A stretch of 64,000 bases of DNA from Pontiella agarivorans (GTDB taxonomy: Bacteria > Verrucomicrobiota > Kiritimatiellia > Kiritimatiellales > Pontiellaceae): the NCBI RefSeq assembly GCF_034531395.1, contig NZ_JARVCO010000002.1, positions 744,001 through 808,000 on the forward strand, in the 5' to 3' direction. Below, piece after piece: positions 1-64,000 of this stretch; position 1 is the first letter of the stretch, and each line of letters begins with the position of its first letter. The notes beneath the pieces were generated by a model that did not search any database, was not told the origin of the DNA, and worked only from the letters and a program-made list of their open reading frames with translations. The translations under genes were made by a program, and so were the position numbers.

Positions 1-1236
1 GTATATATGATTCCTTTCCGGCAGGATTATAAAGGACAACTGCTGTTTTCCGATAACGGCGGCGATACCTGGAATTCAGTTTCCGCTCTGATCAGTTTTC
101 CGGGCGGAAATGACGTGCTTAATTTCCGGTCATTAATGATCGATCATCAGAATTCAGATCAGATCTATTTCTGTATTCCTTTTTCTGAATGGGCCCGCTG
201 GTCGGGTAATTTTGTGAATAACGGGCGCCAGTTCGGTGACGGGTCTGATGCATTCCCGCATGGTATTTATAAATCCACTGACGGCGGCTTGAGTTTCAGC
301 ACAATCACGAACGGTCTTCCGGCCGGTTGCAGCGTCTATCGCATGGCGATGGATCCGGCGGATTCCCAGACGATTTTTGCCGCTTTGAACGAAACGCATA
401 ACGGACTGGCGGGCGGGCTGTATAAAACCACGAATGGCGGAGCAAACTGGCAGTCGGTGGACATTCCTCCCGGCATTCGGAGTGTGAACAATGTGAAATT
501 CCATTCAAACGGAAATATCTATATCGCCTGTGGAGATTATAACGGAACGACCGGCGGCGGATACGTGAGTCAGGATGGCGGGGCAACGTGGCATCTGTTG
601 TTTGATATGCCGTATCTGCGATATTTTGAAGCATCGGAAGCGGATCCCGATGTGGTGGTGGCCTGCGTTCATAAAAACACCTTGGTGGGACAGCGTAATC
701 CCGGAGGATACGTTTCTGTGAATGGCGGGGCAAACTGGTTTAAAATCAACAACCGTCATGGACAGCCGGATGGTATCCGTAAAATTCAGCCGGATCCGCA
801 TGATCCGGATATTCTGTGGATGTGTCTGCATGGTACCGGTTTCTTCCGGGCCGACATCTCCGGCCTGCGCACCGAAACGGCCCCGGAACCGTTATTCTGG
901 GACTGGATGAAAGAACAGGATCAGAAAAGTATGTTTGCAGATTTTGATGCAGATAGTTTTGACAGTCGGGAGGAATACATCATCGGCTCTGATCCAGCGG
1001 ACACCACATCGGCTTTTACCATTGCTTTATCTTCAGGCATTGGAGCACAAAATGGAAGTGAGGTGCTTTTTGAAACCACCGAAAACCGGTTGTATGACAT
1101 TGATGTTTCCGAAGACCTTTTATCGGGCTGGGATGTGTGGAAAGAAAATATTCCAGGGACAGGAAATACCGTGATCATTGAAGACCCAGAAGTGGTGACA
1201 AACCGGTTCTATCGTGTGCGCGTAAAATTGGATTAA
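1..1236 (+). CDS. Secreted Asp-box (BNR) repeat protein, 5' end outside window
   Basis: The frame is open from the window edge, so the N-terminus is missing and the ATG at 7 is probably internal. At least five Asp-box motifs (S/T-x-D/N-G-G-x-x-W/F) are visible, for example SDNGGDTW, STDGGLSF, TTNGGANW, SQDGGATW and SVNGGANW. This indicates a beta-propeller of the sialidase/sortilin/GH74 type. The C-terminus has a calcium-loop-like segment (DFDADSFDSREEY) and then a small beta-sandwich ending in FYRVRVKLD, the kind of tail found on secreted proteins of PVC bacteria. It is probably extracellular and may bind or cut a glycan. No catalytic residues can be assigned, and the enzyme family remains open. 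Confidence 0.7.
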   Translation, partial: VYMIPFRQDYKGQLLFSDNGGDTWNSVSALISFPGGNDVLNFRSLMIDHQNSDQIYFCIPFSEWARWSGNFVNNGRQFGDGSDAFPHGIYKSTDGGLSFSTITNGLPAGCSVYRMAMDPADSQTIFAALNETHNGLAGGLYKTTNGGANWQSVDIPPGIRSVNNVKFHSNGNIYIACGDYNGTTGGGYVSQDGGATWHLLFDMPYLRYFEASEADPDVVVACVHKNTLVGQRNPGGYVSVNGGANWFKINNRHGQPDGIRKIQPDPHDPDILWMCLHGTGFFRADISGLRTETAPEPLFWDWMKEQDQKSMFADFDADSFDSREEYIIGSDPADTTSAFTIALSSGIGAQNGSEVLFETTENRLYDIDVSEDLLSGWDVWKENIPGTGNTVIIEDPEVVTNRFYRVRVKLD

Positions 1237-1280
1237 GATAAACCTTTTGGACAGGTGACCCGTATGGTATCTGATATTAT

Positions 1281-1292
1281 GTTAACGTTAAC
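1281..1292. promoter_or_regulatory. 12-bp palindrome GTTAACGTTAAC, LacI-type operator candidate
   Basis: A perfect 12-bp palindrome with a central CG lies about 20 bp before the ATG at 1313, just after a TATTAT hexamer (1275-1280) that could be a -10 box. LacI-family operators typically have a central CG flanked by A/T-rich arms. No LacI gene is present in the window, so the regulator is unknown. Confidence 0.4.
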
Positions 1293-1312
1293 TAATCGGA
1301 GAGGTAGAGTTG

Positions 1313-3253
1313 ATGCGAGACAAGAATAAAAAGCTAAAGGTGAATAAGGGCGGGCCAAGTGGTTTTGTTCTCAGTTTACTTATTCATGCGGCAGCTTTTT
1401 CCCTAGCCGGTTTACTGGTTGTTTTCAGTGTTGTTCAGAAAGAGGAAAAGAAATTTGTTCCTCCGAAGCCGGTTGATCGGCCGAAAATGAAGCTGAAGAA
1501 ACCGAAAGTGAAGGTTAAAAAATCGGCCAAGCCGAGATCGACAACCCGTATTGTCACAAAAGTGCAAAAAGCCAGTATGCCGGACATTCAGCTTCCGGAA
1601 ATGAGCGGTATTGGCGACGGACTGGTGGGGGATATTGGCGGATTCGATATCATGCCCAATCTGGCTGATGTTACTATTTTCGGTTCGGGGCAAAGTATCG
1701 GGAATGATTTTGTCGGCACATTTTATGATACAAAGCGGTTTCGCAGTGGGTCTGACAATGCGGGCATAAGCCGAGAAGAAACCATTCAGGCGATCTTGAG
1801 TTTCATGAAAAGAGGGTGGCAGCCGTCTGCCTTCAGTAAATATTATAAATCCCCTAAAAAGCTTTATACCACCACGTTTATGTTTCCTCAGGTACCTGCC
1901 ACGGTGGGCCCCGAGGCCTTCGGCGAAAAAGATATTCCGGGATACGGCTGGATCGCGCACTACAAAGGGCAGTTGGTCTATCCGGAGGACGCCCGTATTC
2001 GTTTCTGGGCACAGGGTGACAACCTGATCTGCGTCCGGGTTGACGGAAAAATTGTGAATCTAGCCTCCTGGCCGGGATGGAACGGAAATAATGAAAATGT
2101 GGAATCCCATTTTTTGAGCCAATGGGATACGCCGGATCCATCAATGAGTCGGCGCTATCCGCTGGGGAATAACTATGCTGTTGTCGGCGACTGGATTGAT
2201 CTCAAGGCGGGCCAGCCTCAGGACATGGAAGTCCTTGTTTCTGAAATGAGCGGAGGGATCACCTGTTTCCTGCTTTGTGTGGAAGTAGAAGGGAAAGAAT
2301 ACGATAAGAATCCATTTGGATTTGGTCCGAAACTTCATGCCTTCAAAACCGAACGACTGAGCCTCGATCTCAAGGAGCAGATCTGGTCCAAGTTGCATGA
2401 AACCGATGCGTTGCTGGAAGGCGGCCCGGTTTTCAATGACATCAATGGGGGCTGGGTCGAGGTGGAAAATTCCGATATTCCAGAGCATCTTCGGTATGAG
2501 AAGATTGAGATTCCGGCAGATGCTGTCGAGCCGACCGTAGCGCCGGAAAGCGGAATACAGGCGTGGTCTCTGAAGAATGGAAAAGTGATCGAAGCCGAAT
2601 ACACTGTAACGATGGGGGATAATGCGGTCTTTAAAAGCATCAAAGGGAAGCAGATCAAGATTCCATTAGGCACACTGTCCGAAGCATCCCTCAGTCAAAT
2701 TCAACTGCTCAGTCCACCCGAATTTACGCTCGATTTTCGGCGTACCACCAAACAGTTGCCAACGGTTGAGGTTACTCCGTATTGGGATGCAGATCCTCTT
2801 CCTCCGGATCAGGAAAATATCTTCGGGGTTAGAGTGAAAAAACGAGGGGCTCTGCAATATGATCACCCGCTGACGATTAAATATTATGCGATTGGCGCCG
2901 AGGTGGATGGGAATAACTGGGTATTGCTCGACCGACAGGAAGAAACCATTATTCCTACACAAATGAAAAATAACGAATTTTCCTTCAGCGGCGCACCGGT
3001 TCGCACTCGGATTATTCCGATCCGGGATGATGGCCGTGCTCCTTTACGCGGTGTTGAATACGGTGGGCACCTGGTGACAGTGACGGATGAGCGGGGTGTG
3101 ATTATTCAGCAGCGTTGCTCGCCGACTTGGCTGATTGATATAAAACCGTATCTTGATGTGCTGCCAATCGGTAAGCATTTCGATAAAATGGGGAATCGAG
3201 TAAGCCCGCCACGACCGAATGATTTTGATCGACCGGAACAGTTCTGGAACTGA
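1313..3253 (+). CDS. Inner-membrane-anchored PA14-like/SHD1 protein, copy 1
   Basis: The protein has about 646 residues. It starts with a short basic segment, one membrane helix (about residues 17-41) and a Lys/Pro-rich stretch (about 45-85) resembling the periplasmic arm of TonB-like proteins. The middle (about 190-330) has a PA14-like pattern (RFWAQGDNLICVRVDGKIV). Residues about 417-467 match an SHD1-type domain (W..KNGKVIEAEY, then KIPLGTLSEASL), common in PVC bacteria. No C-terminal TonB domain is seen. An ATG at 1313 preceded by GGAG (1298-1301) is preferred over the TTG at 1310. It is followed by a paralogue at 3529. It probably sits in the inner membrane facing the periplasm; function unknown. 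Confidence 0.75.
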   Translation: MRDKNKKLKVNKGGPSGFVLSLLIHAAAFSLAGLLVVFSVVQKEEKKFVPPKPVDRPKMKLKKPKVKVKKSAKPRSTTRIVTKVQKASMPDIQLPEMSGIGDGLVGDIGGFDIMPNLADVTIFGSGQSIGNDFVGTFYDTKRFRSGSDNAGISREETIQAILSFMKRGWQPSAFSKYYKSPKKLYTTTFMFPQVPATVGPEAFGEKDIPGYGWIAHYKGQLVYPEDARIRFWAQGDNLICVRVDGKIVNLASWPGWNGNNENVESHFLSQWDTPDPSMSRRYPLGNNYAVVGDWIDLKAGQPQDMEVLVSEMSGGITCFLLCVEVEGKEYDKNPFGFGPKLHAFKTERLSLDLKEQIWSKLHETDALLEGGPVFNDINGGWVEVENSDIPEHLRYEKIEIPADAVEPTVAPESGIQAWSLKNGKVIEAEYTVTMGDNAVFKSIKGKQIKIPLGTLSEASLSQIQLLSPPEFTLDFRRTTKQLPTVEVTPYWDADPLPPDQENIFGVRVKKRGALQYDHPLTIKYYAIGAEVDGNNWVLLDRQEETIIPTQMKNNEFSFSGAPVRTRIIPIRDDGRAPLRGVEYGGHLVTVTDERGVIIQQRCSPTWLIDIKPYLDVLPIGKHFDKMGNRVSPPRPNDFDRPEQFWN

Positions 3254-3528
3254 TGGGGTTTAAGGGTTTAGAACGATAACATAAAGTCCCTGTATATTGC
3301 CGATAAATGAAGCGGGCGAAATGCCGCAGACTAAAGAGGTTTGAGCAATTAGATCGGGCAAATTCGGTTTAGTCAGCTGCGTAATCATATGCAGTATAGC
3401 AAAAAGCGATATATGGAACCTTATTTCAAGGCTCTGTCGACCTTATAAAAGAGCGATTGACAGGTTGAAAAGAATTGAATATTTTCCTTCTAACTGTTTG
3501 TTAATGTACTCACAGAAGAAGGGCGATA
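3254..3528. other. Intergenic gap between tandem paralogues
   Basis: This 275-bp spacer contains no convincing ORF. A weak inverted repeat (GACTAAA near 3339 and TTTAGTC near 3368) is visible. An AAGGG ribosome-binding site lies just before the ATG at 3529. The second paralogue may have its own promoter here, but none stands out. Confidence 0.4.
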
Positions 3529-5439
3529 ATGAAAAAAAACAAGTCGTTGAGGGTAAATAAAGGCGGACCGAGTGGTTTTCTACTCAGTTTGATCATTCAC
3601 GCGGCTGCATTTTCTTTGGCGGGGTTACTGGTTGTCTTTTCTGTTGTGCAGAAAGAGGAAAAAAAGTTTATTCCTCCGAAACCGGTAGATCGCCCGAAAA
3701 TGAAGCTTAAAAAGCCGAAAGTGAAGGTGAAAAAAACCGCGAAGCCGAGGTCAACTACGCGCATTGTGACCAAGGTTCAGAAAGCGAATATGCCCGATAT
3801 TCAACTCCCTGAAATGAGCGGAATGACAGACGGGCTGGCCGGAGAAATTGGCGGATTTGATATTATGCCCGATACGAGCGACCTGTCGATTTTCGGAACC
3901 TCACAGAGCATTGGAAACGATTTCGTCGGTACATTTTATGATACAAAACGTCTGCGAAGCGGAACCGGAAATCCGGGAATCAGTATTGAGGAGACCTGCG
4001 AGGCCATTATTAAATTTGTTAAAAACGACTGGAGATCATCTGTATTGAACAAATATTACCGGTCTCCCAGAAAGTTGTATGCAACGACCTTTACCTTCCC
4101 GACAATGCCGGCGGCAATGGCCCCGGAGGCTTTCGGAGAAGAAGATGTTCCGGGATATGCCTGGTTTGCCCACTACAAAGGGGAGCTGGTTTATCCGGAG
4201 GATATTAAGTTCAGATTCTGGGGGCAGGGCGATAATGCAATGATTGTACGCGTGGATGACGAAATTGTGCTGGTCGTTGCCCATCCTGAAGGCACGCCCT
4301 GGCAGATGACCCTGCCGCTGTGGAACCCTTCTGACCATTCCGTATATCGCAAATATGCCCTGGATAAAAACTTATCAGTTGCCGGAGACTGGATTGAGCT
4401 GAAGGCCGGTCAGCCGGTAAATATGGAGGTTATTGTCGCGGTTCCTTCCGGCGGACTGAACTGTTTCATTCTCTGTGTAGAAGAAGAAGGCAAGGAATAT
4501 CCGGAAAATCCGTTTGATGGAGGCCCGTGTCTGCCGGTCTTTAAAACGGAGGAACTTAGCCAGGATCTGAAAGATGAAATCATTGCCCGGTCGTATGAAG
4601 GCGATTTTGATTTGGATTCAGGGCCGATCTTTCGTGACTATAAAACGTCTAATGACCCCGAACCCTCTTCCGGCAATTTAGCAGATGTCACAGAAGAGGT
4701 GCCGGCACCTGCCCCGGAACCCTCTTCGGAAAGTTATGAAGGATCTCGGGTGTGGACCACCGCGGATGGTAAGACTTTCGAAGGTGACTATGTTGCCGGC
4801 ATCGCCGGTACTGTAACGATAAAACCGGTGAAAGGGCGCAGAAATGTAAAACTGCCTATCAGCAGCCTCTCCGAAGAGGACCGAACCTTTATTGAGCTGA
4901 TGCAGCCGCCGAGGTTCAATATCGATTTTATTGCGAAAACCCGCCGTCTTCCTGCACTTGAGGTAACCCCGTACTGGAATGCGACGATATATGAACCCGA
5001 TGTGAATAATACCTTCGGAGTAAGACTTAAACAGGAGAGCGCTGCGGAATATAACCATCCTCTGACCGTCAAATATTATGCCATCGGAAAGGAAACGGAT
5101 GGAGATAAGCTGGTGATGCTTGACCAGCACGAAGAGGTGTTTTTTCCTTCCGAGCAACCTGACCAGGTGTTCGAGATTCTTGGGGATACCATTAAAACAA
5201 GGGCCTACTCCATTAAACCCGGTGACCGTCCCATCCGGGGAATACGCTACAGTGGAAATTATTTGATCACGGTAACTGATTCCAGAGGGGTGGTTGTGCA
5301 GCATTCAGAATCTCATTCATTCCTCTTCGATGTGCGCCATAAGCTGGATAAACTGGGTCGGCGGCATTACTTCAATGAAAAGGGGGACCGAATCACTCCC
5401 ACCCGACCGAAATTTTCGCAACGGTCGGTTCCTCTTTAG
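3529..5439 (+). CDS. Inner-membrane-anchored PA14-like/SHD1 protein, copy 2
   Basis: This 636-residue paralogue of the preceding gene is nearly identical over the first 110 residues: basic start, membrane helix (about 17-40), Lys/Pro-rich arm, and KVQKANMPDIQLPEMSG. It then diverges while keeping the same order: PA14-like region about 192-315 (FRFWGQGDNAMIVRVDDEIV), SHD1-like domain about 406-457 (WTTADGKTFEGDY, then KLPISSLSEED), and the same C-terminal region. An acidic/Pro-rich linker (about 380-400) is longer than in copy 1. The strong conservation of the anchor against drift in the ectodomain suggests that they share an inner-membrane partner, such as an ExbBD-like complex. That partner is inferred; none is encoded here. 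Confidence 0.75.
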   Translation: MKKNKSLRVNKGGPSGFLLSLIIHAAAFSLAGLLVVFSVVQKEEKKFIPPKPVDRPKMKLKKPKVKVKKTAKPRSTTRIVTKVQKANMPDIQLPEMSGMTDGLAGEIGGFDIMPDTSDLSIFGTSQSIGNDFVGTFYDTKRLRSGTGNPGISIEETCEAIIKFVKNDWRSSVLNKYYRSPRKLYATTFTFPTMPAAMAPEAFGEEDVPGYAWFAHYKGELVYPEDIKFRFWGQGDNAMIVRVDDEIVLVVAHPEGTPWQMTLPLWNPSDHSVYRKYALDKNLSVAGDWIELKAGQPVNMEVIVAVPSGGLNCFILCVEEEGKEYPENPFDGGPCLPVFKTEELSQDLKDEIIARSYEGDFDLDSGPIFRDYKTSNDPEPSSGNLADVTEEVPAPAPEPSSESYEGSRVWTTADGKTFEGDYVAGIAGTVTIKPVKGRRNVKLPISSLSEEDRTFIELMQPPRFNIDFIAKTRRLPALEVTPYWNATIYEPDVNNTFGVRLKQESAAEYNHPLTVKYYAIGKETDGDKLVMLDQHEEVFFPSEQPDQVFEILGDTIKTRAYSIKPGDRPIRGIRYSGNYLITVTDSRGVVVQHSESHSFLFDVRHKLDKLGRRHYFNEKGDRITPTRPKFSQRSVPL

Positions 5440-5780
5440 GGCTGAGTCCAGGATTATGCGATTGGAATTACCGTCTGGCGGACTCCCGCCCGGTTTTCTT
5501 AAAAAATGGGCGGAGTTCGAGGCGGTCACGGTTTCGGCAGAAAAAATAACCAGGATTTTCAATCGCCGGTTTCCCGAATCATATTCCGGATCTCCTCTTT
5601 GGAGCTGAAGTTAATGAGGTTCGGATTCTTTATGCCGGCACTACGACTGCTTGCACTCCAAGTCGTTGCTCTTTTCCGGTGTCTCGATATCAATTGGATA
5701 AGACACACAAAATCGAGAATTACCTTATCAAACCTTCGGAGATGTATTATTAATCCAACTTGAACTAATCACGGATTTGC
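5440..5780. other. Intergenic gap with one stem-loop
   Basis: This 341-bp gap has no supported gene. It holds an imperfect stem-loop, ACTCCCGCCC (5482-5491) with GGGCGGAGT (5508-5516), without a clear T-run. It could mark the end of the upstream transcript. The 3' part is A/T-rich and presumably carries the promoter of the AraC gene at 5781. Confidence 0.4.
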
Positions 5781-6623
5781 ATGAAAACCAGTGACCAGCT
5801 GCACATTGAATCGCTCCGCCTTAGCCTTTTTGAAACCGGGCACTCCCGGCTATCCAGAGAGTGGAATTATCCAAGGGTTTCGAGTCCGTTTTCCCGCATT
5901 TTTCTCATTGAAGAGGGGGAGGCTGTGATCCGTCATTCCGGCCGGGAGCATCAGCTGCAGGCAGGAGATCTTCATCTTGTTCCCTGTTATGTGACGGCGG
6001 ACTATTTCTGTCCGGAATCTCATATTCAGTATTTTGTAGGTTTCACGTTGCGCACAGAAACCGGTACCGATCTGTTCAGTCTGCGCAGCTGCAAGCCAAC
6101 GCTTAAGGCCTCCGCTCACCATGTACATCTGTTCCAGCGCCTGATCAAACTGCTCGAGCCGCATGCCGAAGCGTTTGGCCGGTTGGCACATGCGGAAGTC
6201 CCGCTCGCTGTCAATATCGAGGTACGCGGGATCGTATTGCAACTGGCTTCCACATTTTTGCATAATTCCCATAAACCCACACTGCAGGAGCAGGAGCTCG
6301 AAGGGCGTTTCGCACCGGTACTGCAGTATATCGATGAAAACCTTCGGCGTGATATTCCCCTTGAGACGCTGGCGGATCTGACCGGTTTAACGCCTACCTA
6401 TTTTTCAGATCTTTTCAGCCGGATCTTGAATGTCCGCCCGGTGGAATTCATTAACCGAAAACGTATTGAACGCGCTCAGCTGATGTTGGGATCGACCGAT
6501 CTGACGATTCAGGAAATCGCCGCCGAATGCGGCATCCACAGTTCGGCTTATTTTTCGCGTCTATTCAGTAAAATCGCCGGCGTCTCCCCCCGCAGTTATC
6601 GGAAAATGCTTCGCGACCTTTAA
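5781..6623 (+). CDS. AraC-family regulator with cupin-like sensor domain
   Basis: This 280-residue cytoplasmic transcription factor has an N-terminal cupin-like domain (about 1-150; GEAVIRHSGREHQLQAGDLHLVP), typical of effector sensing in AraC proteins. The C-terminal double helix-turn-helix (about 178-278) contains PLETLADLTGLTPTYFSDLFSR and the family hallmark IQEIAAECGIHSSAYFSRLFSKIAGVSPRSYR. The gene stands alone between the paralogue pair and the DUF523 gene, so its target is uncertain. AraC proteins of this layout commonly control sugar-uptake or catabolic genes. There is no strong ribosome-binding site before the ATG. Confidence 0.9.
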   Translation: MKTSDQLHIESLRLSLFETGHSRLSREWNYPRVSSPFSRIFLIEEGEAVIRHSGREHQLQAGDLHLVPCYVTADYFCPESHIQYFVGFTLRTETGTDLFSLRSCKPTLKASAHHVHLFQRLIKLLEPHAEAFGRLAHAEVPLAVNIEVRGIVLQLASTFLHNSHKPTLQEQELEGRFAPVLQYIDENLRRDIPLETLADLTGLTPTYFSDLFSRILNVRPVEFINRKRIERAQLMLGSTDLTIQEIAAECGIHSSAYFSRLFSKIAGVSPRSYRKMLRDL

Positions 6624-6744
6624 TCCCGCCCTGCATTTCAGGCCGCGTAAGTCTGTACGGTTTGATGTGCTCCATCGAATTTCATCACGCAGCGTAGACT
6701 TCGCGAGGATGTCGGGTGTATTCTGTTTATCTGGGTAGGTGAAT

Positions 6745-7695
6745 ATGGAAAAAATACGTATTGGAATCAGTTCGTGTCTATTGGGTGCAAAGGTACGGTT
6801 CGACGGCCAGCATAAACAGGATAGCTATATCACAGGAACGCTTTCGCACTGGTTTGAGTTTGTACCGGTTTGTCCGGAGGTAGAGCTTGGTCTTGGCATT
6901 CCGCGTGAGACGATCCGGCTGGAAGGTGATCCGGAAAATCCACGGCTGGTAAAAACGAAAAGCGGAGAAGATCTGACTGATTCAATGAAGGCTTACTGCA
7001 GGAAGCGGGTTGCTGCCTTGTCGAAAGAGGAATTGGGGGGATATATTCTGAAAAGCCGTTCTCCAAGCTGTGGCATGGAGCGTGTGAAAGTCTATTCAAA
7101 AAAGGGAATGCCTTCGAACAAAGGGCGGGGGATTTATGCGGATGAATTAGTGAAACGGTTTCCGCTGATTCCCGTTGAAGAGGAGGGGCGGCTGAATGAT
7201 CCTGCCCTTCGCGAACGATTTATTGAACAGGTGTTTACGTTGCAGCGATGGCGCAGGATGCTGCAGGAAAGTAATACGCGCGGAGGTCTGGTTAAATTTC
7301 ATGAGCAGCATAAATATCTGCTGATGGCACATAGTGTGCAATACTATCGGGCTATGGGAAGGCTTGTGGCTGAGATGAAGGGAATGAAATTGGCGACAGT
7401 TCAGGAGGAATATCTGGAAATGCTGATGTCGGCGCTTCGGTTACGCGCAACCACGGCAAAACATGTGAATGTGCTGCAGCACTTAACGGGCTATTTCAAA
7501 AAGCAGCTGAACAGTGATGAAAAACAGGAACTCCAAGAAACTGTTGCCGCGTATAAATCGGGTCATTTCCCGCTCATCGTACCCGTAACATTACTAAACC
7601 ATTATATCCGAAAATATGATGAATCCTACTTGAAGCAGCAGGTTTATCTCAAACCGGGGCCGACCGAACTGCGCCTGCGTAATCAAATATATTGA
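6745..7695 (+). CDS. DUF523-DUF1722 protein
   Basis: An N-terminal DUF523 domain (about 1-150; ISSCLLGAKVRFDG, LKSRSPSCGM) is fused to a DUF1722/YbgA domain (about 160-305; LVKFHEQHKYLLMAHS). This two-domain arrangement is widespread in bacteria, including E. coli YbgA. The Cys motifs CLLG and SPSCG suggest metal or thiol chemistry, but the biochemical role is not established. An ATG at 6745 is chosen; a GTG two codons upstream (6739) is also possible, with GGGTAGG overlapping this region. The stop overlaps the proposed TTG start of the following gene. Confidence 0.85.
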   Translation: MEKIRIGISSCLLGAKVRFDGQHKQDSYITGTLSHWFEFVPVCPEVELGLGIPRETIRLEGDPENPRLVKTKSGEDLTDSMKAYCRKRVAALSKEELGGYILKSRSPSCGMERVKVYSKKGMPSNKGRGIYADELVKRFPLIPVEEEGRLNDPALRERFIEQVFTLQRWRRMLQESNTRGGLVKFHEQHKYLLMAHSVQYYRAMGRLVAEMKGMKLATVQEEYLEMLMSALRLRATTAKHVNVLQHLTGYFKKQLNSDEKQELQETVAAYKSGHFPLIVPVTLLNHYIRKYDESYLKQQVYLKPGPTELRLRNQIY

Positions 7696-8807
7696 CCCTC
7701 GATAAAAAGGCTTCGCCCTTCTTCCGCATGACCGATCAGAAACAAAGCAAAAAAAGAAGCCGCATCAGGGAGGTGCGCCCGCTGACCACAGATGAACGCG
7801 CCTCCTTTTTTATTCTCGCCCTTTATCTTTTTGCATTCTTTGTGAGTGCATTTATCTATTGGGATTCTCTGATGCTGAAACTTGCCGGAGTTTTCACTCT
7901 GTTCGGCGGCGGCTTTCTGTTTTATGCCGCGCTTTTCATTTCAAAAGGGCATGACGATGATAAGGAATCCAAGCATCCCCTGCGTTCGTATCTGCTTAGC
8001 TTTTTTCTGATGTTGCTGATGTTGTTTTTGTTCCGTTTCGTGGGCGGCCTGATTGATGACAGCCAGATTGCTCTTTTTACACTGTATGGCGGAACGCTGA
8101 TCTGTCTGGTCATTTTCCGCAAGGCATTGATACAGGTGGTTTCACTTGCGGCGTTATCTTCGTTTATATTTGTGACGGCATACAACCGCGAAATGATCCT
8201 GAGCGGAGAATTAAAATTCAAGGATGCCATTCATCAGTGCGGGCAGGCCTTGTTCCGGATCGGCCCGATTCAGGATGTGGCCAACATGCTTATTGCCGGC
8301 AATTATGTAAATTATCTGAACAAGGTGGATTACCGCGACGAACAGATTAATATTCTGGCCACGCGTGAGGTGATTGGCAGCCGCGATGATGAACTTGAAA
8401 AAACAAAAGCGCTACTCAGTTTTGTGAGTAATGAAATTTATTATGTTTCAGATCCGAATGACGGTGTGGAATATGCAAAAGATCCGATTCAGACGATTAT
8501 TGCGGGTGGGGGTGACTGTGAAGATCAGACCCTGGTACTCTGTTCGTTACTCGAATCCGTGGGCCTGAAAACATACATTGCATTCACGGCATACCATGTA
8601 TTTGCGCTGGTACAGTTTGATATGAAATATCCTGAGTTGAAGGTGGAACCCTATGTGTATATTGATGGGCATCCATGTTATGCACTGGATCCGGCCGACC
8701 CCGGCGCGCAAATAGGATACAGTGCCGCGAGCCGGTTAAGGATTGAGCGGGTTTTTGATGTGCGCAAAAAAAACATGGTGTCTTTTGAGTTGCTTCCGCA
8801 ACGATAA
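7692..8807 (+). CDS. Multi-pass membrane protein with transglutaminase-like domain
   Basis: About five membrane helices occupy residues 37-165. A transglutaminase-like cysteine-protease fold follows. The triad can be read as Cys276 (GGGDCEDQ), His302 (AYHVFAL) and Asp333 (YALDPADPG). Such proteins act as peptidases or amide-bond enzymes in or near the envelope; the substrate is unknown. The frame starts with TTG at 7692, overlapping the previous stop by a TTGA junction. An ATG at 7728 is an alternative, and neither has a clear ribosome-binding site. The junction suggests co-transcription with the DUF523 gene. Confidence 0.75.
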   Translation: MTLDKKASPFFRMTDQKQSKKRSRIREVRPLTTDERASFFILALYLFAFFVSAFIYWDSLMLKLAGVFTLFGGGFLFYAALFISKGHDDDKESKHPLRSYLLSFFLMLLMLFLFRFVGGLIDDSQIALFTLYGGTLICLVIFRKALIQVVSLAALSSFIFVTAYNREMILSGELKFKDAIHQCGQALFRIGPIQDVANMLIAGNYVNYLNKVDYRDEQINILATREVIGSRDDELEKTKALLSFVSNEIYYVSDPNDGVEYAKDPIQTIIAGGGDCEDQTLVLCSLLESVGLKTYIAFTAYHVFALVQFDMKYPELKVEPYVYIDGHPCYALDPADPGAQIGYSAASRLRIERVFDVRKKNMVSFELLPQR

Positions 8808-8827
8808 AGAAACGCAGGCGGCGGACT

Positions 8828-8873
8828 TTCCAATGATTGGAAGCCGTGCTATATCTGTTTCCAATCACTGGAA
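8828..8873. repeat. Two copies of the TTCCARNNNYTGGAA palindrome
   Basis: TTCCAATGATTGGAA (8828-8842) and TTCCAATCACTGGAA (8859-8873) lie 16 bp apart in the 77-bp gap between the transglutaminase stop and the zinc-ribbon ATG. The second copy ends 11 bp before that ATG, and its distal arm (GGAAGGAAAC) probably doubles as the ribosome-binding site. Confidence 0.85.
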
Positions 8874-8884
8874 GGAAACAAACC

Positions 8885-9136
8885 ATGCCGATTAGAGAAT
8901 ATGCTGCCGTTGATCCCGGAAAAAGCTGCCGTCACTGTGGAAATGGTTTCGAGGAGGTGGAAGCGATTGATGCGCCGCCGAAAAAGACATGTCCGCGTTG
9001 CGGCAGTAAAATTACCCGCCAGCTTTCGGCACCTCGCGTCGGATCATCGGAAAGCGGCCTGCACGACCGGGCTAAAAGCGCTGGCTTTACCACCTATGAA
9101 AAACTCGGTAAAGGCGAGTATGAAAAAAAATATTAA
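8885..9136 (+). CDS. Small FmdB-like zinc-ribbon protein
   Basis: This 83-residue protein has a single zinc ribbon made by Cys15-x2-Cys18 and Cys36-x2-Cys39, the layout of FmdB/regulatory zinc-ribbon proteins (MPIREYAA start, CPRCGS). The rest is short and basic (YEKLGKGEYEKKY). The ATG at 8885 follows GGAAGGAAAC; an upstream in-frame TTG would run through the palindromic repeats and is disfavoured. It precedes recD2 by 23 bp and is probably co-transcribed with it. Family members have no firmly established role; binding to nucleic acid or protein is an inference. Confidence 0.8.
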   Translation: MPIREYAAVDPGKSCRHCGNGFEEVEAIDAPPKKTCPRCGSKITRQLSAPRVGSSESGLHDRAKSAGFTTYEKLGKGEYEKKY

Positions 9137-9159
9137 GAGCATGATGATGCAGTTATTCA

Positions 9160-11316
9160 ATGGATAAACTGGACGGTCAGATCGAGCGGGTCGTTTTCCG
9201 GAATGAGGAAAACGGCTTTTGTGTTTTAAGAGTTAAGGTGCGCGGTCACAAAGAGCTGGTCACTGTAACCGGTACCGTGCCGGCGGTGAATCCCGGGGAA
9301 TGGATGGCCGGTGACGGCGAATGGGTTGAGGATCCGCGTCATGGACAGCAGTTCAAGGCGAAACATTTGCGGATGTCAAAACCGGATACCCTTGAGGGTA
9401 TTGAGAAATATCTGGCCTCCGATATGGTGAAGGGTATCGGCAAAGAGTATGCAAAACGTTTGGTGAACGTTTTCGGGCGTGATGTTTTTGATGTGATTGA
9501 AAATGCATCCGGGAAGCTGCTGAAAGTTCCAGGCATTGGAAAACAGCGGAAAGACAACATTAAAAAAGCGTGGGATGAACAGCGTAATGTGCGCCAGATT
9601 ATGTCATTCCTGTTCAGTCACGGCATCAGCACAACGCGGGCGTTCCGGATTCATAAAATCTATGGAGACAAAGCCATTGAGCTGGTGCAGCGGGATCCCT
9701 ACTGTTTGGCGCGCGACATCAAGGGGATTGGTTTTCTGATTGCCGATCAGATTGCCATGAAGCTTGGTATTGCCAAAGATTCCGACCTGCGTGCACGGGC
9801 CGGGCTCGAATTCTGCCTGGGCGAACTTACGGCAAACGGGCATTGTGCTTATGTGCGAAATGATCTGCTTTCGCGTTCGGCGGAACTGCTCGATATTGAT
9901 CTCGATATCATTGATAATGCCCTCGAACATCTGCTCGACAGTAAACGGTTGATCCAGAAGCAGGATATCCGGGGCAGGGATCTGATCTATTTGCCGAAGC
10001 TGTTTTTTGCCGAAATTGAACTGGCCAAAAAACTCCAGGCCTTGGAAAAGGGCCGTCACCCGTGTCCGGATATTGATTTTGAAAAAGCGCTGTCCTGGGT
10101 CCAGCAAAAAAGCGGGATCGAGCTGGCCAACGCACAGCGCAACGCGCTCCGGATGTCGGTGCGGTCGAAAGTAATGGTTATAACCGGCGGCCCCGGCGTG
10201 GGAAAAACGACGCTTGTGAATTCAGTTCTGATGATTCTTAAAGCAAAAAAAATGCGGGTGCAGCTGTGTGCTCCGACAGGCCGGGCTGCAAAACGCATGG
10301 CCGAAACCACAGGCATGGAGGCCAAAACCATTCACCGGATGCTGCAGTTTAATCCGGGAACCGGCGGGTTTATTCATCATTCTGAGAATCCGCTGGAGTG
10401 CGATGTCCTGATTGTGGATGAGTCGAGCATGATTGATGTGGTACTTGCGGCACAGTTGATGGATGCTGTGCCGCTGCACGCCGCCGTGGTGATCGTGGGC
10501 GATGCCGATCAGTTGCCGAGTGTGGGACCCGGGCGGGTGCTGCAGGATATTATCCGCTCAAAAACATTGCCGGTGGCGCATCTTGATGAAGTCTTCCGGC
10601 AGGCCGCCAGCAGCCGGATTGTAACCAATGCGCATTTGATCAATCAGGGGAAAGCCCCGGAATTTCCGGAAGAGGGGGAGCAAAGTGACTGCTATTTTAT
10701 TGAGGCCGAAGAGCCGGAAAAGGCCCTGGGTCTTATCGGGAAGCTGGTGAAACAGAATATCCCGAAAAAGTTTCATTTCGAGCCGATGGATGATATTCAG
10801 ATTCTGACCCCGATGCAGAAGGGCGATCTGGGAGCACGCAACCTGAATGTAACTATGCAGGGACTGCTCAATTCAAGCGGTGACGAAGTCGAACGCTTCG
10901 GCATGATCTATCGCGTGGGGGATAAGGTGATGCAGACGGAAAACGACTACGATAAAGATGTCTACAACGGCGATATCGGTAGGATTACAGCTCTCGACAA
11001 TGAATCTTCTGAACTGGTGGTTGATTTTGAGGGGCGCCGGGTGGTGTACGATTTTCGCGAACTGGATGAACTGGTACTTTCCTATGCCATCACGATTCAT
11101 AAAAGTCAGGGCAGCGAATATCCGTGTGTTGTGATTCCGGTGCATACCCAGCATTTTGTATTGCTGCAGCGAAGCCTGATTTATACGGCACTCACCCGGG
11201 CCAGAAAACTCGTCATTCTGCTCGGCACTAAAAAGGCTCTGGGCTTATCAATTATTCGCGCTGAATCGCGAGACCGTATCACCACATTGGCAGAGCGCCT
11301 GAAAGAGTATGCATAA
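9160..11316 (+). CDS. recD2: RecD2-type ATP-dependent DNA helicase
   Basis: This 718-residue SF1B helicase unwinds DNA 5' to 3' and acts in DNA repair or replication-fork processing, independently of RecBC. It has the RecD2 layout: an OB-like N-terminus, tandem helix-hairpin-helix repeats (about 85-135; VKGIGKEYAKRL, KVPGIGKQRKDN), then the motor. Walker A is GGPGVGKTT (about 341-349), the Walker B region is LIVDESSMID (about 417), and the C-terminal motif is ITIHKSQGSEYP (about 643). Length is normal for the family. It follows the zinc-ribbon gene and ends at a bidirectional terminator. Copy 9527-9541 of the palindromic repeat encodes part of its helix-hairpin-helix. Confidence 0.93.
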   Translation: MDKLDGQIERVVFRNEENGFCVLRVKVRGHKELVTVTGTVPAVNPGEWMAGDGEWVEDPRHGQQFKAKHLRMSKPDTLEGIEKYLASDMVKGIGKEYAKRLVNVFGRDVFDVIENASGKLLKVPGIGKQRKDNIKKAWDEQRNVRQIMSFLFSHGISTTRAFRIHKIYGDKAIELVQRDPYCLARDIKGIGFLIADQIAMKLGIAKDSDLRARAGLEFCLGELTANGHCAYVRNDLLSRSAELLDIDLDIIDNALEHLLDSKRLIQKQDIRGRDLIYLPKLFFAEIELAKKLQALEKGRHPCPDIDFEKALSWVQQKSGIELANAQRNALRMSVRSKVMVITGGPGVGKTTLVNSVLMILKAKKMRVQLCAPTGRAAKRMAETTGMEAKTIHRMLQFNPGTGGFIHHSENPLECDVLIVDESSMIDVVLAAQLMDAVPLHAAVVIVGDADQLPSVGPGRVLQDIIRSKTLPVAHLDEVFRQAASSRIVTNAHLINQGKAPEFPEEGEQSDCYFIEAEEPEKALGLIGKLVKQNIPKKFHFEPMDDIQILTPMQKGDLGARNLNVTMQGLLNSSGDEVERFGMIYRVGDKVMQTENDYDKDVYNGDIGRITALDNESSELVVDFEGRRVVYDFRELDELVLSYAITIHKSQGSEYPCVVIPVHTQHFVLLQRSLIYTALTRARKLVILLGTKKALGLSIIRAESRDRITTLAERLKEYA
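9527..9541. repeat. TTCCARNNNYTGGAA copy inside recD2
   Basis: TTCCAGGCATTGGAA, exact in both arms, lies in the recD2 frame as part of V-P-G-I-G-K. The arms are therefore read in a different codon phase from the F-Q-x-L-E copies elsewhere. Confidence 0.7.
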
Positions 11317-11344
11317 AAAACGCGTCCCGACCGGGACGCGTTTT
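11317..11344. terminator. Bidirectional Rho-independent terminator
   Basis: An 8-bp GC-rich stem, CGCGTCCC (11321-11328) with GGGACGCG (11333-11340) and a 4-nt loop, is flanked by AAAA on one side and TTTT on the other. It can end transcripts of both recD2 (+) and glgP (-), which converge here. Confidence 0.9.
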
Positions 11345-11367
11345 CAAGGTTTGGAGAGGATATACCG

Positions 11368-13839
11368 TCAGGAGATGTCATCAGTCATATCGACCGGTGT
11401 TTTTTTCAGATGCCAGATGTCATCGACATAATCCTGAATGGAACGGTCGGAAGAGAACCAGCCCATGCGTGCAACGTTCAGAATCGCTTTTTCCGCCCAT
11501 TTGGTCGGTTTGGCGTAGAGTTTGTCGACCTCTTCGTTGCATTTGATGTAATCCTCATAGTCGGCGAGATAGTAATAGAAATCGCCGTGCTCCGTAACCT
11601 CGTTATAGAGATCTTTGAACAGATCGGGCTCTGATGGATCAAAGCTGTTATCGCGCAGTGCTTCAAGAACCCCCTGAAGATCTTCCGACTTATCCATATA
11701 AGCCCATGGATTATATCCTTTACGGCCCAGTTCCGCGAGATCTTCTGTCCGATTGCCGAAGATGAAGATATTGTCTTCCCCAACATTCTGTGCAATTTCG
11801 ATATTCGCTCCGTCCCAGGTGCCGACGGTGAGTGCGCCGTTCAGCGACAGTTTCATATTTCCAGTGCCTGATGCTTCAAGTCCGGCCGTGGAAATCTGTT
11901 CTGAGATATCTGCTGCCGGAATGATTTTTTCGGCCAGCGATACATTGTAGTCCGGCAGGAAAACCACCTTCAGGCGGCCGGCCACATCAACATCATTATT
12001 GATCACTTCCGCCATGGTGTTGATCAGCTTGATGACCGACTTGGCGATCAGATAGGCTGGCGCAGCCTTGGCGGCAAAAATGAAGGTTTTCGGTTGAATC
12101 TTGGTCTTCGGGTCCGCCTTGATTTTGTTGTAAAGATGGATGATATGCATGGCTTTCAGCAGCTGACGCTTGTACATATGCAGACGTTTGATCTGCACAT
12201 CGAACACAGAATCAGGACTCACAATATAGCCGGTCAATTCCTTAATGGTCTGGCAGAGTTCGACTTTTTTCTGTCGCTTGATTTCCATGAATTTCTTCTG
12301 AACAGCGCGTTTCGAGGCATAGGCTTCAAAGGCATTCAATTCAGCAAGATCCAGCTTCCAGTCTTCACCGATATTCTCAGAGATCAGTTCGGAAAGTTCC
12401 GGGTTGGCTTTGATCAGCCAGCGACGGTGCGTGATGCCATTAGTCACATTGGTGAATTTGCCCGGATAAACTTTATTGAATTCCGGCATGGTATTGGTTT
12501 TCAGCAGATTGGAATGCAGCGCGGAAACTCCGTTGACTTTATTACTGCCGATTACGCAGAGGTTCGCCATGCGTACCTGTTTGTGCTGTCCCTCTTCGAT
12601 CAGGGAAACCTTACGCATCAGGTCGCCATCACCGGGATGGTTGAGTTCCACTTTCTGCAGGAAGCGGTGATTGATTTCGAAGATGATCTGCATATGGCGC
12701 GGAAGGACCCGCTGCAGCAAATCAACCGTCCATTTTTCAAGCGCTTCAGCCAGCAGGGTGTGGTTGGTGTAGCAGAATGTGCTAACTGTGATGTCCCAGG
12801 CATCATCCCAGGGGATTTGCTCTTCATCGTGCAGCACACGCATCAGCTCAACGATGGCCAGAGTGGGGTGGGTGTCATTGAGCTGAATGACATTTTTTTC
12901 TGCAAATTTACTGTAGTCGCTGTGATTTTTTTTGTAGCGACGGATGATGTCCCGCACGGAACAGGAAGCCAGAAAATATTCCTGAATCAGCCGCAGCTCT
13001 TTTCCTGCGTAGGTGTAATCCGAAGGGTACAGAACTTTTGATACATTTTCCGCCCAGTTTTTTTCTTCAACCGCACGCACATAGTCGCCCTGATTAAAGA
13101 CATCAAGGCGGAAGCCTTCGGCCGGCTGTGATTTCCAGAGACGAAGCATATTTACAGTGTTAACCTGATATCCGATGATGGGAACATCGTAGGGAACGGC
13201 TTCAAAAACCTGGAAGTCTTCCCATACATCCGCCGTTCCCTGACCAGGCCGGAAATTTTTCTTCACGCGGCCATAGACACAGACCGGCAGGGTGTATTCC
13301 GGTCGGATCAGTTCCCAAGGGTAACCGAGAGCCAGCCATTCGTCGGGCCGTTCTTTCTGCCAGCCGTGATCAAACTCCTGACGGAAAATACCGTGTTCAT
13401 AGCGTATACCGTAGCCGTATGCCGGCAATTCTTTAGTGGCCAGCGAATCCAGATAGCAGGCGGCCAGACGGCCGAGCCCGCCATTACCAAGGCCGGCCTC
13501 GACATCAAGAGCAAGAATCTCTTCAGTCGTAATATTAAGGGCCTTGAGCGCCTCGCAGGCAATTTTCTCAATGCCCAGTGCATAGACATTATTAGAAAGC
13601 ATTTTGCCGATCAGGTATTCCATCGACAGATAATTGACGCGCCGCACATCCTGGTCGAGATACTGGCGTTGGGTTGCAATGAAGCCGTCCACAGCCATAT
13701 CGCGCACGGCATGGGAAAAGCACATCATTTTATCGAACGTGGTGGCGGCGCGCAGATCCTTACCCCGGCTGTACTTGAGGTGGAAGAGGGCCCGTTCGGC
13801 GAGTTGTTCAGCGGTCATGTTGTCTTTGAAGTGTGACAT
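11368..13839 (-). CDS. glgP: Glycogen/starch alpha-glucan phosphorylase
   Basis: This 823-residue cytoplasmic GT35 enzyme releases glucose-1-phosphate from alpha-1,4-glucans. Visible family motifs are NYLSMEYLIGKMLSNN near the N-terminus, LGNGGLGRLAACYLDS, and the pyridoxal-phosphate lysine segment EASGTGNMKLSLNGALTVGTWDGAN (lysine near 663; pieces quoted: EASGTGNMK and NGALTVGTWDG). Length matches bacterial phosphorylases. The start MSHFKDNM at 13839 follows GAAGGG; an in-frame extension further upstream is not family-like. The gene is alone and ends at the bidirectional terminator shared with recD2. It points to glycogen storage. Confidence 0.96.
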   Translation of the reverse strand: MSHFKDNMTAEQLAERALFHLKYSRGKDLRAATTFDKMMCFSHAVRDMAVDGFIATQRQYLDQDVRRVNYLSMEYLIGKMLSNNVYALGIEKIACEALKALNITTEEILALDVEAGLGNGGLGRLAACYLDSLATKELPAYGYGIRYEHGIFRQEFDHGWQKERPDEWLALGYPWELIRPEYTLPVCVYGRVKKNFRPGQGTADVWEDFQVFEAVPYDVPIIGYQVNTVNMLRLWKSQPAEGFRLDVFNQGDYVRAVEEKNWAENVSKVLYPSDYTYAGKELRLIQEYFLASCSVRDIIRRYKKNHSDYSKFAEKNVIQLNDTHPTLAIVELMRVLHDEEQIPWDDAWDITVSTFCYTNHTLLAEALEKWTVDLLQRVLPRHMQIIFEINHRFLQKVELNHPGDGDLMRKVSLIEEGQHKQVRMANLCVIGSNKVNGVSALHSNLLKTNTMPEFNKVYPGKFTNVTNGITHRRWLIKANPELSELISENIGEDWKLDLAELNAFEAYASKRAVQKKFMEIKRQKKVELCQTIKELTGYIVSPDSVFDVQIKRLHMYKRQLLKAMHIIHLYNKIKADPKTKIQPKTFIFAAKAAPAYLIAKSVIKLINTMAEVINNDVDVAGRLKVVFLPDYNVSLAEKIIPAADISEQISTAGLEASGTGNMKLSLNGALTVGTWDGANIEIAQNVGEDNIFIFGNRTEDLAELGRKGYNPWAYMDKSEDLQGVLEALRDNSFDPSEPDLFKDLYNEVTEHGDFYYYLADYEDYIKCNEEVDKLYAKPTKWAEKAILNVARMGWFSSDRSIQDYVDDIWHLKKTPVDMTDDIS

Positions 13840-13992
13840 TTTAATTTTTAACCCTTCATATTTTATTCGCAACTGAGCCTTTGATAGCCCAGCCCCCTAT
13901 GGGATGCAAGCCCGTTGACCCTAAAAGAAAATCATCCGAAAGCGTGAAGCAGAAGCATATAGGCCTATATTTTTTAGCCGTATCAAAACAAA

Positions 13993-14019
13993 AAACGGAG
14001 TCCGCACAGGACTCCGTTT
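13993..14019 (-). terminator. Rho-independent terminator of the mutY operon
   Basis: An 11-bp stem, AAACGGAGTCC (13993-14003) with GGACTCCGTTT (14009-14019), lies about 27 bp after the stop of the LysM lipoprotein gene on the minus strand. Read on that strand it ends in TTTTTGTTTTG, as expected for an intrinsic terminator. Confidence 0.85.
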
Positions 14020-14045
14020 CAGGCTTTTTGAAGATTCGTGGTAAA

Positions 14046-14828
14046 TTAGTTTTGAATAGAGGGAATGACCAGTGTCTGACCAACTCTCAGATCGCCGGGG
14101 CTGCGCATCATGCCTTTATTGGCTTCATAAATGATATCCCACTTACCGGAATCACCGTAAAATTTAGTGGCAATTTTTGTGAGTGTATCGCCGCCGACCA
14201 CATGATAAATCTGGTGTTTCGGTTTGGTAGGCACCTGAGTGGTTCCAGCCGGAACAATAGAGGTGGTGGGTTTCGGTACGGCTTGAGTCACTGACTCGGT
14301 GTTGCGTTTCGGCGTGACGGTTTGGCTGGCCGTAGTCGGGGTGGTGGTAACCGGCGCGACGGATTTCTTTTTAAGGGCATCGGCCAATTGTCTTTTCAGG
14401 TCGTTGTTCTGCTGAATGAGGGTGCTCCGCTGTTGGATCACTTTTTTCACTTCCGGTGAATTATTTACCAGCGTGTTGGCGAGCGCCTGCGCCACTTTCA
14501 GTTTTTGTTCTTCGATAAAACCTGCTTTTTCCGCATTAGGACGCAGTTCCAGATAGCGGTCATAATGATAAATCGCATGGATGTAATTGATTTTGTGCTG
14601 TTGGTAAATAATGGCCAGATCGAGATGCGGCCGTGCCATCAAAGGCTCCTGCTCCAAGGCCGTCTTGAACTCCTGAATGGCCGCGTCATAATTGCCCTGT
14701 TCCATATATTGCTGCCCTGACAGAACATTTGGATCGCGCTCTTCTCGCTCCTCAATCGATCCCGAATTTTTCCCGCATCCTGCGAGCGTCATGACACCAA
14801 CCAATAACATGGGAATGAACCTGTTCAT
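14046..14828 (-). CDS. TPR-LysM lipoprotein
   Basis: This 260-residue lipoprotein has a lipobox LAGC (Cys18), a TPR pair (about 36-100; GQQYMEQGNYDAAIQEF, AIYHYDRYLELRPNA), a coiled-coil-like segment (about 125-155) and a Thr/Pro-rich linker. A C-terminal LysM domain (about 207-258; IYHVVGGDTLTKIATKFYGDSGKW, quoted pieces HVVGGDTLTKIA and LRVGQTLVIP) would bind peptidoglycan. It probably links the outer membrane to the cell wall or scaffolds a wall-associated complex. It is last in the minus-strand mutY gene set, 21 bp after apbE, and is followed by a terminator. Confidence 0.88.
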   Translation of the reverse strand: MNRFIPMLLVGVMTLAGCGKNSGSIEEREERDPNVLSGQQYMEQGNYDAAIQEFKTALEQEPLMARPHLDLAIIYQQHKINYIHAIYHYDRYLELRPNAEKAGFIEEQKLKVAQALANTLVNNSPEVKKVIQQRSTLIQQNNDLKRQLADALKKKSVAPVTTTPTTASQTVTPKRNTESVTQAVPKPTTSIVPAGTTQVPTKPKHQIYHVVGGDTLTKIATKFYGDSGKWDIIYEANKGMMRSPGDLRVGQTLVIPSIQN

Positions 14829-14849
14829 CCGTACTCCTGTTTTTCAAAA

Positions 14850-15908
14850 TTAAAGGGCGGAACTATAGCCTGTGGCCTGCTCGAAGCCCGAACTAAATCG
14901 TTCAGCAATTTTTCCGGTTTCATCGCGGATCAAAAACATAGTTTCCACCTCATCAAGGGACTCCACCCACGAAATTCCTTCTTCCGGTCCCATCACAAAA
15001 AGCGCTGTAGCCAACGCATCCGCATCCATACAGTTCGGTGCGCTTACGGTTACGCTTGCTGTATGGGATTTTACGGCACGTCCCGTCCGCGGATCCAGAA
15101 TATGCGAATAAATGACACCGTCTTCTTCCATATAATTCCGGTAATTACCCGACGTTGCAATTGCGCCGCCTTTTACACTGACAATACCCTGCAGTTTGCT
15201 GCTCATCGGGTTCGTGGTGGGATACTGAATGCCGATACGCCAAGGCACACCATCCGGGTTTACGCCGGAGGCCAGCACTTCGCCGCCGATTTCAATAAAC
15301 CAGTTTTCGAGCCCGGCCTGGGCAAGAATTTTACCTACTTCATCCACTCCATAGCCTTTGGCAATGGCCCCGAGCGCCAGCGAAATTTCGGGTTCAGTTT
15401 TCAAAAGTCTGGACGATGCATCGATGCTCAGTTTGTCGGCTCCGGTTGTCTCTTTAACAATCCGAATGGCCTCTTCGTCCGGCACATTTCGATCGTGGCC
15501 TTCGCTGCCGAAGCCCCAGAGGTTGAGCAGGGGCTGCAAGGTGGGGTCAAACGCGCCGCCCGATTTCTCGCTCAATTCCAGTGCCCGGCGAACCACCTGT
15601 GCAAATTCTTCCGAACATTGAAACCCGTCGAGCGATCGGGAATGGTTGAATCGCGAAATTTCACTGTCCGGATCCCACGTCGACATCTGTCGGTTGATTT
15701 CCGTCAGCCGTGCCTGAATCTGCTCATAAATCTGCTCCAGTGCTTTCTGCTTCACCTTGCCGGTAATTTTTACGCTGTAACCGGTACCCATCGTCTCCCC
15801 GCCGGTGGCGGGGTTTTCGAGGGTTACCGAGCGCAGCATGCCGCCGACGGTCAACACCAGAATAACGACCAGCGCAATAAGTGACTTTCTGACCTGTTTC
15901 GGGGTCAT
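14850..15908 (-). CDS. apbE: ApbE-type FAD:protein FMN transferase
   Basis: This 352-residue enzyme transfers FMN from FAD onto Thr residues of target flavoproteins on the outer face of the inner membrane, as in the NQR and RNF complexes. An N-terminal helix (about 9-27) anchors it, with no lipobox. Family motifs include TMGTGYSV, MSTWDPDSEISRFN, GAIAKGYGVD, IEIGGEV, SGNYRNY, SHILDPRTG and DADALATALFVMG. Its start overlaps the RidA stop by 4 nt (ATGA), so the two are translationally coupled. No NQR or RNF genes are in the window, so the targets lie elsewhere. Confidence 0.93.
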   Translation of the reverse strand: MTPKQVRKSLIALVVILVLTVGGMLRSVTLENPATGGETMGTGYSVKITGKVKQKALEQIYEQIQARLTEINRQMSTWDPDSEISRFNHSRSLDGFQCSEEFAQVVRRALELSEKSGGAFDPTLQPLLNLWGFGSEGHDRNVPDEEAIRIVKETTGADKLSIDASSRLLKTEPEISLALGAIAKGYGVDEVGKILAQAGLENWFIEIGGEVLASGVNPDGVPWRIGIQYPTTNPMSSKLQGIVSVKGGAIATSGNYRNYMEEDGVIYSHILDPRTGRAVKSHTASVTVSAPNCMDADALATALFVMGPEEGISWVESLDEVETMFLIRDETGKIAERFSSGFEQATGYSSAL

Positions 15909-16288
15909 GCGAGTTCCGCAATCAGTTCAATTTCAACCCGCGCGCCGATCGGCAATGCGGCCACCTGCACGGTTGAACGCGCGGGCGCAGTTTCTTCATC
16001 AAAATACTCGGCATAAACGCCGTTGAATTCAGCAAATTCGTTCATGTCCTGGAGAAAGACTGTTGTTTTAACGGCCCGGTCCAGCGAAGTTCCGGCCTCA
16101 GCCAAAACGGCCTTGAGGTTTTCCAGCACCTGAATCGTCTGCTCTTTTATTCCGCCCTCAACTTTGGTTCCCGTTTCGGGGTTCACCGGAATCTGACCGG
16201 AGGTGTAGAGCAGGTTTCCGCATTGAACCGCCTGATTGTATGGGCCAATGGGTTCCGGGGCCTTACTGGTGCTTATAATCTTTTTCAT
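15905..16288 (-). CDS. ridA: RidA-family reactive enamine/imine deaminase
   Basis: This 127-residue protein hydrolyses reactive 2-aminoacrylate-type enamines formed by PLP enzymes. It carries GPYNQAVQ, LYTSGQIPVNPETG and the arginine segment PARSTVQVAALP that binds the substrate carboxylate. The ATG at 16288 follows AGGAAG; an upstream in-frame Met lies deeper in the preceding gene and would make an atypical N-terminus. The 5' end overlaps the preceding gene by 26 nt and the 3' end overlaps apbE by 4 nt, which implies coupling. Confidence 0.93.
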   Translation of the reverse strand: MKKIISTSKAPEPIGPYNQAVQCGNLLYTSGQIPVNPETGTKVEGGIKEQTIQVLENLKAVLAEAGTSLDRAVKTTVFLQDMNEFAEFNGVYAEYFDEETAPARSTVQVAALPIGARVEIELIAELA

Positions 16289-17477
16289 TTGTCGCTTCCT
16301 TTTCTTTATCAACAGAGGACGGGTTTTCCAATGACTGCAGAAGCATTGCCAATGTCGCCGCCGCCGGTTTAGGCAATTCGTCAGAGAGCAGCAGACCGAT
16401 GCAATACTGCTTTACCAGCGGAACCTGAATACAGTTGCTTTTCAGCGACCATAGAGCCGCCTGGAAAACGGCTTCCAGCATGCCTTCGCGATATACTTCA
16501 AGTTCATTGGGATCTAATTCACCGGACTGGATGCGCTCCAGCGTGCCGGTGTGTTCAATCAACTCGAGTGAGCAGACAATCTGCCGCAGGGGCCTGACGG
16601 TTCCCGTGGCGAAAAATTCAGCCCAGAGCATATCGAGCTGTTTGGGCATGGTGATGTCATCATAAGGGTCCGGAATACGACCCGCGGCCATCAGGCGCTC
16701 AAAGCGTTTCATATCACCGGAAAGCCGGGGCAGTTTTTCGGTTTGCCCCAGCAATGTCAGCAGAAAGATAATATCCTTCTGCTGTTTCGGGTTCAGAAAA
16801 GCATACTCATCCAACAGATGCGGAATCAGAAACTCATTTCGTTCGAACACCGTTTTGAAAAACCAGATCGCTGACCAGATCGGCTCTTTCTCCTCATTGA
16901 AAAAAGATTGTTCAATTTGTAGGAATGACGCCAGAGCTTTGGATGGAGCAGGGGAGGTGACATAGGAAAAAAACAGGTTTTCTCGCTCCTCTTTAGACAG
17001 TTTTTCCGTTTCAAAAGGTTGTAGCGAAATCACCCGTTGCTGCACATTGGTCTGGTTGCTGACTTTATCAATGGCGGTGACTTCAACCGAATAATCGCCG
17101 AAATCATCCGCCGCATCAAAACAGAGGTTAACCACCGCCTGTGCCGGCAGCCGGTCCGGGGTCGAAGCCAGACCGATGTGTCCTTCAAGCTCTTTAAGAT
17201 CGAGCTGCGTTTTTCCATTCGGTTTTGTGAGTTTAAGATTGAATGAAATGCCGGCCGCACCGCCGGGATCGGTGCTGTAATTTTTAAAAACCGGCAGAAT
17301 GCAGAAATATTCGCCTTTGTGTACGGCATCAATATTCGTGATTTGCGGTTCAAAGTTGTCCGGTACAGCATACCACCAGTCCATGGACGGATCCTGCCGC
17401 GTGATCGCGAGCATGCATTCGAAGGGCTCGGCCAGCGCAGAACCGCACAGGCATAGCATAATCAGCAGCTGCTTCAT
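16263..17477 (-). CDS. Secreted protein of unknown function
   Basis: This 404-residue protein has a cleavable signal peptide (MKQLLIMLCLCGSALA). Residues about 20-165 look like a beta-rich domain (KGEYFCILPVFKNYS; DDFGDYSVEVTAIDKV). The remainder is helical, with HEAT-like or TPR-like character (LTLLGQTEKLPRLS; EGMLEAVFQAALWSLKS), and the tail is charged. No family is recognised. It overlaps mutY by 4 nt and RidA by 26 nt, which makes it part of one transcript. It is probably periplasmic. Confidence 0.8.
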   Translation of the reverse strand: MKQLLIMLCLCGSALAEPFECMLAITRQDPSMDWWYAVPDNFEPQITNIDAVHKGEYFCILPVFKNYSTDPGGAAGISFNLKLTKPNGKTQLDLKELEGHIGLASTPDRLPAQAVVNLCFDAADDFGDYSVEVTAIDKVSNQTNVQQRVISLQPFETEKLSKEERENLFFSYVTSPAPSKALASFLQIEQSFFNEEKEPIWSAIWFFKTVFERNEFLIPHLLDEYAFLNPKQQKDIIFLLTLLGQTEKLPRLSGDMKRFERLMAAGRIPDPYDDITMPKQLDMLWAEFFATGTVRPLRQIVCSLELIEHTGTLERIQSGELDPNELEVYREGMLEAVFQAALWSLKSNCIQVPLVKQYCIGLLLSDELPKPAAATLAMLLQSLENPSSVDKEKEATNEKDYKHQ

Positions 17478-18556
17478 TGTTTCTCCAGAGCGTCAATAAT
17501 TTTCAGGTCTGCCTTCGAATACGGAACTTTCCGGAGGCTGGAAATATCCATCCATTGAAAATCCCGGCATTCGATGGCACGGGGACAGCCGGATTTAATT
17601 GTCGCAAAATAAGTATGCAGATCCATTGTAAAATGGCTGTATGCGTGTTTTACTTTAATTAGAAATTTTCCGACTTCCACCTCGATGCCGAGCTCTTCTT
17701 TCAGTTCTCTCGCCACGCAGGTTTCAAGGGTTTCACCTTCTTCCAGTTTCCCGCCGGGAAATTCCCACAGTCCGCCGAGCATATCCTCGGTACGGCGCTG
17801 GGCAATGAGCACTTCACCTTTTGCGTTGGTCACCACAGCGGCCCCGACAATGATATGCGGCATTTTTTTCTTCGGGGCTTTTTTGGGATATTCAAGCGGA
17901 TTCCCTTCGGCCCTCGCGGCACAGCAGCGGGAGAGGGGACAGGCGGAACAGTTCGGATTTTTCGGCAAACACACCGTGGCCCCGAGCTCCATCATGGCTT
18001 CATTAAAATCGCCGGCGCGCCCTCGTACCAGCAGATCATCGGCCCATTGTTGGAGTTCCTTTTTTGCGGCCGTCGAGCGGGTATCCTTTGTATAGGCGAA
18101 CAGACGCGAAAGTACACGAATCACGTTGCCGTCCAGCACGGCCAGATCGAGATTAAAAGCCAGCGAACCGATAGCCGCGGCCGTATAGCTTCCAACGCCG
18201 GGCAGTTTAATAATCTCTTCGGCCGTTGCGGGAAAGCGGCCGTGGTGCTCGGTAACGATGATGCGGGCGGCTTTGTGCAGATTACGTGCACGGGAATAAT
18301 AACCCAGCCCCTCCCACATTTTCAGCACTTCCTCCTGCGAAGCGGCCGCAAGCGACTTCATCGAGGGAAACCGTTTCATAAACCGGTGAAAGTAGGGGGT
18401 GGCCTGATCCACACGCGTCTGCTGCAGCATCAGCTCTGAAATCCATACCCGGTAAGGGGTGCGGTTGCTCCGCCACGGCATGCTTCGTTTGTTTTCAGCA
18501 AACCACGGCAGCAGGCGGTTCGGTACCGCTCGTTTTATATTCTGAAACTGATTCAT
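17474..18556 (-). CDS. mutY: A/G-specific adenine glycosylase MutY with intact Nudix box
   Basis: This 360-residue base-excision repair enzyme removes adenine mispaired with 8-oxoguanine. The catalytic core has the Glu motif SELMLQQTRV, the helix-hairpin-helix LPGVGSYTAAA, VLDGNVIRVLSRL and a [4Fe-4S] cysteine cluster (C-x6-C-x2-C-x5-C). The C-terminal domain (about 225-355) keeps the MutY 8-oxoG-sensing segment AYSHF. It also has a complete Nudix signature (GGKLEEGETLETCVARELKEELG, read as G-x5-E-x7-REL-x-EE-x-G), which is degenerate in classical MutY. It may therefore also cleave 8-oxo-dGTP (inference). It heads the set of overlapping genes running to 14046. Confidence 0.93.
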   Translation of the reverse strand: MNQFQNIKRAVPNRLLPWFAENKRSMPWRSNRTPYRVWISELMLQQTRVDQATPYFHRFMKRFPSMKSLAAASQEEVLKMWEGLGYYSRARNLHKAARIIVTEHHGRFPATAEEIIKLPGVGSYTAAAIGSLAFNLDLAVLDGNVIRVLSRLFAYTKDTRSTAAKKELQQWADDLLVRGRAGDFNEAMMELGATVCLPKNPNCSACPLSRCCAARAEGNPLEYPKKAPKKKMPHIIVGAAVVTNAKGEVLIAQRRTEDMLGGLWEFPGGKLEEGETLETCVARELKEELGIEVEVGKFLIKVKHAYSHFTMDLHTYFATIKSGCPRAIECRDFQWMDISSLRKVPYSKADLKIIDALEKQ

Positions 18557-18570
18557 ATAATAAGCCCCGT

Positions 18571-18613
18571 TTCCAATAATTGGAAACCGGGGCGTATTTT
18601 CCAGAGACTGGAA
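18571..18613. repeat. Two copies of the TTCCARNNNYTGGAA palindrome
   Basis: TTCCAATAATTGGAA (18571-18585) and TTCCAGAGACTGGAA (18599-18613) fill the 74-bp gap between two minus-strand genes. The first is extended by GCCCCG on the left and CGGGGC on the right, which makes a long, nearly perfect hairpin. The second lies 17 bp after the upstream gene's stop. Confidence 0.85.
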
Positions 18614-18630
18614 GCCGGGTCGAGCACAGA

Positions 18631-19551
18631 TTAGCGGTATTTCTCAATCCACTCATCAGAGAGGTAGGTGCTGCTGCTGGCTTTCCGGTCGAGAATGCGG
18701 CCGTCGTAGAGCAGCAGTACCAGCCAGCCGGCACTTTCGTTGCCGGCCACAGACGGTTCGCGGTTTGAGGAGTATCTGCTGCCGGTATCAACTTCGGTTT
18801 TAGTAATGATGAAAGGTTTTGATACCAGCTTAATACTTTTTTTTCCGCGGGAATCAATCGTCACCTTCCGGAGCCCTTTGTCTTTCACGCTCAGGGTTCC
18901 CGGGGATACTTCATCGTCCTTTTTATCGGTCTGTTCGCCTTTGGCAATTCGCTGGCCGAAAAAGAAATATTCCAGTGAGAAGGTGTCCGGATGAACGGCT
19001 TGATTATAAATGTCGATATTAAGGTTTACCTGTTCGGTATAGGTTTTGGTTGTGGTGGTATATACGCGTTTTTCTCCGCTTTGCTTCAGCTCACGCTCTT
19101 CTTTCTCTACTTTTTTGTCCGAGCTTTTTTCGGTTTTAGCGCTCACGGAAATTCGGCCGTCGTGTATCTCTGCCGCCTGTTGTGCCAGATGGTTTTTATG
19201 CAGCTCGCCTTTATACTGTCTGGTTTTTTCAAGGGCTTTAACGTGAGCATAATCCTCGGCAAAAAACTGTGCGCGGGAGGTTTCGTGCAGTGCGCTTCTT
19301 TTGTAATGGATTGTGGTGCCGGTTTCCGACATGAGGGTGATTGAATCGCTGCCGAGCTTCATCAGGATTCCGCTGCGCGACTGGCCGTTGGCTATGCGTA
19401 GCGATACTTGTGAGCCGAGTTGCGGAGCTGTGAATGAAGGCCGTATTTCAGCCTTCTGATTTTCGTAGTAGGTTTTTAGATCGTCCGCTGCCATGGCGTT
19501 GCCAACCAGCAGAGTCAGAATGAGTGCAAGTTTGAAGGTATACCGTTTCAT
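18631..19551 (-). CDS. Secreted protein of unknown function
   Basis: This 306-residue protein has a signal peptide (MKRYTFKLALILTLLVGNAMA). Residues about 45-90 form a small beta-rich, SH3-like stretch (VSLRIANGQSRSGILMKLGSDSITLM), typical of PVC envelope proteins that turn over a K-x-S-D/G-x-I pattern. A charged, coiled-coil-like middle (about 135-160) is followed by a beta-rich C-terminal half with a Tyr/Thr-rich edge. No family is recognised. It lies between a CorC-like gene (33 bp upstream) and mutY; the gap to mutY holds two palindromic repeats. Confidence 0.75.
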   Translation of the reverse strand: MKRYTFKLALILTLLVGNAMAADDLKTYYENQKAEIRPSFTAPQLGSQVSLRIANGQSRSGILMKLGSDSITLMSETGTTIHYKRSALHETSRAQFFAEDYAHVKALEKTRQYKGELHKNHLAQQAAEIHDGRISVSAKTEKSSDKKVEKEERELKQSGEKRVYTTTTKTYTEQVNLNIDIYNQAVHPDTFSLEYFFFGQRIAKGEQTDKKDDEVSPGTLSVKDKGLRKVTIDSRGKKSIKLVSKPFIITKTEVDTGSRYSSNREPSVAGNESAGWLVLLLYDGRILDRKASSSTYLSDEWIEKYR

Positions 19552-19584
19552 GATTATTTCCCCGCGGGCTGATTCATTACAAAC

Positions 19585-20847
19585 TCAGACGTTCTTAACC
19601 GGCACCATATGGACAACCTGAATCTGCCGCTGCGTGGCGGAATTGATCCGGAGTTCGAATCCGGGAACGTCCAGGCGTTCGCCGGCGCGCGGAATGCGGC
19701 CGAGCATGGAAAAAATATATCCGCCGAGCGAATCATATTCATCGCTTTCCGGAAGCCGGGCCGAAAGTTCTTCATTCAGTTCATAGATGGGCATCCGTGC
19801 CAGCACCATGATTGAACCGTCCGGTCTGCGATGGAGATTTTTTTCCTTGAGGTCATATTCATCCTCAATTTCTCCAACCAGTTCTTCGATGATGTCTTCC
19901 ATGGTCACGAGTCCTTCGGTGCCGCCGTATTCATCCACAACCAAAACCATCTGGGACCGACTTTTTTTCATAAGCTGAAGTACGTCATTAATCGGCATCG
20001 TTTCCGGAATAAATACCATTTTCTTTGCCAGTTGACTGATGGTCAGTCCATCGCCCGAATTTCGGGAAGAGATCAGTTTCAGCAGATCTTTTACGTGTAC
20101 CATCCCGATCACGTCGTCAATGTTTTCGTGATATACCGGAAAACGGGAAAAACGGGATTCCCGCACTTCATCAATACATTCCTCAATGCTTAGCGTATCT
20201 TTAAAACCGTGGATATCTATTCTGGGGGTCATAATTTCACGCGCTACGGTGTCACCAAATTCAAAAACACTGCGAATGATTTCACGTTCTTCTTCTTCAA
20301 GCGCCTCCTCGTCAGTTTCGTCGATTAGACTTTTAATTTCATCCTCGGTCGATGGCCGGTCGTCTTCATCGGAAGTTGACATTGCGTGGCGCAATAGAAA
20401 ATCCTCGATATATTGAAGGGGTCTTACGAAGATGTAAAGTGCCAGTGTAAGTGTTCCGATGACAGGAAGGACCGCAATTGAAATCCGGTCAGCATAACTT
20501 TCGGAAAGAACATGCGGGACGATTCGTGCAACAACCATGTATACAAGCGCAAGGGCAAACAGTCCGGGAAGTGTGATCCACAGTGTGTAATCCCGAAGGG
20601 CAAGATAACACAGGGTGAATGTGCCGATGGCCGATAAGGTCAATATCAGTCGAGTGCTTTTGCAAAGAAGGTCCCACCGATTCTTCCAGAATTTAAGCAG
20701 GTTGATATGCCGAGCATTCCGCTCAATCAGGCGGGGAAGTCCGGCATCGCCCGTGGCTTTTAATGAAGCATATATGGAGGCCAGAAAGCTGGCGGCGCTC
20801 AGGGTGAAAAGACTGTATAAAAAATATTCGCTATCTAACTCATTCAT
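19585..20847 (-). CDS. CorC/HlyC-type CBS-domain membrane protein
   Basis: This 420-residue inner-membrane protein has an N-terminal DUF21-like membrane region (about 1-155, four hydrophobic segments). The linker contains EREIIRSVFEFGDTVAREIMTPR, the hallmark entry into the CBS pair (about 205-325). It ends with a CorC_HlyC domain (about 340-418; RLPESDEYDSLGGYIFSMLGR, RAGERLDVPGFEL). Family members are implicated in magnesium or cobalt efflux and are often misnamed hemolysins. The large AT-rich gap upstream (20848-21350) would contain its promoter. Confidence 0.9.
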   Translation of the reverse strand: MNELDSEYFLYSLFTLSAASFLASIYASLKATGDAGLPRLIERNARHINLLKFWKNRWDLLCKSTRLILTLSAIGTFTLCYLALRDYTLWITLPGLFALALVYMVVARIVPHVLSESYADRISIAVLPVIGTLTLALYIFVRPLQYIEDFLLRHAMSTSDEDDRPSTEDEIKSLIDETDEEALEEEEREIIRSVFEFGDTVAREIMTPRIDIHGFKDTLSIEECIDEVRESRFSRFPVYHENIDDVIGMVHVKDLLKLISSRNSGDGLTISQLAKKMVFIPETMPINDVLQLMKKSRSQMVLVVDEYGGTEGLVTMEDIIEELVGEIEDEYDLKEKNLHRRPDGSIMVLARMPIYELNEELSARLPESDEYDSLGGYIFSMLGRIPRAGERLDVPGFELRINSATQRQIQVVHMVPVKNV

Positions 20848-21350
20848 AAATTCGAGCGGCCTTTCCTGACTCTGTTCCGCCCGCGTTGTACAACTGATAA
20901 ACTAAAGAGAGGTGTATTTACCAGACAAACAGTATTTGAAAAAGATAGGCTCGTAAAATTTCAACGGTTTTCCTTTTTTTAAACGGTGCAACTGTCATGA
21001 CCTCAGCGTTTTATCATAGTATCTTATATTTCTTATCGTTCTGTGAAAATACCACATGTAGATTGCTTTCAGCACTTGTATTAGACATAATATATATTAT
21101 GCGACGTACTGATTGTTGATAAAAATGTGGATAACTGTGAATAACTCACCGGGTAACATTTAATAGAGTCAGGTTGTGATCCGGACGGCCCCCGGCCCTT
21201 GCCGCCCAATGAAACATCCGTCTTTTTGCTCCTATTATGGGCGAAGGAAAACCGACTATGCATACAACCGATTTTTAATATTCATTCTTTTAATTGGGCA
21301 CAAAAAAAACCGGCACTGAATTGTGCCGGTTGCAGAAAAAAAGCGGTTAA
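20848..21350. other. AT-rich 503-bp gap with DnaA-box-like sites
   Basis: No gene is supported here. The gap holds a 16-bp AT palindrome, CATAATATATATTATG (21086-21101). Next to it are TGTGGATAA (21126-21134; reverse complement of the consensus DnaA box TTATCCACA) and TGTGAATAA (21136-21144; one mismatch), in the same orientation with centres 10 bp apart. The argS terminator lies at the right edge. It may be a replication-origin fragment or a DnaA-regulated promoter region for the corC-like gene; the sequence alone does not decide. Confidence 0.5.
21302..21331 (-). terminator. Rho-independent terminator of argS
   Basis: The stem AACCGGCAC (21308-21316) with GTGCCGGTT (21323-21331) and a 6-nt loop lies 20 bp after the argS stop. 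On the minus strand it is followed by a run of T (A-run 21302-21309 on plus). Confidence 0.9.
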
Positions 21351-23078
21351 TCAGATGCGTTCTCTGGTCTCGATTCCGAGAAGCTCCAATCCTTGTTTCA
21401 GGGTTCGGGCGGTGTTTCTGCACAGCCGAATACGACTTTCCCGAATGCCTTTGTCGGCTTTAAGAAATGGTACATTCTGATAAAAACTGCTGTAGATCTG
21501 GGCAAGGTCATAAAGATAATCCGCCATAATGTTCGGTCGGTAATTATCGGCAGCAGCGCGAACGGCGGCAGGAAAACGGGTTAATTTAACCGCCAGACGC
21601 CGTTCGATTTCGTGTTCAATCCGGATCGAACAATCGGTGAGCTCTGTGCCCGGAAACTGTGCTTTCCACTTATCATAAACCGACGAAATCCGGGCGTACG
21701 CATATTGCAGATATGGCGCTGAATTACCTTCCATATTCAGCGCTTTTTCCCAGGTGAATGTCACCAGACTCTGTGGATTCTGGCTCAGATCTGTATATTT
21801 TATGGCTCCGATTCCAATCGCTTTTGCCAAGTCCTTCTGCTGTTCCTCAGGCATATCCGGGCTGCTTGATTTTACCATCTTAAGGGCACGCGCCTCTGCT
21901 TCATCCAGCATGGCAGAAAGTTTGATTACATTGCCTTCGCGAGTGGAAAATGTGGCCTCTGGAAGACGCATCAGGCCAAACCATACATGCACCAGATTCG
22001 CTTTCATCTCCAGCTTGTCGGCGATGGTGAAAAACTGCTTAAAATGTAACTGCTGACGCTCATCGGTTACATAGATGATCCGATCTGGATCAAACTCTTC
22101 AATGCGTGATTCCACCGTGGCCAGATCGGTGGTGGCATAATTATATCCCCCATCACTTTTACGCACGATGCAGATCGGCATTCCGTCTTCTTCCAGATCA
22201 ACGATCAGTGCGCCGTCGCTTTTTTTCGCGAGCCCCTTTTCCTCCAGAGCCCGAATAATTTCAGGCAGGCGGTCGTTATAGAAACTTTCCCCGCGATACA
22301 GATCAAATTTTACGCCGAGACGATCATAAATCGTGTCAAACTCACCAATGGACAGTTCAATAAATTTTTCCCAAAGCTTGCGGTTTTCCTCATCGCCCTG
22401 CTGGAGTTTGACCAGTTCGGCTTTAGCGAGATCACGCCAGGAGTCATCTTCTTTTGATTTATTATAACTCGCCACATAAATCCGTTCGAGTTCTTCGACC
22501 GGGGATTCGGCCAGTGCTTTTTCCTTCACAAACTCGCGATATCCCACCAGCATCAGGCCGAACTGAGTGCCCCAGTCTCCCAAATGATTGTCTGCAATCA
22601 CATCATAGCCAAGAAAACGAAACAGCCGGTCAATGGCATTGCCGATTACGGTTGAGCGAATATGGCCGATATGCATCGATTTCGCCACATTGGGGCTGGA
22701 ATAGTCGATAATGACCTTCTTCCCCTCGCCCACCTGCTCTGCTCCCAAATTCGGATCTTTTTCCAGCGTCTGGATATAATCAGCCAGCGCCGTGTTCGAT
22801 AGAAAAAAGTTTATAAAGCCCGGACCTGCAATTTCTATTTTTTTGACAAAATCAGGCAGTTCAGCCGATTCCGCAAACTGCTGGGCAATTTCGCGCGGCG
22901 CCTTTTTAAGCTGTTTAGCCAATACCATGGCGGCATTGCACTGGTAATCGCCGAACTTTTCATTATTGGTTGGCGACACCCCCAAATTAACCTCAATATC
23001 GCCCAGATCAAAAATCGACTTCATCGCCTCGGTCGTCCAGGCCGAAAGGCGTTCCTCAAAAGTGGCAAACTCACGCAT
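21351..23078 (-). CDS. argS: Arginyl-tRNA synthetase
   Basis: This 575-residue class I synthetase charges tRNA-Arg with arginine in the cytoplasm. It shows the N-terminal tRNA-binding (Add-1) domain, the HIGH motif in SPNVAKSMHIGHIRST, the class-specific region MPICIVRKSDGGYNYATTDLA (quoted piece GGYNYATTDLA), and ATFSTREGNVIKLS in place of KMSKS, as usual in ArgRS. A C-terminal anticodon-binding DALR domain ends in LCRNTARTLKQGLELLGIE. Length is normal. It is separated from the upstream clpC by a repeat-rich, hairpin-rich gap and ends at an intrinsic terminator. Confidence 0.95.
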   Translation of the reverse strand: MREFATFEERLSAWTTEAMKSIFDLGDIEVNLGVSPTNNEKFGDYQCNAAMVLAKQLKKAPREIAQQFAESAELPDFVKKIEIAGPGFINFFLSNTALADYIQTLEKDPNLGAEQVGEGKKVIIDYSSPNVAKSMHIGHIRSTVIGNAIDRLFRFLGYDVIADNHLGDWGTQFGLMLVGYREFVKEKALAESPVEELERIYVASYNKSKEDDSWRDLAKAELVKLQQGDEENRKLWEKFIELSIGEFDTIYDRLGVKFDLYRGESFYNDRLPEIIRALEEKGLAKKSDGALIVDLEEDGMPICIVRKSDGGYNYATTDLATVESRIEEFDPDRIIYVTDERQQLHFKQFFTIADKLEMKANLVHVWFGLMRLPEATFSTREGNVIKLSAMLDEAEARALKMVKSSSPDMPEEQQKDLAKAIGIGAIKYTDLSQNPQSLVTFTWEKALNMEGNSAPYLQYAYARISSVYDKWKAQFPGTELTDCSIRIEHEIERRLAVKLTRFPAAVRAAADNYRPNIMADYLYDLAQIYSSFYQNVPFLKADKGIRESRIRLCRNTARTLKQGLELLGIETRERI

Positions 23079-23132
23079 AATTTTAACTCCGTAAAAAGAG
23101 GCGGACCTTATTTTCCGACTCTGTAAAAATCA

Positions 23133-23166
23133 ATCCCCGTTTTCCTGAGTCTGGAAAAACGGGGAT
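23133..23166 (-). terminator. Hairpin terminator of clpC containing a variant palindrome
   Basis: The stem ATCCCCGTTTTCC (23133-23145) pairs with GGAAAAACGGGGAT (23153-23166) with one bulged base. On the minus strand it is followed by TTTTT within 3 nt, consistent with termination of clpC. Its apex, TTCCTGAGTCTGGAA, is a one-base variant of the window's palindromic repeat. Confidence 0.7.
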
Positions 23167-23173
23167 CAGTTTC

Positions 23174-23188
23174 TTCCAAGGGCTGGAA
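23174..23188. repeat. TTCCARNNNYTGGAA copy after clpC
   Basis: TTCCAAGGGCTGGAA is exact in both arms and starts 6 bp after the clpC stop codon, just before the terminator hairpin. A weaker relative (TTCCGACTCTGTAAA) follows further down the same gap. Confidence 0.8.
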
Positions 23189-23194
23189 GTTTTT

Positions 23195-25702
23195 TTATTC
23201 CTCGGCTGCAGTTTCTTCAACCACAGGAACCCCTTTAAAAGTCAACGATTCCTTATTGGCTTTCACAGTGACCACCGAGTTATTTTCGATATGCCCGCGC
23301 AGGATTTCTTCGGCCAGCGGATCTTCAAGGAAACGTTCAACGGTGCGACGCAGCTGACGCGCTCCGTAGGCTTTGTCGTATCCTTTTTCCAGCAGGAAAT
23401 TCCGGGCGGGCTTGGTGATTTTAAGTTCGATATTTCGGCCGAGCACGCGGTTCTGAATGTTGGCCAGTTCGAGATTAATGATTGTTTCCAAGTCTTCTTT
23501 GGTCAGTTCGCGGAATACGATCATGTCATCGAGGCGGTTCAGCAGCTCCGGCTTGAAGGTCTTCTTGGCTACACCGATCATCATTTCCTTCAGCTTGGCA
23601 AAGTCGGCTTCTTCATTCGAGGGAGAAAAACCAAGGGAACCGGATTTCTTCACTTCCTGAGCGCCTAGATTTGAAGTCATGATGACTACCGTATTGCGGA
23701 AATCCACGCTGCGGCCAAGGCTGTCAGTCAGTCGACCCTCCTCGAGAATCTGCAGCAGCATGTGCATAACATCCGGGTGGGCTTTTTCGACTTCATCGAA
23801 CAGCACAACGGAATACGGCCGACGGCGAACCCGTTCAGTCAGCTGTCCCCCCTCTTCGTGCCCTACATAGCCCGGAGGTGAACCTACCAGACGGGATGCA
23901 TTGAATTTTTCCATATATTCTGACATGTCGATCTGGATGAATGATTCCGGATCATCAAACATAAAATCAGCCAGAGTTTTGGCCAGCATGGTTTTTCCCA
24001 CGCCGGTCGGTCCCAGAAAGATAAAGGAGCCGATGGGACGTTTCGGGTCTTTCAGATCCGCCCTCGAACGCCGCAATGCACGGGAGACTGCGCTTACGGC
24101 TTCGCCCTGGCCAACCACCTGCTGGCCGACAACATCCTCGATACGAAGCAGGCGTTCCATCTCTTTTTCGCCCATCTTCATTACCGGAATTCCGGTCCAC
24201 TTTGAAACGACAACCATGATGTCTTCATCGTCCACTACCGACTTATTTTCATCACGCGTTTTACGCCACTCTTCGAGCAGCTGATCCAGCTTTTCTTTGC
24301 TCTGGCGCTCCTGATCGCGGAAATTAGCCGCATCCTCGAATTTCTGTTCGTGGATAGCGTCGTTCTTTTTGGTTTCGAAATCGTGAATTTCCTCTTCCAG
24401 CTGTTTCAGCTCCGGCGGGCGGCTCATGCTGTTGATGCGCGCGCGTGCGCCGGCTTCATCGATTAGGTCAATCGCCTTGTCAGGCAGGAAACGGTCAGGC
24501 AGATAACGGGCAGAGCATTCAACTGCGGTCTTCATTGCATCGTCGGTGAAGGTGGCATGATGATGTTCTTCGTATTTTCCGCGCAATCCTTTAAGAATTT
24601 CAACGGCGTCTTCGACAGAAGGCTCTTTCACATTTACGGTCTGGAACCGGCGTTCGAGTGCGGCATCCTTTTCGATATATTTACGGTATTCCTTCAGTGT
24701 GGTGGCTCCAATACACTGCAGTTCACCGCGCGACAGCGCCGGTTTAATGATGTTTGCGGCATCCATGGTGCCTTCCGCCGATCCTGCGCCGACGATGGTG
24801 TGGAGTTCATCGAGAAACAGAATGATATTCTTCTCTTTGCGGATTTCATCCATGACGGCTTTGATGCGTTCTTCGAACTGACCGCGGTATTTGGTTCCTG
24901 CAACCATCAGCGCCAGATCCAGCGTAATCACTTTTTTATCGATCAGCAGATCCGGCACATTGCCTTCCTGAATGACCTGGGCAAGCCCTTCAGCAATTGC
25001 TGTTTTTCCGACGCCTGCTTCACCGAGCAACACCGGATTATTTTTGGTGCGGCGGCAGAGAATCTGAATGACCCGTTCGATCTCATCTTTTCTGCCGATC
25101 ACCGGGTCCAGTTCACCATCCTTGGCCAGTTTAGTCAGATCACGCCCGAAGGTATTAAGCGCCGGCGTTTTGGTTTTTCCTTTACCGCGCGTCTGTCCGC
25201 CGCCGATCGGCGGGGGCTCAGGGTCGCCGCCCTCGTCTTCATATTCTCCTTCTGCTGCCGGGTCATAATCGGGGTCGAGGGTTTTCATGATTTCATAGCG
25301 GGTTTCATCGAGATCCACGCCGAGGTTTTCGAGTACCCGTGCGGCAATACCTTCCCCTTCGCGAAGCAGTCCGAGCAGAATATGCTCTGTGCCCACATAG
25401 CTGTGGCCCAGTCCGCGGGCTTCACTTGCTGAAAGTGCCAGCACTTTTTTGGCACGCGGTGTAAAAGGAATATTTCCAATGGTTTTGGTCTCCGGCCCGG
25501 TGCCGACGGCTTTTTCAACTTCCAGCCGGACCGAGGCGAGATCGATTCCCAATGCCTGCAGTGCATTCACTGCAACGCCGTGTCCCAGCGCAATCAAGCC
25601 CAGAAGAATATGCTCTGTGCCGACGTAGCCGTGATTGAAGCGGTCAGCTTCTTTCCGTGCCAGCTGCAGCACCTGCTGCGCCCGTGGTGTAAAATTATCC
25701 AT
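23195..25702 (-). CDS. clpC: AAA+ unfoldase ClpC
   Basis: This 835-residue HSP100 ATPase unfolds substrates for ClpP. It has two N-terminal Clp_N repeats (about 2-145; [23 protein letters not shown]), an acidic/Gly-rich linker (about 150-180), D1 with Walker [10 protein letters not shown], a middle domain with UVR-type sequence ([19 protein letters not shown]), and D2 with [15 protein letters not shown] and [11 protein letters not shown]. Presence of the UVR-containing middle domain separates it from ClpA and ClpB. It lies 11 bp after mcsB, which places it with its arginine-phosphorylation partners. In Firmicutes, phosphoarginine is the degradation mark read by the ClpC N-domain. Confidence 0.95.
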
Positions 25703-25713
25703 TTCTTCTACCT

Positions 25714-26778
25714 TTAGTTTTTACCGTTCGAATCCGTAGCATTTTCCATAAAATCCCGCAACTTCCGCGCCCGCACAACATCGCGCTCCTCCGGCTCCAG
25801 CCCTTTGGTTTCCAGTTTCTGCAGATGGGCCGGCTGAATGGAAATAAACATCATGTCCAGCTCCCGTCGGGAAAACTGCGTCAGCATGCCGAGGTCCAGC
25901 CCGAGCCGAAGCGTGGAGAGCAGGTTCAGGGCCTCGCCGCTGGTCATAAGTTTGGCGTTTGAAAGAAGGCCGAATGCTCGCGATACATGATCTTCCACGA
26001 CAATGGACCGCTCGTTCATCAGACGGATGCGTGCATTATTCTCATGTTCAATCAATTCAAGGACGATCTGTTCAAGGTGGGAGATAATCTCATCTTCACG
26101 CCGGCCCAATGTAATCTGGTTGGAAACCTGGAACATGTTTCCGGCCGCTTCCGTACCTTCGCCCCACATTCCGCGCACTGCCAGGCCGATTTTTGAGATC
26201 CCGTTGATCACCGGATCCATTTCCTCCATCAGTACGAGCGCCGGAAGGTGCAGCATTACCGATGCCCGCATGCCTGTGCCGACATTTGACGGGCAAGATG
26301 TTAAATAGCCGAGTTTCGGTGAGAAAGCATAGGTGAGCTTCGATTCCAGTTCATCGTCAATTTTGTCCGCTGCCGCCCAGGCCCCCTGTAGATTGAGACC
26401 AGGCTGCAACGATTGGATCCGAATGTGATCCTCCTCGTTTACCATAATGGAAAGGCACTCATCGCGCGTGACGAAAACGCCGCAGCTGTCATCCTGCTGC
26501 GCCAGCTCCTGACTGATCAGATGTCGCTCAAAAAGTATTTCTTTATCCAGCGTATCCGTATCGTGCATGTTCCATGATAAAAACGGTTGTTCCAAAGAAT
26601 GGAAAATCTCTGAGGTCTCCGTCCAGACCGCCTGATTTTCCTCTTCACTCGCCCAGCCCGGAAAACAATATTCTTCGACATTGCGGGCCAGACGAATACG
26701 ACTGCTGATCACAGGCCCCTCGTCAATACCGGCCTCCAGCCAGCTGCCGTGGCGTTTTACCATATCGTCCAGCGTCAT
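25714..26778 (-). CDS. mcsB: Protein-arginine kinase McsB
   Basis: This 354-residue phosphagen-kinase-like enzyme phosphorylates arginine side chains in proteins. It carries SSRIRLARN (about 25-33), FVTRDECLSIMVNEEDHIR, LTSCPSNVGTGMRASVMLHLP and NERSIVVEDHVSRAFG, all diagnostic of McsB. The C-terminal RDVVRA fits the RDxxRA allosteric phosphoarginine-binding motif. Its start overlaps the mcsA-like stop by 4 nt (ATGA) and clpC follows 11 bp later. CtsR, the usual fourth member in Firmicutes, is absent, so targets and control must differ. Confidence 0.95.
   Translation of the reverse strand: MTLDDMVKRHGSWLEAGIDEGPVISSRIRLARNVEEYCFPGWASEEENQAVWTETSEIFHSLEQPFLSWNMHDTDTLDKEILFERHLISQELAQQDDSCGVFVTRDECLSIMVNEEDHIRIQSLQPGLNLQGAWAAADKIDDELESKLTYAFSPKLGYLTSCPSNVGTGMRASVMLHLPALVLMEEMDPVINGISKIGLAVRGMWGEGTEAAGNMFQVSNQITLGRREDEIISHLEQIVLELIEHENNARIRLMNERSIVVEDHVSRAFGLLSNAKLMTSGEALNLLSTLRLGLDLGMLTQFSRRELDMMFISIQPAHLQKLETKGLEPEERDVVRARKLRDFMENATDSNGKN
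26590..26604. repeat. TTCCA-N5-TGGAA copy inside mcsB
   Basis: TTCCAAAGAATGGAA has exact arms. It is the only one of the 18 exact copies whose final spacer base is not a pyrimidine. It encodes F-H-S-L-E on the minus strand. Confidence 0.6.
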
Positions 26779-27302
26779 GTTTCGTCTCCTTCAGCGGGGA
26801 TGGCCCCACTCTCTTTCAGCAGGCGGATCTTATCACGCAAAGTCGCGGCAATCTCATATTCTTCTTTAGCGATTGCGGTTTCGATATCCTTCTGGAGGGC
26901 GGCGATCTGTGCGGTCATACGCGCTTCGTTGCCCTGGCGGGCGGGGATTTTTCCGACATGCTGTCGGCTGTGGTGCATGGCCTGGGTAATCGCGTTAAGT
27001 TCCCCCATAAAGGCATTGTAGCACTCGGGGCATCCCAGCCGGGCCCGTTTTTTAAATTCGGCACGGGGCATCTGACAGCGGCTGCAGCTCAGATCGAAAA
27101 CCGAATCATCGGCCTCCGGGGTGCTGCCGCTTGGCTGATTGCCGAGTCCCAGCAAAACATCCGTGATCGAAATCGGCGAATTGAGGTCGATTCCGTTTTT
27201 CTGGGCGCACGCCTGACAGAGGTTCAGTTTTTTCACTTCACCGTCAATTACCTGCGTCAGGTGGATGGTGGCCTCTTTCTCTTTGCAACATTCACATTTC
27301 AT
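26775..27302 (-). CDS. mcsA: McsA-like zinc-finger/UVR activator
   Basis: This 175-residue protein has zinc-binding Cys pairs (MKCECC near the start and LCQACAQ; then CSRCQMP and CPECY) and a C-terminal UVR motif (about 128-165; EARMTAQIAALQKDIETAIAKEEYEIAATLRDKIR, quoted ends EARMTAQIAALQ and EEYEIAATLRDKI). That is the McsA layout; McsA activates the McsB kinase in Firmicutes. The ATG at 27302 opens directly onto the first Cys motif; the frame extends further upstream but that part is not conserved. It overlaps mcsB by 4 nt and is first in mcsA-mcsB-clpC. Confidence 0.9.
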   Translation of the reverse strand: MKCECCKEKEATIHLTQVIDGEVKKLNLCQACAQKNGIDLNSPISITDVLLGLGNQPSGSTPEADDSVFDLSCSRCQMPRAEFKKRARLGCPECYNAFMGELNAITQAMHHSRQHVGKIPARQGNEARMTAQIAALQKDIETAIAKEEYEIAATLRDKIRLLKESGAIPAEGDET

Positions 27303-27383
27303 GAAAAAAATCCTGTTTTCCTCTAAGACACTCTGAAGGGTAATTCGTTGGATTGTCGGTGTGCAAACCTTTTGATGAACGTA

Positions 27384-27426
27384 AAAACCACGCCGCGCAG
27401 ATGCAAAGGCCGCACGCCGTGGTTTT
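27384..27426 (-). terminator. Rho-independent terminator of ilvE
   Basis: AAAACCACG (27384-27392) pairs with CGTGGTTTT (27418-27426), with partial pairing continuing inward (GCCGCGC and GCACGC). On the minus strand the descending arm runs into TTTTTAC, consistent with termination after ilvE and before mcsA. Confidence 0.7.
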
Positions 27427-27449
27427 GCAACATTCTTCAAAACCGTCAT

Positions 27450-28319
27450 TTACTCGATCGGCGTACCCTCGGAGCGGGCAGCCTGATGGTAAAGCTCGGC
27501 CAGCTTCCGGGTAATTTCTCCGGGTTTTCCGCCGCCGATTTCGCGTTTGTCTACATCGACCACCGAAATAATTTCAGCGGCTGTTCCGGTCAGGAATACT
27601 TCGTCCGCCACGTAGAGGTCATAGCGCGCCATTGGCGCTTCACGCATTTCGTAGCCGGCTTCACGGGCAAGTTCCATGACTTTATTGCGGGTCAGTCCTT
27701 CCAAAGCACCGCACGTACTCGGCGGTGTGGTGATAACCCCGTTTTTAACCGCAAAAATATTGTCACCGGAAGCTTCCGCCACTTCCCCTTTATGATTCAG
27801 CATCAGACATTCCATGCAACCCGCGTTGATCGCCTCGATTTTTGCGATAACGTTATTAAGATAATTCAGGCTCTTAATGCGCGGATTGATGGCCTCCGGA
27901 TGATTGCGGATTGTTCCAACGGTTACGATTTTCAGTCCGTTATCGTAGAGTTCCTGCGGATAGAGCTGGATTTTTGCTGCAATAATGATGACTTCGGCCT
28001 TATCGCAGAGATACGGATTCAGGCCCAATGTGCCCTTTCCTCGGGTAACCACCAGGCGAATGTATCCGTCCGAAATTTCATTTGCTTTGCAGGTGTCCAC
28101 GACGGCTTGTTTCATCTGCTTTCGCGTCATCGGAATCTTCAGCGCAATCGCCTGAGCGGAGTCGTACAGACGCTCGATATGTTCGTCCAACAGAAATACC
28201 CTGCCGTTATAGGCCCGAATACCTTCAAAAACGCCGTCGCCATACAACAGCCCATGGTCAAATACGGAAACCACAGCATCTTTTTCATCAACCAGCTTAT
28301 CACCTAAAAAAATTTTCAT
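27450..28319 (-). CDS. ilvE: Branched-chain amino-acid aminotransferase
   Basis: This 289-residue fold-type IV PLP enzyme makes Val, Leu and Ile from their 2-oxo acids with glutamate. Family motifs are HGLLYGDGVFEGIRAY, IRLVVTRGKG, NPRIKSLNYLNNVIAKIEA (PLP lysine in IKSLNYL), GEVAEASGDNIFAVK and DEVFLTGTAAEIISV. The ATG at 28319 (MKIFLGD) matches homologues better than the upstream in-frame Met at 28331. It lies 15 bp after the lolD-like gene and is last in the lbh-glmM-lolD-ilvE run, ending at a hairpin. A D-amino-acid or ADC-lyase role is less likely given the close match to IlvE. Confidence 0.93.
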   Translation of the reverse strand: MKIFLGDKLVDEKDAVVSVFDHGLLYGDGVFEGIRAYNGRVFLLDEHIERLYDSAQAIALKIPMTRKQMKQAVVDTCKANEISDGYIRLVVTRGKGTLGLNPYLCDKAEVIIIAAKIQLYPQELYDNGLKIVTVGTIRNHPEAINPRIKSLNYLNNVIAKIEAINAGCMECLMLNHKGEVAEASGDNIFAVKNGVITTPPSTCGALEGLTRNKVMELAREAGYEMREAPMARYDLYVADEVFLTGTAAEIISVVDVDKREIGGGKPGEITRKLAELYHQAARSEGTPIE

Positions 28320-28334
28320 TTCAAAAAACAATCC

Positions 28335-29006
28335 TTACTGTACTAAAACACCATCCTTCAGAAACAGTTCACGGGAACAGCGGGATGCCACTTCCTGAGA
28401 ATGGGTAACAAGCACGAGAGTATGCCTTCTGGTCCCGAGCAGTTGAAACAAATAATTCAACACTTTTTCACCGGTCGTTGAATCCAGGTTTCCGGTCGGT
28501 TCGTCGGCAAAAATAATATCCGGTTCGTTGATCAGTGCCCGCGCAATGGCCACACGCTGCTGTTCGCCGCCGGAAAGCTCCTGCGGCCGATGGCCGATCC
28601 GTTCGCCCAGCCCAACTTCCTCCAACAGTTCCCTGGCCCGGATTTTGGCTTCTCTGGCCGGCTGAATACTCATCGCCGGAAGCGCCACATTTTCCACAAT
28701 ATCCAGCTCGGGAAGCAGATGAAACGACTGAAAGACATAGCCTACATTTTCGGCACGGAATTGGGCCAGCTTTCTGGCCGGCATGCTGTACACATTCTGT
28801 CCCCGGAAAGATACCGTTCCGGACTTTGGGCGGTCCAGCCCGCCGAGCACATGGAGCAGCGTGCTTTTTCCCGAACCGCTCTGCCCCATAATTGCCAGCA
28901 TTTCGCCGGCCGCGACATTCAGCGACACCTTATTCAGCACATTCAGCGACGTTTTTCCAATCCGATAGGTCCGGTCTATCTGCTCTGCAACCAGTACGTT
29001 ATCCAT
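28335..29006 (-). CDS. lolD: LolD-like ABC transporter ATPase
   Basis: This 223-residue ATP-binding subunit belongs to the MacB/LolD group, which drives lipoprotein release from the inner membrane or similar envelope export. It shows Walker [20 protein letters not shown]-loop [20 protein letters not shown] (quoted ends [11 protein letters not shown]), signature [15 protein letters not shown] and Walker [13 protein letters not shown]. The permease partner (LolC/E type) is not adjacent. Its ATG overlaps the glmM stop by 1 nt (TAATG), so the two are coupled. Confidence 0.88.
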
Positions 29007-30358
29007 TAGCCCAGCTCACTTTTCACCACGTCGGCCAGTTTTTCTGCAATCGTCCGGGTCTGCTCCTCCGTCGGACCCTCCACCATCACACGACACATCG
29101 GTTGCGTTCCGGAATAACGGATCAGTACGCGCCCCTCATCGCCCAGTTCGGCTTCAGCCGCAGTTATGGCTTTTTCAAGGGCTGGAACATCGCGGATATC
29201 CGGTTTTTGCTGCACATCCACATTAATCAGCTGCTGTGGGAACGGCGTCATGATGCCTGCCAGCTCGGATAGCTTTTTTCCGGACTGTTTCAGAGTCTGC
29301 ACCAGCTTGATGCCTGAGACAATGCCGTCTCCGGTTGTATGGCAATCCAGAAAAATCATATGCCCGGAATCCTCGCCTCCCAGCACTGCCCCTTTTTTTT
29401 TCATCAGCTCCAGCACCTTGCGGTCGCCGACGCCTGCGGATTCCGTCTTAATTCCATTGGCCTTCATCGCCGCATGGAAGCCCATATTGCTCATCACCGT
29501 GGCCACCACGATATTGTTTTTGAGATCATTGGTTTTTTTGTATGACCGGGCGCAGATGGCCATAATCTGATCGCCGGTTAATTCGGTGCCTTTTTCGTCC
29601 ACGGCAATAAGGCGGTCGCCGTCGCCGTCAAACGCCAGCCCGGCATGCGCCTGGAGTTTGCGGACTTTGCGCTGCAGCATTTCCGTATGCTGTGAACCGC
29701 AGTTTTCATTAATGTTAAGGCCGTCAGGCTGATCATGAATTACCGTCACATCGGCTCCGAGCTCGGAAAAAATCTTTTCGGCGCAATCGCTGGTTGCCCC
29801 GTTGGAGCAGTCCAGCACCAGTTTCAAACCGCTGAATGGTTGCTCGGCTTCAATCGTATCGAGGCAGAATTCAGAATAAATCTGCGTCGAATTACCCAGC
29901 TGGAACACGGCGCCGACACCGTCATCGACCGGCAACTCTTTCTGCTCGCTGAAAAATAACGCTTCAATTTCCGCCTCCTCGGCATCGGAAAGTTTAAATC
30001 CATCGCCTTTGAATACCTTGATTCCGTTGTCGAAATAGGGATTGTGCGACGCCGAAACCATCAGTCCCGCCACCGCGCCGGTCTGCACCGCAATCGCTGC
30101 TACTGCCGGCGTGGGCACAATGCCGAGCAGATGTGCATCTACCCCCGCAGAACAGACGCCGGCGGCCAGCGCTGATTCCAGCATGGCACCGCTCAGACGC
30201 GGATCGCGACCAATCACAATGGCCGGCCATTGTTCCGGATCATGTTCATTTTTGAATTTTATTGCCACAGCGCGCCCAAGCTTTATGGCCGTTTCAACGG
30301 TCATATTTCCCTGATTCGCGCGGTCGCGCACTCCGTCTGTTCCGAATAGTTTTCCCAT
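29006..30358 (-). CDS. glmM: Phosphoglucosamine mutase
   Basis: This 450-residue enzyme interconverts glucosamine-6-phosphate and glucosamine-1-phosphate for UDP-GlcNAc, peptidoglycan and LPS synthesis. It has the family N-terminus GKLFGTDGVRDRANQG, the active-site phosphoserine loop MVSASHNPYFDNGIK, the metal loop DGDGDRLIAVDEKG and the phosphate-binding loop RYSGTQPMCRVMVEG. The start MGKLFGTDG at 30358 is chosen over an in-frame Met 12 nt upstream. It follows the beta-helix protein after a 2-nt gap and overlaps lolD by 1 nt. Confidence 0.95.
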   Translation of the reverse strand: MGKLFGTDGVRDRANQGNMTVETAIKLGRAVAIKFKNEHDPEQWPAIVIGRDPRLSGAMLESALAAGVCSAGVDAHLLGIVPTPAVAAIAVQTGAVAGLMVSASHNPYFDNGIKVFKGDGFKLSDAEEAEIEALFFSEQKELPVDDGVGAVFQLGNSTQIYSEFCLDTIEAEQPFSGLKLVLDCSNGATSDCAEKIFSELGADVTVIHDQPDGLNINENCGSQHTEMLQRKVRKLQAHAGLAFDGDGDRLIAVDEKGTELTGDQIMAICARSYKKTNDLKNNIVVATVMSNMGFHAAMKANGIKTESAGVGDRKVLELMKKKGAVLGGEDSGHMIFLDCHTTGDGIVSGIKLVQTLKQSGKKLSELAGIMTPFPQQLINVDVQQKPDIRDVPALEKAITAAEAELGDEGRVLIRYSGTQPMCRVMVEGPTEEQTRTIAEKLADVVKSELG

Positions 30359-30360
30359 GA

Positions 30361-31509
30361 TTATGCCCAAAGTCCTGCTGTTTCATTTACAATCGACTGC
30401 AGCCACGCGTTTCCGGATTTCCGAATTGCAGGTGGCAGTGATTGTATTGTTTCAATATACGAATTTTTAATTTCCAATCCCTGGAAAAAAACGTCTGGCG
30501 GCTGGGAGCTCAGTCCCTGCAACCGCAACTTCATTTCCGGCCATTCCCGCGAAAAACGTTTTTGAATCGCAATTTCCCCGGGGGTTCCGCGGTTGTTTTC
30601 CAGCCATTGGAAAGACGCTTTAAAATTTTCAGATAAATCATCAAGACGTTTGATCCGCTCCGTCAAAACCAGATCCAGATTCTTTTTTCCGCCTTCGAGT
30701 GCCGCCTCATCAAAAACATCGCGGATAAATTTTTTCCGCACATTTTCGTACCATGCCCGCAGTGCAAGCAGATTGCCTATATACAGGAGATTATTCCGCA
30801 CAATCCGGTCAGCCCTTCGGTAAACGCCGGTGCGATAATCTCGTGTTCCGGATTTCGGTGCCTCCGGAATGTGCAGTTTGTCCGGTTGCAGCAGGTCTTC
30901 GCGACATACGCCGCCGGCGGCAATAATCGAGCCGTACGTGATGCGCGCCGGACCGACCAGTCCCCCCTGCCCTCCGAGAAAAATCGGCTTATTATCAAGA
31001 AAAACCCCATTGGGAACATCGCCGATCAGTGAGGCGGTTGCTTTGTCGTGATGCGGCGTAAAATTAAAGTGCACATAGGACGAACCGATTTCAGAATGAT
31101 CTTTACGGCTGGTTCCGCCGGCCATCAGAGCATCGCAAAAATTAATCAGACTTCCTCCCGTTACAAACGGAAAAAGAATGCTCTGTTTCAGGCCGACAGC
31201 ATGGGCGCAACCGGCCTGCTCTTCAAGAATCGTTCCCGGTCGAACATGGGAATCGCTACCGATGCTGGATTCATCCAGGAAAACCGCACCGTTGATGTAT
31301 CCGCCCTTGAGTTCTACCTTTCGGCCCAGCTGGCAGTTGTGGATCGTTACGGGCGATTCCGCCCCCAAAACAGAACCGGGGCCGATGGAGGTCTCAGCTC
31401 CCTGGACGCGGCAGCCCGGATGTATGACCGCGTCAGCAGCAATCCTGCCGCAGTCGACTTCATTGCCGATAAAAACCCCGAGCTTCAGCCAATCCGATGT
31501 TGAACGCAT
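30361..31509 (-). CDS. Left-handed beta-helix (GlmU-C-like) protein
   Basis: This 382-residue protein has an N-terminal left-handed beta-helix of hexapeptide repeats (about 10-230; AVIHPGCRVQGAETSIGPGSVLG, HVRPGTI, IGPGS, ARITYGSIIAAGG), as in sugar-phosphate acetyl- or nucleotidyltransferases. HFNFTPHHDKATASLIGDVPNG resembles the active-site region of GlmU-like enzymes. The C-terminal part (about 230-380) is helical. It lacks the N-terminal uridylyltransferase domain of full GlmU. It begins with ATG at 31509 after AGGAG, and sits 2 nt before glmM, which suggests a step in UDP-GlcNAc synthesis (inference). Two copies of the palindromic repeat lie inside it. Confidence 0.8.
   Translation of the reverse strand: MRSTSDWLKLGVFIGNEVDCGRIAADAVIHPGCRVQGAETSIGPGSVLGAESPVTIHNCQLGRKVELKGGYINGAVFLDESSIGSDSHVRPGTILEEQAGCAHAVGLKQSILFPFVTGGSLINFCDALMAGGTSRKDHSEIGSSYVHFNFTPHHDKATASLIGDVPNGVFLDNKPIFLGGQGGLVGPARITYGSIIAAGGVCREDLLQPDKLHIPEAPKSGTRDYRTGVYRRADRIVRNNLLYIGNLLALRAWYENVRKKFIRDVFDEAALEGGKKNLDLVLTERIKRLDDLSENFKASFQWLENNRGTPGEIAIQKRFSREWPEMKLRLQGLSSQPPDVFFQGLEIKNSYIETIQSLPPAIRKSGNAWLQSIVNETAGLWA
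30472..30486. repeat. TTCCARNNNYTGGAA copy in the beta-helix gene
   Basis: TTCCAATCCCTGGAA has exact arms and encodes F-Q-G-L-E on the minus strand. Confidence 0.65.
30598..30612. repeat. TTCCARNNNYTGGAA copy in the beta-helix gene
   Basis: TTCCAGCCATTGGAA is identical over 15 bp to the copy at 55682-55696 in an unrelated gene. It encodes F-Q-W-L-E on the minus strand. Confidence 0.65.
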
Positions 31510-31530
31510 TCATTAACTCCTGAAAACAGT

Positions 31531-31545
31531 TTCCAGACTTTGGAA
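31531..31545. repeat. TTCCARNNNYTGGAA copy upstream of the beta-helix gene
   Basis: TTCCAGACTTTGGAA lies 21 bp upstream of the ATG at 31509, in the 140-bp gap after the TPR gene. It is the only exact intergenic copy placed by a gene start without an adjacent upstream stop. Confidence 0.8.
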
Positions 31546-31649
31546 AAAGAGCGCTGAATGTAGCTCAGAAATGTGGAAATTTAAAACCACTAATCAACAC
31601 TAATACACCCGGGTTTTGCCACGATCCGACTCGTGTTTATTCGAGTTTT

Positions 31650-32042
31650 TTACTCCTCTTCATTGCAGGCGGTGTAGAGCCAGCTGAGCAGCGATTCAAA
31701 GCGCGGATCGGCGTGAAGGTTGTTCAGATCCGGATCGGTTTTCATCCAATCATAATCCGAATAGCCCAACTCAACCGCCCGCGTCAATGCCTCAAAAGCC
31801 TGATCGGCCTGACTGGTCAGCGAATAAGAACACCCCAGATTGTACCAAACCAGATCATCGTTCGGCAGCTGGTGACTCAGCTTTTCATCAATGGCCAGCC
31901 CGTCCTGAAATTTTCCGGTTTTGGTGTACAAATCCGCCAAAGCCTGGAGGATTTCAACATCCTCCGGCAGGCGTTTTGCAACCTTTTCGAGAAAACTCAG
32001 CTCGACCGCCTGATGGCGACCGGTATTTCTGTTTTTGCTCAT
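31650..32042 (-). CDS. Small TPR protein
   Basis: This 130-residue cytoplasmic protein has two to three tetratricopeptide repeats (about 12-105; VEILQALADLYTKTGKFQDGLAID, LVWYNLGCSYSLTSQADQAFEAL, quoted pieces ALADLYTKTGKF and NLGCSYSLTSQADQA), then the TPR-end segment DPDLNNLHADPRFESLL. Such proteins mediate protein-protein contacts. It begins 11 bp after the citrate synthase stop and is probably co-transcribed with it; no partner can be named. Confidence 0.8.
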   Translation of the reverse strand: MSKNRNTGRHQAVELSFLEKVAKRLPEDVEILQALADLYTKTGKFQDGLAIDEKLSHQLPNDDLVWYNLGCSYSLTSQADQAFEALTRAVELGYSDYDWMKTDPDLNNLHADPRFESLLSWLYTACNEEE

Positions 32043-32053
32043 TTAAAATCCTG

Positions 32054-33343
32054 CTATTCAACCGGACGCTGTGTATGGCCGGTGTAGATCTGGCGCGGGC
32101 GTCCAATGCGTCCGTGCGGATCTTCACGCATTTCCAACCACTGGGCAATCCAGCCCGGGATGCGGCCGATCGCGAACATAACGGTAAACATATCCGTCGG
32201 GATACCCATGGCGCGATAGGTCAGTCCGGTATAGAAATCAATATTCGGGTAGAGGTTGCGTTCCACAAAATAATCGTCGGCCAACACGGCGTCTTCGAGT
32301 TCCTGAGCAAGATCCACCAGCGGATCGCTCACTCCAAGGGCTTCCAGCACATCTTTACACATGGTTTTGGCCACTTTGGCGCGCGGATCATAGGATTTGT
32401 AAACACGATGACCGACCCCCATCAGGCGGAACGGATCATTTTTGTCTTTTGCGCGGGCCACCACACGTTTCACGTCCCCTTTATCCTCGGTAATGATGCG
32501 CTCAAGCATTTCGATAACATGCTGGTTTGCTCCGCCGTGCAGCGGCCCCCAGAGCGCGCAAATTCCCGCGGAAATTGATGCGTAAAGATTGGCGCCGGCA
32601 GAACCTACCATCTTTACAACAGACGCCGAGCAGTTCTGTTCGTGGTCGGCATGCAGAATCAGCAGTTTATTCAGAGCCTTGGCCACCACCGGATCAACTT
32701 CGTAGCTGTTCACCGGAGTGCGGAACATCATATTGATGAAGTTTTCACAGTATTTGAGGTCCGGGCGCGGATACACAATCGGATGGCCGATTGATTTTTT
32801 ATAAGCAAAGGCCGCCGCCGTACGCATTTTTGAAAGCAGACGCGTTACCTTGTAATCGATGTTTTCCTGAAGGGTTGCGTCTTCGAGTTCCGGGTAGAAT
32901 GTAGAGAGCGACACCGCCATGGCCGACAGCGTGGCCATCGGATGCGCATGATCCGGATAGGCATCAAAAAAATGACGCATATCTTCATGTAGAAGCGAAT
33001 GATAGTTCATGTTGGTTGAGAACTCGTCGTGCTGCTCTCTTGACGGCAGCTTTCCGTGGACCAGCAGATAGGCCACGTCAACAAATTCGCATTTTTCCGC
33101 AAGATCATTGATGTCATATCCGCGATAACGCAGAATTCCTTTTTCGCCATCAATGTAAGTTACGTCAGACTGACAACATCCGGTGTTCACAAAGCCGGGG
33201 TCATACGTGATCATTCCGGTCTTCGCCCGCAGGGTGCGGATATCAACAGCCTTCTCTTTTTCTGAACCTTCAAAAACCGGGAGCTCAATCGATTCATTAT
33301 CAAATGTCAGCGTTGCTGTGCCTAGATCATTAATTTTGGACAT
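32054..33343 (-). CDS. gltA: Citrate synthase
   Basis: This 429-residue enzyme condenses oxaloacetate and acetyl-CoA, opening the TCA cycle. It has the N-terminal domain of the hexameric Gram-negative type (LRAKTGMITYDPGFVNT, ILRYRGYDINDLAEK) and the catalytic segments AGICALWGPLHGGANQ, GVGHRVYKSYDPRAK and NVDFYTG-like YPNIDFYTGLTYRAMGIP (quoted piece NIDFYTGLTYRAMG). The start follows AAAGGAA. It is transcribed divergently from rpsN and is followed by a small TPR gene. Confidence 0.96.
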   Translation of the reverse strand: MSKINDLGTATLTFDNESIELPVFEGSEKEKAVDIRTLRAKTGMITYDPGFVNTGCCQSDVTYIDGEKGILRYRGYDINDLAEKCEFVDVAYLLVHGKLPSREQHDEFSTNMNYHSLLHEDMRHFFDAYPDHAHPMATLSAMAVSLSTFYPELEDATLQENIDYKVTRLLSKMRTAAAFAYKKSIGHPIVYPRPDLKYCENFINMMFRTPVNSYEVDPVVAKALNKLLILHADHEQNCSASVVKMVGSAGANLYASISAGICALWGPLHGGANQHVIEMLERIITEDKGDVKRVVARAKDKNDPFRLMGVGHRVYKSYDPRAKVAKTMCKDVLEALGVSDPLVDLAQELEDAVLADDYFVERNLYPNIDFYTGLTYRAMGIPTDMFTVMFAIGRIPGWIAQWLEMREDPHGRIGRPRQIYTGHTQRPVE

Positions 33344-33568
33344 TGTTTTTTCCTTTAATGGCGTTCTTCATTCATTTTGGTTGGGCGTAAAAATACGGTT
33401 TGCGGGTATGCATTCAAGACTAAAAAACGTGAGGGCTTTCATATTCCTTAATACGGGCGGACCTAGAGGCGGCATCGGACAGTTTATTTTTTCGACTATT
33501 TATATTGCACGACCTTCTCCGAATATGTTTTATCCACGGGTCTTTCAACGAAAAGGAACTGAATATAT
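33344..33568. other. Divergent gltA/rpsN intergenic region
   Basis: This 225-bp gap must hold promoters for both gltA (-) and rpsN (+). A TTGCAC (33505-33510) and a TTTTAT (33528-33533), 17 bp apart, are a weak rpsN promoter candidate. A single DnaA-box-like TTATCCACG (33531-33539) overlaps it. No RNA gene is seen. Confidence 0.3.
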
Positions 33569-33874
33569 ATGGCTAAGAAAAGCAAAGTTGCTAAAAACAA
33601 CAAGCGCATCGCGTTGGCTTCCAAATACTACGCGAAGCGTCAGGAACTCAAGAAACTCATCGCTGATCCGTCGACAGAACCGGCAGATCGCATGGCAGCC
33701 GTACGCAAGCTTCGCTCGCTTCCGGTTGACACTAACCCGAACCGCATCATGAACCGCTGCTCCGTCACTGGACGTCCGCACGCGGTCTACCGCAAGTTCG
33801 GCCTGTCCCGTATCACACTTCGCGAAATGGCTTCCGAAGGAAAGATCCCGGGCATGACCAAGGCCAGCTGGTAA
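33569..33874 (+). CDS. rpsN: 30S ribosomal protein S14 (zinc-free long form)
   Basis: This 101-residue protein is the long S14 form without the zinc-binding Cys quartet of the short form; only [20 protein letters not shown] carries a single Cys. S14 helps assemble the 30S head. The N-terminus [13 protein letters not shown] is typical. The gene stands alone, outside any ribosomal-protein operon. It is preceded by AAGGA and followed by a strong terminator. Confidence 0.96.
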
Positions 33875-33901
33875 CCTTTTATCCATTTTGTTGATAAGAC
33901 G

Positions 33902-33931
33902 AAGCGCTCTCCGATTGGAGGGCGCTTTTTT
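33902..33931 (+). terminator. Rho-independent terminator of rpsN
   Basis: The stem AAGCGCTCTCC (33902-33912) with GGAGGGCGCTT (33917-33927), a GATT loop and a T-run lies about 28 bp after the rpsN stop. The stem has one G-T wobble. Confidence 0.9.
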
Positions 33932-34079
33932 CTGTTCAGCAACTCCCGCGAATCCATGGTGCAAAAAGTTCAGGGGGATAAAATCGGGCGGATTGAAAAT
34001 GCTTTTGCGTCAGTGCTGGCGTTTTTCGTCTGAATTCCTATTCGGCTTCTTTATCTTTTTTGCATCAGAGCAAAAAAAA

Positions 34080-34101
34080 ACCGCCCTGAGTGCAGGACGG
34101 T
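34080..34101 (-). terminator. Rho-independent terminator of rpmB
   Basis: ACCGCCCTG (34080-34088) pairs with CAGGACGGT (34093-34101) with one wobble and a 4-nt loop. On the minus strand it is followed by a long T-run (A-run 34072-34080 on plus). A palindromic repeat sits between it and the rpmB stop. Confidence 0.9.
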
Positions 34102-34111
34102 CTTTAAGACG

Positions 34112-34126
34112 TTCCAATGATTGGAA
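34112..34126. repeat. TTCCARNNNYTGGAA copy after rpmB
   Basis: TTCCAATGATTGGAA is identical to the copy at 8828-8842 and starts only 2 bp after the rpmB stop codon, before its terminator. Confidence 0.85.
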
Positions 34127-34128
34127 GC

Positions 34129-34359
34129 TTAGGCTTTTTTCACTGCTCCGGAGCGCAGCGCCTTTGTGGAAACCCATACGCGTTTAACGGTACCGTTTTC
34201 GGTGCGGATTTTAACGCGCTGCAGGTTCGGTTTGAATTTGCGTTTGGTGGCACTGGTCACGTGCAGACCGATACCGCCCTTTTTCTTCGACAAACCTTTT
34301 CGAACAATGCGACGACCCACTGTGGTCTTCTTTCCTGTAACTGCACATTCTCTACCCAT
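34129..34359 (-). CDS. rpmB: 50S ribosomal protein L28
   Basis: This 76-residue protein is complete, with the family sequence MGRECAVTGKKTTVGRRIV and KRKFKPNLQRVKI. A single Cys (ECAVTG) remains, so it is the form without a full zinc-binding Cys set. L28 is a late 50S assembly protein. It is convergent with rpsN. L28 and S14 of the Cys-less type can form zinc-responsive sets in other bacteria, but no Zur-type site was seen here. Confidence 0.95.
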   Translation of the reverse strand: MGRECAVTGKKTTVGRRIVRKGLSKKKGGIGLHVTSATKRKFKPNLQRVKIRTENGTVKRVWVSTKALRSGAVKKA

Positions 34360-34490
34360 CTCAAATACCTCAATATCTCGGTTTCAAAAATTGTTCCTGA
34401 TCAATAAGAGCGCAGTAATCTAAGGATTCCCGCCTGCTTTGCAAGACTAAATGCGCTCTTTTTCTCCACAAACCACAATATACTGCCGCC

Positions 34491-35612
34491 TTAGAGCAGT
34501 TCAGCGAAAACCGCATTGCTGATAAACAGGGCGTCGGGGGTTAAGCGAAGCCGGTTTCCCGAACGCTGGAGCAGATTTTCCTCAATCATTGATTCTATGC
34601 CGTCTCCGCAGAGGTCGTATGCAGAAAAGCCGGACGTTTTTTCAAATTCATCGAGGTCAAAACCATCGGTCATACGCAGCCACATCACGAGGGTTTCCCT
34701 TGCTTTCTCCTCTTTGGAAAGATATTCCACGTCATCAAACGGTTTCCGATCTTTCAGCATCCGCTCGTTGTAGCCCTTGAGGTCTGCAATATTGCCGAAG
34801 CGCTTTCCGCGCCAGTGGGAATGGCTTGAGGGGCCGCAACCGAAATATTCCCCGCCCTGCCAATAGAGCACATTGTGCCGGCACGCTTTTTGGTCTTTGG
34901 AAAAATTGGAAATTTCGTAGTGAAGATAGCCGGCCTCTTCGAGAAACATTTTCACCCGATAATAGTTGTCCGCTTCCTCGTCGTCGCCCGGCGGAACCAC
35001 CAATCCCTGGTCTCGGGCTTTTGTCAGCGGTGTGCCGGGTTCATAAATCAGGTTGTAATACGAAATATGGTCTGGCTGCAGTCCGGCTGCTGTTTCGGCA
35101 TCGGAAAGTACATCGTCGGGTTTCATTCCGGGGATGCTTTGAATCAGATCGACATTCACATTGTCGAAGCCCGCCTCGCGCAGCATATGATAGCCCGTAA
35201 TTGCAGTTTCGGCATCATGAATGCGTCCCAGCAGTTGCAGGGCGCGATCGTTGAAGGACTGCACGCCGATCGATATCCGGTTGACCCCGCCGTCGCGCAT
35301 CACCTGCAGTTTTTCCGGCGTCAGCGTTCCCGGATTAGCTTCGCTGGTAAATTCAATAACTTGCGAAAGGTTGATACGCCGTTCGATGGATTCGAGCATT
35401 TTCCGGTATTCGTCCGGCGTGAGCGCTGTAGGTGTTCCGCCGCCGATGAATACTGTGTCGGGCGCAAAATCAGACGGCAGCCGACGCAGTTCGATTTCCA
35501 GGCATTGGAGGTACAGATCCATGCTGTCGATTTCATCGGGAGTCAGTTTATAGAAATCGCAGTAGCGGCACCGCTTTTCGCACAGAGGAACATGAATATA
35601 GAGACCAGTCAT
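34491..35612 (-). CDS. hemW: Radical-SAM protein HemW
   Basis: This 373-residue protein has the radical-SAM cluster motif CEKRCRYCDF (C-x3-C-x2-C) near residue 11, FIGGGTPTAL, ISIGVQSFNDRALQLLGR, NVDLIQSIPGM and GCGPSSHSHW, all characteristic of HemW rather than of the oxygen-independent coproporphyrinogen oxidase HemN. HemW binds heme and is thought to act in heme trafficking to respiratory enzymes. The gene is monocistronic and divergent from the NirB-like gene. Older annotations call this family coproporphyrinogen III oxidase-like. Confidence 0.92.
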   Translation of the reverse strand: MTGLYIHVPLCEKRCRYCDFYKLTPDEIDSMDLYLQCLEIELRRLPSDFAPDTVFIGGGTPTALTPDEYRKMLESIERRINLSQVIEFTSEANPGTLTPEKLQVMRDGGVNRISIGVQSFNDRALQLLGRIHDAETAITGYHMLREAGFDNVNVDLIQSIPGMKPDDVLSDAETAAGLQPDHISYYNLIYEPGTPLTKARDQGLVVPPGDDEEADNYYRVKMFLEEAGYLHYEISNFSKDQKACRHNVLYWQGGEYFGCGPSSHSHWRGKRFGNIADLKGYNERMLKDRKPFDDVEYLSKEEKARETLVMWLRMTDGFDLDEFEKTSGFSAYDLCGDGIESMIEENLLQRSGNRLRLTPDALFISNAVFAELL

Positions 35613-35735
35613 AAGTGCGGAAAGATGCGCTATCCTTTAAACGCATCCAACAACAAAAAGTGAACAACTATTCGACACTCCAGTTTCTCTCGGGTATGCA
35701 TACCGGACTTTTTCGGTACGGAATTGAGGATTAAG

Positions 35736-37166
35736 ATGGCGGATAATAAAAAGCAGGTTGTGGTAATCGGTAACGGAATGGCGGGCTATCGCTTCTGTGA
35801 AAAGCTGCTCGAATATGATGCTCACCATCAATATGCCATGACTGTGCTGGGTGATGAACCCGTGCCGGCCTATGACCGTGTTTCACTTTCCACCCTCTTT
35901 TCCGGACGACGGCAGGCTGAGCTGTATTTTGCAGAGCAGCGTTGGTATGACTATTACAAGATTGATCTGAATCTCGGAAGCCGGGCGGTTTCGGTCGACC
36001 GCAAAGCGAAAAGTGTTACAGCGGAAGACGGCACCGAATATTCCTACGATAAGCTGGTGATCGCCACGGGCTCGCGGCCCATCATTCCGGCCATTGGAAA
36101 TACGGCGCTTGGCGGTGTACACGTTTACCGGACCGCAGCAGATGTAAAAGCCATCCGAGAGGAAGCTCGGAACGCCAAAAACGCGGTAGTCATCGGTGGC
36201 GGCCTGCTGGGGCTGGAAATTGCTGAGGCCTGTCGTGAAATGGGCTTGGAAACCACGATTCTGGAACGCGAAAAATTCCTGATGCCGGAACAGCTCGACG
36301 AAATGGCGGGAAAGCTGCTCGATATGAAAATCGAGGAATTAGGCATTCATCTCAAACTCGGTGCACACGTCCAGAGCCTGAAAGGCGAATCGGATATTGA
36401 GCGTGTTGTGCTCGACAATGGCGATGTATTCGATGCGGACCTCGTGGTGGTCACGGCCGGGATTACGCCCAACGATGAGATTGGTACCGAGGCCGGACTC
36501 GAGCGTGGAGCTCGCGGCGGCATTGCCATCGGTAAAACCACCCAGACCTCTGATCCCGATATTTATGCCATTGGAGAATGTGCGGCGTTCAAGGATACGC
36601 TTTTCGGGCTCGTTGCCCCCTGCTATGCCATGGCTGAAACCTGTGCTGCCCATCTCGGCGGAATCAATAAAACCTTTGCACTTCAGAAGCCGGCTTCAAA
36701 ACTGAAACTGCTCGACCTGCAGGTCGCCAGTATCGGAAACATCCACCTCCCGGAAGACGGAGATGTCGATTATTTCTACGATCAGGACATTCAAAACGGC
36801 GTGTATAAAAAGCTGCTGATATCCAAGGATTGGAAAACGCTCTACGGGGCCATTCTGGTGGGTGAATTTTCAGAATTTGAACGTCTGCGAAAATATATTG
36901 AAAAAGGGCTCGAAATGCCCGACCACCCCCGCGAGCTACTGGCCCCGATCGGGCGGCCGATTGAGCTGGATATTGAGCTCGAGGACGATGATCTGGTCTG
37001 CTTCTGCAACCACGTCACCAAAGGTGACATCTGCAAGGCAATCGATGCGCATAACCTGAAGGATGCTTCAGGCGTTATGGCTACAACCTATGCGGCCGGG
37101 CTGTGCGGCGGTTGCTACGACACCGTGGTGGCCGTGACCAAACAGTATATTGAACACGGCGTTTGA
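35736..37166 (+). CDS. NirB-like NAD(P)/FAD oxidoreductase with BFD [2Fe-2S] domain
   Basis: This 476-residue flavoprotein resembles the first half of assimilatory nitrite reductase NirB. It has an FAD-binding GNGMAGYRFCE, an NAD(P)-binding VVIGGGLLGLEIAEACREMG, an FAD contact DPDIYAIGECA and a C-terminal BFD-like domain. The cluster Cys are Cys422-x-Cys424 and Cys457-x2-Cys460 (CFC and CGGC). The siroheme and sulfite/nitrite-reductase domains are absent, so it is not a full nitrite reductase; it may reduce rubredoxin, a ferredoxin or another partner. An ATG at 35736 after TTGAGGATTAAG is preferred over an upstream TTG. Confidence 0.85.
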   Translation: MADNKKQVVVIGNGMAGYRFCEKLLEYDAHHQYAMTVLGDEPVPAYDRVSLSTLFSGRRQAELYFAEQRWYDYYKIDLNLGSRAVSVDRKAKSVTAEDGTEYSYDKLVIATGSRPIIPAIGNTALGGVHVYRTAADVKAIREEARNAKNAVVIGGGLLGLEIAEACREMGLETTILEREKFLMPEQLDEMAGKLLDMKIEELGIHLKLGAHVQSLKGESDIERVVLDNGDVFDADLVVVTAGITPNDEIGTEAGLERGARGGIAIGKTTQTSDPDIYAIGECAAFKDTLFGLVAPCYAMAETCAAHLGGINKTFALQKPASKLKLLDLQVASIGNIHLPEDGDVDYFYDQDIQNGVYKKLLISKDWKTLYGAILVGEFSEFERLRKYIEKGLEMPDHPRELLAPIGRPIELDIELEDDDLVCFCNHVTKGDICKAIDAHNLKDASGVMATTYAAGLCGGCYDTVVAVTKQYIEHGV

Positions 37167-37461
37167 TGGCTGTTGCAGGGCATCAGATCTCCCTGTTTTT
37201 TTAGATAAAGTCGGGCTATCTCCGGTCTGGTGCAAAATACGCATCGTTTATTAGAAAAATGTGGTTGCGGCACCTGCAACTGCAGTACAGCACCTGTGCA
37301 GTGACCGCGCTTTTTGCATATATGTATAATATCCGCACACATTTCTGTAAGAACATCGGTTACTCTCGGTCCTGTATTATGCTTTTGTTATGCGATTTTA
37401 AACAGAGAGTTGTCGGCAGTAACCCGTCGGCACAATTCTACAGGATAAGCTACAGGAGATA
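37167..37461. other. 295-bp leader of the GH127 gene cluster
   Basis: No gene is supported. A promoter candidate (37301-37330) and a 7-bp inverted repeat, GGTTACT (37356-37362) and AGTAACC (37419-37425), are visible. The distance from the candidate start site to the ATG (about 125 nt) would leave a long 5' leader. Confidence 0.4.
37301..37330 (+). promoter_or_regulatory. Promoter candidate for the GH127 gene
   Basis: GTGACC (37301-37306) and TATAAT (37325-37330) are separated by 18 bp, close to a housekeeping promoter; the -10 box is perfect and the -35 box is weak, which would suit an activated promoter. Confidence 0.45.
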
Positions 37462-39483
37462 ATGATGAAAAAAATGATAATGATGAGTACTCTGGCTGTT
37501 TGCGGCTCTGTTCTTGCGCAACAGCAGGGGCTGCTGAACACTGCCGATTCACCGTATATTGCATTCCATAATCCAGATATTGGCGACTGCCAGTGGACCG
37601 ACGGCTTCTGGGCGGATAAGTTTAAATTGTGCGAAGAAGTCATGGTTCCGCACATGGGTGAAATTCTCAAGGGAGATGTCGGTTTTGCATATGATAATTT
37701 CAAGATTGCTGCCGGACTGAAAGAGGGTAAACACCAGGGTATGAACTGGCACGATGGTGATTTCTATAAGTGGATGGAGGCCGCCACCTACGTTTATTCC
37801 ATCAATAAGGATCCGGAAATTCTGAAAGAACTGGATGAAATTATCGGAGTCATTGCCAAGGCTCAGTGCGATGACGGTTATCTTTCGACGCAAACGCAGA
37901 TTCCTGACATCAAGCGCGGCAAACAGGAACGCTGGGCCAACCGTCAGTTGCACGAAATGTATAATTCGGGCCATCTGCTGACTGCGGCCTGTATCCATAA
38001 GCGGGTGACCGGACAGGATAACTTTTTCAAAATCGCAAAAAAGCATGCCGATTTTCTGGTGAAAACCTTCATGCCCTGCCCCGAGCATCTGAAACGCTTC
38101 GGTTTCAACCAGACCCAGATCATGGGACTGGTTGAAATGTACCGCGAAACCGGAAATAAAAAATATCTTCAGCTGGCTGAAGACTTTGTGAACCGTCGTG
38201 GAAAAAGCGGGGCTGAACCTGCCCCGGAAGCTACATATAAATTTATCGGCGATATGGTTCAGGAGCGGACGCCGTTGCGCAAAGCTAAAGAAGCGGCCGG
38301 CCATTCTGTGCTGGCCCTCTACTACTATGCCGGTGCGGCGGACATCTATGCGGAAACCGGTGAACAGGCACTGATCGATGCACTTGACCGGATGTGGGAC
38401 AGCGTCGTGAATCATAAGATGTACATCACGGGGGCCTGCGGCCAGACCCACCATGGCGTTTCTTCAAAAGTGGATATGATCCACGAGGGCTTCATCGGCG
38501 ACTATATGATGCCTAACGCCACGGCCTATAACGAAACCTGCGCCAATATCTGCAATGCCATGTTCTCTTACCGTCTTCTCGGGATTCACGGGGAATCAAA
38601 ATATGCCGATATCATGGAGCTGGTGCTCTATAATTCCGCGCTTTCCGGCATCGACCAAGAGGGTACGCACTATTTTTATACCAATCCGCTGCGTCGGACC
38701 TGCGATAAAAAAATGGGGATTACCGATTATGAAAACCGCGCAGACTATATCCCCTGTTTCTGCTGTCCGCCAAATTTGGTACGCACCATTGCCAAAGTGT
38801 CCAACTGGGCCTACAGCCTGACTCCTAACGGTGTAGCCGTGAACCTATACGGCGGCAATCGGCTGGATACGGAAATGATCGACGGCTCCGCGCTTAAACT
38901 GAAACAGGAAAGCGGCTATCCCTGGGACGGCGCAGTCCGAATTACAGTTGAACAGTGCAAAGCGGATGAATTTGATCTGATGCTTCGCATTCCCCAATGG
39001 GCAGAAGGAGCTTCTTTGAAGGTCAATGGAAAGAAGATGGATATTGCAGTGGTTCCGGGAACATATGCCGTGGTTTCCAGACACTGGAAATCCGGTGATA
39101 CTGTGGCGCTGGATCTTCCGCTTGAGGTCAAGCTGATGACCGGCCACCCTCTGATTGAAGAAACCCGCAATCAGGCCGCCATCAAACGCGGTCCCGTGGT
39201 CTACTGCATGGAAACGCCTGACCTGCCCGAAAACACGTCCATTCTGGATGTTTATCTCCCTTCCGATATCAAGCTGAAACCGGCAACGGATAAACAGTTG
39301 ATCGATGGTGCGACCACACTTAAAGGAAAAGTGCTGATTCATAAGTCACAGACTCAGCAGATGTACAGCTCGCTCGATCAGCCGGCATGGGATAAAGTTG
39401 ATTCCCAGTTTGTTCCTTATTATGCGTGGAGTAACCGCGGTACTGCCGAAATGACGGTCTGGCTCCCGATCGTCTGGAAATAA
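37462..39483 (+). CDS. GH127-family glycosidase (DUF1680)
   Basis: This 673-residue secreted enzyme has a signal peptide ending at SVLAQ. The (alpha/alpha)6-barrel shows GH127 hallmarks: the Glu-Cys segment YNETCANICNAMFSYRL (Glu near 358) and the metal/catalytic Cys cluster CFCCPPNLVRTIAKV (near 432-435). GH127 members hydrolyse beta-L-arabinofuranosides, and some act on 3,6-anhydro-D-galactosides of carrageenan. The algal context makes the latter plausible, but it is not shown by sequence. The ATG at 37462 follows CAGGAG. It is followed after 19 bp by the FAD oxidoreductase. Confidence 0.85.
   Translation: MMKKMIMMSTLAVCGSVLAQQQGLLNTADSPYIAFHNPDIGDCQWTDGFWADKFKLCEEVMVPHMGEILKGDVGFAYDNFKIAAGLKEGKHQGMNWHDGDFYKWMEAATYVYSINKDPEILKELDEIIGVIAKAQCDDGYLSTQTQIPDIKRGKQERWANRQLHEMYNSGHLLTAACIHKRVTGQDNFFKIAKKHADFLVKTFMPCPEHLKRFGFNQTQIMGLVEMYRETGNKKYLQLAEDFVNRRGKSGAEPAPEATYKFIGDMVQERTPLRKAKEAAGHSVLALYYYAGAADIYAETGEQALIDALDRMWDSVVNHKMYITGACGQTHHGVSSKVDMIHEGFIGDYMMPNATAYNETCANICNAMFSYRLLGIHGESKYADIMELVLYNSALSGIDQEGTHYFYTNPLRRTCDKKMGITDYENRADYIPCFCCPPNLVRTIAKVSNWAYSLTPNGVAVNLYGGNRLDTEMIDGSALKLKQESGYPWDGAVRITVEQCKADEFDLMLRIPQWAEGASLKVNGKKMDIAVVPGTYAVVSRHWKSGDTVALDLPLEVKLMTGHPLIEETRNQAAIKRGPVVYCMETPDLPENTSILDVYLPSDIKLKPATDKQLIDGATTLKGKVLIHKSQTQQMYSSLDQPAWDKVDSQFVPYYAWSNRGTAEMTVWLPIVWK
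39075..39089. repeat. TTCCARNNNYTGGAA copy in GH127 gene
   Basis: TTCCAGACACTGGAA has exact arms and is read as part of S-R-H-W-K, a third codon phase compared with other coding copies. Confidence 0.65.
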
Positions 39484-39502
39484 AGGGATATGTCAGGAGC
39501 AG

Positions 39503-41425
39503 ATGATGAAAAGACGCGATTATTTTAAAAGCGGAGCGGTTGCGGCGGTAGGTATTCCAATGCTTGGAAAAGCCTCCGAAGATCAGGGGTTTCAGGGCGA
39601 ACGCGCCGCTGATAACTGGTATCAGGTCGCTGACGGTGAATGCGCTCTGCCGATTCGGAAAAAAAGAATTCAGTGCGATGTCGCGGTGCTCGGCGGTGGA
39701 CTGGCCGGCATCTGCGCGGCCGTTGCGGCGGCGCGCAACGGGGCCCGAACAGTACTGGTTCAGGACCGACCGGTGCTTGGCGGAAATTCGTCGAGCGAAA
39801 TGCGGGTTCATGTTAATGGCGTTAATCATCTGCGACCCGATAACTACGCTGAACGCGAAACCGGAATTATTGAAGAACTCCTGCTGCATAACCGCTTCCA
39901 CAATAAGCAGGAATCCTGGCCGGTATGGGATCACCTGCTTTACGATTTTGTGATCAGCGAACCGAATCTGGAACTTTTGCTCAATACGCAGGCCACCAAA
40001 GCGATTATGGATGGAAGTACGATTCAGGCCGCCAAATGCTGGCAGCTGACCACGGAAACCGAAATCATAATTGAGGCCGAGCAGTTTATCGACTGCTCCG
40101 GCGATGGCCTGCTGGCCGCAACTTCCGGAGCGCTTTATCGGACCGGGCGCGAAGGTAAAAAAGAATTCGGTGAAAAATTTGCACCGGATGAGCCTGATGG
40201 CTGGCAGATGGGGGCCACGCTGCTGATGCATTCCGAAGATATGGGCAAACCGATGCCTTTCGAGGCGCCCTCCTGGGCCATTCCGTATGATGTGGAGAAT
40301 CAGAATCCGAAACGCAATTTCAATGGGTTCCATAATGGTCTGTGGTGGATGGAGGTCGGAAGTGATGCTGATATTATCGGAGAGCAGGAGGAAATCCGCC
40401 ATAAGCTGATGGGCTATGCCTATGGTGTCTGGGACTACCTCAAAAACCACAGCGATATTCCGGGCATTGAAAATCACGCGCTCACCTGGGTACAGTCCCT
40501 GCCCGGCAAACGCGAATCCCGCCGCTTTATCGGGGATTACATTTTGCGGGAAGGCGATTTGACCGGTCATACCCATTTTAAAGATACCGTCGGTTACGGC
40601 GGATGGTCGCTGGATGAACATTGCTGGGCCGGTATTGAAAACCTCGAAGATCCGCCGAGCTATTTTCACTATCATTTCCATAAAGTGTATGAAATCCCCT
40701 ATCGGTCGCTCTATTCCAAAAATATTACCAACCTCTCCTTTGCCGGACGTAATATCAGCCAGACGCATATTGCACTTTCATCAACCCGGCTGATGGCCAC
40801 CTGCTCCACCATGGGTATGGCGGTCGGAACTGCGGCGGCGATGTGTATCCATAAACATTGCAACCCCCGTGATATTGCTCAGAAACATATCAATGCGCTG
40901 CAGGAAAATCTGTTGCGTGAAGATTCGTTTCTTCCGCATCGCCCGGCAAGGGACGAAAAAGATCTTGCTCGAAAAGCTGCACTTATTGCCGCCTCATCCA
41001 CGGTCAGTGGCGATGCCGCACTTCTGAACGACGGCGTTGCCCGCGATTTTGAAGGCGTCGAGCATGGTTGGGAATCACATGGGCTGCCCGCCGAAGTGAT
41101 CATGGAATGGGAGGAGCCGATTAATCTTTCGAAAGTGGAGATTAAGTGCGACACGAACCTGAAACGCAATATCTGCATGCGTAAAGACTCCAAAGTCAGT
41201 TTTAACTATTGGAACGATGTTCCGGTTGAGCTGCTTAAATCGCTCGATGTTGAAGCACGTGTAAACGGCAAATGGGTCAAGGTCGGCTCCAACCATGACA
41301 ACCGGCGGCGGTTGATCAAATTCGACTTCGACCCGGTTCGTACTTCCGGAATCCGGATCAACCTGAAGGAGACCTACGGCGCGCCGAATGCGAAGCTGTT
41401 TGAAGTCCGATGCTATGAAGCCTGA
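39503..41425 (+). CDS. Tat-exported FAD-dependent oxidoreductase with discoidin-like tail
   Basis: This 640-residue protein starts with a Tat-like signal (MKRRDYFKSGAVAAVG). The FAD-binding motif is CDVAVLGGGLAGICAAVAAARNGAR (quoted piece VAVLGGGLAGICAA), followed by RPVLGGNSSSE, as in the FAD_oxidored family (PF12831). The second FAD segment is LSFAGRNISQTHIA. Residues about 510-640 form a discoidin/F5-8C-like beta-sandwich (VIMEWEEPINLSKVEIKCDT, GIRINL). Relatives occur in polysaccharide loci and some oxidise sugar hydroxyls, but the substrate here is unknown. It lies between GH127 and the AraC gene. Confidence 0.78.
   Translation: MMKRRDYFKSGAVAAVGIPMLGKASEDQGFQGERAADNWYQVADGECALPIRKKRIQCDVAVLGGGLAGICAAVAAARNGARTVLVQDRPVLGGNSSSEMRVHVNGVNHLRPDNYAERETGIIEELLLHNRFHNKQESWPVWDHLLYDFVISEPNLELLLNTQATKAIMDGSTIQAAKCWQLTTETEIIIEAEQFIDCSGDGLLAATSGALYRTGREGKKEFGEKFAPDEPDGWQMGATLLMHSEDMGKPMPFEAPSWAIPYDVENQNPKRNFNGFHNGLWWMEVGSDADIIGEQEEIRHKLMGYAYGVWDYLKNHSDIPGIENHALTWVQSLPGKRESRRFIGDYILREGDLTGHTHFKDTVGYGGWSLDEHCWAGIENLEDPPSYFHYHFHKVYEIPYRSLYSKNITNLSFAGRNISQTHIALSSTRLMATCSTMGMAVGTAAAMCIHKHCNPRDIAQKHINALQENLLREDSFLPHRPARDEKDLARKAALIAASSTVSGDAALLNDGVARDFEGVEHGWESHGLPAEVIMEWEEPINLSKVEIKCDTNLKRNICMRKDSKVSFNYWNDVPVELLKSLDVEARVNGKWVKVGSNHDNRRRLIKFDFDPVRTSGIRINLKETYGAPNAKLFEVRCYEA
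39555..39569. repeat. TTCCARNNNYTGGAA copy in FAD oxidoreductase gene
   Basis: TTCCAATGCTTGGAA has exact arms and encodes part of I-P-M-L-G-K in the signal peptide region. Confidence 0.65.
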
Positions 41426-41495
41426 CCGCCAAACGGTCCGTAATTACTTTTACTTCGGTATAGAAACAAATGCTTTTTCCTGAGAAAATGAACGC

Positions 41496-42440
41496 ATGTC
41501 ATTGGTAAAATCGAGAGAACTGTTTGGCGAATCTTCATTTCCGGTTACCGTGGAAAAGGTGATTGACCGGACCCTGATCCAGAAGGAACTGCATCGGCAT
41601 GAATATTTTGAAATGCTGTATGTCGAAAAAGGGGCGCTGGTTAACAAATTCAAAGGCACGGAAATTGTCATGAAGCCGGGCGACATGCTGATCATGAAAC
41701 CCTATGTGCTGCACCTGTTGGATGATGCATCTCGAAAAAAGGGCCGCAAGGCCTTTTGCTGCAGCTTTCTTCCCCAGGCTGTTGATTCCGATATCCAGTC
41801 TCTGGAAGCGCTGAAAGGATCCTGTTCACCGAACCGTTATTTTTTCAAACCGTTTATTTCGCTCGCGGATGAAGGCATTTCCGCGGTGCAGCTTAAATTT
41901 GATGCGGAGAAACGAAAAAAAGTGGCCGAACTTTTATCCGCATTAAAAGAACAGACCCAGGATACATCGGAACGCGGAACCGCCCTCACCCGCTATCATT
42001 TTCTGGCGTTGCTCTCTTTTCTTACGGAAGAATATGAACGTCATGAGGGCGTAGATCAGACTGTACAGGCAGACCTTTCCGTTCCGGTTTCCCGCTATCT
42101 TGAAGGACTGAGGAAAACGCTGAATTATATTCATGACCATTATGCTGAACCGCTGGCGCTCGAGGATATGGCGGCAATGAGCGGTGCGTCGGAAACCTAT
42201 TTCTGCCGGCTCTTTAAACACGAAACCGGAATGACGTTTTTAAACTATCTGAACGGGCTTCGTATCGAACGGGCCTGTGTGCTGCTGCGCGACACTACGG
42301 ACAATGCTCTCGATATCTGTTACGAAGTCGGATTCAACGATTATACCCACTTCGGCCGGCAGTTTAAGAAACATGTCGGGATGTCTCCGGCGGATTACCG
42401 CAAACAGAATCCACATGTCCGGCGTTATCGCGAAACCTAG
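41496..42440 (+). CDS. AraC-family regulator with cupin domain
   Basis: This 314-residue regulator has an N-terminal cupin (about 20-140; HRHEYFEMLYVEKGALVNKFKG, GDMLIMKPYVLHLLD; quoted pieces HRHEYFEMLY and PGDMLIMKPY) and a C-terminal double HTH (about 205-305; LALEDMAAMSGASETYFCRLFK, DICYEVGFNDYTHFGRQFKKHVGMSPADYRK). It probably senses a sugar and controls the adjacent GH127 and FAD genes. Its stop overlaps that of the convergent response regulator by 4 bp. Confidence 0.92.
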   Translation: MSLVKSRELFGESSFPVTVEKVIDRTLIQKELHRHEYFEMLYVEKGALVNKFKGTEIVMKPGDMLIMKPYVLHLLDDASRKKGRKAFCCSFLPQAVDSDIQSLEALKGSCSPNRYFFKPFISLADEGISAVQLKFDAEKRKKVAELLSALKEQTQDTSERGTALTRYHFLALLSFLTEEYERHEGVDQTVQADLSVPVSRYLEGLRKTLNYIHDHYAEPLALEDMAAMSGASETYFCRLFKHETGMTFLNYLNGLRIERACVLLRDTTDNALDICYEVGFNDYTHFGRQFKKHVGMSPADYRKQNPHVRRYRET

Positions 42441-43072
42441 ATGATGCCGGCCCGCAGAGCTTTGGCCACGGCTCCGGTTTGCGACTGTACATTGAGTTTC
42501 TGATAGATATTGCCCAGATGAAATGCGGCTGTGGCGCGGCTGATGTTCAGTTTGCCGGCAATTTCTTTAACGGTCAGCCCTTCGGCCAGCTGCTCCAGCA
42601 CCTCAACCTCCCGCGTAGAGAGGTTGAAGGCTTCCTCGGGACTTGGTTTGCGGACTTCCTCCAGCACAATTTTGGCAATTTCCGGGCTCAGGGCGGCTCC
42701 GCCGACGAATACCTGCTGCAGGCCGCTGATAATTTCCCGAACACTGGAACTTTTCAGCAGATACCCCGCTGCACCGGCGTCCAGCGACTGCAGTACCTTT
42801 TTCTTGTCTTCCATAACCGTCAGAACAATCACCGTAATATCCGGCGCCATCTTTCTGAGTTTTTTAATGCCCTCAACACCGCTCATTTCCGGGAGCCCCA
42901 GATCCATAAGCACCAGATCCGGGGCGGCCCCCTCCTGAACGGCCGCGAGAAATTCAATACACGAGGGAAAAACACGGCTGACTTTAATATGCTTCTCCCG
43001 CTCAAGCGATGTCCGCAGATTTCTGCGGTACCCGGCGTCGTCTTCAACAATCCATAGATCAATTGGAATCAT
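42437..43072 (-). CDS. NarL/LuxR-type response regulator
   Basis: This 211-residue DNA-binding regulator has a receiver domain (phospho-acceptor Asp57 in LVLMDLGLPEMSG; acidic VEDDAG; conserved Lys in AAGYLLKSSS) and a C-terminal LuxR HTH (about 145-205; LSTREVEVLEQLAEGLTVKEIAGKLNISRATAAFHLGNIYQKL). It lies 8 bp after the histidine kinase gene and is its evident partner. Targets are unknown, but the ABC transporter (divergent) and the flanking sugar genes are likely. Confidence 0.93.
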   Translation of the reverse strand: MIPIDLWIVEDDAGYRRNLRTSLEREKHIKVSRVFPSCIEFLAAVQEGAAPDLVLMDLGLPEMSGVEGIKKLRKMAPDITVIVLTVMEDKKKVLQSLDAGAAGYLLKSSSVREIISGLQQVFVGGAALSPEIAKIVLEEVRKPSPEEAFNLSTREVEVLEQLAEGLTVKEIAGKLNISRATAAFHLGNIYQKLNVQSQTGAVAKALRAGII

Positions 43073-43080
43073 AATTTTTT

Positions 43081-45132
43081 TCAGTTTGATGTTTTATACC
43101 GGTGATCAACGTTCGTGAAAATCGACTTCAACGGAATTGTTAACCGGACACTGGTTCCAAGGTCAGGAACAGCCCGGAGCATCATCGTTCCGCCCAGTTC
43201 TTCGGCCCTTTTTTTCAGACTTTCGAGTCCCCAGCCATCCACCACTTTGTCGGGTTCAAATCCTTTTCCGTTATCCTCTGCCTCAACGATGAGCGTATCG
43301 TGATCGACTGCAATTTCAATGCGCACCTGTGTCGCACAGGAATGTCGCGCACAGTTGTGAATGACCTCTTTAAAAAACAGGATGAGATGACGCTTGAAAC
43401 TGAGCGGAACCGCCTGATCCGGAATAGACGCTGCAATGGAAATCTTTAATTCCTTTCCGGTCAAAACCCGTTCGGCACGTTGCGCCAGTTTTTTTACAAG
43501 GTCGGGCAGTCGGATTTCGCTCTGGTCAATCACCCACACCACTTCACGCAACGAAGCCGAGGCCTCGCGCGCCAGAAGTGCGAGGTCTGCGAGATCTTCT
43601 TTAACGCGATCATCGTTAACATCTTCCTCCAGCCGTCCGGCCGTCAGTGAAATACTGCCCAGGCTGCTGCCGACATCGTCATGCAGATCGCGTGTTATCC
43701 GCCATTTCAGCTCCTTCACTGCTTTTTTACGCTGAAAAACCGAGGTCAGGGCCAATCCGGATGCCCCCAGTGCCAGCAGGCAGATTACGGTGTAGGTCGT
43801 GATCATCCAAAACGATTTCCAGCGTTTTTCCAGCGTCTGAATCTGAAGGAGATTCCCGCTGTATTTCTGTTGAAGAATACGGCGTTGCTCAATCAGCTGC
43901 AGCCAGTCCGTCAGAAACAGGACCGGCTTTCCGGCAGCGTGACCGTCATAGAGGCGTTCGGCGATTGCCGATGCATTCTCCGGAAATCCCTCCAGCGAGA
44001 CCGATTGCACGGGATAAATTTCTTTCAACCGATACAGTCGGATTTCTCCAAGAGCCAGTGTCGGTCTTCCATTGTGTTCCGGCAGGTTTTTAAACGTGAT
44101 CCGAAGCCACCGTCCACGCGCCTGCGAAGCCGGGAGACGCACCACATTATTGCCCGGCCGTTTCATGCCCCATTTCCGGGGAACTATCTGCGGGGTTGAC
44201 CTTTGGCCATTAGATTCCCGGATAATTTCCATTTCAATATCGGCCGGAAAGCCAAAACCGGGCACTTTTACACCATCACTGTTTTGTGCCGGAAACAGGG
44301 TCACCCAGCCAAGCAGACAGTTTCGGCCCAGATCCAGTTCGATGGTACAGCCCCCGGGCGGCTCCTCATTGAAAAAGGTCGCAAAATCTTCTTTCCTATC
44401 TGCAGTATCGGCTGCAACTCCCAATGGCAGCCCCAGGCTGCTTTTGTGGTCAAAGAGATAGCGCCGCGCCCAATAAGGCGGGGCCTCATATTCCAAGCTG
44501 GCCGTCATCCGGTCGCATTCATGATCTGCGGCAGCCATGATACCGAACAGCTCATCAATCGCGATAAATTCCTGATCGCCCTCAACCGCACCGCGGAACA
44601 CTTCAATCCGAATATGGTTGCCCTTCGGTTCCGGCACAGCAAGCACATGCGGATACCTGCCGAGGTCTGGACAGTCCTCCGTCATCCACTCTTTGATCAC
44701 CGTTTCTGATCCCTCGTCGTCAATCAGAAGAACACGGAACCGTTTGGGAAAACCGTAACTGCCCACCCGTCCAAAACGGTGGTCGACGGCAGGAACAAGA
44801 ATAACCTGATCCGCCCGGAAATAATCTTTGAAAAAGAAATCGAGGGTCCAGCGGGGTTTGCTCGGCAGTTTGTTTAATGCCGGCAGATAACCGCCATGAT
44901 ACCCGTAGGCCTCCAGCTGCAGAGCATCATTCAGCTTCGGCAGGGAATCGAGCCGGAGTTGCAGTTGCGCGGTGTCCTGACGGAGCTGACGGAGTGTTCC
45001 CGGAATGTTTCGGATGGCGACATCTGCAGAAGCCCGGCCGGCCCAAAAAAGGATGAACCACGCCACCGAAACCTTCCAATGTCCGGAAAATATCCGGAGA
45101 ATGCGTAGCCGAGTCTGTATCTTCAAAAACAT
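43081..45132 (-). CDS. Sensor histidine kinase with two discoidin-like sensor domains
   Basis: This 683-residue HisKA_3-type kinase has an N-terminal hydrophobic segment (about 20-37) and a large periplasmic region. The region has two beta-rich modules resembling discoidin/galactose-binding folds: about 60-200 (ending IAIDELFGI) and about 264-365 (IELDLGRNCLLGWVTLFPA, RWLRITFKNLPEH, LGEIRLYRL). A transmembrane helix (about 440-462) precedes the phospho-acceptor His484 (LHDDVGSSLGSISLTAG) and an HATPase domain (VIHNCARHS, EDNGKGFEP, GWGLESLKKRAEELGG). It presumably senses a glycan or cell-surface ligand and acts through the downstream response regulator. Confidence 0.88.
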   Translation of the reverse strand: MFLKIQTRLRILRIFSGHWKVSVAWFILFWAGRASADVAIRNIPGTLRQLRQDTAQLQLRLDSLPKLNDALQLEAYGYHGGYLPALNKLPSKPRWTLDFFFKDYFRADQVILVPAVDHRFGRVGSYGFPKRFRVLLIDDEGSETVIKEWMTEDCPDLGRYPHVLAVPEPKGNHIRIEVFRGAVEGDQEFIAIDELFGIMAAADHECDRMTASLEYEAPPYWARRYLFDHKSSLGLPLGVAADTADRKEDFATFFNEEPPGGCTIELDLGRNCLLGWVTLFPAQNSDGVKVPGFGFPADIEMEIIRESNGQRSTPQIVPRKWGMKRPGNNVVRLPASQARGRWLRITFKNLPEHNGRPTLALGEIRLYRLKEIYPVQSVSLEGFPENASAIAERLYDGHAAGKPVLFLTDWLQLIEQRRILQQKYSGNLLQIQTLEKRWKSFWMITTYTVICLLALGASGLALTSVFQRKKAVKELKWRITRDLHDDVGSSLGSISLTAGRLEEDVNDDRVKEDLADLALLAREASASLREVVWVIDQSEIRLPDLVKKLAQRAERVLTGKELKISIAASIPDQAVPLSFKRHLILFFKEVIHNCARHSCATQVRIEIAVDHDTLIVEAEDNGKGFEPDKVVDGWGLESLKKRAEELGGTMMLRAVPDLGTSVRLTIPLKSIFTNVDHRYKTSN

Positions 45133-45143
45133 ACCGTCATAAT

Positions 45144-45157
45144 GTAAAAGGTTTTAC
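45144..45157. promoter_or_regulatory. GTAAAA-N2-TTTTAC palindrome in the divergent promoter region
   Basis: A 14-bp inverted repeat with 6-bp arms and a 2-bp spacer lies 12 bp upstream of the kinase start and within the divergent 136-bp region shared with the ABC transporter gene at 45269. It is a candidate operator; no regulator is assigned. Confidence 0.3.
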
Positions 45158-45268
45158 TGGCGAAATAAACAGAATATGACGCAACGATTCCGGCGCTTTT
45201 GCTGTACCGGCTTCCGTGCATTCTGCTAAACTCTGCGGAGTTTTTATCGGCGATCAAACGGAGGTGTC

Positions 45269-46414
45269 ATGGCTCAGGTCAGACTTGAAAAAGTCAGTAA
45301 AAAATTTGAGGACGGACAGGCAGTGGTGTCCCGTTTCAACCTTGAAATTTCAAATGGTGAGTTTCTGGTTCTTGTGGGGCCGTCGGGATGCGGAAAATCG
45401 ACAACGCTGCGGATGATTGCCGGGCTGGAAGATGTCAGCGAGGGACGGATTTATATTGGTGATCGCTGTGTAAATGAAATACCGCCTAAGGATCGCGATA
45501 TCGCCATGGTATTTCAGAACTATGCGCTCTATCCACACATGACTGTGTATGACAATATGGCTTTTGGCCTGAAACTGCGGAAGATTTCAAAACAGGAAAT
45601 TCATGAACGGGTCAATCGCGCCGCCCGTATTCTCGACCTTGAAAATCTTCTGAAACGCAAGCCTAAAGCCCTTTCCGGCGGGCAGCGGCAGCGCGTAGCG
45701 ATGGGACGTGCAATAGTCCGGAAACCGGCAGTTTTTCTTTTTGATGAACCGCTCTCAAATCTGGATGCAAAAATGCGGGTGGAAATGCGGAAAGAGATTA
45801 TTCAGTTACACTCTCGCGTGGCCAGTACCATGATCTATGTAACCCACGATCAGATTGAGGCGATGACACTCGGCGACCGAATTTGTGTGATGAATCAGGG
45901 CGTGATTGAGCAGGTCGGCCGGCCGCGTACGATTTTTGATTATCCGGCAACCCTTTTTGTGGCCGGTTTTATCGGAACACCGGCCATGAATATCTTCAGA
46001 GGATCCATAGTTTCCGAAAAAGGTCTTTTTTTTGATGGCGGAACATTCCGCATTCCTGTTCCGCAGGAGCAGGTCCAATTGCTGAAGGCCTATATCGGTC
46101 AGGCCGTCTGTTTCGGGATCCGGCCGCGCGCCCTGAATAAATTGAATGCAGATGAAACTGCAGATTTCATGCTGAGCGGGAAATATGAAATTTCTGAAAT
46201 GATCGGCGAGGAAATTCTGCTTCACATGGTGAGCGGTGAACATCATTTTGTGGCTAGCATACATCCTCATCAGTTCAGCGAAACCGAACCCGCCGAAATC
46301 AGCTTTGGTCTGGACCACCGTTTTGCCCATTTTTTCGATGCAGAAACAGGCCGCAATATCACGTTGCCGGAAAACATTGCCCGCGAAACTCTGATCTCTT
46401 CGACTGAAGCATGA
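45269..46414 (+). CDS. Sugar ABC transporter ATPase (UgpC/MsmK type)
   Basis: This 381-residue ATPase powers a carbohydrate importer. It has Walker [10 protein letters not shown] (about 36-44), signature [19 protein letters not shown] (quoted piece LSGGQRQR), Walker [16 protein letters not shown] and [14 protein letters not shown], plus the C-terminal OB-like regulatory region of the MalK/UgpC group (about 240-375; [14 protein letters not shown]). The ATG follows a strong CGGAGGTG. It overlaps the next permease gene by 4 nt (ATGA). Typical for such ATPases, it may serve several importers. Confidence 0.93.
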
Positions 46415-47280
46415 AACATGAAAGTATAAAAGGATATCTGTTTATCAGCCCGTGGCTCATCGGGTTCCTAATTTTTGTGTTGATTCCCTTTGCGGCCAGT
46501 ATTTATCTGGCCTGTACTGAATATGACATTGTTTCTCCGCCGGTTTGGGTCGGTTCAGAAAACTACCGCCGACTGTTTTTTGACGACCCTCTTTTCTGGA
46601 AATCGCTGGGGGTTACCTTGAAATATGCGCTGATTGCCGTGCCGCTCGGAACCTTTGTCGGAGTTGGACTCGCGCTTCTGCTGAACCTCAATGTACGGGG
46701 CATCCGATTTTACCGCACGGCATTTTATTTGCCTTCCATTGTGCCCATGGTGGCGACATGTGCTGTTTTTTCGTGGGTGCTGAATCCGCAGATCGGACTG
46801 ATGAACAGTATGCTTCGTCTGATTGGGATTGAGGGACCGGCCTGGCTCTCCAGTGAGCCGTGGGCGTTTTATTCGCTGGTGCTCATGTCGCTCTGGTCCG
46901 TTGGTGGAAGTATGGTTATTTATCTCGCCGGTCTGAAAAATATTCCGATATCGCTCTATGAGGCCGCTGTGGTCGATGGGGCCAATGCATGGCAGCGCAC
47001 CGTGCACATCACCCTGCCCATGCTCACACCGGTGATATTTTTTAATGTCATTATGGGAACCATCAATGCATTTCAGTATTTTGCCCAGGCTTTCATTATG
47101 ACGCAGGGCGGTCCCGAAGACAGCACGAGCTTCTATGCGCTGTATCTTTTCAAACGCTCCTGGCGCTATCTTGATATGGGCTATGCCAGTGCCATGGCCT
47201 GGATTCTTTTTGTCATTGTGATGACGATTACTGTTCTTCTGTTTCTGACGCATAAAAAGTGGGTGCATTACGGTGGCTGA
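46411..47280 (+). CDS. Sugar ABC transporter permease, MalF/UgpA type
   Basis: This 289-residue inner-membrane subunit has six hydrophobic segments and the EAA loop [25 protein letters not shown] (quoted piece [12 protein letters not shown]), which docks on the ATPase. MalF/UgpA-type proteins form the channel with a MalG-type partner (48672 gene). Its start overlaps the ATPase stop by 4 nt, and its stop overlaps the binding-protein start by 8 nt. Co-translation is therefore likely. Confidence 0.92.
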
Positions 47281-48682
47281 GCGCAGGAAATATCTTAAAA
47301 TTATCACAGCTTCCTTCAGCCTGATTCTGCTGTTTGCATTCCTTATGGGCTGGTTTCTGAAAACGCCGGATGGCCGGAAATATCCAGACCGTGAACCGGT
47401 TTATTTCTGGCACATGTGGACTTCAGGATGGAAAAAGGTTGTGGAGGGCATTTGCGACGATTTTAATCGCAGTCAGGATGAATATGAAGTTATTCCCCTT
47501 TCCATTCCGGCCAACGTTGCGGACTCCAAATTTCTGTTGGCAACCGCTGGCGGTGATCCTCCTGACTGTATGGCCCAGTGGAACCAGGTGATTCCGCAGT
47601 TTGCAGAAAGCCGGCTCATTCTTCCGCTGGATGAATTTATGAGCCCCCGGGAATATCAGTTTTTTCTGGATCACGCCTTCCCGATTGCCCAGAAGATTGC
47701 TTATTTTGAAGGGCGGCATTATTGCATGCCGCTGGCCCTGGATGTGCGTGCGTGCTATTACCGGCTCGATCATCTTCGCGAAGAAGGCCTCCTGCCCGAC
47801 TCTGCTCCGGCGCAGATAAGCAATAGAGCCGAATATCAGGAAATGCTGAAATATATGCCGCGCAGCATGGAACAACTGGTCACATGGGGCTGGCAGCTCC
47901 ATCGATTCGATGAAAAAGGGCGGCTCGCGCGCCTCGGTTTTATCCCGCAATGGTTCCGGATGATTGCGCCGCTTTTCGGCGGCGGTTTTTATAACTGGGA
48001 AAACGGTGAACTGACGCTGAATACGCCTGAAAATCTTCGGGCACTCGAATATATAACGGAAAAAAATAAAGTCATCGGGTTTGACCGCCTGTTGCGTTTT
48101 CGATCATCGCTGACGGGAAAACACGGGGCGGACTGGCCCTTTGCTGTTGGCAAACGTTCAATTACGATTGACGGTCAATGGCGGGTTTCCCAGCTGGAAA
48201 AATATGCCCCCGATCTCCCCTACATGACCGCGCCGCTGCCTCCTCCGCGTGAAGGAGGAAAAGAAGAAGCCGGCTGGGTTCACGGTAATTTCATGATTGT
48301 TCCTGTCGGCTCCAAAAATCCGCAGGGAGCCTGGGCTTTTATTAAATTCTGGACGGGTTTCGATGACCCCGAACACGCGGCGGTTCATTATACAAAAGCG
48401 GGCTGGCTTCCGCCGTTGCCCCAGATTGCACAGTCCGGTGTTTTCACGCGTTACGTTGAAAATCACCCGCAGTTTGAAACGTTTATCAATCTGCTCGACA
48501 GTCCGAACATGGAGCCGACCCCGCCGGTCCCTTTTCAACTGCTGCTTTATGATATGATTAAAAGAGCTGACGAATCCGCTACGCGTGGGAACATGACCCC
48601 CCGGCAGGCTCTTGAGAACCTCGAAGAGGGCGTGAATAACGAACTTAGACGACGTAAAAAGGCGGTGCAGGATGAAAAATAA
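47273..48682 (+). CDS. Extracellular sugar-binding protein, membrane-anchored
   Basis: This 469-residue solute-binding protein belongs to the family that serves UgpAE/MalFG-type permeases (VYFWHMWTSGWKKVVEGI, AGGDPPDCMAQWNQVIPQFAESRLILPLDEFM; quoted pieces YFWHMWTSGWKKVVE and PPDCMAQWNQVIP). The GTG start gives an N-terminus with a hydrophobic helix (about 9-29) but no lipobox Cys, so it is probably held in the inner membrane by an uncleaved anchor. The gene sits between the two permease genes and overlaps both (8 and 11 nt). A separate periplasmic form is not encoded here. Confidence 0.88.
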   Translation: MAERRKYLKIITASFSLILLFAFLMGWFLKTPDGRKYPDREPVYFWHMWTSGWKKVVEGICDDFNRSQDEYEVIPLSIPANVADSKFLLATAGGDPPDCMAQWNQVIPQFAESRLILPLDEFMSPREYQFFLDHAFPIAQKIAYFEGRHYCMPLALDVRACYYRLDHLREEGLLPDSAPAQISNRAEYQEMLKYMPRSMEQLVTWGWQLHRFDEKGRLARLGFIPQWFRMIAPLFGGGFYNWENGELTLNTPENLRALEYITEKNKVIGFDRLLRFRSSLTGKHGADWPFAVGKRSITIDGQWRVSQLEKYAPDLPYMTAPLPPPREGGKEEAGWVHGNFMIVPVGSKNPQGAWAFIKFWTGFDDPEHAAVHYTKAGWLPPLPQIAQSGVFTRYVENHPQFETFINLLDSPNMEPTPPVPFQLLLYDMIKRADESATRGNMTPRQALENLEEGVNNELRRRKKAVQDEK

Positions 48683-49544
48683 ATCGCCGCTCGATCTTTC
48701 CCGCAGGCAGAAAGTGATTACACATTTTATCCTGATTGCGCTCTGTATTCCCTTCATTATGCCGCTGATCTGGATGATTTCCACTTCGCTTAAATCAAAC
48801 GAAGATATTTTTCCGCAGGCCGATGAAGCTGCCGTTACGTTCAGCCTTTCATCTGTAATTCCGGAAAAACCGCAATGGTCAAACTATCAGGCCGCCTGGC
48901 AGACCGGGCCGTTTGCACGTTATCTGCGCAACACCCTCTTGCTTTGCACTCTGAATGTAATTGGGGCCGTTTTTTCGAGCGCAATGGTCGCCTATGGATT
49001 TGCCCGCCTGCGTTTTCCTGGAAAAGAATTTCTCTTCATTCTGCTCATCTCATCCATGGCTCTGCCACGCCATGTCACCATGATTCCGCTGTTTACCATT
49101 TTCAAAAACCTCGGCTGGTACGGAACCATGCTGCCGCTCATTGTGCCGGCTTTCTTTGCCAACCCCTTCTATGTCTTTCTGCTGCGCCAGTTTTTTCAGA
49201 CCATTCCGGCCAATCTTGCCGAAGCCGGCACCATTGACGGAGCTGGAGAATTCAGGATTTTTTCTCAGATTATGCTGCCGCTCGCCCGCCCGGCACTGGT
49301 AACCTGTGCCCTCTTCCAGTTTCTCTCCACTTGGAACGATTTTTTCGGGCCGCTGCTCTATCTGAACGACCCAAAGCACTATACGGTCGCTTACGGACTT
49401 CAGCAGTTTATGGGAACTCACGGCAGTGAATGGACGCAGCTGATGGCGGCGGCTACCCTCTTTACCCTGCCTATTGTTTTGCTGTTTTTCCGTGCCCAGA
49501 AAGTATTTATCCGCGGAATCTCAACAACGGGTTCAAGCGGATAA
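48672..49544 (+). CDS. Sugar ABC transporter permease, MalG/UgpE type
   Basis: This 290-residue inner-membrane subunit has six hydrophobic segments and the EAA-type loop NLAEAGTIDGAGEFRIFSQIMLPLARPALVT (quoted piece LAEAGTIDGAGEF). It pairs with the 46411 permease. Start ATG at 48672 overlaps the binding-protein gene by 11 nt. It ends the transporter unit, 59 bp before the XylR-like regulator. Confidence 0.92.
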   Translation: MKNKSPLDLSRRQKVITHFILIALCIPFIMPLIWMISTSLKSNEDIFPQADEAAVTFSLSSVIPEKPQWSNYQAAWQTGPFARYLRNTLLLCTLNVIGAVFSSAMVAYGFARLRFPGKEFLFILLISSMALPRHVTMIPLFTIFKNLGWYGTMLPLIVPAFFANPFYVFLLRQFFQTIPANLAEAGTIDGAGEFRIFSQIMLPLARPALVTCALFQFLSTWNDFFGPLLYLNDPKHYTVAYGLQQFMGTHGSEWTQLMAAATLFTLPIVLLFFRAQKVFIRGISTTGSSG

Positions 49545-49603
49545 ACCATTTCCTGTTCGTGGAAAACTTGATTGATCGCATGTCCTGTGCAATATTTCGC
49601 CAC

Positions 49604-50752
49604 ATGCCTAAAAGGAATGAGATTTTGCAGGTGGCCATTATGGTCAGTACCTCCAGCGCATGGGGTCGCAGGATTGTTAAAGGAATTCTGACCTATGCCA
49701 ATGAGGTCGGTCCTTGGCACATCTGGGTAAGCTCCTCTACAGAAAGCAATCTGAGAGAACTGCCGAAAGGTTGGCGCGGTGATGGAATTATAGGCCGTGT
49801 GGTATCAAATGATCTTGCTGAAGAACTAGAAGAACTGAACCTGCCCATCGTAAACGTCGGCGATGTTCCGCTGAATGGATATGCCTTCCCCTGTGTACGG
49901 ACCGACGATGCCGCGGCCACCAAAATGGCGGCCGATCATCTGGTAAACCGTGGTTTCAAATCCATCGCCTATGTGGGATCCAGTCACAATCCCAATCCGC
50001 TCTGGTATGGCAAAGCGTTTAAACGGGCACTTGAAAAATACGATCTCGACAGTCAGGATTTCTACTTGGAGGGTCCCTTTGAGGAGGAATACGAACGTCT
50101 GTCGGCCTGGCTGAAGGAGCTTCCAAAACCCACCGGCCTGCTGGTCTGGGGCCATGGCAACGGTCGGTTTGTGGTTGATCTGTGCATGAGCGTCGGGATC
50201 GCTGTTCCGCACGACATCGCCATTCTCTGCGGGAGCTACGACGAACTGCTCAGCCACGCTTGTTTTCCCGCTCTTTCCGGGATCAACAGTCCCACGGAGC
50301 AGATCGGTTACAAAGCGGCTGAGCTGATGCATCGTATGCTGCAAGGTAAAAAAGTTCCGGCCGAAACAATCTATCTTCCGCCGCTCGGGGTTGTTGACCG
50401 TCTCTCAACCGATACTCTGGCTGTGGACGATCCCAAGCTGGTAAAAGTAGTCAATTTCATAAAAGATCACGCTTTTGAATCCATCACGATGGCCGATATT
50501 CTGAAAGAAGTTCCGATGGCCCGCCGCTCCCTTGAACGGCGGTTTATGCAGATGTTCGGCCGATCGCCTATTGATGAAATTCGCCGGTTGCGTATCAATA
50601 AAGCCCGTCAGCTTTTAGCTGAAACCGATTTGCCGATGCAGGATATTGCCGAGGCCTGCGGGTTTGCCACCTATAATTATCTGACCCACGTATTCAAACA
50701 GGTCACGGGGTCAACCCCGCGAGACTATCGCAAGAAAATGCGTGTGTTCTAA
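49604..50752 (+). CDS. XylR-like regulator: sugar-binding domain plus AraC HTH
   Basis: This 382-residue regulator has an N-terminal LacI/periplasmic-binding-type domain (about 5-275; LQVAIMVSTSSAWGRRIVKGIL, DDAAATKMAADHLVNRGF) joined to a C-terminal AraC double HTH (about 285-380; SITMADILKEVPMARRSLERRFMQMFGRSPIDEIRRLR, quoted pieces VPMARRSLERRF and PIDEIRRLR). This is the domain order of xylose-operon regulator XylR. The ATG at 49604 is preferred; an in-frame ATG at 49580 is also possible. Its place directly after the sugar transporter suggests that it controls it in response to an imported sugar. Confidence 0.9.
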   Translation: MPKRNEILQVAIMVSTSSAWGRRIVKGILTYANEVGPWHIWVSSSTESNLRELPKGWRGDGIIGRVVSNDLAEELEELNLPIVNVGDVPLNGYAFPCVRTDDAAATKMAADHLVNRGFKSIAYVGSSHNPNPLWYGKAFKRALEKYDLDSQDFYLEGPFEEEYERLSAWLKELPKPTGLLVWGHGNGRFVVDLCMSVGIAVPHDIAILCGSYDELLSHACFPALSGINSPTEQIGYKAAELMHRMLQGKKVPAETIYLPPLGVVDRLSTDTLAVDDPKLVKVVNFIKDHAFESITMADILKEVPMARRSLERRFMQMFGRSPIDEIRRLRINKARQLLAETDLPMQDIAEACGFATYNYLTHVFKQVTGSTPRDYRKKMRVF

Positions 50753-50855
50753 GTTTTTGCATTGTCAAAATTTAATATATTAATTCCGCGATCGCCTATA
50801 TGGTTCCTTTATCTTTTGGTCTATAATTTCAAGCCTAAATTAAAGGGATCAAGAG

Positions 50856-51593
50856 ATGAATAAATACCACTTAGTTTCAGCCGTCCTTTTTTCTGTCAGT
50901 ATGGTTTGGGGAGAAACCAGTTTGTTTTCTGAAAAAGGCGGTTTTCAGTCGGGAAATCTCAACGGACAGCAGGGTTGGATTTCTGAAGCGGGTTATATAG
51001 ACACGGACGCCGAAGCTTTCATTCTGAGTCCGGATATCTGGAAATCTTCATTCTGTGGCGACACGGTCAATATGCTCAAAAATACCTCCTGCACGGTCTC
51101 CGCAGATTTCAGCTTCACTGTAAGCGGCAAGGGAGGATCCGATATTTTCAGTTTACTGGTTAACAATCAACCGAAGGGAGCAGGCTGTCTGCGAGGCCTG
51201 TTTGCGCGGACTCCGAGGAGTGATAAGTATAAATTCGGATTCAAGACCACAGAAAATAAACTCTATCTATCTGATCCGGTGCCGGCAGCAAAAATGGGAC
51301 TTGCAAACAGTGATGTATCGGACCGCCTGATCATGAATATGACCATGAAAAAAGGAGAAACAAGTGCTGGATGGAAGATACAGGTGGAGCTGTTGAACGC
51401 TCGAACCGGCGCATTGCTGTCTAAGCTGACTGAGAGTGATATCAAGTTAAGTGATTCCTTCTTTTCAGCCGATCTGTATGGCGGATTTTCTTCTTCCCGT
51501 GGCGATTCAGAAACCGGAACCTGTAATCGCAGTGTTCACCTTTTCTCCTTTGATGGAGACCAGGACACCGCCACGCTGTCCTTCATTCTCTGA
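50856..51593 (+). CDS. Secreted protein of unknown function
   Basis: This 245-residue protein has a signal peptide (MNKYHLVSAVLFSVSMVWG) and otherwise a beta-rich sequence resembling a lectin-like or concanavalin-type fold (SLFSEKGGFQSGNLNGQQGW; TVSADFSFTVSGKGGSDIFSLLVNN). No catalytic motif is recognised, and it ends without the PEP-CTERM sorting tail that often follows such sequences in PVC bacteria. A perfect TATAAT (50822-50827) lies upstream. It stands between the XylR-like gene and a convergent glycosidase; a glycan-binding role is an inference. Confidence 0.75.
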   Translation: MNKYHLVSAVLFSVSMVWGETSLFSEKGGFQSGNLNGQQGWISEAGYIDTDAEAFILSPDIWKSSFCGDTVNMLKNTSCTVSADFSFTVSGKGGSDIFSLLVNNQPKGAGCLRGLFARTPRSDKYKFGFKTTENKLYLSDPVPAAKMGLANSDVSDRLIMNMTMKKGETSAGWKIQVELLNARTGALLSKLTESDIKLSDSFFSADLYGGFSSSRGDSETGTCNRSVHLFSFDGDQDTATLSFIL

Positions 51594-51743
51594 ATGGTTA
51601 AATTGCGCATATCAAAGACGTAAAGGCATATAGGCAAATAACCGTCATCCCCGCTATATTCTCCTTAACGAATGCACAAATGTGCGGACGTTAAATATCA
51701 ATCTCCTCAAAAAACGAGAAGCTTTTGTTGGGTTCTTGTTTGT

Positions 51744-51784
51744 CGGCGTAAGGTTTCCTCCTCTTTTCCTTACGCCGTTTTTTT
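51744..51784 (+). terminator. Rho-independent terminator
   Basis: CGGCGTAAGG (51744-51753) pairs perfectly with CCTTACGCCG (51768-51777) and is followed by TTTTTTT. It ends the plus-strand unit containing the secreted protein and lies against the convergent GH gene's stop at 51783. Confidence 0.93.
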
Positions 51785-53231
51785 ATGCCTCGAAGAAATC
51801 TGAAACGATTCTTCGTTCGCCCTGATCATAGTTCCAAAGATACTCTCCTGTGGCGTCGACACATTTTTGACTGATGTGGTGCGGCAAAACAGAGACCAGA
51901 GGATAACCGGTTTTACCCTTATACATCGCCAGATGTTTGAGATAGTTCGCCTCCGTCAGCGCCTGAGCTCCCGTATCATTCCCGCCGATATGATCCAAAT
52001 TGATCGCACGGCCGGGCGCGGATTTATACGTCACGGTATAATGCGATTTTACCCGGCCGGGCCAGTCATACTTCGGATTCATCCAGATGTCGTTGGTCCG
52101 GTTGACATCAGCAAAGGGAGCAAAGAAAATATCCGGAACATGGAATTCCATTTCCAGTTCGGGGTCAATCAGCTTGGCCGCGCGATACAGTGCTTTATGA
52201 ATATGCAGCATGTCCGATTTGGTATTGTAGGACATATCAATTTTGAACTTTTTAACGCCCATTTTCTGATACCGTCCGATCACTTCCAAAGCATAGCTGA
52301 AAATATCGGCTTTCGGATTCAGCCAACGCTCTGCATTCGGCTTCACCGCTCTTCCGGCACTCCAGTTTCCGAGTATTTCCGGATACCGTTTCCCGATGAT
52401 ACTGTTATGATGCACCTTCGGGAAACCGATCCACAATCCAGGTGTAAAGCCGGCCTCGCTAATCATACGCATGGTTTTTTCAAAGTCAGGAAACGTTTTT
52501 GGATCCGGCTCCCATGAGCCAAACCCCGACTCCAGCGTGCCATCCGGAAAAACGCTCCAGCCGTGATCCAGCGTCAGCTTGCCTTTCGGATAATCAAACT
52601 CAATGAGTTTATCAATATAGGCTTTCACAAAATCGTGACTCAGCAGCTTGAAATGTCCCCGCCGAACCTTGCTTTGCACTTTCTGTTCCACCCAGGTGCA
52701 ATACTCCACATCCGACCAGAACGCCGGATAATCTTCCAAGGGTTGGAAATTCAGTCGCTGCATCATCAAGGAATTATATTTTTTCCACGCCGCGTCGCCG
52801 CCCTTCTCCACAAAAATTTCCTGCCCCTCAGGCACCGACACCGTCAGGGTCTGTTTCCCGTCGAACGCAAACGTAGATTGTTCAAACCCGAAGGTCGTCA
52901 TAAATCCGACAAACTGTCCGACAGAATCCATAATCACCGGCGATCCAGACATTCCCGAAGCATTGATTGTGAACGGATTATGTTCGAAAGGCGTGCTTAT
53001 ATAATAATGCCCGCCACCGCCTTTTTCCGCTGCACTGGAAAGACTGTGATACGGACAGAACAGCGGCGGCTTCATCTTGATTTGCACGCGCTCCAGTTTG
53101 CGGTCACCTTTAATGGTCGTTGCCGAGGCATAGCTGTCTTCAGATTTTTCCACCTTGGCGGCGGCCCGTACCGAGCCAGCCGTCGCCAGGCCCGCACCGG
53201 CAATCTTCATCATTGCACGTCTGTTTTCCAT
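51783..53231 (-). CDS. Tat-exported clan GH-D-like glycosidase
   Basis: This 482-residue protein begins with a Tat-like signal (MENRRAMMKIAGAGLATAG). Residues about 200-470 resemble the TIM barrel of GH36/GH31-type alpha-glycosidases: WSVFPDGTLESGFGSWEPDPKTFPDF, FTPGLWIGFP and the catalytic-type KFKIDMSYNTKSD with likely nucleophile Asp332. It is shorter than most GH36 enzymes and has little of the N-terminal super-sandwich. The substrate could be an alpha-galactoside, consistent with the algal galactan context. It is last in the minus-strand operon, 17 bp after GH29. One palindromic repeat lies inside. Confidence 0.65.
   Translation of the reverse strand: MENRRAMMKIAGAGLATAGSVRAAAKVEKSEDSYASATTIKGDRKLERVQIKMKPPLFCPYHSLSSAAEKGGGGHYYISTPFEHNPFTINASGMSGSPVIMDSVGQFVGFMTTFGFEQSTFAFDGKQTLTVSVPEGQEIFVEKGGDAAWKKYNSLMMQRLNFQPLEDYPAFWSDVEYCTWVEQKVQSKVRRGHFKLLSHDFVKAYIDKLIEFDYPKGKLTLDHGWSVFPDGTLESGFGSWEPDPKTFPDFEKTMRMISEAGFTPGLWIGFPKVHHNSIIGKRYPEILGNWSAGRAVKPNAERWLNPKADIFSYALEVIGRYQKMGVKKFKIDMSYNTKSDMLHIHKALYRAAKLIDPELEMEFHVPDIFFAPFADVNRTNDIWMNPKYDWPGRVKSHYTVTYKSAPGRAINLDHIGGNDTGAQALTEANYLKHLAMYKGKTGYPLVSVLPHHISQKCVDATGEYLWNYDQGERRIVSDFFEA
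52734..52748. repeat. TTCCARNNNYTGGAA copy in GH-D-like gene
   Basis: TTCCAAGGGTTGGAA has exact arms and encodes F-Q-P-L-E on the minus strand. Confidence 0.65.
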
Positions 53232-53248
53232 ATGTTCACTCCTTAAAT

Positions 53249-54883
53249 TTAATGTTCAATTGTGAGGGGGCCGGGGGAGGCAATCTGATTGCGGAAAGCA
53301 ATGCGGATCGGATAGGCAAAACCGTAATCCGGCTGTTTCTTCAGGGTAATGATCATCCCGTTATCAGACGCAGTCCAGTCGAGCTCGCCTTTTGTTCCGA
53401 GCAGCGTTACCGACTTCACTCCCGAAAGATCAACACCTGCCAGAGTTTTGATGCGTGCTTTATTGCCCGGCCATTTCAGCAATGTGGCATAAAGTACGGT
53501 ATTATTTTTATTTCGCGTAAACCGGATATCGTCTTCCGTCGCAATCATTTTTTTACGGCCGTGTTCATCCTTCTCAAACCACTGATTACCCACTTCACCA
53601 TAAACCTCGTAAGGCCGTGTGGCATAAACCGCTTCGCCGTTAATTTTGAGCCAGCCGCCCAGCTCCCGCATCATCTTCTTCTGATCCTCAGGAAAGGTGC
53701 CGTCTGCTTTCGGTGCAAACGACAGCATCAGTACGCCGCGTTTGCTGATAATATCCATCAGCTGATCCACAATAGTATTGGTCGGTTTGATGGCCACACC
53801 GGGAACATAACTCCAGTTATGATCGTCATATACACAGTCATCTGTCTGCCAGACCATATCGCCGATTTTATCCATACCGCCGCGTTCGTAATCGCGTACC
53901 GCCGAACCCGGTTTGTACCAGCGCGATTTGTAATTCAGTACCACGCCCGGTGCTCCGTACTCACCTTTTCCCCAAGCAACAGCCTGATTGTAGTAATGCG
54001 CGCCAAATTCGCGCCGTCCCGGCTCGTATTCATCGAGCCGATGTCCCCAGTCAAAATAATAAAGATCCGGATGATACAGATCCGCCAGTTCCTTCGTGCG
54101 GTCAATCCACCGCTGCACATCCCGCGGGCTCGGCCGAATTTTATCGCGGGTACGCGCAAACCAGGCCCATCGCCCTTTGTTTTCGGTCTGCTCCTCCGGT
54201 TTCACCCGTGCGTTTTCAAGCCCCTCTTCAAGCATAATCGGGTCACCGTACAGATCCCGATTTGCCGGATCCTTTGCATCGTAACCGTTAATATGGTTCC
54301 ACTGGAAAAACTGCACATTAAATGCTGTATGATTGGAGACGCCGAACTTCAGTCCCTTTTTACGCACCGCCTTTTCCACTTCGCCCACCAGGTCACGTTT
54401 CGGGCCCATATTGACCGAGTTCCATTTGGACAGTTTGGTGTCCCACAGGCAGAAACAGTCATGGTGCGCTCCCATCATCGTGAAAAATTTGGCACCGCCC
54501 ATCACACAGAGATCCGCCCATTCATCCGCATCAAAGTGTTCCGCTTTGAACATCGGAATAAAATCCTTATAACCGAATGTGCCGGGATCACCATACGTTT
54601 CCCGATGGTGCCGTGCCGTCGCCAGCCCCTGATCATGCCGAGTACTTTGGCCTTCGCGCACATACATCCAGCGGCCGTACCATTCGCCCGCATGATCCCC
54701 CATAAACGCCGGTACCGAATAAACGCCCCAGTGCACCCAGAACCCCAGCTTGGCATCTTCATACCACTCCGGCGCTTCATAATTCACCAGGGATTCCCAG
54801 GTCGGTTCATATTCTTTCGCAGCACATATTCCGGATATGGAAAGTGCGGCCAGTCCTGCCGTACACCATTTGATTCGCATCAT
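53249..54883 (-). CDS. GH29 alpha-L-fucosidase/alpha-L-galactosidase
   Basis: This 544-residue enzyme has a signal peptide (MMRIKWCTAGLAALSISGICAA) and a GH29 TIM barrel: PEWYEDAKLGFWVHWGVYSVPAF, GAKFFTMMGAHHDCFCLWDTK, and the nucleophile segment DLYYFDWGHR with Asp278. GH29 exo-enzymes cut alpha-L-fucosides, and some act on alpha-L-galactose, the 6-OH relative found in agar-type galactans. The second possibility fits the neighbours. The start follows AGGAGATT, which overlaps the stop of the upstream gene (7-bp gap). Confidence 0.92.
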   Translation of the reverse strand: MMRIKWCTAGLAALSISGICAAKEYEPTWESLVNYEAPEWYEDAKLGFWVHWGVYSVPAFMGDHAGEWYGRWMYVREGQSTRHDQGLATARHHRETYGDPGTFGYKDFIPMFKAEHFDADEWADLCVMGGAKFFTMMGAHHDCFCLWDTKLSKWNSVNMGPKRDLVGEVEKAVRKKGLKFGVSNHTAFNVQFFQWNHINGYDAKDPANRDLYGDPIMLEEGLENARVKPEEQTENKGRWAWFARTRDKIRPSPRDVQRWIDRTKELADLYHPDLYYFDWGHRLDEYEPGRREFGAHYYNQAVAWGKGEYGAPGVVLNYKSRWYKPGSAVRDYERGGMDKIGDMVWQTDDCVYDDHNWSYVPGVAIKPTNTIVDQLMDIISKRGVLMLSFAPKADGTFPEDQKKMMRELGGWLKINGEAVYATRPYEVYGEVGNQWFEKDEHGRKKMIATEDDIRFTRNKNNTVLYATLLKWPGNKARIKTLAGVDLSGVKSVTLLGTKGELDWTASDNGMIITLKKQPDYGFAYPIRIAFRNQIASPGPLTIEH

Positions 54884-54889
54884 AATCTC

Positions 54890-56236
54890 CTAAGGTAAAC
54901 GCGCATATCCGAACAGCAGTTCTCCGTGTGTATCTCTGCCGATCAGTTTTGCAGTAAAGTTGTCCGCCGTAATTTCATGGCCGCGGCCCTCGAACGTCAC
55001 AATAAGTCCATCCCCCGCAGCACTGGATTTGATCCCGTTGCAACCGCGTCCGAAATTGACCGCTTCCGGCGCTCCGAAACGCAGCGATTCAAAATCCACA
55101 TCTTCCAGCGGCCGGAAGCCGGGCTCCGATTTAATCAGCAGGCGTATTTTTTCCGTTTCAGCGGTAATCGGTTCACGGTTCAGAATTTCCAGACGTCGCG
55201 GCACCCGCAGCGGAACCACCACATTTTTCGAGCTGTGGTTGTCATTTGCAACATCATCATCCTTTTTGCTGTCGATCGCCGCAAAATTCATATAGGCCGC
55301 CCGGCCGAATTCATCCTGCAGAACTTTCGGCCGTTCGAGTTTATACCAGGCTTCCCGTGTTCCATCTTCATGAACCACAACATGGTTATCGTAGGCATGT
55401 CCCGGTGCCCATTTCCAGTTGACGCCGTCCGGTGAACGAAAATAGAACGCCACCCGGCCATAACAATCATTGACCACCAGATGGTACTGCACCTCATCTT
55501 TCCACACCACCGGGTCCTCCAGGTGGGCCCCGGGAATATGCGGATAAAACGACTCCGCCGTCACTTGACGGAACTGTTCATCGCCCTGGTCACTGACAAA
55601 TACAAACCCCTGTTTATTAATCATCAGTACCGACCCGTCTTCGCGGGGAACATAGGTGCGGTTGGTCTCATTTCCCTCTTTTTCCAGCCATTGGAAACTG
55701 AATGGAATTTTTTCCCAGGGACCATCCAGCGTAGGAGCTTTGTAGGCCTGCTTCCAGACACAGCCGATAATATAGGAACCATCTTTGCGTCGGTAGATTT
55801 CCGGATTGTGCCCTTCCCCGATCTCTTCGACCACGTGGTAAGGACCCAGCGGCTGAGGGCTGACCGCATGCACAATAACCGAACTCCACCAGGTGTGGTG
55901 ACCGGATTTTTTTCCGCCGCCTTTTACATTATTTTCCGGCCAGCGGCAGACGAACATATGGTATTTACCGTCATCGCCTTTAACAATATTTCCGCCCCAG
56001 TAGGACCATGCTTCATCCTCGATCCCGTTATCCACATCCCGCGGCCGCACATGGTCACCGCCCCAGACATCGTTCCGCAGTTTTCCAACCGTTGGAACCG
56101 GCATAAAACGATCAATGAACGCGCCGCCTTCAACCAGTCCATCCGGAATCACGTATTGCGATTTATTAACCTTTGCCGGGGAACAGGAACACAGCGCCAC
56201 CCCAATCAGTATAAAAAATCTATTCATACAATTCAT
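54890..56236 (-). CDS. Five-bladed beta-propeller glycosidase-like lipoprotein
   Basis: This 448-residue protein has a short lipoprotein-like signal (lipobox near LCSCSP). The sequence repeats blades typical of GH43/GH117/GH130-like five-bladed propellers (WGGNIVKGDDGKYHMFVCRW, LGPYHVVEEIGEGHNPEIYRRKDGSYIIGCVW; quoted pieces GGNIVKGDDGKYHMFV and GHNPEIYRRKDGSYII; then LEDPVVWKDEVQYHLVVND). A C-terminal beta-rich domain (about 350-448) follows. Neoagarobiose hydrolases (GH117) share this fold and would fit the locus, but the family is not certain. The start codon (56236, or Met at 56227) lacks an SD; instead the minus-strand leader reads CACCTCCTT. One palindromic repeat pair of copies lies inside. 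Confidence 0.7.
   Translation of the reverse strand: MNCMNRFFILIGVALCSCSPAKVNKSQYVIPDGLVEGGAFIDRFMPVPTVGKLRNDVWGGDHVRPRDVDNGIEDEAWSYWGGNIVKGDDGKYHMFVCRWPENNVKGGGKKSGHHTWWSSVIVHAVSPQPLGPYHVVEEIGEGHNPEIYRRKDGSYIIGCVWKQAYKAPTLDGPWEKIPFSFQWLEKEGNETNRTYVPREDGSVLMINKQGFVFVSDQGDEQFRQVTAESFYPHIPGAHLEDPVVWKDEVQYHLVVNDCYGRVAFYFRSPDGVNWKWAPGHAYDNHVVVHEDGTREAWYKLERPKVLQDEFGRAAYMNFAAIDSKKDDDVANDNHSSKNVVVPLRVPRRLEILNREPITAETEKIRLLIKSEPGFRPLEDVDFESLRFGAPEAVNFGRGCNGIKSSAAGDGLIVTFEGRGHEITADNFTAKLIGRDTHGELLFGYARLP
55682..55696. repeat. TTCCARNNNYTGGAA copy in propeller gene
   Basis: TTCCAGCCATTGGAA is identical over 15 bp to the copy at 30598-30612. It encodes F-Q-W-L-E on the minus strand. Confidence 0.65.
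56083..56097. repeat. TTCCARNNNYTGGAA copy in propeller gene
   Basis: TTCCAACCGTTGGAA has exact arms and is read as V-P-T-V-G-K on the minus strand, a codon phase different from the F-Q-x-L-E copies. Confidence 0.65.
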
Positions 56237-56240
56237 AGTG

Positions 56241-56305
56241 AAGGAGGTGCCACTATGCGAATACCTGAAATTGCGAATAAAATATCAGCTATTACGCAAT
56301 CATGA
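56241..56305 (+). other. Strong SD plus 16-codon ORF antisense to the glycosidase operon
   Basis: AAGGAGGTG (56241-56249) is a perfect match to the anti-SD complement. It is followed 5 bp later by ATG (56255) and a 16-residue ORF (MRIPEIANKISAITQS) that ends at 56305 inside the antisense 3' end of the GH42-like gene. The same bases read on the minus strand give CACCTCCTT in the leader of the propeller gene. No promoter or conservation evidence supports a real small protein. Confidence 0.3.
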
Positions 56306-58619
56306 GCAGTCGAACATCGCACGGTGCCATGCTGATCCGGTTTGCACAGCGTTGCTGCGTGATGAGATCCGCCGCCATTGCTTCATCCGGCAGCAAGACC
56401 ACACGCGGGTCTTTGCTGATATTGTTCAGGGCAACAATCACCCGGCCGCTTTCTGTATCTTTGTTCACAAACATATTCACCCCGATGGCGTTATGGCCTT
56501 CAGCATCTTCGATACGCACCGGCAGCAGCGGCGGAGTGGCAACGGAACGCAGCGCAGTTTCCAGCGGCTTCAGTAAATCCGGCCAGTCGCCTTTTGGAAT
56601 TGCTGCAAATCCATCCGGCTTCCAAACATTGGAACGCGGAGCCCCATGCTCATTTTTCACAAAACTTTCCTCGCCCCCCACCAGCACCAACCGTCCGCTG
56701 AACGATTTAAGCGCATTGAGGCTTTCATCGAGAATGTAAGCCGTGGGAGGCACAATCACCGTCTGTGTTTCAGGATCAAGGCCGTCGATTTTTGAAGGTG
56801 TTGTGAAACCGACGGTAAAGTTCAACAGTTTGAGGGCTTCATAAACCTGCTGCATACCGTGGGTATAGGTTTCATCTTGAATGGCGGCTTCTTCGCAATA
56901 ATAAATCCAGAAATCACGCTGTTCCGGCTGAATGTCCACAATCTGCTGCGCATGGGCATTCAGCTCTTTCATGGTGCGACTGAACGCATCCACCGCAATC
57001 GGCTGATTCGAAAGCTCGCCGATATGATCGCCCTGCGGATTCAGCGATCCATCAGTGCGGCGACCCCACAGCCAGGCGTTAATCATTCCCATGCCATGGG
57101 TAAATGCCAACCAGAGAGCAGAGCGAACATAGTCGCGGCTCATGTTGAAATGCCGCCAGCTGACCGAGCTGAAACCATGCCATTCCGAATCATAGAACAC
57201 TTTTTCGGGATACATGGATTTCGACCAGTCGAGGAACATCGACTGTTCCGACCACTCATACGCAAAATGTGCCTTCCATCCTGTTTTCGGATCCATCCCC
57301 TCTTCATGTTTCCCGAAAAACTGTGCCCCCTGCGGGGCGCAACGCAGGTCTGCTCCCATCACCTCCTGCAGGTCGGTCAGATATTCCATATCCATTCCGC
57401 CGTCGCGCTCACTTTTAGAGAGGCTGTAACCGAGCACTTTAATCGACACCGGGGCCTTCCGCCCGTTGTCATTTTTCTGTGCTTCAGTTTTCAGGAACGT
57501 AAACCATTCATTCACCCGGTCATGGTTGAAACGCACCCAGTCATACCAGAGCGGCGTTCCGCGCAGCCGTTGATCCATGAGACGCTGCTTCGGTTCCAGT
57601 CCTTGGAAAAGCACTTGATCCCAATCGCTGTATTCCGTGCCGTAAACGGTATTCAATGCCGAAATTTCTGCATATTTATCGGCCAGCCACTGTTGCCATT
57701 TCTGCATGGTGCAATCCGACAACCCGTTCTCCGCCTTCCATCCGCCTTTGCGGGTGGCAAAATGCGGTTCATTCGCCAGCAAATGCACCATGGGAAATGC
57801 TTCGCAGGCCTTCGCATATTCCGGAAGCATGCCGGAATAAAGTTTTTGGATCCACTCGCGGATCAGCGGACTGTCGATATCGTAGGTGGTAAAGTTTCGG
57901 CCTCCATATAGAACTTCGGGATGTTTTTCCTTCATCCAACCGGGCGTGTTATGCCCCGTGAGAAAAACACGCGGTGCCATATTGAAAGCATCCTGTTCAG
58001 CAAATGACTTTATTCTGGACTGTAGCTGACGTCCGGGCGTTCCATCCTCCTGCAGCTGCGGGATCTGCAGATACGCCCCGCCAATCCGGCCGAAACAGTT
58101 TAATTCCTCTTTTCGCGCCGGAGTCCACACCAGCGAACTCGGAAACACCCTCCGGCCCTCCAGCTCATAGGCCTTCGGAGCAAGCTTCATCGTGCCTTTG
58201 GTGAGATCCGGGGGAGCAACCGGCCGGATCTTTCCCGCCATCTGCTGCTGCAGTTGCGTAATTGCATAATCTGCCACATCTATGCAGCTGTTCAGTTCTT
58301 TGATCGGAAAATCGACTGCATACTCCGGAGCCATTTTACGGTAGTGCCAGCGGCCCGCAAAAATTTCAGCTGCGCGGTCACGGTTGGCGTAATCATGATT
58401 CGCCGCAACAATAAACAGTCCGATCACCTGATACGACGCCACCGCATAATCCACCACGCAACCTCTCCGCCGCGCGTCTTTTATCAGACGCCCCAGCTGC
58501 TGTTGCTTGGCCTCAACCTGTCGATTCAGTTGCTGCCATTCATTCCGGGCAGCATTTCCAATACCCGGAAAAATGCAGGTTCCGGCGGCGGTTAATGCGG
58601 TAAATCGGCGTCTGTTCAT
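56292..58619 (-). CDS. Tat-exported GH42-like beta-galactosidase
   Basis: This 775-residue protein starts with a Tat-like signal (MNRRRFTALTAAGTCIFPG). The core is a clan GH-A barrel: acid/base Glu284 in HLLANEPHFATR, nucleophile Glu near 478 in VFYDSEWHGF, as in GH42-type beta-galactosidases. A C-terminal GATase-like segment (QTVIVPPTAYILDESLNAL) resembles GH42 domain B. Divergence from classical GH42 is large and a related galactan-active family (for example GH167) is possible. It starts within 4 nt of the DUF1080 stop (ATGA), so the pair is coupled. Two palindromic repeats lie inside. Confidence 0.72.
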   Translation of the reverse strand: MNRRRFTALTAAGTCIFPGIGNAARNEWQQLNRQVEAKQQQLGRLIKDARRRGCVVDYAVASYQVIGLFIVAANHDYANRDRAAEIFAGRWHYRKMAPEYAVDFPIKELNSCIDVADYAITQLQQQMAGKIRPVAPPDLTKGTMKLAPKAYELEGRRVFPSSLVWTPARKEELNCFGRIGGAYLQIPQLQEDGTPGRQLQSRIKSFAEQDAFNMAPRVFLTGHNTPGWMKEKHPEVLYGGRNFTTYDIDSPLIREWIQKLYSGMLPEYAKACEAFPMVHLLANEPHFATRKGGWKAENGLSDCTMQKWQQWLADKYAEISALNTVYGTEYSDWDQVLFQGLEPKQRLMDQRLRGTPLWYDWVRFNHDRVNEWFTFLKTEAQKNDNGRKAPVSIKVLGYSLSKSERDGGMDMEYLTDLQEVMGADLRCAPQGAQFFGKHEEGMDPKTGWKAHFAYEWSEQSMFLDWSKSMYPEKVFYDSEWHGFSSVSWRHFNMSRDYVRSALWLAFTHGMGMINAWLWGRRTDGSLNPQGDHIGELSNQPIAVDAFSRTMKELNAHAQQIVDIQPEQRDFWIYYCEEAAIQDETYTHGMQQVYEALKLLNFTVGFTTPSKIDGLDPETQTVIVPPTAYILDESLNALKSFSGRLVLVGGEESFVKNEHGAPRSNVWKPDGFAAIPKGDWPDLLKPLETALRSVATPPLLPVRIEDAEGHNAIGVNMFVNKDTESGRVIVALNNISKDPRVVLLPDEAMAADLITQQRCANRISMAPCDVRLLMIA
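56620..56634. repeat. TTCCARNNNYTGGAA copy in GH42-like gene
   Basis: TTCCAAACATTGGAA has exact arms and is read as S-N-V-W-K on the minus strand, a third codon phase. Confidence 0.65.
57594..57608. repeat. TTCCARNNNYTGGAA copy in GH42-like gene
   Basis: TTCCAGTCCTTGGAA has exact arms and encodes F-Q-G-L-E on the minus strand. Confidence 0.65.
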
Positions 58620-59476
58620 TCGGTTCCTTTCAGGCGGATTTTATTTTCAATCTGTTTCGGCAACGCATTGATGGAACGAATGCGCATCCCTTTGTAAAAA
58701 CATTCAGCGGCCTCGGACTGCAATTGGATCTGCCCTTGGGTCAGCGGTTTTCCATCAGCACGCTGCGCATTTTCAACCACCATCACCACCTCGCCGTTAA
58801 CCACATGAACAGAGGTGTCGCCGAGGCTGTAAATTTCCATAAGGTTCCATTCGCCATGCGGTTTATCGGTTTCCGGCCAGGCGCTGATGTAACCACCGGT
58901 ATACTCCGCGCTCGCAGCGTCATAGCGCCGGCGTTTGGTTCCCTCGACGGCCACGGTACGGACTGCTGCCCGCGGGCCGGCCAGCGGAATAAAATCGCCC
59001 AGATCACCTTCCTGAACCTGGCATTCAAGAGACGATTTCCAAACCTTCCAAAACGCCCCGTGTTCGCCGTGGCAGTGGTAGAGAATGCCGCTGTCGCGCA
59101 GCGTATGCAGGCGGGGTTCCCACTGTTTATCGCCCCACTTTATCCAGACCTGCAAATGATAATTTTCAAAAGAGTCGAGCGTCGTCAAGCCGCCGTAGAT
59201 TTCGCCACTCACATGCAGCACCGGTTCGCCGTCTTCCTCAATCATGCTGAAAACATTTTTAACATCATTGTTCAGTCCCATCGGTGTGCCCTTATGACAA
59301 TCCGGAGACGTCGGTGTTCCAGCCGGCAGCCCCTTTACCGAATCGTGTGGAATTCCCATCCAGATTTCAAAGTTCGACAGCTCATTGTCGAACAGATTAT
59401 TCCAGTTTCCGGAAAAGGCTGAACCAGCCAGCGATAAGCCGAATACGAGTGCTGCCATGTAATGTCTTTTCATCAT
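58616..59476 (-). CDS. DUF1080 (3-keto-disaccharide hydrolase-type) protein
   Basis: This 286-residue secreted protein has a signal peptide (MMKRHYMAALVFGLSLAGSAFS) and one DUF1080 jelly-roll domain: NWNNLFDNELSNFEIW, VLHVSGEIYGGLTTLDSFENYHLQVWIKWG, DSGILYHCHGEHGAFWKVWKSSLECQVQEGD, GEWNLMEIYSLGDTSVHVVNGEVV, IQLQSEAAECFYKGMRIRSI (quoted in short pieces: YGGLTTLDSFENYHLQVWIK, GDTSVHVVNGEVV). Pfam names this family 3-keto-disaccharide hydrolase; many members have unproven roles. The start follows AGGAG; the stop overlaps the GH42-like start by 4 nt. Confidence 0.88.
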   Translation of the reverse strand: MMKRHYMAALVFGLSLAGSAFSGNWNNLFDNELSNFEIWMGIPHDSVKGLPAGTPTSPDCHKGTPMGLNNDVKNVFSMIEEDGEPVLHVSGEIYGGLTTLDSFENYHLQVWIKWGDKQWEPRLHTLRDSGILYHCHGEHGAFWKVWKSSLECQVQEGDLGDFIPLAGPRAAVRTVAVEGTKRRRYDAASAEYTGGYISAWPETDKPHGEWNLMEIYSLGDTSVHVVNGEVVMVVENAQRADGKPLTQGQIQLQSEAAECFYKGMRIRSINALPKQIENKIRLKGTE

Positions 59477-59533
59477 AATACTCCTGTTTACAGTAAAGAA
59501 TGATTTTCACGCTCTAAACAGGACAGACAACAC

Positions 59534-62500
59534 TCATCGAATTAAAATTTCGTCGATTAACAGTCCGGCGTTGCGGGGTTCAATCCGGATGGTATTTGCC
59601 CCGCGGCCGATTTCAACGGGCACTTTAATGGTGGCCCATTCTTTGCCGATCCGGCGTGTATTCGGTAACAACAGCTGGTCATTCACGAGCACACCGTTGA
59701 TGATCAGCTTTACCGTATGACCTTTTGCATTTTTAATCCGCCCCCCGTAGCGAATAGCCAAATCGGCAGGCCCCGCGCCGCCATCATTTTCCTGATACCA
59801 TTCCACATAGGCTTCATCATTTTTGCCGAACTTAAGATAGCCTTTTCCGCGGTAATATTCGCCCCAGGTTTCCACCGATGCACCGTTGAAATCTGCCGTT
59901 TCCGCCTGTACCCCAGGCGTTGAAGTTTGCTGGCCTCCCCCTTCCCAGATAAACCCTTCATCGTCTGCAAAGCGTTCTTCCAGTGTCAAAAGCGGATTTC
60001 CGTCGATTACAACCAGAGCTTTCACCGTGGTTCCCGGTTTAACCTCAAACGCGCCGGTGTAAGGCATTGACTCCGGTGTAGGCTGCCGGCCGTCGGTGGT
60101 GTAGAAAATCTCTTTTTTAATCTCGGGAAGCGGCCCTCGCAGCGAAAGCAGATCCGTATCGATGGACACCTTATTGGAAAACTTCAGTTTTTTCTCTCCC
60201 AGAATACAGGCGGCCAGCAGGCTCATATTTCCGTCATCAACCGCTTCAATATAAGCCCGGGTCAGGCCGTAAAATGCCCTGCGATTGTCCGTTCCGAAAT
60301 GCGGTTCCACATCAACCGGACTTCCGTTATCCAGTGCTTTGATCCGCCCGTTACCGATTACGCTGAACCAGGTGCGGTTTTCTCCATACGGATAAAATTC
60401 GCCTTTTTCATCTGTGGTGGTCACACGGACCTGAACCAGATCTCGACCTGTTGCTTTCAATGGATCGCCGTCAATCGACAAGCTGATCCGAGCCGGTGTG
60501 TCAGCAGTCCGGATGATCTTCTGAGCAACCTTGTTCCCTTTTCGAAATCCTTCAGCCCGCAATGTCCCCGGCTTCCAGGGCACCATCCACTGACACTGCA
60601 TTTCATCCCATTTTCGGCCCGGCTTCTGCATGCCCAGCGATTCGCCGTTGAAAAACAGTTCAACTTCATCGCAATTGGAATACACCTGAACCGGAATACG
60701 TGTGCCTTCCTTCATATTCGGATGCGTCCAGTGCGGCAGAATGTGTATCATGGGCTTTTCTGTCCATTGGCTTTGGTAAAGGTAAAAAAGATCCTTTTCA
60801 AAATTGGCCAGATCAATGGCGCCGCCCATAAAGGCTTTAAACGGCCACCCGCCATGCACATAGCCCGCCTCGCCGATATAATCGTGCCCGGTCCAGCGGA
60901 AAGAGCCGGCATAGTACGGAATGTCCCGCAGCTGCTCGATGTTCTTCCGCGCTGTCAGGCGAACCATGGCATTGTCATAACTCGAATTGAAAATTTGTTT
61001 TCCGCTGGAACGGTCGCCGTCGGGAATCCAGTCATACGTGAAAATTTCCTCATCGGTGAGATCTGGACACGGATAGGGCCTCTGTTTTTCGTTTGGAAAT
61101 CCATCCCGAAACCAGGTTTTTGTACGGTAGAAGCCGCGCACCTGCCAGGTATGTGTGTTTTCTGTTCCGATGAAAACCCGTGGATTTTCTTTGTTCATGG
61201 CTTCGAATTCATCCCACCACCCCATCTTTTCGCTGTGGCCGTTGAATCCCGCAATATCCATATCCTCATGGTTGGAGTGACCCGAGGTCACCGGTCGCGT
61301 CGGATCCAGTTCATGGCATTTGGCAACCAGTTCCGGGGCCACATCGCCGTGGGTTTCGTTGCCGACGGAGTACAGGACAATGGAAGGGTGATTGCGATCC
61401 CGACGAATCCAGTCGGTCAGATCCCGCTCCCACCAATCGTCAAAAAAACGGGCCCCGTAATCTTCATAGGCTTTGCGCTCCCAGCCGTCGAAAATTTCAT
61501 CCATTACAAGCATGCCCATTTCATCGCACAGCTCATAAAACTTCGGTGTTTGCGGATTGTGTGCCGTTCGGAAACAATTCACCCCCATATCCTTGAGCTG
61601 TTGAATGCGGTATTTAAGAATTTTGTCCGGAACCGCGGCACCCAATGCGCCGGCGTCCTGATGATTACAGATGCCCCGCAACTTAATGTTTTTGCCGTTG
61701 AGCCACATGCCGCTTTCCGGTTTCCACTCAATATCACGAATACCGAAACGGGTTTGAAGCGTGTCAACCGTTGTTCCCGCAACCTTAACTTTCGTGATCG
61801 CTTGATAGAGACGGGGCGAATCTATATTCCACCGAAGCGGCTTCGGAACTTGAAATGTGAAACTCGAAACCTGAACTGCAGCCGGATCAGCCGTCAGGGA
61901 AGTTGAACCTTGCGCGACTTCATTGCCGACAGGATCAACAATAGAAACGTCCAGCTCTATCGGCTGAATGCGATCCAATGTGTTCTCGACTTCGACATCC
62001 AGCTTAACCGTTTCGCCCTGTGTTCGAACAAATACCCCGTCGCGCACGACATGTACCTTGTCCATCACATCCAGCCAGGTGTGCGCATAAATCCCGCTTC
62101 CGGTGTACCAGCGCGCCGACGGCTGTTTTTCATTATCCACCCGTACGGCAAAAGTAATCGAATCTTCGTTCTGGACGGCATCGGAAATATCGTAAGCAAA
62201 GGAAATCCAGCCGTAGGGCCGTGTTCCGAGCTTTCGGCCATTCGCCCAGACTGTGGAATTCATAAACACGCCGTCAAAGACAATTTCCACGTGCTGCCCT
62301 TTCCAGGCCGGATCCACATCAATGGTTTTCCGGTACCAGGCAATGCCCGCCGGAAGATACCCGCACTGATCACCCATGGGATGACTCTCGCTGTATTCGC
62401 CTTCAATGCTCCAGTCATGCGGAAGATGTAACGCTCGCCAGTCTGAATCATCAAAAGCGGAAACCTTCCATTCGGGGTCGTCGCCCTTTCTGAATTTCCA

Positions 62501-62584
62501 GTCCCCGTCAAAATTCTGCCGAATATGGCCGGCCTGTGCAGAAATCACCGCACACAACGCCAGCATTGCTGAGATCCATCGCAT
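59534..62584 (-). CDS. GH2 beta-galactosidase-like enzyme with C-terminal CBM-like domain
   Basis: This 1016-residue secreted enzyme has a signal peptide (MRWISAMLALCAVISAQA). It shows the GH2 order: sugar-binding domain (LPHDWSIEGEYSESHPMGDQ, GIAWYRKTID), immunoglobulin-like domain, then the barrel with GICNHQDAGALGAAV, FRTAHNPQTPKFYELCDEMGM, acid/base Glu near 410 (YSVGNETHGD) and nucleophile Glu near 473 (FIGTENTHTW). After DUF4982-like and Ig-like regions comes a chitobiase-type segment and a CBM-like sandwich (about 900-1016; WGEYYRGKGYLKFGKND). It would remove terminal beta-galactose from galactan oligosaccharides. The ribosome-binding site is AGAGGTAG. Confidence 0.9.
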   Translation of the reverse strand: MRWISAMLALCAVISAQAGHIRQNFDGDWKFRKGDDPEWKVSAFDDSDWRALHLPHDWSIEGEYSESHPMGDQCGYLPAGIAWYRKTIDVDPAWKGQHVEIVFDGVFMNSTVWANGRKLGTRPYGWISFAYDISDAVQNEDSITFAVRVDNEKQPSARWYTGSGIYAHTWLDVMDKVHVVRDGVFVRTQGETVKLDVEVENTLDRIQPIELDVSIVDPVGNEVAQGSTSLTADPAAVQVSSFTFQVPKPLRWNIDSPRLYQAITKVKVAGTTVDTLQTRFGIRDIEWKPESGMWLNGKNIKLRGICNHQDAGALGAAVPDKILKYRIQQLKDMGVNCFRTAHNPQTPKFYELCDEMGMLVMDEIFDGWERKAYEDYGARFFDDWWERDLTDWIRRDRNHPSIVLYSVGNETHGDVAPELVAKCHELDPTRPVTSGHSNHEDMDIAGFNGHSEKMGWWDEFEAMNKENPRVFIGTENTHTWQVRGFYRTKTWFRDGFPNEKQRPYPCPDLTDEEIFTYDWIPDGDRSSGKQIFNSSYDNAMVRLTARKNIEQLRDIPYYAGSFRWTGHDYIGEAGYVHGGWPFKAFMGGAIDLANFEKDLFYLYQSQWTEKPMIHILPHWTHPNMKEGTRIPVQVYSNCDEVELFFNGESLGMQKPGRKWDEMQCQWMVPWKPGTLRAEGFRKGNKVAQKIIRTADTPARISLSIDGDPLKATGRDLVQVRVTTTDEKGEFYPYGENRTWFSVIGNGRIKALDNGSPVDVEPHFGTDNRRAFYGLTRAYIEAVDDGNMSLLAACILGEKKLKFSNKVSIDTDLLSLRGPLPEIKKEIFYTTDGRQPTPESMPYTGAFEVKPGTTVKALVVIDGNPLLTLEERFADDEGFIWEGGGQQTSTPGVQAETADFNGASVETWGEYYRGKGYLKFGKNDEAYVEWYQENDGGAGPADLAIRYGGRIKNAKGHTVKLIINGVLVNDQLLLPNTRRIGKEWATIKVPVEIGRGANTIRIEPRNAGLLIDEILIR

Positions 62585-62679
62585 GTATACTACCTCTAGT
62601 TTAATGAGTGGCAGTTATACGGTGGGAAGGCCCTTCGGAAAACATGCGTTTGCGTAAATCATATATGTGAAATTGCCAC

Positions 62680-64000
62680 CTATTCTTCGAGCAGATTGAC
62701 CTGCAGAACCGCGCAGGCCAGCCGTCCGCCGGAATCGGGATAAATGATTTTCGCCACGTTGCTTTCCTCCAGAAGTTTAGCGGGAACCGGGATGGCAAGA
62801 GTTCCGAAAAAGGTGGAACGCCCGGCCTGATCATCACCCGCCCAGCGGGTTGGAATTTCAAGCGGCGCTCCATTGAAAAGGACCCGTTCCGGAAGAATGG
62901 CCAATCCCTTTTTCCGGCCCGGTGTTAAACGAAGAAATGCCGTTCCTTTTCCCGTCGGTGTATCCGGAAATTCAAAAGCGACCGCTTCGTCCGCCACAAT
63001 ATTTTTCATATAATCCGCGGCATAGACGCGGTGCTCCCGAATTGTTCGCAGCGCCGTGACCGGAGTTTCCGTTTCAAATTTAAGCAGCATACTGTGTCCC
63101 GGATACAGCTTTACGGTTGAAGGCGGGCGCTTCAACTGTCCTTCATGAAAACGCGGTTTCAAGCCATGCGTTTCCAGGCTTCGGAAAAACACCGCTCCGT
63201 TTCCAGAGTCCGGAAACCCGGACAAATGCACTGTTTTGTCGCGCTGATCCAGATTAACCAGAATCAGGTTCAGTTTATTTCCGTCTGCCAGCAGATGAAC
63301 CCGCACATCCGGATGCGACGATGTGCTCCAGCGCCACTGTCCGGAAATCCCTTTCCAGAAATGGTAAAACAGCGAGAGTTGCGTCTCCACAAATGAGCCG
63401 TCGGACTTCATGCGCCAGAGCAGAAACGGGTTGGCGGCATCTTTCTCGCGGTCGGGCTGATACGTCCAGAGTCCTTTGCCGAGAATAAAGGGAACCGTTT
63501 TAATGATTCGGTCGGGATGATCCATAAACATCACCAATTGTCCGTTGAGCGAGCTGAGCTGTTTCGCCGTACGCTCAGGGCTGTAGATATGATTGGCCAT
63601 TCCGCCCCCCGGAATTTTTCCGTATTCGGAAATCACCTGCGGTTTCGCCTCCCCCAGACGAATGAAGCTATAGCTGTCAAACAGATCCATGATACCTTCG
63701 GTGTTGGCCCCGGTGCGATTGCGCGGTTCGCCGGTAACGTTTACACCGTCGTAGGTGTGATAAGAGAAAAAGTCCATTGCTTCACCGGCCGTATCAATAA
63801 ACATTTTTTCCCAGTTGAACCAGTGGCGAAAATCGTTCTGCTCCACCTCAATCCAGGCTGCCGTATAGCCCCCGACCTTCACATCCGGATTCAGCGCCTT
63901 CACCCGCTTTGCCACATGCACATGCTGCTCTGCCATTTTTTCCGCAGTGGTACCGATTTCATCGGCATGCACAAACGGCTCGTTCAGCACCTCCAGATAA
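62680..64000 (-). CDS. GH86 beta-agarase/beta-porphyranase, 5' end outside window
   Basis: The visible 440 residues are the C-terminal part; the frame runs through the window edge (reading Y-L-E-V-L-N-E-P), so the signal peptide and half the barrel are missing. Clan GH-A features include the acid/base Glu in VLNEPFVHADEIG and the likely nucleophile in VISEYGKIPGGG. FIDTAGEAMDFFSYHTYDG is typical of GH86. After the barrel come two beta-sandwich domains (MLLKFETETPV; ending AVLQVNLLEE). GH86 enzymes cut the beta-1,4 bonds of agarose or porphyran, which makes this the strongest pointer to a red-algal substrate. Confidence 0.8.
   Translation of the reverse strand, partial: YLEVLNEPFVHADEIGTTAEKMAEQHVHVAKRVKALNPDVKVGGYTAAWIEVEQNDFRHWFNWEKMFIDTAGEAMDFFSYHTYDGVNVTGEPRNRTGANTEGIMDLFDSYSFIRLGEAKPQVISEYGKIPGGGMANHIYSPERTAKQLSSLNGQLVMFMDHPDRIIKTVPFILGKGLWTYQPDREKDAANPFLLWRMKSDGSFVETQLSLFYHFWKGISGQWRWSTSSHPDVRVHLLADGNKLNLILVNLDQRDKTVHLSGFPDSGNGAVFFRSLETHGLKPRFHEGQLKRPPSTVKLYPGHSMLLKFETETPVTALRTIREHRVYAADYMKNIVADEAVAFEFPDTPTGKGTAFLRLTPGRKKGLAILPERVLFNGAPLEIPTRWAGDDQAGRSTFFGTLAIPVPAKLLEESNVAKIIYPDSGGRLACAVLQVNLLEE

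Follow-up and report, generated by a model that had tools for sequence, protein, structure and literature searches.

Why should two adjacent genes hold one end of their proteins almost constant while the other end drifts apart? The question is raised by a pair of tandem paralogues (gene 1 and gene 2, table 1) in the stretch of Pontiella agarivorans DNA analysed here (the window, 64,000 nucleotides, G000:C2:744001-808000 of a 4.4 Mb genome). The closest named relatives of both proteins belong to Kiritimatiellales and Pontiellaceae. The two proteins are 56% identical overall, and this identity is unevenly spread: 89% over residues 1-110 (transmembrane helix, Lys/Pro arm and linker), 58% over the PA14-like residues 126-372 and 40% over the C-terminal part (residues 404-636). 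The original prediction, made from the sequence of the window, had described exactly this combination of a near-identical N-terminus with diverged PA14-like and SHD1 regions.

Table 1. Parts of the two paralogous genes, with positions counted from the first nucleotide of the window.
Feature	Position	Strand	Basis
Gene 1, fused anchor + PA14-like + SHD1 + C-terminal beta domain	1313..3253	+	ATG ORF, 646 aa
Gene 1 transmembrane helix with Ser-x3-His	1364..1435	+	sequence alignment
Gene 1 Lys/Pro-rich arm	1457..1570	+	alignment; disorder predicted in gene 2 model
Gene 1 PA14-like domain	1691..2446	+	alignment to gene 2 (gene 2 model matches PA14 folds)
Gene 1 SHD1-like region	2546..2710	+	alignment to gene 2
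Gene 1 C-terminal beta domain	2720..3250	+	alignment A5
Gene 2, fused anchor + PA14-like + SHD1 + C-terminal beta domain	3529..5439	+	ATG ORF, 636 aa
Gene 2 transmembrane helix, S20 + H24 = Ser-x3-His	3577..3648	+	best hydrophobic 19-mer = residues 18-36
Gene 2 Lys/Pro arm	3670..3783	+	15 K/R + 6 P in 38 residues; pLDDT mostly <60
Gene 2 PA14-fold domain, residues 126-372	3904..4644	+	AlphaFold pLDDT mostly >90; fold match
Gene 2 SHD1 domain, residues 404-458	4738..4902	+	fold match + profile
Gene 2 C-terminal beta domain, residues 462-636	4912..5436	+	separate model, pLDDT 93

The pattern extends well beyond this pair. Across 56 proteins from many genomes, mean pairwise identity is 0.67 in the transmembrane helix and 0.74 in the arm, compared to 0.46 in the PA14 region, 0.39 in SHD1 and 0.37 in the C-terminal domain; the anchor is thus the slower-evolving part and does not keep pace with the ectodomain. 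It could be argued that the anchor is merely a membrane tether, kept near-identical by gene conversion among paralogues. Anchors are indeed homogeneous within genomes, and a 300 bp direct repeat (99%) flanking one copy reveals that DNA does move. However, four-fold-site identity in the window pair is just 0.37 in the anchor (0.24 in the PA14-like part, 0.32 in the C-terminal part), and among 11 paralogues in the genome the anchors combine an amino acid identity of 0.84 with a four-fold identity of 0.385, near the 0.355 expected from codon usage alone. Four-fold sites are thus saturated even in the anchor, which points to purifying selection on the protein rather than to chance or recent conversion, and largely refutes gene conversion as the cause of anchor identity. 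A tether would also leave unexplained the invariant His and the ExbBD operon described below, and we consider this explanation very improbable.

What, then, are the anchors adapting to? In a set of 73 proteins from 11 genomes, anchor identity is 0.85 for pairs from one genome and 0.71 for pairs from different genomes (z 23, shuffled labels), whereas the PA14 regions (0.46 within, 0.45 between) and the C-halves (0.39 and 0.37) barely differ; the loci were collected by anchor patterns, which favours conserved anchors but cannot alone produce the within-genome likeness. Because the heads are about equally similar within and between genomes, head subfamilies appear to predate the species, whereas the anchors go with the species. 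Together with the saturated synonymous sites of the window genome, this within-genome likeness suggests that the anchors of a cell adapt to one partner, the motor. Adaptation of all the anchors of one cell to a shared motor would be the simplest reading of these alignments. From the window alone one cannot see that the anchors track the host genome, which motor is involved, that some of the genes come as split pairs or that a sister class with vWA heads has been published, as discussed below.

The anchor itself has much in common with TonB and TolA. The window proteins share with them the overall topology, a Lys/Pro-rich arm, a probable ExbBD/TolQR partner (judged by the operon in relatives) and a transmembrane helix with Ser-x3-His (S20 in 55/56 proteins, H24 in 56/56). 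On the other hand, the SHLS motif is only half kept, with S and H at the canonical spacing and A31 and V35 at the Leu and second Ser positions. The window proteins also differ in having no linked TonB-dependent receptor (the genome encodes four Plug proteins, none near the window genes) and no TonB_C domain, although three such domains occur elsewhere in the genome. For lack of TonB_C, plain TonB is rejected, as the original prediction had argued. A cleaved signal peptide is rejected as well, since a small residue at position -3 of the only candidate signal-peptidase site is not conserved (Leu, Phe or Met in 46 of the 56 proteins).

The genomes of relatives point to the partner. There, the PA14-SHD1 anchor gene is the last of a TPR-X-ExbB-ExbD-ExbD operon, as seen at the Kiritimatiellales loci L163 (with a 2-bp gap between the second ExbD and the anchor gene), L116 (two anchor genes in tandem after the motor) and L139. 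The same order recurs in G392, G398, G413, G390 and G079. Altogether, in 12 operons from 11 related genomes ExbB and the anchor gene share a strand, with the anchor gene 857-1144 bp further downstream; six of the 12 were read gene by gene, plus L171 (the contigs of L163 and L116 also go by L184 and L186). More distant PA14 anchors are found at this operon position in other families too (L176, L181). The window genome has an orthologous motor at C12:818.7-824.7 kb, far from the window genes, with no anchor gene after the second ExbD; the gene that follows is, by sequence, trpA. Its anchors are dispersed and the motor is an orphan. The ExbB of this motor, whose ExbB and ExbD genes span C12:823.0-824.7 kb, shares 75-82% identity with its L116 and L163 counterparts, versus 51-57% with that of the vWA-linked motor L035 and 55% with the vWA-linked ExbB of the same genome, where the vWA-linked motor lies at C12:702.8-704.5 kb. 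Moreover, motor type and anchor go together among 43 genomes of the order (30 with both, 9 with neither, 2 + 2 discordant; Fisher p 4.8e-6), with the caveats that the motor-type threshold of 60% identity was chosen after the values were seen and that the genomes are related rather than independent observations. The relatives' operon, combined with Ser-x3-His, supports the claim that the N-terminus would dock on one inner-membrane energy complex, and the partner sought among ExbBD and TolQR is, as judged from gene order in 11 related genomes, probably an ExbB/ExbD motor.

Could the system simply be a substitute for Tol-Pal, its motor and PA14-SHD1 arms serving to tether or constrict the outer membrane as cells grow and divide, with glycans playing no part? 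For YbgF/CpoB-type repeats, the TPR protein of the motor exceeds the NCBIfam cut-off (107 vs 90 bits), the motor's ExbB is nearest to TolQ, albeit under the TolQ cut-off, and some genomes carry a single anchor copy, located inside the motor operon. Nevertheless, one constitutive task is ill-suited to as many as 23 anchor copies per genome and to fast head divergence, the heads are SHD1 and PA14, and the proteins are missing in several relatives with nearly complete genomes (G003, G029, G127, G414). We judge this role unlikely.

In the window genome, the count of paralogues gave eight fused copies and four split pairs (12 copies), and relatives have 1-23 anchor copies, mostly dispersed. What is unusual about the system is this multiplication of anchors, 12 here and as many as 23 in relatives, which apparently share one motor. 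In split pairs, an anchor-PA14 ORF of ~370 aa precedes an ORF of ~245 aa carrying SHD1, which starts with an apparently ordinary signal peptide (judged by eye). The SHD1 half is a separate downstream gene in 15/16 split-head loci, and it lies directly downstream in 11/12 of the split loci examined in other Kiritimatiellales. Fusion and adjacency suggest that the PA14 and SHD1 halves work together, and the signal peptide on the free SHD1 half would place the head in the periplasm. Three further proteins in the genome combine a related anchor with a vWA-like head; one of them sits in operon L035.

The head was analysed through an AlphaFold model of the gene 2 protein (built from 56 sequences, mean pLDDT 82), which predicts a transmembrane helix, a low-confidence arm up to residue 114 and, beyond it, a PA14-like domain predicted with confidence, SHD1 and a beta domain. 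The PA14-like domain aligns with 6m8m, the PA14 sugar-binding domain of an RTX adhesin (Z 11.7, rmsd 3.2, 159 residues aligned), with yeast flocculin and Epa lectins ranking close behind; by Pfam, PA14 is below the cut-off (1/8 members, E 0.11). SHD1 is detected by Pfam in 4/8 members (best 5.5e-8), and the model matches the Sla1 SHD1 domain 2hbp both by fold (Z 8.3, rmsd 1.6, 57 residues aligned) and by sequence profile (E 0.00026). Model and fold searches thus support the presence of PA14 and SHD1 domains in the window proteins, both as predicted folds. For the C-terminal beta domain, modelled on its own, fold searches gave no match clear of the rest. The top Foldseek match, Amuc_1102 (MUL2A), is a weak lead (E 8e-4); a second aligner placed it level with unrelated rows (Z 6.6, rmsd 7.2), and there is no sequence match. 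A link to Akkermansia mucin loci was rejected, as the PA14-like proteins of Akkermansia-like genomes (f44/g72) have a transmembrane helix without the His.

Sugar binding is common among PA14 heads, and the structures matched here (6m8m, yeast flocculin, Epa) are of sugar-binding or lectin type. However, calcium-dependent sugar binding is not assured, because the Asp-Asp pair (a site placed by sequence only) is Asp-Asp in merely 25/56 proteins and Asp-Asn in 8/56, including both window genes. The surroundings of the genes also bear on the ligand. Of about 148 sulfatases counted in the genome, at least one lies within 20 kb of 10/11 loci vs 42% at random (p 0.001), a moderate enrichment for which the cut-offs were picked afterwards and the extents of two contigs approximated. 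Across genomes, 30/89 loci have a sulfatase-like neighbour within 6 kb. With the PA14 fold and these sulfatase neighbourhoods, a glycan ligand is plausible. Against about 150 sulfatases, the genome encodes only four TonB-dependent receptor plugs, which raises the question of how large sulfated glycans are handled across the outer membrane. One candidate for this task would be an arm driven by the motor, with PA14 heads that can be swapped.

Altogether, we consider it probable that the PA14/SHD1 proteins act as TonB/TolA-type force transducers in the inner membrane, driven by the proton motive force and fitted with a new ectodomain; topology, Ser-x3-His, arm and operon all point to force transduction. 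The docking site would be a dedicated proton motor resembling TolQR/ExbBD, contacted by the Ser-x3-His face of the transmembrane helix; this motor would contain a pair of different ExbD proteins, and it would be encoded together with a TPR protein and with X, a small periplasmic protein. The Lys/Pro arm would cross the periplasm, and the head (PA14, SHD1 and C-terminal domain) would engage a partner at the outer membrane or close to it, where proton flow might be converted to pulling or remodelling. The ancestral anchor gene was presumably the sixth gene of the motor operon, and in the window lineage it may have been copied to dispersed sites (12 copies) using one motor. With one motor shared, the anchor would stay constant as the heads diverge to serve, most likely, different glycans or surface proteins that handle glycans. 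The original prediction is thus supported in substance; the heads may also, as it suggested, vary their ligand. More tentatively, and less likely than not, the system may be a Kiritimatiellota alternative to the TonB-receptor strategy, in which one motor serves at least a dozen interchangeable lectin-type arms, each acting on a different outer-membrane polysaccharide-handling assembly. The scheme offers a precise genetic target, namely the motor operon at C12:818.7-824.7 kb and H24 of each arm.

A different use of the same parts would be a drive for adventurous gliding or surface adhesins, where the motor would propel or present adhesins in the manner of AglRQS-Glt or GldLM. AglRQS-Glt of Myxococcus has one TolQ-like and two TolR-like proteins (the AglR-AglQ-AglS layout) plus TPR partners, and the motor here likewise has one ExbB and two different ExbD. 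This likeness is one of gene layout, with no Glt or Gld homologue seen beside the motor. Upstream neighbours of the anchor genes are sometimes large secreted proteins (10/81 with a common C-terminal tail, 4 PEP-CTERM), in line with such a drive; at 10/81 upstream neighbours, a link to the tail common to these giant proteins was itself too weak to retain. A gliding-like role has been suggested for the vWA sister class (PMC12204202), but no motility was seen in Pontiella agarivorans (PMC10880615). We regard a gliding or adhesin drive as rather improbable for the window proteins.

How do the proposed force transducers compare to known systems? In an open-access library of papers, we found no earlier description of PA14/SHD1 with ExbB in this group. 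In Fibrobacter succinogenes, FSU_2396-2403 include OmpA, TPR, ExbB, ExbD, ExbD and a TonB-family protein, numbered consecutively and raised on cellulose (PMC6851124). By description this set is like the motor operon; PA14, on the other hand, occurs there on separate fibro-slime proteins. The closest parallel comes from PVC bacteria, whose vWA force transducers (Tichowtungia family) were described in 2025 (Mol Biol Evol, PMC12204202). These vWA-headed proteins come from the same bacterial group, occupy the same operon slot and are predicted to dock via a conserved His; the main text mentions neither PA14 nor SHD1. They have in common with the window proteins a transmembrane helix with Ser-x3-His, a Lys/Pro linker and the lack of TonB_C. 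Their slot after TPR-tolQ-tolR-tolR is also held by PA14-SHD1 anchors in relatives, whereas the anchors of the window genome are dispersed. The two classes further differ in motor type (ExbB 51-57% vs 75-82% identity) and in the head, which is vWA in one and, by predicted fold, PA14-SHD1-beta in the window proteins. If true, our proposal extends a newly found class of non-TonB force transducers. The best reading is that the PA14-SHD1 proteins form a new head class of these recently recognised motor-driven transducers, sister to the vWA class.

The window genome encodes about 148 sulfatases, only 4 TonB-dependent receptor plugs and only 3 TonB_C proteins. It also carries an orphan motor operon (table), the ortholog of the relatives' motor bearing the PA14-SHD1 anchor; the gene after it is trpA. 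In genome G226 (L190), the anchor's slot in the motor operon is taken by a third ExbD.

Anchors with a vWA-like head form a sister class. Besides the one closing a second motor operon, the window genome has two more at dispersed sites (L033, L034). Relatives have 9 loci where a vWA anchor and a PA14 anchor are close together and share a strand.

The C-terminal tail of the protein upstream of the window genes recurs on giant proteins beside other PA14-SHD1 copies. One PA14-SHD1 gene (locus L028) is flanked by a direct repeat, whose units lie inside a sigma-factor-like gene and a partial copy of it; the repeat is a possible footprint of PA14-SHD1 copy dispersal.

Features in the window, on contig C12 of its genome (G000) and at other loci (L)
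Feature	Location	Remark
End of large secreted sortilin/BNR-repeat protein	window 1-1236	upstream of window PA14-SHD1 genes
Orphan TPR-X-ExbB-ExbD-ExbD motor operon	G000:C12:818.7-824.7 kb (L036:12755-18700)	
Second motor operon	G000:C12:699-706 kb (L035:4059-10866)	vWA-headed anchor is final gene
300-bp direct repeat	L028:8135-8434 and L028:11102-11401	99% identical
Tandem of 2 PA14 anchors and vWA-like ORF	L178:609-13709	

Type II secretion pseudopilus-like genes adjoin the L178 tandem. Akkermansia-like genomes (L166-L169, L180) encode one to five proteins in which this PA14-type head is likewise anchored by a TM, but one from which the conserved His is missing.
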